Positions 1 to 24,421 of a stretch of 24,421 nucleotides of DNA are shown here, piece after piece (positions within the stretch are counted from its first letter, which is position 1; each line of letters opens with the position of its first letter). The stretch spans positions 1 through 24,421 of IMG/VR virus record IMGVR_UViG_3300017971_000745; one strand, given 5' to 3'. The position numbers and the translations under genes were made by a program. Source of the DNA: a virus. Under the pieces are notes generated by a model. The model searched no databases. It was not told the DNA's origin and was given only the letters and a program-made list of their open reading frames with translations.

Positions 1-4
1 CATC

Positions 5-340
5 ATGGATCTGGTCCAGGACGACGAGGTAACGACGCTTGTCAATTACGCTGACGCGAAGGTCGATTACCAGACGGCCGAGACGTCCAGCAAATATGCT
101 GACGCGTTCTGGGCGGTCTATGGACCGCCGATCAATGCGCAGACCGGTCTGCCCTACCCGGCGAGCAACGACAACAAGGCGCTATTTCTGATCCGGTGCC
201 TGCGGGCACATTTCCGCGCCGTGCTGAGCGCAAGCCGCGTGCCGCAAGCCGGCGCGGCAGCGAGAGCCGCGGAAAAGTCGATCGTCGAAAGTGAGGCAGC
301 CACGGAGCTGGGCAGCGACGAGGCTCTTGACGAGGAGTAG
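5..340 (+). CDS. Unknown protein upstream of the portal gene, possibly 5'-partial
   Basis: This encodes 111 residues from the first visible ATG. The frame is open to the window edge, so the true start may lie upstream and no ribosome-binding site can be judged. The product is soluble, with an aromatic stretch (FWAVYGPP, about residues 35-42), a basic helix (about 62-78) and a strongly acidic C-terminus ending DEALDEE. I recognise no family. Its place directly before the portal is where terminase or small packaging-accessory genes usually sit, but nothing in the sequence identifies it as a terminase. The stop codon lies against a perfect hairpin shared with a possible convergent gene. Confidence 0.6.
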   Translation: MDLVQDDEVTTLVNYADAKVDYQTAETSSKYADAFWAVYGPPINAQTGLPYPASNDNKALFLIRCLRAHFRAVLSASRVPQAGAAARAAEKSIVESEAATELGSDEALDEE

Positions 341-360
341 CGTCGCTAGAACAGCGACGC
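340..360. terminator. Hairpin between convergent gene ends
   Basis: This is a perfect 8-bp stem (GCGTCGCT at 340-347, AGCGACGC at 353-360) with a 5-nt loop. It overlaps the stop codon of the 5-340 gene and the last codons of the possible minus-strand gene. There is no T-tract on either side, so it is at best a weak or factor-assisted bidirectional terminator. Confidence 0.45.
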
Positions 361-450
361 GACCCAAATAATCAGGTGCCACACGATCGACACGGCGATC
401 AGGACGAGCGTGCAGGCGGCGCCGATGGCATAGATCGGGTTGCGGAACAT
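346..450 (-). CDS. Possible small single-span membrane protein
   Basis: A minus-strand frame gives 34 residues from ATG at 448-450, or 38 from ATG at 460-462. It begins with a polar MFRNP segment, and then nearly all of it is one hydrophobic helix (IGAACTLVLIAVSIVWHLII) ending WVASLF. In a 64-65% GC sequence a frame this hydrophobic is unusual as a chance product. It sits in the 336-bp gap between two + strand genes and ends inside the hairpin at 340-360. No convincing Shine-Dalgarno sequence is visible. If real it could be a holin-like or superinfection-exclusion peptide, but no function can be assigned. Confidence 0.35.
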   Translation of the reverse strand: MFRNPIYAIGAACTLVLIAVSIVWHLIIWVASLF

Positions 451-542
451 GATCGGCATCATAGCCCGATTCTCGTTTCGCGGGCACCTAGGGTATTTGG
501 TGCAAATGTGCCCTTTTGTGATCTTGCCTATCTTACCATCGC

Positions 543-600
543 GTGACACGTGTGGTCACTCTGGCAAGGTGTGGGCAGGTTTGGGCAGGTTTGGGCAGGT
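543..600 (+). repeat. Dyad and 10-bp tandem repeats upstream of portal
   Basis: The dyad GTGAC-7 nt-GTCAC (543-559) contains the palindrome ACACGTGT. Next come three direct 10-bp units of the form (g/t)tgggcaggt at 571-600. CTGCCC at 612-617 could pair in RNA with any of the GGGCAG cores. This looks like a regulator-binding or leader-structure region for the portal transcript. No strong promoter is evident; an extended -10-like TGCTACATA lies at 640-648. Confidence 0.4.
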
Positions 601-676
601 TCGCCCGTTTTCTGCCCGTCAACTGAGCACCGATCCCACTGCTACATACTTGCGCAGGCGGCGTGGGGAGCTCTTC

Positions 677-2392
677 ATGGGGCTGTTTCAAAAAATCAAG
701 GATTTTTTCCGCGCCACTCTGGAGAACCCGGCTTGGTCGCTGTCCGATCCGGACGCCTGGCGCGACCATATCAGCTCGGGAATGATCGCCGAGACAGACC
801 AGTCGGTGACGGTCGACCATGCGCTGACCCTGTCGCCCGTCCACCGTGCCGTCAAGATGATTAGCGGCGATTGCTCCAAACTGCCGCTGAAGACCTACCG
901 GTACCGGACCGACGACACGGACGGAAAAGACGTCGATCGGCGTCACCAGGCGTGGCCATTCATCTCGCGCGACGGCCGCGCAAATGAAGAGGTGACGGCG
1001 CTCCAGTTTTGGCGGAGGCATTTCGCCGCGGCGTTGCTCTGGGAAAACGCCTACGCCTGGATCGACCGCGACGACCTGGGCCGGATCCGCGGGCTCTACA
1101 ATTTGCCGCCCGATCGCACCGCGCCGCTGCGAGTCCGCAAGCGGCTGTCGTATGTGACCGAGGTCGACGGCCAGCTCGAGCCGCTGCCGGCGGACGACGT
1201 GTTGCATCTGCAGGGGCTGTGCTGGGACGGGATGCGCGCGCCGCCGCTGATCGAGCAGGCGCGGCACGACTTCGGCGTCGCGCTGGCCGCGCGCAAATTT
1301 ACGTCCAAATTTTTCGCCAACGGCGCGCAGCACGGCGGCGTCTTGCAACTGCCGCCCGGCAGGACCAAGAAAGGGCGCGACAAAGTCGAGGAGTCGATCG
1401 AGCAACGCAAGAGCCGGCTCGACCTGGCGTTTAAGACGCTCGTGCTGCGCGACGGCTATCGCTGGTATTCGACGACCGTCGACCCGCAAAAGGCGCAACT
1501 GATCGAGCTGGACGATCAGCAGATCCGCCACGTGGCCAACTGGTTCATGCTCGCGCCGTCGAAGCTCGGTGTGAAAGAATCGATCAGCTACAACTCGGAG
1601 GAGGCCGCCAAACAGGATTATTACGACACGTGTCTCAGCTATTGGCTGAGCGCAAACCAAGCGGAGCTCAACAGCAAGCTGCTGACCGAGCGGCAACGCG
1701 AGAGGCGGAGTCACGTGATCCGGTACCAGATCAACGCATTGCTGTGGGCGGACGCGTCGACGCGATCGTCGATCGCCGTGGCCGGCATTCAGCACGGGCG
1801 ATTCTCGCCCGACGAAACGCGCGATTGGGAAGGATTGAATCCGCGGCCCGACGGCGAAGGCGGCAAGTATTGGCGGCCGGCGAACATGCAGGCGGTGGGC
1901 GAAGAGTCTGACACGTCTGACACGTCTGACACGTCCGACACGTCCGACACGTCCGACACGTCCGACACGTCCGACACGTCCGACGAATCCGCCGCCCGCG
2001 ACGCCCACCGCGCGCTACTGGCGGACGCCGCCCGCCGAGTCCTCCGCCGCTGGGCCCAACACGCCGAGCGTCGCGCCAAGTACTTCGGCGGCCCCGGCGA
2101 CCTGGTCGACTGGCTGCGCGACGAGCACGCCGGCATCTCGGCCGATATGGTGCGGCTGCCGCTGGACGCCGCTCGCTCGATCGCCCCGTGGATCGCCGCC
2201 ACGCCGAGCGACGTCGTCGAATCCCTGCTGGCCGAGGTGGCCGCACGCTGCGCGGATCTTGCCGATTGTGCGGCCGGCGATCGCGGCGATTATCTCGCGC
2301 AATCGTTCCGCGGCCTGATCGACTCACTGCCGGCAGGCGTCGCCGCCGAAACCATTTCCTGGGAAACGGCCCCCGATCACCGACGCGTCTAG
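677..2392 (+). CDS. Phage portal protein, HK97 type, with C-terminal extension
   Basis: This encodes 571 residues from ATG 677, chosen because GGGGAG lies 6 nt upstream; the frame is open further upstream but that part is low-complexity. The portal forms the dodecameric ring at the capsid vertex through which DNA is packaged and ejected, and on which the tail is attached. The family call rests on the N-terminal pattern (LTLSPVHRAVKMISGDCSKL, around residues 53-72), the LPPDR/LHLQG core and the typical phage order of portal, protease and capsid. The usual core seems to end near residue 405. It is followed by eight Ser-Asp-Thr units (411-434) and then about 130 residues of helical Ala/Arg-rich extension, which is longer than usual for the family. 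The terminase should lie upstream of the window. Confidence 0.9.
   Translation: MGLFQKIKDFFRATLENPAWSLSDPDAWRDHISSGMIAETDQSVTVDHALTLSPVHRAVKMISGDCSKLPLKTYRYRTDDTDGKDVDRRHQAWPFISRDGRANEEVTALQFWRRHFAAALLWENAYAWIDRDDLGRIRGLYNLPPDRTAPLRVRKRLSYVTEVDGQLEPLPADDVLHLQGLCWDGMRAPPLIEQARHDFGVALAARKFTSKFFANGAQHGGVLQLPPGRTKKGRDKVEESIEQRKSRLDLAFKTLVLRDGYRWYSTTVDPQKAQLIELDDQQIRHVANWFMLAPSKLGVKESISYNSEEAAKQDYYDTCLSYWLSANQAELNSKLLTERQRERRSHVIRYQINALLWADASTRSSIAVAGIQHGRFSPDETRDWEGLNPRPDGEGGKYWRPANMQAVGEESDTSDTSDTSDTSDTSDTSDTSDTSDESAARDAHRALLADAARRVLRRWAQHAERRAKYFGGPGDLVDWLRDEHAGISADMVRLPLDAARSIAPWIAATPSDVVESLLAEVAARCADLADCAAGDRGDYLAQSFRGLIDSLPAGVAAETISWETAPDHRRV
1907..1978 (+). repeat. 9-bp tandem repeat inside the portal gene
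   Basis: Eight in-frame copies of tc(t/c)gacacg encode (SDT)8. The first three copies read tctgacacg and the last five tccgacacg, so the array looks recently expanded. Gain or loss of a unit keeps the frame and changes linker length only. Confidence 0.95.
2353..2368 (+). repeat. 16-bp dyad motif, copy 1 (inside the end of portal)
   Basis: The sequence is CATTTCCTGGGAAACG, with a TTTCC-TG-GGAAA dyad core. Exact copies lie at 17874-17889 (same strand) and 8751-8766 (opposite strand). This copy is 3'-terminal within the portal coding sequence, 24 bp before the end of its stop codon. Confidence 0.9.
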
Positions 2393-2448
2393 GCGAGCCG
2401 TGGGCGTCAGCCCGCGGATGATCCGGGGACTTACGTCCCCGGCTCGCC
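2392..2448. repeat. Interspersed palindromic repeat, copy 1
   Basis: The outer arms are GGCGAGCCG and CGGCTCGCC; the inner arms GGGCGT and ACGTCCCC are imperfect. The element starts on the last base of the portal stop codon and ends 32 bp before the protease start. It could act as a mRNA hairpin between genes. Related copies occur at 3249-3316, 13835-13905 and 14251-14305. Confidence 0.85.
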
Positions 2449-2480
2449 GGTCATTCACTTTTTTTTTCTGGAGGCTTCCC

Positions 2481-3242
2481 ATGTCCGAATCTACCGCCCA
2501 CCGCGCCGTGGGCCGGCTGTACGAGCGCCGCGACGGCGCCCGCCCGCGCATCGAGCTCCGCGGCGAAGGCGACGACCAGCAGCGCGTGATCGTCGGCTAC
2601 GCGGCCGTGTTCTACCGCGCGAACGATCCCGGCACCGAGTACCGGTTGTGGCAGGACGCGTACGAGCGCGTCATGCCCGGCGCCTTCGACGACGCGCTGA
2701 AAAACGACGTCGTGCGCGGACTGACCAACCACGATCCCAATTGGCTGCTCGGTCGCAGCGACATCGGCACGGTCCGGTTGTCCGTGGACAAGACCGGGCT
2801 GCGGTACGAGATCGACGCGCCCGATACGCAGGCCGGCCGCGACACCGTGGCCCTGCTGGACCGCGGAGATCTGGACGGCAGCTCGTTCGGCTTCCGCGTC
2901 TACGGAGGCAAGCGCGGCAAGGTGGCCTGGGTCGAAGAGACGCGCGACGCGCGGACGATCGAGATCCGCGAGTTGCACCAGGTCGAGCTGCTCGACGTCG
3001 GGCCGGTCACGTATCCCGCGTATGAGTCCACCGAGGCCGGCGCACGCGGCGACGTGCCCGCGCATTTGACCGAGGCGTGGGACGAGTGGCTGACGCGCCG
3101 CTCGCTGGTGCTATCTGACGAGGAGCTGCTGCGCGAGATGGAGCTGCAGATCCGCTCGATCGAGTCCGACATTGCCGACGCCGACGATTACTGCTACCCG
3201 TGGCGATCGGAAGCCGATCGAGCCGCCCGGAGCTGCGGCTAA
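2481..3242 (+). CDS. HK97-type prohead protease
   Basis: This encodes 253 residues. ATG 2481 is chosen because TGGAGG lies 6 nt upstream; the longer frame would run through the palindromic repeat. Prohead proteases of this family (peptidase U35) cleave the capsid delta domain and other head proteins during maturation, inside the procapsid. The family pattern is clear: VIVGYAAVF near residue 36, VMPGAFDDAL (64-73), the catalytic His84 in LTNHDPNWLLGR, and the catalytic Ser135 in LDGSSFGFRV, followed by VELLDVGPVTYPAY. The C-terminal 45 residues are charged and helical. The natural substrate is the capsid protein at 6427, whose N-terminal 130 residues look like a delta domain. Unusually, about 3.2 kb separates protease and capsid. 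Confidence 0.93.
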   Translation: MSESTAHRAVGRLYERRDGARPRIELRGEGDDQQRVIVGYAAVFYRANDPGTEYRLWQDAYERVMPGAFDDALKNDVVRGLTNHDPNWLLGRSDIGTVRLSVDKTGLRYEIDAPDTQAGRDTVALLDRGDLDGSSFGFRVYGGKRGKVAWVEETRDARTIEIRELHQVELLDVGPVTYPAYESTEAGARGDVPAHLTEAWDEWLTRRSLVLSDEELLREMELQIRSIESDIADADDYCYPWRSEADRAARSCG

Positions 3243-3248
3243 GCTGTT

Positions 3249-3316
3249 GGCGAGCCGGAGGCGTGAGCCGCCGGATAATTGCGTTATCATCGGCGGGCTA
3301 ACGCCCACCGCTCGCC
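3249..3316. repeat. Interspersed palindromic repeat, copy 2
   Basis: The element runs GGCGAGCCGGAGGCGTGAGC...CGGGCTAACGCCCACCGCTCGCC, with outer arms GGCGAGC and GCTCGCC, and begins 6 bp after the protease stop. It belongs to the same family as copies 1 and 4. Confidence 0.85.
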
Positions 3317-3538
3317 AAATAAGAGAGCGGCCGGGCGTCACGCCACACCCGGCCGCCGTTGGTCGCTCGCCGCCAACGCCGCCCAGGAGCGGCGAGCGTA
3401 ATCGGAGTGAGGCCCGCACAGTACCCGCCCGCGGCGATCGCCGCAATTGTAAATCTTACAATCGCCCGGTCCGGCTCCGGGCGGCACCGTCGGCGTCCAG
3501 GTCGTTTCCCCAACCGTCCGACCGCTCGCCGATACCTG
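3317..3538. other. Gene-free stretch with four successive inverted repeats
   Basis: No coding frame is credible here. There are perfect stems at 3327-3335/3348-3356 (9 bp), 3364-3373/3389-3398 (10 bp) and 3464-3469/3477-3482 (GCCCGG/CCGGGC, approximate ends), plus an AT-rich 17-bp dyad ATTGTAA-atc-TTACAAT at 3446-3462. The AT-rich dyad stands out in GC-rich surroundings and looks like an operator for a small helix-turn-helix protein. The GC-rich stems may be RNA hairpins in the 3' end of the protease transcript. Confidence 0.55.
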
Positions 3539-3566
3539 TTGACGCCGACGAATTCGGCCGTACAAT
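3539..3566 (+). promoter_or_regulatory. Sigma70-like promoter of the HTH gene (leaderless type)
   Basis: TTGACG (3539-3544), a 16-bp spacer and TACAAT (3561-3566) match the -35/-10 consensus well. The expected transcription start, 7 nt after the -10, is about 3573, which is the A of the ATG. The transcript would therefore have no 5' leader and no Shine-Dalgarno sequence. Confidence 0.7.
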
Positions 3567-3572
3567 GGGTGT

Positions 3573-3797
3573 ATGAGCGCTACCGAACCACCGCCAGCCA
3601 AATACCCCGTCACCATTTCTCAGGCCGCCCAACTCACCGGCGTTGCGGCGAGCACGTTGGCCACGATCGCCGCTCGTCTTGGCGTGGGCCGGCGGCTCGG
3701 GAATCTCCGCGTCAAGCTACTTTCCCGGTCGGATCTTGCCAAAATTCTTGCCGAAAAACGCCCTAAACCCGGCCGTCCACCGTGCAAACGGCCGTAA
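3573..3797 (+). CDS. Small helix-turn-helix DNA-binding protein
   Basis: This encodes 74 residues. Residues 13-45 (VTISQAAQLTGVAASTLATIAARLGVGRRL) read as a MerR/excisionase-type helix-turn-helix, and LSRSDLAKILAEKRP (50-64) is the typical following helix. The C-terminus is basic with a GRP core (KPGRPPCKRP) like an AT-hook. It probably binds DNA as a small regulator or recombination directionality-like factor. An AT-rich dyad at 3446-3462, about 110 bp upstream, is a possible target and would suggest autoregulation. Initiation is probably leaderless (see the promoter). It sits within head genes, separate from the structural transcripts. The family call is moderate; the specific role is unknown. 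Confidence 0.75.
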   Translation: MSATEPPPAKYPVTISQAAQLTGVAASTLATIAARLGVGRRLGNLRVKLLSRSDLAKILAEKRPKPGRPPCKRP

Positions 3798-3823
3798 CTC
3801 TTTACCCCTTATACGTTTACGGC
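3791..3823. repeat. Inverted repeat at the 3' end of the HTH gene
   Basis: GCCGTAA (3791-3797, including the stop codon) and TTACGGC (3817-3823) form a 7-bp stem around a 19-nt loop. It is followed by an A-rich run, not a T-tract. It may be a weak 3' hairpin, or an operator for the following HNH promoter. Confidence 0.35.
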
Positions 3824-3870
3824 AACGAAAAAAAAGACGGAAAACTTGGCGGAATTCCCCCGATTATTCG

Positions 3871-3898
3871 TTGACACGGACGAATAAGACTGTAGAAT
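3871..3898 (+). promoter_or_regulatory. Strong sigma70-like promoter of the HNH gene
   Basis: A perfect TTGACA (3871-3876), a 16-bp spacer and TAGAAT (3893-3898) predict a start near 3905. AAAGGAGG at 3908-3915 lies 5 nt before the ATG. This is the best consensus promoter in the window and suggests independent, possibly early or lysogenic, expression. Confidence 0.75.
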
Positions 3899-3920
3899 TA
3901 GGGCAGCAAAGGAGGAAATC

Positions 3921-4349
3921 ATGGCCAGCAAGAAACAACACGAGACGGCACGAGACCGAGGCGAATGGCAGGGGATGAACTGGATCCGGCAAGACAAGCG
4001 GCTGGCCATCTACCTCCGCGACGGCCTGGCCTGTACCTACTGCGGCCACAGCGTCGAGGACGGGGCAAGCCTCAGCCTCGACCATGTCAAGCCGCACAGC
4101 AAGGGCGGCAGCAACCACGAGACCAACCTGGTCACCTGCTGCGAGCGCTGCAACAAGAGCCGCGGCAATCGCTCGGTGCGGGCGTTCTGCCGCGCGGTGG
4201 CCGAGTATTTGAATCACGGCGTCACGCCGGAGGAAATCGAAAAGCACGTGCGGGCCACCGCGAAACGATCCTTGGCCCCGCACAGGATCGAAGCCAAAGA
4301 AATGATCGCCCGCCGCGGATCGGCCGCGCGGGTGCTGGCGACCATGTAG
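3921..4349 (+). CDS. HNH endonuclease
   Basis: This encodes 142 residues. A compact HNH/zinc module is visible: the Cys38-x2-Cys41 knuckle (CTYCG), catalytic Asp54-His55 in LSLDHVKPHSKGG, Asn69 in HETNLV, and Cys74-x2-Cys77 with Asn78 (CCERCNKSRGN). It should nick or cut double-stranded DNA with a divalent metal. In many HK97-like phages an HNH protein next to the terminase is required for DNA packaging; here it lies between protease and capsid instead. It has its own consensus promoter and a near-perfect ribosome-binding site. A homing or moron-type nuclease is the alternative. No RuvC or DNA-recognition domain is fused, so it is not IscB-like. Confidence 0.92.
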   Translation: MASKKQHETARDRGEWQGMNWIRQDKRLAIYLRDGLACTYCGHSVEDGASLSLDHVKPHSKGGSNHETNLVTCCERCNKSRGNRSVRAFCRAVAEYLNHGVTPEEIEKHVRATAKRSLAPHRIEAKEMIARRGSAARVLATM

Positions 4350-4437
4350 GGGATTCTCCGCGGGCGAGTGCCCGCGGCCCAAATAGAAGTGGGCCGGCAG
4401 CGGTGGCAGCCGCCCCGGCCCTTGGCCAAGTCCTACA
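4350..4437 (+). other. Hairpin-rich spacer between HNH gene and next gene
   Basis: A perfect hairpin CCGCGGGC-GAGT-GCCCGCGG lies at 4358-4377, followed by a nested GGGCCGG...CCGGCCC stem (about 4390-4425) and the palindrome TTGGCCAAG. There is no T-tract. The elements may terminate or protect the HNH transcript or form a leader for the gene at 4451. Confidence 0.45.
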
Positions 4438-4450
4438 AGGAGGACCTGAC

Positions 4451-5389
4451 ATGACTAGTCTGACCCAAGTGTATGTGGCGGTCAATCGACGCGAGGCAAT
4501 CCAGCGCGGTGTCAATGGCACCGAGACGCCGGTGGTTGTCGAGCTGGATGTGGCGTCGATGACGTGGCAGGATCGCGACGAGCTCGCGGCGCGGCTCGTG
4601 CTCGAAAGTGACACATACCGCAAGTACCCTGCACCGCGGTTGGGGGACCGCGACCCCGCGAGCGGAAACGTGCAGCGGATAATGACGGTCAACGATCCCA
4701 CGCAGGAAGGAGTGATTGAGGCGCTCGAGCAGTACCGCGCAGCCGTGGCTCAGCACGAGGCCGACGAGCAGGCAGTGCGCGACCAGGCGGTCGCGCTGGT
4801 GCCCAAAATCGTGGAGTGGATCGAGCAAGCCAGCGAGGAGGAGTTGGCAGAGCATCATTTGCTGCTCTGTCGCAATCGGTACCACGCATGCCCGATTGCG
4901 CCCGACTGCGACGAGCGCGTGAGAAAGTACGCGTACGACGCAATCCCGCAGGAGGTGATTGATCCGGCCAAGCAGCGGCTCCGCGCTTTGGAGGCGCGGG
5001 AAAAGGCGGCAAAGGAAGCCGCACAGCGCGCGGAGGCTGAGCGCAAAGAGCAGGAGCGGCGCGACTGGATCGCGGCGCACGGCTCGCAGCGGCTCGTGAC
5101 CATGCTGGCCGAGGGCATCGGTTGCGAGGAGACGTATCAGCGCGAGCGCGCTCGCTATGACGGCCAGCAGTTCCGGGCGCGGCTGGAAGAGCGGCGCCCC
5201 GGCTGGGAGCTGGCCGAGGAGGATGAGATTGACCGCGATGTGCATGACGTCCCCATGCGGGCGCTGAGGATCCTGGCGGCGGGCCGACAGCTCGCGGCCG
5301 GCTGCAAGCTGGCCAAGCGTGACGGCCACTACGTCTGCGTCGATACGTTCGAGGGCCGGCTGATCGTATGGCCGCCCTCGCAAAACTGA
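4451..5389 (+). CDS. Unknown coiled-coil protein
   Basis: This encodes 312 residues from ATG 4451, which has AAGGAGG 7 nt upstream; the frame is open further upstream through the HNH gene, but that part is a shadow. I do not recognise a family. Residues 80-130 are acidic and helical. Cys140, Cys147 and Cys153 cluster in LLLCRNRYHACPIAPDC. Residues 172-209 form a highly charged Ala/Glu/Lys/Arg helix, a likely coiled coil. The C-terminus (RDGHYVCVDTFEGRLIVWPP) looks like a small beta element. The gene lies in the non-structural island with no overlap with its neighbours. It may be an early or accessory protein. Confidence 0.75.
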   Translation: MTSLTQVYVAVNRREAIQRGVNGTETPVVVELDVASMTWQDRDELAARLVLESDTYRKYPAPRLGDRDPASGNVQRIMTVNDPTQEGVIEALEQYRAAVAQHEADEQAVRDQAVALVPKIVEWIEQASEEELAEHHLLLCRNRYHACPIAPDCDERVRKYAYDAIPQEVIDPAKQRLRALEAREKAAKEAAQRAEAERKEQERRDWIAAHGSQRLVTMLAEGIGCEETYQRERARYDGQQFRARLEERRPGWELAEEDEIDRDVHDVPMRALRILAAGRQLAAGCKLAKRDGHYVCVDTFEGRLIVWPPSQN

Positions 5390-5493
5390 TCCTACACGGG
5401 CCGGCGGCGGCCCCATTGAAGCTCGAGCGATGCTGTTCGCCCGATTTTTGCTGATTGGTTTTCCGCCGCTGGCCTTTTTGTTTGGAGCAAATC

Positions 5494-5889
5494 ATGAGCA
5501 TCAAATATCATCTCAGCAATCGCCAGCGCAAAGAGATCTACGTGCGCGGTGCGGAGCTGACGATTGCGTTGCCGCTGCCGGTCGAAGATCACGAGGATCT
5601 ACTCGCCTGGGCGCGGTCGGTCTTGGGTGACGTCGATCCAGAGGATGTCGCGGAGGCGCGGGAGGACGAGGTCATCGTCCACGCGACGTTGCGCGGCGAA
5701 AATGGACTGCCCAAGTTAATCGGCAAGATCGTACGCAACGCGGACGATCGGCTGCCGGGGCAGTGGCACTACGCGGCGGCCGTGATCCTCGTCACGATCC
5801 GGCACGCGGGGCATGAAATCCGCCATGCGCCTGATTATCCGCAGTGGCCCGGCGGCTCGCTGGTGGTCGACGGTCACAAAATCGAGTGA
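5494..5889 (+). CDS. Unknown acidic protein
   Basis: This encodes 131 residues from ATG 5494, with TTGGAG about 6 nt upstream. The longer frame begins in a T-rich spacer and is less likely. The product is soluble, starts with a basic segment (HLSNRQRKEIYVRG), has an acidic middle (VDPEDVAEAREDEVIVHA) and a His-containing end (IRHAGHEIRHAPDYPQW). I see no known motif. It is the last gene before the large structured gap and the terminator at 5958-5986, and so probably closes the HNH-containing transcript. Confidence 0.7.
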   Translation: MSIKYHLSNRQRKEIYVRGAELTIALPLPVEDHEDLLAWARSVLGDVDPEDVAEAREDEVIVHATLRGENGLPKLIGKIVRNADDRLPGQWHYAAAVILVTIRHAGHEIRHAPDYPQWPGGSLVVDGHKIE

Positions 5890-5895
5890 TTTAGC

Positions 5896-5924
5896 TTGCT
5901 TCGTCTGGCCGGCCGTGCTAGAGT
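5896..5924 (+). promoter_or_regulatory. Candidate promoter of a short transcript
   Basis: TTGCTT (5896-5901), a 17-bp spacer and TAGAGT (5919-5924) preceded by TGC form an extended -10. The predicted start is near 5931, only about 55 nt before the terminator T-run. The match to consensus is moderate. Confidence 0.45.
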
Positions 5925-5957
5925 GGCCCGTGAGATCGAGCGAGCATTTTCCCTCCC

Positions 5958-5986
5958 GCCCGGTGATAGCTTCCACCGGGCTTTTT
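5958..5986 (+). terminator. Rho-independent terminator
   Basis: The 8-bp stem GCCCGGTG (5958-5965) and CACCGGGC (5974-5981) with an 8-nt loop is followed by five T residues (5982-5986). This is the clearest intrinsic terminator in the window. It ends the transcript of the preceding genes and separates them from the capsid operon. Confidence 0.85.
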
Positions 5987-6073
5987 CGTTGCGCGGCGCG
6001 AAAATCGTCCGAAACTTGGAACGCGCCCAAATTCGCGCGTAAGCTGGAAAACTGATTTGCTGCCCGCAGGCCC

Positions 6074-6405
6074 TCCGCGACCTGGGGGACGCGGACGTCC
6101 AATCGCCGCTCTCCAGTGTGTGCGTGTCTCGGCCACGGGGTCGCCCCCCGAGCGCCAGCACACCACGGCGAAGGCCGCCAAGGGCGGCTGCAGCGCACGA
6201 AAATAGGCCCCGCAAGCCGTCCCGGACAGCTTGCAGGGCCCTGGGCTCGATCCATGCTACCGAGCCTATCCACACCCAGAAGCACGCGCGTTACGCAGCC
6301 GCCGGCGGTCTCTCTCTGGACAGACCAGGGAGTCAGCCTGGCCAGCAAAGAGCACCGCAGGCGCCACTGCGGATCCAGTAGCGCGGCCGGCCACGAGCCG
6401 GCTAC
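6074..6405 (+). ncRNA. Candidate structured RNA or capsid mRNA leader
   Basis: No credible gene occupies this stretch. Seven successive stem-loops can be drawn. They are 6074-6079/6090-6095; a long interrupted hairpin 6104-6170 (CGCCG, GTGTGC, CTCGG and GGGG, each with its partner); 6174-6179/6183-6188; an 11-bp stem with one mismatch, 6206-6217/6229-6240; 6242-6249/6261-6268; 6312-6319/6325-6332; and 6355-6360/6367-6372. An eighth, 6386-6391/6397-6402, ends 11 nt before the capsid ribosome-binding site. High GC raises the chance rate, but the density and tandem order are striking. It resembles neither tmRNA nor RNase P RNA. Whether it is a free RNA or a 5' leader cannot be decided here. Confidence 0.45.
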
Positions 6406-6426
6406 ACCAAACTATCGGGAGGAATC

Positions 6427-7878
6427 ATGCCGTCACTGAAAGAACTCCGCGAGCGCGCCGGCGAGTGTCACCAAAAAATGGTCCAAATTCGCGACCAGTA
6501 CAACGAGCGAAAAGAGGCCGGCAAGACCGGTGCCGAGCTGTGGCCGGACGAGGCCCGCAAGGCGTGGGAAGAGACCAACGCCGAATACGACGCGCTCCGC
6601 GTGCAGATCGACGAGGAAAAGCGGTCTGTGGATCTCGATCGGGTGATCGAGGACATGGAGCAACAGAGCCGCGGCGATCGCCGCCAGGGCGACGACGGGG
6701 GCGACGACCAGCACCGCAACCGCCCGGGACAGGATGACTTTCGCGGCGACCTGCAGCGCGACCGAGTCGACCGATCCGGACCGCCGGATGCGGAGACCCG
6801 CGACTTGGCACTACAGGCTTGGTTCGGCCGCCGGCACGAAGAGTGCCGCAGCGAGCGACACGTGCAGGCCGCTCAGCGATGCGGACTGGATCTAAGCTCT
6901 GACGAGATCGTGCTTGATCTTTACGACACACACCAGTTTCGCGCGCTCCAATACCAGGTGCGATCCATGCACCCAAGCCTGTTGCAGGATCGCGAAGAGC
7001 AGCGGGCGCTGAGCGCCTATAAAGGCACCGCCGGCGGATTCGTCGTCGGCAGCACACTCGTGAACGCGCTGGAACGCAATATGCTCGCCTTCGGCGGCGT
7101 GGAGCAGGTCGCCAGCGTGATCGTCACCAACACCGGCGAGGAAATGGGCTGGCCGACCGCGGACGACACCTCGAACGAAGGCGAGATGCTCGGAGAAAAC
7201 ACCGCCACGGGTTATGACGAAGAGCCGACGCTGGCGCTCGTGAAATGGAACGCGTACGAGTTCTCGAGCAAGCAATTGATGGTGCCGGTGCGATTGCTGG
7301 AAGACGCGCCGACCAGTTTTGCCGAAGAGCTCGGCAGCATGCTGGGCGAACGAATCGGCCGCGCGAAGAACCGCAAGTTCACGACGGGGACGGGCAACAA
7401 TCAGCCCAAGGGTATTGTGATTGCCGCCACGCTGGGCCGTACCACGGACGCCGCGACCGTGATCGCCGCCGACGACATACTACGGCTCGAACATTCGGTC
7501 GACCCGGCGTACCGCACCCAAGGCTGCCGCTTCATGATGCACGACAACATTGTGCTGGAGGTGCGGCTGCTGAAAGACGGCGAAGGCCGCTACATGTGGC
7601 GCGCCGGCCTGCAGGACGGCCGGCCCGACTCGCTGAACGGCTACGGCGTGACGATCAACCAGCACATGGACAGCGCCGCCACTGCGAGCAACAAGGTGAT
7701 TCTGTTCGGCGCCATGTCCTACTACAAGGTGCGGCGCGTGCGGCAGCTCGTGATCCTGCGCCTGAAAGAGCGCCGCGCCGAGTACCGCCAAGAGGTATTT
7801 ATCTGCTTCGAGCGCGCGGACGGAAATCTGCTCGACGCCGGGACGCATCCGGTCAAGTATATGCAGATGCACGCCTAA
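6427..7878 (+). CDS. Major capsid protein, HK97 fold
   Basis: This encodes 483 residues, with CGGGAGG 4 nt before the ATG. It forms the icosahedral shell. Residues 1-90 are helical and highly charged and residues 90-130 are polar (GDDGGDDQHRNRPGQDD). Together they look like the delta (scaffold) domain removed by the protease encoded at 2481. The HK97-fold part starts near residue 190 (YKGTAGGFVVGSTL), with MGWPTADDT, YEFSSKQLMVPVRLLEDA, GRAKNRKFTTGTGNNQPKGI (about 311-330; a hallmark of the family) and the C-terminal DGNLLDAGTHPVKY strand. Length fits a precursor of the family. The unusual feature is the hairpin-rich leader directly upstream. Confidence 0.93.
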   Translation: MPSLKELRERAGECHQKMVQIRDQYNERKEAGKTGAELWPDEARKAWEETNAEYDALRVQIDEEKRSVDLDRVIEDMEQQSRGDRRQGDDGGDDQHRNRPGQDDFRGDLQRDRVDRSGPPDAETRDLALQAWFGRRHEECRSERHVQAAQRCGLDLSSDEIVLDLYDTHQFRALQYQVRSMHPSLLQDREEQRALSAYKGTAGGFVVGSTLVNALERNMLAFGGVEQVASVIVTNTGEEMGWPTADDTSNEGEMLGENTATGYDEEPTLALVKWNAYEFSSKQLMVPVRLLEDAPTSFAEELGSMLGERIGRAKNRKFTTGTGNNQPKGIVIAATLGRTTDAATVIAADDILRLEHSVDPAYRTQGCRFMMHDNIVLEVRLLKDGEGRYMWRAGLQDGRPDSLNGYGVTINQHMDSAATASNKVILFGAMSYYKVRRVRQLVILRLKERRAEYRQEVFICFERADGNLLDAGTHPVKYMQMHA

Positions 7879-7969
7879 TGCCGGCTTGACCCGGCCGGCC
7901 ACCGCACGCCGCCGCGACTGGCCGGCCGTCAGCTCGGACGTTCCGGGCTGCGGCCGGTCACGATACACC
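7879..7969 (+). other. GC-rich spacer with long-range inverted repeats
   Basis: GGCCGGCC occurs twice. A 9-bp stem with one G-U pair can join GACTGGCCG to CGGCCGGTC around the centre of the spacer. There is no T-tract. It may be an mRNA structure separating capsid from downstream expression. Confidence 0.35.
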
Positions 7970-7979
7970 AGGAGCCATC

Positions 7980-8231
7980 ATGAGCCAAGAAGTAGTCGTC
8001 CGCTGGATAACGCACGCCCAGTGCCGCGGCCAATCGTTCCGGCCCGGGCAGCAATCGCAGCTCGACGAAGTGACCGCCCGCGTGTACGAGGCCTCGCAAC
8101 AATGCGAGATCCTGCGACCGGCAGCGAAATCGGGCGAGCCAAAGAAACCGCGCCGCGCGACGCGGAAGACCATCAAGCGGGGCGGCCAGCCGGCCGAGAC
8201 GGCCGCGACCGACGCCGGCGAAAAACGATAG
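7980..8231 (+). CDS. Small basic protein, unknown
   Basis: This encodes 83 residues, with AGGAG 5 nt upstream of ATG 7980. Residues 1-48 look folded (VVVRWITHAQCRGQSFRPGQQSQL). The rest is a Lys/Arg-rich tail (KKPRRATRKTIKRGG), likely to bind nucleic acid or an acidic capsid surface. Its position directly after the capsid gene is common for small head accessory proteins. I do not recognise a named family. Confidence 0.7.
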   Translation: MSQEVVVRWITHAQCRGQSFRPGQQSQLDEVTARVYEASQQCEILRPAAKSGEPKKPRRATRKTIKRGGQPAETAATDAGEKR

Positions 8232-8281
8232 CCGCCGGAAACTTCAACACCTTCACACGCGACGGCAACACGAGGTGATCA

Positions 8282-8734
8282 ATGAGTGGGATGCTAAGCG
8301 AGCGCGTCCGGATCGATCGCATCAAGACGGCCCAGGCCGTCGGCACGGCCGCTGTCACCAGCGACATTATCGACCTGGGCGCCGAAGAGGCTTTTGACAG
8401 CGTGATGTTTCTCGTCCTTTGGGGCGCCATCACCGACGGCACGCCGTACGTCAAGGCCCAGCAGGGCGCCGCGTCGAATATGAGCGATGCCGCGGATCTG
8501 GAAGGCACGTCGACCGAGGCCGCGATCACGGATGACAATTTGGTGTCCGTGCTAGACATTCGCCGCGTGCAAGAGCGCTATGTGCGTGCCGTGGTCACCC
8601 GCGGCGGATCCACCGGCGCCGTCGTCGACGGGATCCTGGCGATCCTATACGACAGCGCGAAAGAACCGGTGACCCAGAGCGCCGACGTCGCCGCGCACGA
8701 AAAGCACGTATCGCCGGCCGAAGGCACCGCGTAA
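8282..8734 (+). CDS. Putative head accessory (decoration-like) protein
   Basis: This encodes 150 residues from ATG 8282, with GAGGTGAT just upstream; ATG 8291 is an alternative. The sequence alternates beta-strand patterns: FDSVMFLVLWGAITDGTPYV, then VSVLDIRRVQERYVRAVVTRG and VVDGILAILYDSA. This pattern is familiar in small phage proteins next to capsid genes, where an all-beta fold and a role in decoration or stabilisation are suspected. The functional assignment rests on context only. Confidence 0.7.
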   Translation: MSGMLSERVRIDRIKTAQAVGTAAVTSDIIDLGAEEAFDSVMFLVLWGAITDGTPYVKAQQGAASNMSDAADLEGTSTEAAITDDNLVSVLDIRRVQERYVRAVVTRGGSTGAVVDGILAILYDSAKEPVTQSADVAAHEKHVSPAEGTA

Positions 8735-8750
8735 GCCCGGACGAATCGAT

Positions 8751-8766
8751 CGTTTCCCAGGAAATG
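8751..8766 (-). repeat. 16-bp dyad motif, copy 2 (inverted)
   Basis: This is the exact reverse complement of the motif at 2353-2368 and 17874-17889. It lies between a stop codon (8732-8734) and the next start (8775), 8 nt before that ATG. Confidence 0.9.
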
Positions 8767-8774
8767 AGGACGCC

Positions 8775-9041
8775 ATGCCGACCGGCGCCGAGTCACTGGT
8801 GACCCTGGCCCCCATCTTGCAATGGGGCTTCGCCGGCTTTGCGCTGATGCTGCTGGGCGTGCTGGTGTGGCTGATCCGGCAACTGCTGCAGGTGCTGCGC
8901 GACACCGGCAAGGTGATCAACGACAACACGCAAGCCATCGACCACGTGACGGCCGCCGTCGAAACGGTGCAAGAGACCACGCGCTCGGTGCTCGATCGAC
9001 TGCTGGCATTCCGCTGCCCGTACGGTGAGGCAAAACCATGA
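8775..9041 (+). CDS. Small membrane protein with one transmembrane helix
   Basis: This encodes 88 residues, with GAGGA about 5 nt upstream of the ATG. Residues 13-35 (LQWGFAGFALMLLGVLVWLI) form a single membrane span. It is followed by an amphipathic helix with heptad-like spacing (NDNTQAIDHVTAAVETVQET). Such proteins occur as holins or spanin/superinfection-exclusion factors, but this one lies within head-connector genes rather than beside an endolysin, so the holin call is weak. Its stop codon overlaps the next start (ATGA), indicating coupled translation. Confidence 0.75.
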   Translation: MPTGAESLVTLAPILQWGFAGFALMLLGVLVWLIRQLLQVLRDTGKVINDNTQAIDHVTAAVETVQETTRSVLDRLLAFRCPYGEAKP

Positions 9042-9679
9042 CGTACGGCCTGGACCTGGTCACCGCGCCGGCCGAAGAGCCGCTGACCGTGGCCGAGGCC
9101 AAAGAGCATCTGCGGGTCACGTTCGACGACGATGACACGCTAATCGATAGCCTGATCACGGCGGCGCGCAAGTGGCTCGAGGAGGAGACCTACCGGCAGC
9201 TTGTGACCGCCACGTGGGACTTGGTACTGGACCGATTCCCAAGCGGCCAGCAGCCGATCCGGATACCGCGAGCCCCGTTGGCCTCGGTGACGTCTATTAC
9301 GTACACCGACATCGCGGGCGACTCGCAGACGCTGACCGTTAGCGAGGATTACGTCGTCAGCGCAACGCGCGAGCCGGGCATTATCCGTCCGGCCTACGCT
9401 CAGACGTGGCCCACGGCGCGGGACGCGCCGGACGTGGTCACGGTGCGATTTGTCGCCGGCTACGGCGATGCCGACGACGTGCCCGAGCCGATCGTGGCGT
9501 GCCTCAAGCTGCTGATCGGACAAATGTACGAGTTTCGCGAGGAGCTGGCCGAACGCGCCTTGCACCGGCTGCCCAACGGGGCGCAACGACTGATCGAGCT
9601 CTACAGCCTGGGCGACGAGCTGATGGAATACGGCGCCGCCGGCACGCTGGACCGGACGGACCGAACCGACGAATGGTAA
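9038..9679 (+). CDS. Head-tail connector protein (gp6-like / phiE125 gp8 family)
   Basis: This encodes 213 residues, starting in an ATGA overlap with the upstream gene. The N-terminal pattern EEPLTVAEAKEHLRVTFDDDDTLIDSLITAARKWLEEETYRQL (described in short: PLTVAEAKEHLR near residues 15-26, then an acidic turn and a helix) is typical of connector proteins that dock below the portal. The middle contains the beta portion (IPRAPLASVTSITYTD, VRFVAGYG) and the C-terminal helix PEPIVACLKLLIGQMYEFRE. It forms the adaptor ring between portal and head-closure protein. The call is firm by pattern and position. Confidence 0.85.
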   Translation: MTYGLDLVTAPAEEPLTVAEAKEHLRVTFDDDDTLIDSLITAARKWLEEETYRQLVTATWDLVLDRFPSGQQPIRIPRAPLASVTSITYTDIAGDSQTLTVSEDYVVSATREPGIIRPAYAQTWPTARDAPDVVTVRFVAGYGDADDVPEPIVACLKLLIGQMYEFREELAERALHRLPNGAQRLIELYSLGDELMEYGAAGTLDRTDRTDEW

Positions 9680-9717
9680 CCTGACCGACGCGGCGGCAAT
9701 CGCGACGGAGAATTGAT

Positions 9718-10008
9718 ATGGCGACGGCTACGCAATTACAGGAGCGGATCCCGGTACTCAGCCACGACGCAATCGAGTATTGGGAGTCCTACGAAAAAGC
9801 CAAGGCGGCAAAGGCACGAGCGGATACCACCGCCCGAGCGCAAGATCAGAAAAAGAAAGCCGCTCAACTCGCCCTGACCGAAGAAATGGGCGACCAGATG
9901 CGGGCGGCACTGCCCGACGGCCGCGTGATCCAGCGCATCAAGAAAGCGATGCACCGCAAAGCCCAGCCGGCCCGCGACGTCGAGTGGGAAGAGCTGCACG
10001 AAGGCTAG
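9718..10008 (+). CDS. Small helical protein, unknown
   Basis: This encodes 96 residues; GGAG about 8 nt upstream supports ATG 9718. It is almost entirely helical and lysine/alanine rich (EKAKAAKARADTTARAQDQK). It has a C-terminal part, LPDGRVIQRIKKAMHRKAQPARDVEWEEL, that faintly recalls the C-terminal tail seen after YqaJ-type recombinase domains. There are no catalytic residues. It lies between the connector and two secreted-type proteins. No function is assigned. Confidence 0.7.
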   Translation: MATATQLQERIPVLSHDAIEYWESYEKAKAAKARADTTARAQDQKKKAAQLALTEEMGDQMRAALPDGRVIQRIKKAMHRKAQPARDVEWEELHEG

Positions 10009-10080
10009 GCGGCCGCGTTTCAACCATCGTTCCCGGTGGCCCCGAAGACTCGGCCCACCCTACAAAGAAAGAGGCAACCC

Positions 10081-11190
10081 ATGCGCACTTTCGCCGCTAT
10101 CTTGCTTTCCACGATCGCCTTGTGCGCGATCGCTCTGATCGGGACTGGCATCACGCAGGAGGCCGGCCACGCGCCGAACCGCTCGTACATGAGCCAAGCC
10201 GGAGCCTTCTATCTGAATGATGCGGCTTTCTACGATTCGAGCGAAAACGACATCAGCACGCAGATCAACGCGCTCACCGATTTGAGCACCACGGAGCTTG
10301 GGTACGTAGACACCGTCTCGGCTGGTACCGTCAAGGCGAGCAAGGCCGTCGTTGTCGACAGCAGCAAGGACATCGGGGACTTTCGCAATCTGGACGCGGT
10401 CAATATCGACGCCGGCGTCAGCGGCACGGCGGGCACCGTGGATGTATTCCCGTCGACCGCCAGCAAAGGCAAGCTGGCGATTACGGCCGCCGATTCCGCC
10501 GGCGACACGACAACCACGTTGGTCAACGCGAGCCAGGCCGGCGCCCGCACCTATACGATTCCGGACGCCGGGGCTTCGGCCTCCTTTGTGATGACGGCCG
10601 GCGCCCAAACGGTCGGCGGGGCGAAAACCTTTTCCAGCACGCTAATCACCTCGTCCGGCGTGGGCGCGAAAAACGGCGCGACGGTAGCCGCGGTCGAATA
10701 TGGGGACGGCGTCATTCATCAGACGGTGTTGACCTGCACCGCGACTCCCTTCACTTTCGGCGATGAAGCCGGACAAGGCCAATACGGCGGTACCAAAATC
10801 TACGATTTCCCCGAAGGGCTGATCGCCACGATCGGTTGCGTGATCGACGGCTCGATGACACTGACCGCGCCGGCGATCGACGCGTGGGATGGTGATATTG
10901 GCCTGGGTGTTGAAGCGCCCACGGATCACCAGGACGCCGCCAACAAGATAGGCCAGATCCTGCAATCGACGGCGACCACGCAGGCGGTGAGCAAGGTAGC
11001 CAACGTGGACGCCGTCCAGGCGGCCACGCTGCTGACCGAATCCGGTGCACGCTGGCGCGATGGTACGGCGACCGCGGTTGATCTCTTCTTAAATTTGCTC
11101 GTCGACGACAACGTGGCACACGATAACACGATTACCGGCACCTTCACCGGCACCGTGACGATTACTTGGATGAATCTTGGCGACAAATAA
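10081..11190 (+). CDS. Fibre-like virion protein with N-terminal signal peptide
   Basis: This encodes 369 residues from ATG 10081, with AAGAGG upstream. Residues 1-30 look like a Sec signal peptide: a short basic n-region (MRT), a hydrophobic core (FAAILLSTIALCAIALIG) and a polar exit. No lipobox is present (Cys is preceded by Leu). The rest is Gly/Ala/Thr/Ser-rich beta sequence. Motifs include ASKAVVVDSSKDIGDFRNLD and ARTYTIPDAGASASFVMT, which are familiar from phage fibre and head-fibre proteins. A signal peptide on a virion protein is odd, because siphovirus particles assemble in the cytoplasm. It could instead be an exported phage adhesin. The next gene shares this feature. Confidence 0.75.
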   Translation: MRTFAAILLSTIALCAIALIGTGITQEAGHAPNRSYMSQAGAFYLNDAAFYDSSENDISTQINALTDLSTTELGYVDTVSAGTVKASKAVVVDSSKDIGDFRNLDAVNIDAGVSGTAGTVDVFPSTASKGKLAITAADSAGDTTTTLVNASQAGARTYTIPDAGASASFVMTAGAQTVGGAKTFSSTLITSSGVGAKNGATVAAVEYGDGVIHQTVLTCTATPFTFGDEAGQGQYGGTKIYDFPEGLIATIGCVIDGSMTLTAPAIDAWDGDIGLGVEAPTDHQDAANKIGQILQSTATTQAVSKVANVDAVQAATLLTESGARWRDGTATAVDLFLNLLVDDNVAHDNTITGTFTGTVTITWMNLGDK

Positions 11191-11201
11191 GCGGAGACAA
11201 C

Positions 11202-11906
11202 ATGGCACGATCTCACAAACTGTTTCTGGCTCTGGCTCTTGTCCTATGCGCCGCCACTGCGGCTTGGTCGACCGTCTCTATTACGCACGACGTCGTGATT
11301 GGCGGCGATCTGCGCGTGAGCGGCACGGCCACTTTCGCCAGCGTCAATGGGATCGGGCGATCAGGGCTTGCGCAAGATAACGTGCAGGTGTACCACATCC
11401 GCCCGGAGCAGTGGCGCGTGTGGGACGACATGGACAGCCCGTTGCCGAGCACGCCGGCCAACGACGATTTGGGCATTATTGGCGGCACGTTCGGGACCGA
11501 CAGCCCCTCGGTACAGACCGAGGATCTCAAGGCTGCCGGGGCGACCAACAAGTACGCCAGGTGCACGTTTGCGGTGCCGCCGGAGTATGTCGCCGGCGAG
11601 ACCGTGCAAATCGTGGTGCATTGCGGCATGCTCACGACCGTGGCCGACACGTCGGCTACGATCGACGTGCAGTGTTACGAATCCGACGAGGAGGCGGGCA
11701 TCGGCGCGGACCTTTGCGCCACGGCCGCGCAGAGCTGCAATAACCTGGTAGCTGCGGACAAGACGTTTACGATCACCGCGACGACGCTCGCCGCCGGCGA
11801 TCTGCTCGACATCCGAATCACGATGGCCGTCAACGACGCGGCCACGGGAACCGCGGTCACGGGCCTGGTGGGAAGTACTGAGGTGCGGCTGGACATCAAG
11901 GGGTGA
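11202..11906 (+). CDS. Second protein with signal peptide, virion-like
   Basis: This encodes 234 residues from ATG 11202, with GCGGAG 5 nt upstream. The n-region MARSHK, the core LFLALALVLCAATAA and a cleavage region near AAWS make a convincing Sec signal. The mature part opens with THDVVIGGDLRVSGTATFA, a motif seen at the base of phage fibre-like and T4 gp12/needle-like proteins. It then contains a beta-sandwich-like domain with four Cys in the mature part (TFAVPP, IVVHCGML, VQCYESDEEAGIGADLC, AAQSCNN). It follows the previous gene by 11 bp and is probably its functional partner. Both are inserted between the connector and the head-closure gene. Confidence 0.75.
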   Translation: MARSHKLFLALALVLCAATAAWSTVSITHDVVIGGDLRVSGTATFASVNGIGRSGLAQDNVQVYHIRPEQWRVWDDMDSPLPSTPANDDLGIIGGTFGTDSPSVQTEDLKAAGATNKYARCTFAVPPEYVAGETVQIVVHCGMLTTVADTSATIDVQCYESDEEAGIGADLCATAAQSCNNLVAADKTFTITATTLAAGDLLDIRITMAVNDAATGTAVTGLVGSTEVRLDIKG

Positions 11907-11910
11907 TCCG

Positions 11911-12231
11911 ATGCAGGCCGGCCGATTGCGCCATCGCATCACGATCCAGGCGGACGAAGGCGACGAAGACGCCGCCGGGCAAGTGATCGCGGACTGGCAG
12001 GACTGGCTTGAGGATGAGCCGGCGGAAGTGATCGAGACGGGCGGCGCCGAGCGGCTGTACGGGCACATGATCGATGCCACGGCCACGCACTTGGTCCGCG
12101 TCCGGTACCGCAGCGGCTACACCGCCGAACAGCGGATTGTGTGGGATGGCCGGCACTTGTACCCGGTCAACGTTCGCGATCCGGACGGCCGCCGGCGCGA
12201 GCTGTGGATCACCTGCCGTGAGGTCAAGTGA
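11911..12231 (+). CDS. Head-closure / head-tail joining protein (SPP1 gp16-like)
   Basis: This encodes 106 residues, with AAGGGG upstream of ATG 11911. The N-terminus MQAGRLRHRITIQADEGDED and the later pattern DWLEDEPAEV, ATHLVRVRYRSGY, RIVWDGRHLYPVNVRDPDGRRRELWI are typical of the phage head-tail joining family (PF05521 type). These proteins close the connector channel after packaging and receive the tail. The length is normal. The end overlaps the next gene by GTGA. Confidence 0.88.
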   Translation: MQAGRLRHRITIQADEGDEDAAGQVIADWQDWLEDEPAEVIETGGAERLYGHMIDATATHLVRVRYRSGYTAEQRIVWDGRHLYPVNVRDPDGRRRELWITCREVK

Positions 12232-12686
12232 GCGAGACAATCAGCGTTAGCACCGAGGGGACCGAGGAAATAGATCGGCAGCTCGCAAGGCTGGAGGTCG
12301 AGGTCCGGGAAAAGGCGCTGGGACGTGCCATGACTCGCGCGGCAGCTCGCGGCCGCAAGCTCACGCGCGACGCGACGCCGCGCAACCAGGGCACTGGCGG
12401 TGATCCGCAATTCCCGGATTTGCGCAAAGAGATCAAATCCAAGGTGGTGCATCGTGGGGAGCGCTGGACGGCGATCGTGGGCGCAAGCGTCCAGGCCAGA
12501 CACGCTCACCTGGTCGAATTTGGCCATCGAATGATCGTCGGCGGCACGATTGCAAGCGGCGGGCGAATGATCGGCTTTGTCGAGCCGCACGCGTTTGTGC
12601 GGCCAAGCTTCGAGCAGTTTCAACCGGAATCGGAGCAAATCCTCCTGGAGGAACTTCGTACGGTGGTCGACGTTTTCGCAGGTTAA
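12228..12686 (+). CDS. HK97 gp10-like tail completion protein
   Basis: This encodes 152 residues with a GTG start overlapping the upstream stop (GTGA). Recognisable parts are the N-terminal STEGTEEIDRQLARLE helix start, RAAARGRKLTRDATP, and the signature ARHAHLVEFGHRM followed by EPHAFVRPSFEQ. Together they match HK97 gp10-type proteins, which act at the head-tail interface or tail completion. Size and position, directly after the head-closure gene, fit the family. Confidence 0.88.
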   Translation: MSETISVSTEGTEEIDRQLARLEVEVREKALGRAMTRAAARGRKLTRDATPRNQGTGGDPQFPDLRKEIKSKVVHRGERWTAIVGASVQARHAHLVEFGHRMIVGGTIASGGRMIGFVEPHAFVRPSFEQFQPESEQILLEELRTVVDVFAG

Positions 12687-12688
12687 AA

Positions 12689-12964
12689 ATGAACGCACTT
12701 TTTTCGGCGCAGACCGCCAACGGCAACAGCTCGGCGATTACGCACCGGGGCGGCCCGCTGCTGATTGTGCTGGCCGGTACCTGGGACACGTCCACCATGA
12801 CCGTGCAGGTATCTCCGGACGGCGGAACGACGTACGTCGCGCACACGGCTAAGACCGCCGACGCGGTATTTGCGATCGATCTGCCCGCCAAGTGCTTGGT
12901 GCGGCTGAATCTGGCCAGCGTCGGAGCCGGTACCAGCGTCAGCGGCTGGGTTGGGCAATCGTAA
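12689..12964 (+). CDS. Small beta-rich virion-like protein
   Basis: This encodes 91 residues; the ATG is 2 nt after the upstream stop, and the ribosome-binding site is weak, so translational coupling is likely. The sequence has beta-strand periodicity (GPLLIVLAGTWDTSTMTVQVSPDGGTTYV is one such run, residues 22-50). The pattern TVQVSPDGGTTY is common in small phage beta-sandwich proteins of unknown role. No enzyme motif is present. The role is inferred as structural from context only. Confidence 0.7.
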   Translation: MNALFSAQTANGNSSAITHRGGPLLIVLAGTWDTSTMTVQVSPDGGTTYVAHTAKTADAVFAIDLPAKCLVRLNLASVGAGTSVSGWVGQS

Positions 12965-12965
12965 T

Positions 12966-13385
12966 ATGGCTACGCTGTTAAGCGAGCTGCGGACGTATCT
13001 GCGAGCCGACGCGGGCATCCTGGCAGTCGTCGCCGCGCGAGTGCGGCCGGGCAAGCTCGAGCAGGACGAGACGCTGCCGGCGATCCGCCTGGCGATCGTG
13101 GCCGGTGACGAGGAGGAGCACCTGGGCGGTGGATCCGCGCTGGCGCATTCAGTCGTGCAGATCGACGCGTACGCGGCGACCAGCGAAGCGGCGGACGCAC
13201 TGGCCGAATTGATTCGGTTGCGGCTGCGATCCGGGCGCGCGCTGCTGAGCACCGTAATGGCTCGCGGCATCAGCATGTCCGGGGGCTTGCGACACACCGA
13301 GGAGCCGATCGACGACGGCGGCAACGAGTTCCGATACATCGCGTCGCGCGATTATCGGATCAGTTACACGCAGCCAACCAGTTAG
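12966..13385 (+). CDS. Tail terminator-like protein (DUF3168 type)
   Basis: This encodes 139 residues with ATG 12966, one base after the upstream stop. It opens LLSELRTYLRADAGILAVVAARVRPGKLEQDETLPAIRLAIV and continues through a middle strand (VVQIDAYAATSEAADALAELI). It ends with EFRYIASRDYRISYT, which fits the DUF3168/gp17-like tail completion family. In siphoviruses this protein caps the tail tube so that it can join the head. Position before the tail-tube gene is the usual one. Confidence 0.85.
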   Translation: MATLLSELRTYLRADAGILAVVAARVRPGKLEQDETLPAIRLAIVAGDEEEHLGGGSALAHSVVQIDAYAATSEAADALAELIRLRLRSGRALLSTVMARGISMSGGLRHTEEPIDDGGNEFRYIASRDYRISYTQPTS

Positions 13386-13408
13386 CGCGCGGGGCGAGGG
13401 GGAAACCA

Positions 13409-13834
13409 ATGGCAGATGCAGCCGATACCGGCAATGGTGCGTCGCTGGCCCTGGGCACGACCGGCGCGATAGGGAACATTAGAAACATCGGGCAAATAGC
13501 GTCCGAGCTGGGCAAGCTGGAAGACAGCCACCTCGGCACGACGGGCAACAAAACGTACATCCCGGACGATCTCGCCGAGCCCGGCGAGATGGAAGTAGAG
13601 GTCGAATTCGATCGCATCACGGCCGGGCTGCCGACCGTCGGCACCGTCGAGACCGCCACGATCACGTACCCGATCTACACGGCCGGCAACACCGCGGCGA
13701 ACCATGCGGGCACGGGCTTTATCAGCCGCGTCACGACACCGCGGCTGGCGAACGGCGAAATTCAAGTCATGAATATCCGGTTCAGTTTCGACGGCAAGAC
13801 GGGGCCGACGTTCACGAAGGAAACCACGCCGTAA
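13409..13834 (+). CDS. Major tail (tube) protein, putative
   Basis: This encodes 141 residues from ATG 13409. The pattern matches small siphovirus tail-tube proteins, whose hexamers stack to form the tail. The evidence is IGQIASELGKLEDSHLGTTGNK near the start, PGEMEVEVEFDRITAG in the middle, and a final strand region (TTPRLANGEIQVMNIRFSFDG). It lies between the tail terminator-like gene and the tail chaperone genes, where lambda V sits. At 141 residues it is short but within the range for this group. Confidence 0.82.
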   Translation: MADAADTGNGASLALGTTGAIGNIRNIGQIASELGKLEDSHLGTTGNKTYIPDDLAEPGEMEVEVEFDRITAGLPTVGTVETATITYPIYTAGNTAANHAGTGFISRVTTPRLANGEIQVMNIRFSFDGKTGPTFTKETTP

Positions 13835-13905
13835 ATTAGCCGGCGGGCGCTAGCCCGCGGTTAATCGGAATTCAAACAACCGGGGGCTAGCGCCCGCCGG
13901 CTAAT
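13835..13905. repeat. Interspersed palindromic repeat, copy 3 (22-bp perfect arms)
   Basis: Perfect 22-bp inverted arms at 13835-13856 and 13884-13905 (ATTAGCCGGCGGGCGCTAGC... and its complement) surround a 27-nt loop. The element starts on the base after the tail-tube stop. It is a variant of the copies at 2392, 3249 and 14251 with TTAGCC in place of GCGAGCC. It could reduce read-through or stabilise the abundant tail-tube mRNA. Confidence 0.9.
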
Positions 13906-13921
13906 CACAATGGAGGCACGC

Positions 13922-14251
13922 ATGATCGCGGTGGAACTTCGCCCGCATAAGGGCATTCAGCGCACGGCCCTGGGGCCGGTGGAAGTGGAGCACGATCAGT
14001 ACATGATTTTTGCCCAGGGCGGCGATGGGCCATTGTGCCACGTGGGCTACGTCGGCAAGCAGCCGTTAGCGCCGGTCAATTTTCTCCGGCAACCGAGCGG
14101 GCAGCCGTGGCCCGAGCCGATCAAGCAGGCGGTCCGCGAGGCGATCGCCACGCAGCTCGGCGCCGGCGAGCGTCGCGAGTGTCAACCGCCGGAACTGCAG
14201 CCGGAGGAGGACGAGGCAGACGATTTTGACGACGACGATTCTGACGACTAG
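13922..14251 (+). CDS. Small acidic protein before the tail chaperones
   Basis: This encodes 109 residues. ATG 13922 is preferred over ATG 13910 because TGGAGG lies 6-7 nt before it. The N-terminal half is beta-like (VELRPHKGIQRTALGPVEVE). The C-terminal 25 residues are extremely acidic, ending in a run of Asp (DDFDDDDSDD). It sits between tail tube and chaperone. The acidic tail could mimic DNA or bind a basic partner. Family not recognised. Confidence 0.75.
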   Translation: MIAVELRPHKGIQRTALGPVEVEHDQYMIFAQGGDGPLCHVGYVGKQPLAPVNFLRQPSGQPWPEPIKQAVREAIATQLGAGERRECQPPELQPEEDEADDFDDDDSDD

Positions 14252-14305
14252 CGAGCCGGGGGCGTGAGCCGCCGGATTATCCGTGGGCTCACGCCCACGG
14301 CTCGC
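14251..14305. repeat. Interspersed palindromic repeat, copy 4
   Basis: GCGAGCCGGGGGCGTGAGCC pairs imperfectly with GGGCTCACGCCCACGGCTCGC; the centre is GGATTATCC. It begins on the last base of the upstream stop codon. It is the best-preserved relative of copies 1 and 2. Confidence 0.9.
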
Positions 14306-14348
14306 CCATCTCCATGCTCCCGCGGCGGCAAACCTGCGGAGGCACCCC

Positions 14349-14834
14349 ATGTTATTTTGCTCGCGCGAGCAGTTGCTCGGGCTCACCGATCGCCGCTATG
14401 GCGAGACGTCCATCGGCGGTTTAACTTTCCGGTTTCGCAATTTGACCGAGGCCGAGAAGTCCGAATTCGAAGCGGCCGTATTATCGAGCGAGGGGAAATA
14501 CTCGCTGGGCAAGATCAAGCGGCAGCGGCGCAAGCTCATTTGTATGGCCTTGGTCGACGATCGCGATCACCAGTTGTTGCGGCCGGAGGACGAGGAGCAG
14601 CTCAAAGCCATTGACGGCGTCGTCACCAGCCGGCTATACGACGCGATCCGCGAGCATTGCGGCTTTGAAGAAAGCGACCTCGAGGAGCTGGCAAAAAACT
14701 CCGACGCAATCCGCGCCGACGCTTCGCCATGCGGCTCATCGTCGCGCTCGGGCTGCCGATCGTCGACGTGCAAAGGTGGATCGAGCAGCTCGATCCCGCC
14801 GTCCTTGACCAGTGGCTCGCCTTCGACCGACTAG
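14349..14834 (+). CDS. Tail assembly chaperone, gpG-like
   Basis: This encodes 161 residues in the unshifted frame, from ATG 14349, with GGAGG 6 nt upstream. Residues 1-117 form the chaperone domain (LTDRRYGETSIGGLTFRFRN, then KIKRQRRKLICMALVDDRDHQLL). The unshifted tail after residue 117 is Ser/Cys-rich and unlike a folded domain. By analogy with lambda G/GT it coats the tape-measure protein and recruits tail-tube subunits. The heptamer A_AAA_AAC at codons 115-117 is in the exact phase for -1 slippage, giving a 234-residue GT fusion with the following frame. Its place between tail tube and tape measure is diagnostic. Confidence 0.85.
   Translation: MLFCSREQLLGLTDRRYGETSIGGLTFRFRNLTEAEKSEFEAAVLSSEGKYSLGKIKRQRRKLICMALVDDRDHQLLRPEDEEQLKAIDGVVTSRLYDAIREHCGFEESDLEELAKNSDAIRADASPCGSSSRSGCRSSTCKGGSSSSIPPSLTSGSPSTD
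14693..14699 (+). promoter_or_regulatory. -1 programmed ribosomal frameshift site A_AAA_AAC
   Basis: In the G frame the codons read gcA AAA AAC, so the heptamer AAAAAAC is in the canonical X_XXY_YYZ phase. After slippage the next codon is CTC at 14699-14701, and the -1 frame has no stop before 15050. A GAGGAG stretch lies 5 nt upstream; no convincing downstream stimulator was established by eye. Confidence 0.85.
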
Positions 14835-15052
14835 AGCCGATCAGCGGTCCCTGGCAGCATACGGCCAGTATTTGCTTTGCGATTTGGGAAGCCATGCGCC
14901 ATATCGCCGCGGCGAACGGCGTGGAGCTGCCGGCACACGAGCCGGAGGACTGGATCCCCTCGCGCCGATCGGCGCCGCCGGCTGCGCGCAAACCACGCAT
15001 GACGCCGGAGGAGATCGCCGACACCGTACACCGCGCCCTGGGGACCAGATAA
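14729..15052 (+). CDS. Tail assembly chaperone T part, expressed by -1 frameshift
   Basis: The visible frame from ATG 14729 has 107 residues, but no ribosome-binding site precedes it. It is most likely read as a fusion from 14699 on (117 added residues). Key pattern: RLIVALGLPIVDVQRWIEQ, then a WLAFDRLEPIS segment typical of phage gpT-like proteins, and an IWEAMRHIAAANG helix. The Pro/Arg-rich end is flexible. In the GT fusion the T part is thought to bind tail-tube protein. The stop is immediately followed by the tape-measure ATG. Confidence 0.85.
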   Translation: MRLIVALGLPIVDVQRWIEQLDPAVLDQWLAFDRLEPISGPWQHTASICFAIWEAMRHIAAANGVELPAHEPEDWIPSRRSAPPAARKPRMTPEEIADTVHRALGTR

Positions 15053-16984
15053 ATGGCCACGATCGGATCGCTGAATTATAAGATCGGCACCGACACGTCC
15101 GGCTTGACCAAGGGCATGGTGGTTACCAAGCGCGAGCTGCGCGACGGTGCGAAGCTGATGGAGGCCTCGGCCACGCCGGCCCAACGCTACGCCTCCAAGC
15201 TCGACCATCTCACCAATCTCTACCGCAAGGGCGCGATCGACGCCCACACCTACCAGCGCCAGGTCCGCCAGCTCCGCCTGGAGAAAATGACCGGCGTCCC
15301 CGTGCTCGGCCAATGGGCTAGCAAGCTGGCCAACGTGCACCCCGCGATTCTCGCCGGCACCGCCGCACTCGCTGCGTTTACGATCGCCGTGATGGCCGCC
15401 AAACGTGCTGTGCACGCCATGTCGGAGGCGGTCAAAGAGCAGCTCGGCAAAATCGATGAGATTGCCAAAGCGGCCCGGGCCGTGGGGACCACCGCCGAGC
15501 AGCTAGTCGGGCTGCGTCTGGCGGCGTCTGAGTTTTCCGGCCTTACCGATCAGCAGCTCGACAAAGCGCTCAAGAAAATGACCGTCCAGCTCGGCGACGC
15601 AGCCGACGGCACGGGTACCGCTGCTGACGCTCTGGACATGATCGGCGTATCCTTTGCTGAGCTGGCCGGCCGCGATCCGGCGGAACAATTCAAACGCATT
15701 GCCGAGGGCGTGTCCGGACTCGAGGACGCCACGCAGCAAGCCTACGTGGCGCAACAGTTGTTTGGCCGATCGGGAGTCGATCTCTTAAACACGCTGCGAG
15801 CCGGCCGCGAGGGCATCGAAGACGTCGAACAAGCGGCAATAGACCTGGGCCTCGCGTTTAGCGCAATCGAAGCCAATCGCGTGGAAGCGGCCAATGATGC
15901 GGTGGGCCGGGCCAAGGGCTTGGTAACAGGCTTGTCGCGAGAATTAACGGTCGAGCTGGCCCCTGCGATCCAATTGGCCGCGGAAAAATTTGTGAAAGCG
16001 CTGGGCCCCGATACGCAGTTTGGTCAGTCGATTCGGGAGCTCATCGACATAGCCGGTCCGGGTCTCGCGCTGCTCGTCGATTTGCTCGAGATGGCCGTCG
16101 GCAGTTTGCAAATGGTGCAAGGGAAAGTGATCGGCACCGGCGCTGGTATTCTGACGACTCTGGAATATCTCGACCGAGCCAAAGCCAAGCTCACCGGCGG
16201 CCAGGCGAACCAGGATCTGGCCGTGATGGCCGATTCGTTTCGCCGGCAACACGCGGAGTTACTGAAAGAGGCTGCGGGCAACTTCGAGTTTGACGTGTTC
16301 GAGCGATTCAAGGAGCTCTCCGGCGGCGCCGGCAATGTGGACGGATTAACCAACTCCGCCCGCGACGCTGGCACGGCGATCGACGATGCCAACGATGCTG
16401 CCGGCGCGTTGAACGACACGCTCGCGGAGCTTCCCGACCGCCTGGCCGAATTGGAGGACTTCGACCCCTTCGCTGATCTACGGGACAAGCTGCTCAATTC
16501 GTTCGAAGGGCGAGAGCTATCGCAAAGCATCACGCGCGCTTACGACGACTGGCAAAAGGTCGTGCGTCGCGGCGAGCAGCTTACCGAATCGGTTCGCACG
16601 CCGCAGGAACGCTTGGCGGACGATCTGGCCGAATACCGCGATTTGTTTGAGCAGGGGGCCATTGATGCGGAAACCTACGCCCGGGCGGTCGCCAAAGCCC
16701 GCGAGGAAGCGGACACGCCGCTGAAAGATACCGCGTTCAAGCCGCTTGGCCCAATCAACGCCGCCGTGGAAGGTTCCGCGGCCGCGGCGGAGCGCGTCGA
16801 CGCCTATCGCCAGATGCTGGCTCAGCAAACGGGCAAAGCTGCGGCCGCCGGCGACACCGAGCAACAGACCGCCAGCGGCGAGCCGTGGCACGAGACCGCG
16901 CTCAAGATCCTGCAGGGGATCCACGATTCGAACCAGGAGATCGCGGGCAAAGATCCAGTGACGGTGGAGGAGGTCGATCGATGA
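15053..16984 (+). CDS. Tail tape measure protein
   Basis: This encodes 643 residues; the ATG directly follows the T stop. It sets tail length and is ejected ahead of the DNA. It begins IGSLNYKIGTDTSGLTKGM, the usual opening of tape-measure proteins, followed by long helices. A hydrophobic segment at about 97-116 (HPAILAGTAALAAFTIAVMA) could insert in the host membrane. The TTAEQLVGLRLAASEFSG region (about 146-163) is typical of this group. The C-terminal third is helical with Asp/Glu-rich linkers. At about 1.5 angstrom per residue, the tail would be near 95 nm (inference). No lysozyme or peptidase domain is visible. Confidence 0.9.
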   Translation: MATIGSLNYKIGTDTSGLTKGMVVTKRELRDGAKLMEASATPAQRYASKLDHLTNLYRKGAIDAHTYQRQVRQLRLEKMTGVPVLGQWASKLANVHPAILAGTAALAAFTIAVMAAKRAVHAMSEAVKEQLGKIDEIAKAARAVGTTAEQLVGLRLAASEFSGLTDQQLDKALKKMTVQLGDAADGTGTAADALDMIGVSFAELAGRDPAEQFKRIAEGVSGLEDATQQAYVAQQLFGRSGVDLLNTLRAGREGIEDVEQAAIDLGLAFSAIEANRVEAANDAVGRAKGLVTGLSRELTVELAPAIQLAAEKFVKALGPDTQFGQSIRELIDIAGPGLALLVDLLEMAVGSLQMVQGKVIGTGAGILTTLEYLDRAKAKLTGGQANQDLAVMADSFRRQHAELLKEAAGNFEFDVFERFKELSGGAGNVDGLTNSARDAGTAIDDANDAAGALNDTLAELPDRLAELEDFDPFADLRDKLLNSFEGRELSQSITRAYDDWQKVVRRGEQLTESVRTPQERLADDLAEYRDLFEQGAIDAETYARAVAKAREEADTPLKDTAFKPLGPINAAVEGSAAAAERVDAYRQMLAQQTGKAAAAGDTEQQTASGEPWHETALKILQGIHDSNQEIAGKDPVTVEEVDR

Positions 16985-17871
16985 GCGCTCAGGCCGTCAG
17001 CTATCCGAAAGATTGGGCCCTGGACGTCGACGAGGAAGGGCACCGCACCTATCGCGTTGTGTGGCCGGTCGTCACCACGGATCGGCTGGACGGGCCGGAC
17101 ATCGCTTTGACGGCTCCGGGGCTAGCCCTGCCGGGCGCCAGCTTGGCCATCGGCAATACGACCGATCCTTGGGCCTTTTACCAGCGCAAGGGCAGCGCGA
17201 AGCTTCGCAAGGCGGAAACGCAGCGCAAACTGTGGGACGTGACCCAAATTTTCTCGACGTTGCCGCTCAAGCGCTGCTCCGACGATGCCATCGAGAACCC
17301 GTTACTCGAGCCGTACAATTGGCGAGGCGGTTTCAAGAAGACGACCAAAGAGGCCACGAAAGATAAAGACGGCAACGCGCTTTTGAACAGCGCCAATCAA
17401 CGGTTCCGCGGCCCGGCCGTCCAAATCCCTACCAGCATTCCGGACGTCACGCTGGAAATGAATGTAGCGTGGTTGGACCTGGATTTTCTCGCCGAATATG
17501 TCGATAGCGTCAACGATTCGACGTGGTGGAATCTCGCCGCGCGCAAGATCAAGTGCAGCGACTTCCAGTGGGAGCAGCGCTTGTACGGGACGTGTTTTAC
17601 GTATTTTCACGTGCTGTTCGGCTTTGAGCTGAATGACGACACGTGGGATTTGTCGCTGCTGGACGAAGGCGACATGGTGAAAATCGCCGGCACGGATCCG
17701 GCCGAGTTCAAGCGCGCGAAGGACGCAAACGAGGAGCTGGTCCACGTCCTCTTGGACGGCGACGGCAACGCTCTGGGCGCCGGCGAGGACGAAGTGTATT
17801 TGACCAAGCGCGTGCTGAAAGAAAAGGACTTTTCCGCCGTCGGCTGGCCGGCTACGCCGCTTTCCGTCTAA
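16981..17871 (+). CDS. Putative distal tail protein
   Basis: This encodes 296 residues and starts in an ATGA overlap with the tape-measure stop, so it is translationally coupled. The sequence is soluble and beta/aromatic rich (YRVVWPVVTTDRLDGPDIAL, then IPTSIPDVTLEMNVAWLDLD and WEQRLYGTCFTYFHVLFGFE). Position directly after the tape measure is where distal tail (Dit) or tail-hub proteins are encoded. I do not recognise a named family, so the role is inferred from order only. Confidence 0.75.
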   Translation: MSAQAVSYPKDWALDVDEEGHRTYRVVWPVVTTDRLDGPDIALTAPGLALPGASLAIGNTTDPWAFYQRKGSAKLRKAETQRKLWDVTQIFSTLPLKRCSDDAIENPLLEPYNWRGGFKKTTKEATKDKDGNALLNSANQRFRGPAVQIPTSIPDVTLEMNVAWLDLDFLAEYVDSVNDSTWWNLAARKIKCSDFQWEQRLYGTCFTYFHVLFGFELNDDTWDLSLLDEGDMVKIAGTDPAEFKRAKDANEELVHVLLDGDGNALGAGEDEVYLTKRVLKEKDFSAVGWPATPLSV

Positions 17872-17873
17872 TC

Positions 17874-17889
17874 CATTTCCTGGGAAACG
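17874..17889 (+). repeat. 16-bp dyad motif, copy 3
   Basis: CATTTCCTGGGAAACG begins 3 bp after the upstream stop and ends 6 nt before ATG 17896. It matches copy 1 over 17 bp including the preceding C. It occupies the usual ribosome-binding-site area of the next gene. Confidence 0.9.
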
Positions 17890-17895
17890 ACCATC

Positions 17896-18351
17896 ATGGA
17901 ACACTGCCGATTTTCCACCGCTTTACGCGGCGCCTTCTTGCACCCGCTGGACCAGACGCCGATCGATCAGTGCCACTCGGAAACGATCGCCACCGAGCGG
18001 CTGCCGGTCAAATCGATGATTCCCGTCGATCAGCCGGTAGTCGTCGGCTACGGGGACCTGACCAATCCCACTGCCGTGCTGGTCATCAACGTAGCCGGCC
18101 AGGGCGCGACGCAACAGCCCAGCGAAGAGGAGCAACAGGCGCACGACGCCAAGGTGCTCCAAGTTGGTCTGACCGACAATCCCGACGTGCTGCCCAACGG
18201 CTGGCAGCGCATTCCGCCGGCGCCGCTCGGCAAACGGCACGCCGGCAATTTGTGCCTGCGGCCGGTGCCAGGTCATTACGTCATGCTTCGGCCGGCGATC
18301 GCCGGCACGCTGGTACCGGCCAAGGTCACCGTGATTCCCGGTCCTGATTGA
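17896..18351 (+). CDS. Tail-associated protein, unknown
   Basis: This encodes 151 residues. No clear Shine-Dalgarno sequence is present; the 16-bp dyad occupies the upstream region. The sequence is beta-like (SMIPVDQPVVVGYGDLTNPTAV is a representative run within the middle), with a central acidic Gln-rich stretch (PSEEEQQAHD) and a C-terminal LRPAIAGTLVPAKVTVIPG. It lies between the distal tail candidate and the Ser-rich fibre gene, so it is probably a tail-tip component. Family not recognised. Confidence 0.72.
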   Translation: MEHCRFSTALRGAFLHPLDQTPIDQCHSETIATERLPVKSMIPVDQPVVVGYGDLTNPTAVLVINVAGQGATQQPSEEEQQAHDAKVLQVGLTDNPDVLPNGWQRIPPAPLGKRHAGNLCLRPVPGHYVMLRPAIAGTLVPAKVTVIPGPD

Positions 18352-18363
18352 TCGATTAGATCC

Positions 18364-19656
18364 GTGCCCGATAAGTTCAAAACCATTGGCCCCAACCTCC
18401 TGCGCGAGATTCGTTGGGCCATCGAGCAGGTGAAGAAGCTTGTCCGCGGCGATCTCCGCGACGACGAGCGCAACCCGGGCCGCGCGCCGGACGATTACGA
18501 GCTGACGCTGCCGACCAACGGCATCGCGGGACGCAACGTCAATACGATCCACAGCGATGCGACCGCGTCCTACCTGACAGAATACGACGCCGACACCACC
18601 GACAACCAACGCGAATTGCAGGCGCTGTCGCACGTCGACCACGAGCTGTTCAATATCCGGCCGGCCCATTTGATCGGCTCGGCAAAGCGGATCTCCTGCC
18701 TGACCAAATCCGGCGCGCGCTACGTGGGCGACGAAACGCTGATCGTCGGTTGCGTCAATTATCTAGGTGCCGGATGCGGCGGACTGTTGCCGGCCGGCAC
18801 GATGGAGATTTGGACCGGGCCCGACTCATACGGCCAAGCGTCCGGCGCGCCGACGCTGACCGTCCGCAACGGCACCAACGAGACGATTATCCAGCGTGTG
18901 TGTGTCGCGGCGCGGGACGCCGACGACCAGTACGTCGTGATCCTGGTCGGTCAGCCGTGCGTATGCGAACCGAGCAAATCGTCCAGCAGCTCGAGCAGCT
19001 CCAGTGAATCCAGCTCCAGTGAATCCAGCTCCAGTGAATCCAGCTCCAGTCAATCGGAAAGCGAGTCGTCCTCCTCGGGGTGCGCCCCAATCACCGTCTA
19101 CGAGACCGACACGCTCTGTATCGACGGTCGGCTCAAGGTATACCGTCGCGCCATCAGCCTCAACATCGTGGGCGGCTGCCTGACTCGCGAGCCGGGTACT
19201 TGGTCGCTGGCTCACGACGCCGGCTGTTGCGACTGCCCCTCGTCCAGCAGCAGTAGCGAGTCCGCAAGCGAGCCAAGTACCAGCAGCAGCGAGTCCGCAA
19301 GCGAGCCAAGTACCAGCAGCAGCGAGTCGGAAAGCGAGCCAAGTACCAGCAGCAGCGAGTCGGAAAGCGAGCCAAGTACCAGCAGCAGCGAGTCGGAAAG
19401 CGAGCCAAGTACCAGCAGCCAAACCTGCACCGGGCAATGCACGTGGCTTGCAGTCGACGACGGCAGCGGCAGTTCTTCGTCTTCGTCCCCGTCCAGCTCC
19501 TGCAACGACTGGTGCATGTACAAGTGCATCAGCGGGACGTGGGTCTTGCAGTGGAGCGATTGTTGCGACGGTAAAGGCTGCTATAGCCTGCCGTCGTTTT
19601 CCTGCACGCCGGGCCTCGAAGGCGTGTTAGCTGCGATAGAATGCGAGGGCACGTAA
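18364..19656 (+). CDS. Ser-rich, Cys-rich tail fibre/tip protein
   Basis: This encodes 430 residues with a GTG start 12 nt after the upstream stop. Residues 1-200 form a folded N-terminal part (KRISCLTKSGARYVGDETL is a representative run). Three low-complexity tracts then alternate with Cys-rich modules. Tract 1 (about 206-239) is Ser/Glu. A Cys module (CAPITVYETDTLCIDGRLKV) follows. Tract 2 (about 294-356) holds five 11-residue SESASEPSTSS-type repeats, and tract 3 is at about 367-380. The end has a CTGQCTW...CNDWCMYKCISGTW...CCDGKGC module that may be disulfide-bonded or metal-binding. It is probably a host-contact or tip protein. The Ser/Thr tracts are plausible O-glycan acceptors for the downstream enzymes; this is inference. 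Confidence 0.85.
   Translation: MPDKFKTIGPNLLREIRWAIEQVKKLVRGDLRDDERNPGRAPDDYELTLPTNGIAGRNVNTIHSDATASYLTEYDADTTDNQRELQALSHVDHELFNIRPAHLIGSAKRISCLTKSGARYVGDETLIVGCVNYLGAGCGGLLPAGTMEIWTGPDSYGQASGAPTLTVRNGTNETIIQRVCVAARDADDQYVVILVGQPCVCEPSKSSSSSSSSSESSSSESSSSESSSSQSESESSSSGCAPITVYETDTLCIDGRLKVYRRAISLNIVGGCLTREPGTWSLAHDAGCCDCPSSSSSSESASEPSTSSSESASEPSTSSSESESEPSTSSSESESEPSTSSSESESEPSTSSQTCTGQCTWLAVDDGSGSSSSSSPSSSCNDWCMYKCISGTWVLQWSDCCDGKGCYSLPSFSCTPGLEGVLAAIECEGT
19006..19050 (+). repeat. 15-bp tandem repeat (ESSSS) in fibre gene
   Basis: Three perfect copies of gaatccagctccagt, preceded by a partial copy, encode Glu-Ser4 units. The period is a multiple of three, so the length can vary in frame. 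Confidence 0.95.
19257..19421 (+). repeat. 33-bp tandem repeat in fibre gene
   Basis: Five copies of a 33-bp unit encode 11 residues each. Copies 1-2 read gagtccgcaagc and copies 3-5 gagtcggaaagc (Ser-Ala to Ser-Glu), so the array grew in two sub-blocks. The last copy diverges at its end. Confidence 0.95.
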
Positions 19657-19982
19657 TGCCACTCATCTGGCAACGCGTCGTGGATTGTCCGGACGTCCCA
19701 AATTGCGACTGTCCGCAGCCGGCTACTCCCCCGTCATTCGAAGGCCAGATTGCCTACACGGATTGCGGCGGCTCCTCGTCCAGTTCGTCCTCCTCGTCGT
19801 CCTCGTCCGCGGCGCGGGATTGTACCAAGATCTGCGAGTGGCATTGGAGCATGGCCGGGATGGGGTGGAATATCCAAATCACGTGTATCAGCCAAGGGGA
19901 TCCGCCGGGGTGCACCTGCGATCCACCCGCGCGGCAAGGGGATTACGACGGCGATGTTGACTACACACCCTGCACCATGTGA
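19656..19982 (+). CDS. Small Ser-tract, Cys-rich tail protein
   Basis: This encodes 108 residues; the ATG overlaps the upstream stop (TAATG). The upstream in-frame ATG at 19641 is less likely. An N-terminal Cys cluster (CPDVPNCDCPQP) is followed by a run of about 12 Ser (residues 40-51) and a Cys module CTKICEWHWSMAGMGW...CISQGDPPGCTCDPP. This resembles the terminal module of the previous protein, so the two look like partners or a partial duplication. It has no membrane or signal sequence. The end overlaps the next gene by 29 nt. Confidence 0.8.
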   Translation: MPLIWQRVVDCPDVPNCDCPQPATPPSFEGQIAYTDCGGSSSSSSSSSSSSAARDCTKICEWHWSMAGMGWNIQITCISQGDPPGCTCDPPARQGDYDGDVDYTPCTM

Positions 19983-20553
19983 ATATCGCGACGAGCGAAA
20001 CTGCGAGCAAGCGGCCAAAATTGCCGGCGTGCCTGTCGCTGTTTGCACAGATCAGGCCTGCGCGATCTGCCAAAGTGGACCGTTTCCGCGCGGTGTAAAC
20101 CGCGTCACGCTGTCGCTGGCAATCAGTCACTGCACGCGATCGGGTCTATGCGCCGCTGCCGCGCTGCAGCGAGCCCGCGACGCTCACCGCGCATTATTCC
20201 TTCGCCACGATCCACTTATCGCCGTGGAATCACACACCGGCCCGGGCTCGCAGCTCTGGCGCATGCTTGCCCACGATTTCGGCCTGGACCACAAGCCGAA
20301 CTGCCCATGCGTCGCGACCGCGCGGCAAATGAATGAGTGGGGCGCGTCCGGCTGCCGCGCACACCGAGCCGAACTTGTCGCGCTGCTCCGAGAGGCCCGC
20401 GAGCTATATAGCTGGAGAGACCACGTGTTAGCCGCAGTCAAGGGCGTCGCATCCGGCGCGGTCCGCTATCTTAACCCGCTGGATCCCTTTGGCAGTCTAA
20501 TTGACGAGGCAATTCGCCGCGGCGAAACCTTTTCCGATCCGAACGATCCGTGA
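19954..20553 (+). CDS. Cys-rich protein leading the glycan cassette, unknown function
   Basis: This encodes 199 residues from ATG 19954; the longer upstream frame is Arg/Pro-rich shadow of the Ser tract. The N-terminal region has Cys pairs (CEYRDERNCEQAA, then VCTDQACAICQSG) that suggest a zinc- or cluster-binding knuckle. The C-terminal half (GPGSQLWRMLAHDFGLDHKP, then CPCVATARQMNEWGASGC and a basic/acidic helix) recalls a module found in phage glycosyltransferase neighbourhoods; this is recollection of pattern, not a verified match. It overlaps both neighbours (29 nt upstream, GTGA downstream), so it is expressed with the glycosyltransferase. It may be a scaffold or acceptor-recognition factor. 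Confidence 0.75.
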   Translation: MLTTHPAPCEYRDERNCEQAAKIAGVPVAVCTDQACAICQSGPFPRGVNRVTLSLAISHCTRSGLCAAAALQRARDAHRALFLRHDPLIAVESHTGPGSQLWRMLAHDFGLDHKPNCPCVATARQMNEWGASGCRAHRAELVALLREARELYSWRDHVLAAVKGVASGAVRYLNPLDPFGSLIDEAIRRGETFSDPNDP

Positions 20554-21977
20554 ATTTGCGCGATACCTTCCAACGCGTCTTTGTCGTCTCGCTCGATCGC
20601 CGCCGCGATCGGTGGGAGGCTTTCCAGCAGCGGCTGCCGGCCGACTGGCCCTTTGCGCCGCCCGAGCGCGTCCAGGCGGTCGATGGGCAACACATACAGC
20701 CGCCAACATGGTGGACGGCCGGCCGCGGGGCCTGGGGCTGCTACCGGTCGCATCTCCGACTGATCGAGTACTGCCTCAACAACCAGATTGACTCCGTGTT
20801 GTTGATGGAAGACGACGCCGTCTGTTGCGACGGCTTCGCCGACAAGGCGGCCGAGTTCATCACCGCGCTGCCGGCGGACTGGGGAATGATCTATCTCGGC
20901 GGCCAACACCTGCACGCCAACCAACACCCGCCGATCAAGGTCAACGACCACGTCTATCAGCCGTACAATGTCAACCGCACCCATGCGTTTGCGCTCCGCG
21001 GAGACATGCTGCAGACGGTCTACAGTCATTTGCACAAGACCCACTGGCAGCAAGGCCACCACGTGGATCACCATTTCGGCCAATTGCACCAGCAGCGCAA
21101 CCATCCGATCTACGTGCCGCGCGAGTGGCTGATCGGACAAGCCGAGGGGAAAAGTAACATCTCCGGCCGCGAGCCACCGCGACGCTTTTGGGAATCCGCC
21201 GGCTCGATCGCGTCGCCCCATGTGCCCGCTGTGGTCGCCGTCGTCGGACCGTTTCGCGGCGGTACCAGTTGCGTTGCCGGCATGCTCCACAAGCTCGGCG
21301 TATCAATGGGCGATCGGCTCAAGCCCCCGACGCGAGCCAATCCCACCGGCTTTTTTGAAGCCGCGCAACTGGCGCGTATCTGCCGGCAATCCTTCCGTGA
21401 GCCGTGGCTCACGGAGCAAAACACCCACGCGCAACGCGTCGCCAGATTGCGCAACTGGGCCGCCGGCCGCGACGGGCAGCTTATCGGCGCCAAACACCCG
21501 ACGCTCTGCATGATGGTCGGCGACATGGTAGATGCGTGGCCCGACTTGCGGCTGGTCGTCGTCGATCGACCCGCCGACGAAAGCATACTATCGCTTAGGC
21601 GACAAGGCTGGTGGACGCCCAAGGCGCGCGAAGCGGTAATCCCTACGATGGTCGAGACCAGGGATACCGCCCTGGCGAATTGCGCCCGGCCCGTGCTGCG
21701 GCTGAAACATCACGACACGCTCGCCGATCCCGCCGCCACAGTGGATCGCCTCATCCAGTTTCTCGATTTGACTCCGACCGATGCCGAGATCGCTGCCGCG
21801 ATCTCGCACGTAATTCCTAATATTGAGAGGTCTGACAATGCCCTGTACTTCTTTTCCCGCCTCGTTTCCGCAAGTCGATCGCCGGCGATGGATTGCGCGA
21901 CAGTGCCAAGACCAAGTCGTGCTCCACGTCGGCTGTATGGCCCACCCGCACACCGCGGACCACAAGCGCCGCGGTAA
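20550..21977 (+). CDS. GT25-type glycosyltransferase fused to a sulfotransferase-like domain
   Basis: This encodes 475 residues with a GTG start overlapping the upstream stop. Residues 10-205 fit glycosyltransferase family 25: VFVVSLDRRRDRW at the start, GAWGCYRSHLRLIEYCL (60-76), the acidic LLMEDDAV (Glu87-Asp88-Asp89), a GT25-like HHVDHHF and AEGKSNISG at the end. From about 218 a second domain begins with VVAVVGPFRGGTSCVAGML, a P-loop like the PAPS 5'-phosphosulfate loop, and LVVVDRPADESILSLRRQGW, resembling the 3'-phosphate site. It should transfer a sugar and sulfate the product or a nearby group. The last 46 residues overlap the next gene and look like shadow sequence, so the functional end may be near residue 429. 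Confidence 0.82.
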   Translation: MNLRDTFQRVFVVSLDRRRDRWEAFQQRLPADWPFAPPERVQAVDGQHIQPPTWWTAGRGAWGCYRSHLRLIEYCLNNQIDSVLLMEDDAVCCDGFADKAAEFITALPADWGMIYLGGQHLHANQHPPIKVNDHVYQPYNVNRTHAFALRGDMLQTVYSHLHKTHWQQGHHVDHHFGQLHQQRNHPIYVPREWLIGQAEGKSNISGREPPRRFWESAGSIASPHVPAVVAVVGPFRGGTSCVAGMLHKLGVSMGDRLKPPTRANPTGFFEAAQLARICRQSFREPWLTEQNTHAQRVARLRNWAAGRDGQLIGAKHPTLCMMVGDMVDAWPDLRLVVVDRPADESILSLRRQGWWTPKAREAVIPTMVETRDTALANCARPVLRLKHHDTLADPAATVDRLIQFLDLTPTDAEIAAAISHVIPNIERSDNALYFFSRLVSASRSPAMDCATVPRPSRAPRRLYGPPAHRGPQAPR

Positions 21978-22455
21978 ATTACTCCATGATCAGCTCGCCG
22001 AAGTGGCCAAGGATCTGACGGGCGTCGACGTGGACGTCGAGACCAATCGCGACCTGCTGCCGATCGATTCCAACGCCCACCGTATCCTTTGCGCCGACGT
22101 CTGCGATCCCCTCGCATTTCACGCAGCGTGCAGCGTGTCACCTGTCTCCGACGTCATTGTCTTGGCCGACATCTTGGAACATCTGTCCCTTCCAGGACGA
22201 GCTCTTGATGTGGTCCGGACCTTCGCGCCTGAAGCGACAATACTCGTCTCTGTGCCCAACGCTTTTGGCGTCGCGGCCAACGCGAAGCGCGAGCGAGTGA
22301 ACCCCGACCACGTCGCCTGGTACAGCCCACGCACGCTTACCGCCTTGTTGGAGCGTCACGGTTACTGCATCGATCAACTAGTCGGCTGCCGAGGCCGCGG
22401 CCTGCGCGCGAAAGTCATCATTGCAAAAGCAAGCCCATGCCCAAGCCCGGACTGA
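21838..22455 (+). CDS. Class I SAM-dependent methyltransferase
   Basis: This encodes 205 residues. ATG 21838 is chosen because GAGAGG lies about 7 nt upstream. Motif I is VVLHVGCMAH (27-36), a variant without the usual GxGxG. Next come the acidic TGVDVD (61-66), a LCADVCD segment (motif III-like), VIVLADILEHLSLPG (motif IV/post-I helix) and the substrate-side VPNAFGVAANAK...HVAWYSPRTLTALLERHGY. The pattern fits small-molecule or sugar methyltransferases more than DNA ones: it has no DPPY/NPPY and no target domain. It is flanked by glycan enzymes, so sugar O-methylation is the working idea. Overlaps: 140 nt upstream and 19 nt downstream. Confidence 0.82.
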   Translation: MPCTSFPASFPQVDRRRWIARQCQDQVVLHVGCMAHPHTADHKRRGKLLHDQLAEVAKDLTGVDVDVETNRDLLPIDSNAHRILCADVCDPLAFHAACSVSPVSDVIVLADILEHLSLPGRALDVVRTFAPEATILVSVPNAFGVAANAKRERVNPDHVAWYSPRTLTALLERHGYCIDQLVGCRGRGLRAKVIIAKASPCPSPD

Positions 22456-23060
22456 TCTACTTTATTGCCTCCGTCAATCGCAGCGGCTCGTCCTGGCTCT
22501 GCGCCTTACTTCGGTCGACCGGCGTCGTGGGCGAGCCGCGCGAGCTGCTGCGTCAACCGCGAGAGAACTTCGGCGATCGAATCGCACAAGACGTCTGCTG
22601 CGTCAAGGCGCAATTGCCGCTGATGCGCCGGCTGTGGCGGACGCTAGATCAGCGGCATCGCGACGCGGCCAAGTTCCTCTACCTTCGCCGCCAGGACACA
22701 CTACGCCAAGCAATCAGCCTGTACCGAGCCCGGCAAACCGGTATCTGGCATCTTCGCCTCGATCGGGGCGCGCTGCAGGATCGCGAGCACAAACACCAGG
22801 CGGCGCCTTTCGATTGCCGCGCAATCCTGCGCAAAAAGCGGCAAGTAGAAGCCCACTACGCGCGCTGGGAAGCGTGGTTTCGCAAACAGGATTTGCGGCC
22901 GCTGCGAGTCACTTACGAGCAGCTCTGCGAATCGCCAACTGACGTCGTGCACGACATCACCGCGTTTTTGGGCCGCCCCTACCGCGGCCAGATCAGCGAC
23001 TATACCAAAATCATGCGCGACGAGATCACCGAGCAGTGGGTTGACAAACTGGAGCGCTAG
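22437..23060 (+). CDS. Stf0-type sulfotransferase
   Basis: This encodes 207 residues, with ATG 22437 inside the upstream gene end. The PAPS 5'-phosphosulfate loop is NRSGSSWLCALLRSTG (14-29), followed by GEPREL. The 3'-phosphate region is FLYLRRQDTLRQAISLYRARQTG (80-102), with Arg84/85, Asp87, Arg90 and Ser94. The C-terminus TYEQLCESPTDVVHDITAFLG is typical of Stf0, the trehalose 2-sulfotransferase family. It transfers sulfate from PAPS to a sugar hydroxyl. The family usually exceeds 230 residues, so this is a compact member. The donor must come from host metabolism. Confidence 0.85.
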   Translation: MPKPGLIYFIASVNRSGSSWLCALLRSTGVVGEPRELLRQPRENFGDRIAQDVCCVKAQLPLMRRLWRTLDQRHRDAAKFLYLRRQDTLRQAISLYRARQTGIWHLRLDRGALQDREHKHQAAPFDCRAILRKKRQVEAHYARWEAWFRKQDLRPLRVTYEQLCESPTDVVHDITAFLGRPYRGQISDYTKIMRDEITEQWVDKLER

Positions 23061-23062
23061 CG

Positions 23063-23770
23063 ATGACGCCGGTCTGGACTTACTGGGAAGGCCCGAAGCC
23101 GCCGTGGATCCGGCTCTGTCTGCGCACGATCCGCCGGCACATTCCGGCCGTCCAGATTCTCGGCCCGCGATGTTTCCGCGATCTCTATGACGAGATAGAT
23201 GTGCCTTGGGCCACGATCACCGCGCAGCGCCCAAACGTAAAGAGTGACTTCCTCCGCGCGTACCTGTTGCATTCGGTCGGCGGCATCTGGATCGACGCAG
23301 ACGCCATCGCCTTCCGCGACGTTCGCCCGATCTGGCACCTGCTGGACGCGGCCGATTTCGTCAGCTACCGCCGCGCTGGCGGCATGTACTGCTCAGCGCT
23401 CATCGCCGCCGAACCAGACTCGCCAATTGCCGCGGAATATTATGGACAGATGGTCGATCGACTGACACGTGCAAATGGCCGGCTTGGCCGCCAAGCCTTG
23501 GGCCCGACACTGCTCGGCAAAGCGTGCCGATCACTGCCGCACGCTCGCGTAGCCCGCATCCCCCCGAGGCTCGTGCACCAAATTCACCGTCGCGGCTGGG
23601 GCCGCGCGCCGCAACTATGGCAGCCGGCCGGTACCTGGGCGCCACCCGACGACGCTTACACCTGCATGCTCACTCACCGCGCCCTCGGTCCGCTCCGCAC
23701 GTGGCCGGCGCGCAAACTCCTGCGCAGCGACACAGTACTAGGCGCCTCTTTCCGCCGCGCTCTACGTTAG
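23063..23770 (+). CDS. DXD glycosyltransferase (GT32 / capsular synthesis type)
   Basis: This encodes 235 residues; the ATG is 2 nt after the upstream stop. The opening MTPVWTYWEGPKPPWIRLCL and the core KSDFLRAYLLHSVGGIWIDADAI (60-82), with the metal- and nucleotide-sugar-binding DAD at 78-80, are diagnostic of sugar-binding DXD-containing transferases. The C-terminal part is basic (HQIHRRGWGRAPQLW and an Arg-rich end). It should add a sugar to a glycan chain in the cytoplasm. It sits in the same transcript as the GT25 fusion, suggesting at least a disaccharide. Confidence 0.87.
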   Translation: MTPVWTYWEGPKPPWIRLCLRTIRRHIPAVQILGPRCFRDLYDEIDVPWATITAQRPNVKSDFLRAYLLHSVGGIWIDADAIAFRDVRPIWHLLDAADFVSYRRAGGMYCSALIAAEPDSPIAAEYYGQMVDRLTRANGRLGRQALGPTLLGKACRSLPHARVARIPPRLVHQIHRRGWGRAPQLWQPAGTWAPPDDAYTCMLTHRALGPLRTWPARKLLRSDTVLGASFRRALR

Positions 23771-23772
23771 CC

Positions 23773-24421
23773 ATGCTGAAAATACTAATCACTTGCCCGG
23801 GCCGCTGCGGCTCTTCCATGCTCGCCGAATTCTGCCGCCGCATGGGCCACGACCCTGGCGGCGATTGGATGGACCACACCGATTGCGGCCGTGAGGATCT
23901 GGCAGTCGCCGAGATCCACGCCAAGCTAATGTCACGCGACCCCAAGATCCGGCAGCTCGGCGCCGCGATGTGCCGATCGGTCCAACGTACGGTCGTCAAG
24001 ACCTGCACCGTGTTCCAGCGCCCTGATAGATTGTTGCCGGCCTGGATGGCCGCTCATCCAGCCTTCCATGTCGTCGCCCTATGGCGCGACCCGATCGCTC
24101 AATATTGGTCCTGGGATCGCAAGCTCGCGATCGAAGGATTCCCCAACCGCTGGGCAGAAACGAAGCCGCTACAAGATTTCTGCGACCACGTCACCGCCAA
24201 GCGCATCGCGCTGTACCACTACTGCCGTGACAAGGCGATCCCAATCACGTGGTTGACGTATCCCGATTTTCTCCAGGATTGGCTCGCCGTCTTTCGCGCA
24301 CTCGCGCCTCTCAGACTTGATGAAACGGCCGGGCATATGACTTGGCAAGCTTTAGCCGATCAAACAAAGGTACACTGTCAGCCCCCCCACCCCAAAAAAA
24401 AGCCGCAAAAATGCGATCGAG
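23773..24421 (+). CDS. Sulfotransferase-like protein (3'-partial)
   Basis: The open frame starts at ATG 23773, 2 nt after the previous stop, and runs to the window edge (216 codons). The N-terminal P-loop MLKILITCPGRCGSSML is like the PAPS 5' site. Later segments VVALWRDPIAQYWSWDRKL (about 97-115) and ITWLTYPDFLQDWL match the 3'-phosphate site and C-terminal helix of sulfotransferases. It lacks obvious similarity to the Stf0 protein at 22437, so it is a separate lineage. It is the third sulfotransferase domain in the cassette. The Cys in place of Ser in the loop (GRCGSS) is unusual. Confidence 0.78.
   Translation, partial: MLKILITCPGRCGSSMLAEFCRRMGHDPGGDWMDHTDCGREDLAVAEIHAKLMSRDPKIRQLGAAMCRSVQRTVVKTCTVFQRPDRLLPAWMAAHPAFHVVALWRDPIAQYWSWDRKLAIEGFPNRWAETKPLQDFCDHVTAKRIALYHYCRDKAIPITWLTYPDFLQDWLAVFRALAPLRLDETAGHMTWQALADQTKVHCQPPHPKKKPQKCDR

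Follow-up and report, generated by a model that had tools for sequence, protein, structure and literature searches.

The viral contig analysed here ends in a run of glycan-modifying enzyme genes that, judging from its gene order and protein families, probably constitutes a late-expressed tail-decoration module acting on a serine-rich tail protein. Beyond this single phage, we lean, if only slightly, towards the view that planctomycete phages in general possess an undescribed tail-glycoprotein system, in which a mucin-like Ser-rich tail-tip protein is combined with a GPG-domain adaptor that delivers the acceptor and with an exchangeable enzyme set, which comes in four or more non-homologous kinds, includes sulfotransferases in some of them, and sulfates, methylates, and extends the tail glycan.

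The window, by which we mean the whole stretch of DNA analysed, is an entire IMG/VR record of 24421 bases. It is a siphophage-like contig in which the tail genes precede the enzyme cassette (Table 1), and it encodes an HK97-type head module, a head-tail adaptor, a tail assembly chaperone, and a tape measure protein. A second contig (L002, 3300028840_002703) matches the first 4428 bases of the window at 99.96% and adds, upstream, a ParB-like protein, both terminase subunits, and a tail-fibre-like protein. Since the best named relative of the terminase (53%) is found in a Pirellulaceae genome, the host of the window phage is likely a planctomycete. Two further observations concern the head region: the portal protein (positions 440-2392) carries a run of (SDT) repeats at its C terminus, and the ~3 kb between the protease and major capsid genes (3250-6420) show an unusual ORF structure, with a real coding gene seeming to begin within ORF 3965-5389.

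Table 1. Features of the tail region and the enzyme cassette, in window positions
Feature	Position	Strand	Basis
Tail tape measure protein, 643 aa	15053..16984	+	phrog_9483, E 7.4e-45
Distal tail protein "tail17", next after tape measure gene	16975..17871	+	L150 relative, E 2.4e-11
Tail-region protein, 151 aa	17896..18351	+	no match
Ser-rich, Cys-containing tail protein, 430 aa	18364..19656	+	EPSTSSSESES repeats
Cys-rich protein, 113 aa, 12-Ser run	19641..19982	+	sequence
Cys/GPG-domain protein, 199 aa	19954..20553	+	N-terminal Cys module and C-terminal helical GPG..CxC..M..WG domain
GPG domain, aa 96-199	20239..20550	+	alignment A5; AF2 pLDDT mostly >90
GT25-sulfotransferase fusion, 475 aa	20550..21977	+	Pfam; end-to-end alignment A4 with L174-L176
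GT25 glycosyltransferase domain	20571..21195	+	PF01755, EDD motif
Sulfotransfer_3-type domain	21240..21773	+	PF13469, 26.8 bits
SAM methyltransferase, 205 aa	21838..22455	+	Methyltransf_23, 30.1 bits
Stf0-type sulfotransferase, 207 aa	22437..23060	+	Pfam PF09037, PDB 1tex
DXD glycosyltransferase, 235 aa	23063..23770	+	Caps_synth / Gly_transf_sug, slightly below cutoff
Putative third sulfotransferase, cut by contig end	23773..24421	+	motifs only

As an earlier, sequence-only reading of this DNA had proposed, the cassette consists of six consecutive plus-strand ORFs that run from position 19954 to the end of the contig. Starting from the preceding Ser/Cys gene, the junctions measure -29, -4, -140, -19, +2, and +2 nt, so that not all of them keep to the proposed 2 nt or less. 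The 140-nt overlap stems from the last ~45 residues of the fusion, a C-terminal tail absent from its relatives. Between the tail genes and the cassette, neither promoter-like nor terminator-like signals exceeded chance. The cassette is clearly tightly coupled to the tail genes.

The first cassette protein is Cys-rich, as had been read, and gave no Pfam match. For the second, the proposed GT25-sulfotransferase fusion, the GT25 part belongs to its family (34.6 bits against a cutoff of 24), with an EDD motif that is invariant in alignments A4 and A3, and the fused architecture recurs elsewhere (see below); the sulfotransferase domain falls just short in the window (26.8 bits against a PF13469 cutoff of 27), a cutoff that is passed by the aligned fusion relatives in L214, L215, and L176 (41.5, 30.6, and 28.4 bits). 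The predicted SAM methyltransferase was recovered by Pfam, and so was the Stf0-like sulfotransferase (117.7 bits against a cutoff of 22), which also aligned to PDB 1tex (E 3.9e-15) through an RSGS motif (5'-PSB RSGSS motif). While this protein resembles Stf0 by its family match, it is shorter and phage-borne. Family matches slightly below cutoff are consistent with the proposed DXD glycosyltransferase, whose relatives directly follow the fusion in four other loci (L225, L228, L229, and L247). Because of this arrangement, the methyltransferase and Stf0 genes, which at this depth of searching were specific to the window phage, seem to have been inserted into a conserved fusion-DXD core. Finally, the last ORF had been read as a third sulfotransferase and does display sulfotransferase-like motifs (GRCGSSML and WRDPIAQYWS), but it had no Pfam match, no PDB sequence match, and no relative across 294 planctomycete genomes, and its single-sequence AF2 model (pLDDT 39) was unusable.

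The candidate acceptor lies immediately upstream. In the 430-aa tail protein, Ser density reaches 24 per 30 residues, and we propose this protein as the putative glycan acceptor, with the 113-aa Cys-rich protein as a possible second one. Both AGY and TCN codons encode the Ser stretches, with an AGY share of 59% in the window's 430-aa protein and of 14-44% in the other ORFs tested (lowest in the 113-aa ORF), and the reading frame of the Ser-rich gene is set by overlapping neighbor genes. AGY and TCN codons are more than one mutation apart; since both groups are mixed, Ser-richness more likely results from selection for Ser than from DNA repeat slippage. This mixture also speaks against an explanation in which the Ser-rich stretches are unmodified flexible spacers and the enzymes act on the head, the tail tube, or another part of the virion. 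There is precedent for such targets, as PMC12619734 and PMC11256854 report glycosylated capsid and tail tube subunits in mycobacteriophages, citing Freeman et al. 2023. However, the gene linkage described below is specific to Ser-rich tail genes, and the major capsid gene is located more than 10 kb upstream of the cassette, which makes the spacer explanation very unlikely in our judgment.

Tracing the cassette beyond the window depended on alignments: scans of viral contigs with a single fusion or GPG-protein sequence returned no matches, and relatives found through the terminase lacked the fusion and were too distant for testing the cassette. Three viral contigs (L174-L176) encode an end-to-end GT25-sulfotransferase with 41-44% identity to that of the window, and a scan with the fusion alignment yielded 67 loci. 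Including genome copies, fusions are present in 39 loci, corresponding to 25 clusters at 90% identity. Defining a Ser-rich gene by at least 12 Ser in 30 residues, we found one no more than three genes upstream of the fusion in 22 of the 25 clusters, compared with 8.0 expected when positions were picked randomly inside these loci; none of 200,000 simulations gave so high a count. Dozens of contigs from many metagenomes repeat the succession of tape measure, distal tail, Ser-rich, GPG, and GT25-sulfotransferase genes in that order, and a single planctomycete genome harbors four fusions, three of which are in prophage-like tail loci with that order minus the GPG gene. GT25 genes that lack the sulfotransferase and follow a GPG gene are mostly accompanied by a Ser-rich gene as well; more distant GT25 genes are mostly without one. 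On the GT25 tree, the fusion label has to be gained or lost three times or more along well-supported branches, whereas the link to tail genes is retained. The combination had been called unusual, which is true of the exact gene set of the window and not of its core, which is a recurrent module rather than a one-off. One fusion locus (L242) has no strongly Ser-rich gene, and in another (L216) the fusion lies outside recognisable phage genes, beside capsule-type genes.

These counts bear on the notion that unrelated moron genes, or an assembly artefact at the contig end, merely placed glycan genes side by side, without any common function. The truncation of the last ORF and the odd 140-nt overlap of the fusion would fit such an origin. 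Nevertheless, an order kept across 25 clusters and many metagenomes already refutes it for the core, and it could apply only to the window-specific methyltransferase, Stf0, and the last ORF; as an account of the whole cassette, it is hardly credible.

To approach the linkage from the opposite side, tail loci were fetched with a conserved tail protein (A8) and not with the enzymes. From more than 570 tail-protein matches, the counts cover 38 distinct loci with enough downstream sequence, of which 33 contain a Ser-rich gene. Glycan-type enzymes are encoded downstream in all 33 Ser-rich loci and in none of the five others, figures that overstate independence, as the 38 loci fall into few lineages, and for which the enzyme query families were chosen after viewing the same loci. 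Pfam analysis of 77 downstream proteins returned methyltransferases, Mannosyl_trans3, GT2, GT4, GT64, GT8, MptE-like, radical SAM, and Sulfotransfer_4 families, none of which appeared among 71 proteins upstream of the same tail gene, where phage structural and a few unrelated families were found. Four unrelated enzyme sets can be distinguished: one joins GT4/GT2 to radical SAM or Sulfotransfer_4, a second pairs Mannosyl_trans3 and FkbM, a third combines a methyltransferase and an MptE-like protein, and the last contains GT25, in some cases together with a sulfotransferase. The module is thus swappable, with non-homologous enzyme sets standing behind the same type of Ser-rich gene. The proposed link to Ser-rich tail genes is strongly supported by both the fusion clusters and the tail loci. 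One locus (L369) has 11 Ser in 30 residues, just below the cutoff, yet contains GT2-like ORFs by eye. The notion that most Ser-rich loci lack enzymes, derived from narrow HMMs that matched in 4 of 34, was discarded when the broader Pfam check revealed the other enzyme sets. As a separate observation, weakly MptE-like, possibly MAF/DUF115-type, proteins are encoded directly before the Ser-rich gene at five tail ends (L312, L326, L335, L350, and L361); enzymes of the MAF/DUF115 type are known from flagellin glycosylation. Radical SAM proteins are located within tail-linked glycan cassettes at L236 9808-10620 and L364 13633-14496.

Between the Ser-rich genes and the enzymes sits the Cys/GPG protein. 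The first clue to its nature came from L144 in the Pirellulales genome G038, where the Cys domain forms the C terminus of a Ser/Gly-rich tail protein, in the order Ser/Gly-rich tail proteins, GT25, GT-methyltransferase protein, and integrase. The shared domain (GPG..L..C.C..M..WG) is present in 24 further viral loci, typically in the last gene of the tail region. Its AF2 model is helical and mostly of high confidence and had no meaningful PDB match, and we regard it as an undescribed domain. It is fused to a Ser-rich protein in L144, to GT25 plus sulfotransferase in L225, and to a GT4-type glycosyltransferase in L167. Such fusions to both neighbors in different genomes suggest that the GPG domain couples the Ser-rich protein and the enzymes. 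In three loci (L150, L151, and L162), GPG proteins have no recognised enzyme relative nearby. A search of 24 GPG-positive records for Sulfotransfer_3 found none, indicating that the module does not generally include sulfation. Several other proteins touch on this domain. A CxxC segment at the N terminus of the L174 fusion was considered as a GPG homologue and set aside, the match being no more than suggestive (hhalign E 1.8e-4, with a match probability just under one half). The motif with which that fusion begins (GLGD..C..C..R..LN..FPY; L174 7836-9362) also occurs in small stand-alone proteins of Nonlabens, Microcystis, and an uncultured podovirus (L195, L223, and L224) and is possibly distant kin of the GPG domain. 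In L172 (6811-8253), the GPG domain is joined to a protein that by eye resembles a phosphoribosyltransferase and gave no Pfam match.

Alternatively, the enzymes could modify the envelope glycan of the host, either in the lysogenic state or in the course of infection, leading to serotype conversion or superinfection exclusion, with the tail end being merely the usual landing place of accessory genes before the integrase. Integrases indeed follow the tail end in L094, L144, and L150, GT25 is an LPS-type family, and the GT25-sulfotransferase of L216 carries a Capsule_synth domain. The sequence-only reading had held that a cassette occurring independently of tail genes would argue against a virion role; such independence was not found in general, the exceptions being L216 and GT25 alone, without phage genes, in three host chromosomes. 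Against this view, the cassette overlaps or abuts late tail genes, with no separate promoter signal above chance. Moreover, unrelated enzyme sets all stand behind a Ser-rich tail gene, tail loci without one mostly lack enzymes, and in L214 glycan genes are flanked by the distal tail gene on one side and the Ser-rich gene on the other. A known layout of this kind, prophage O-antigen glucosylation by gtrABC, comprises a GtrA flippase, the bactoprenol glucosyltransferase GtrB, and a membrane Gtr. The present loci resemble it in placing glycan genes near the integrase of a prophage, but they encode GT25/DXD enzymes and sulfotransferases and are linked to tail genes; no GtrA/GtrB-like or other such Pfam match was obtained among the six cassette proteins of the window, although a later gene could follow past the contig end. 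Taken together, we consider an action on the host surface unlikely.

Several related loci deserve description in their own right. In L216 (9409-12057; genome G258, contig C45), Capsule_synth, GT25, and sulfotransferase are three domains of one protein, whose neighbors include a gene for a polysaccharide pyruvyl transferase and one for an RHS-like protein of 2023 aa that is rich in PSPS, with no recognised phage genes. In the planctomycete chromosomes (L219, L220, and L221), GT25 occupies one conserved locus without phage genes or sulfotransferase, beside dehydrogenase and DeoR-like regulator genes. A Pirellulaceae contig (L145, 6650-8344) encodes a fusion of sulfotransferase, GT2, and TPR.

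Returning to decoration of the tail, the closest cellular parallel is given by the serine-rich repeat glycoproteins of Gram-positive bacteria, in which a Ser-rich surface protein is encoded beside its Gtf cluster with variable accessory enzymes. Both types of loci share a Ser-rich gene that adjoins glycosyltransferase genes and accessory enzymes that vary. The serine-rich repeat glycoprotein, however, is a cellular adhesin with GtfA/GtfB priming and accessory Sec export, and no member of the GtfA/GtfB or accessory SecA2/SecY2 families was matched in the window cassette. Among phages, mycobacteriophage glycosyltransferases are thought to act on virion proteins (PMC11256854 and PMC12619734, citing Freeman et al. 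2023), the reported acceptors being the capsid and tail tube proteins mentioned above. The window phage shares with them the phage-encoded glycosyltransferases, and presumably a virion target; it differs from those systems in its Ser-rich tail protein, GPG-domain protein, and sulfotransferases, and in that modules of its type directly follow the tail genes and can exchange their enzyme sets. Linkage to virion genes across lineages, by which phage virion glycosylation would be recognised, is apparent here. Virion glycosylation by phages is already known, and the tail-linked variant with sulfotransferases appears to be new; a literature search that missed most subscription journals, and hence counts as weak evidence, returned no report of the module or of tail-linked phage sulfotransferases.

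Judged from the sequences, the linkage shows a functional coupling between the enzymes and the Ser-rich tail gene, from which we infer the acceptor. In the following scheme, we likewise infer how the steps succeed one another, that host PAPS and nucleotide sugars are used, and what the phage gains. The phage would make a mucin-like tail-tip protein rich in Ser, whose Ser stretches would be glycosylated by the products of the next genes to be translated. The GPG-domain protein may serve as an adaptor that joins the Ser-rich protein with the enzymes and presents the acceptor. A first or early sugar would be added by GT25 and then sulfated by the sulfotransferase fused to it, and the DXD glycosyltransferase would extend the glycan. 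In the window phage, Stf0 (by sulfation), the methyltransferase (perhaps by capping), and perhaps the third sulfotransferase would diversify the product, such that its glycan probably carries sulfate and may also be methylated. The PAPS needed for sulfation and the nucleotide sugars would be drawn from the host, and the phage may benefit through adsorption or through shielding of the tail.

If this holds true, a whole group of environmental phages would bear, on the part of the tail that contacts the host, a dedicated sugar coat that can be exchanged and is in some cases sulfated, and sulfation would join the known virion modifications. The combination of a Ser-rich tail gene with a GPG gene would provide a genetic signature for finding such phages, the GPG domain would become a candidate adaptor for enzyme-substrate coupling, and planctomycete prophages would gain a testable tail-glycan locus.
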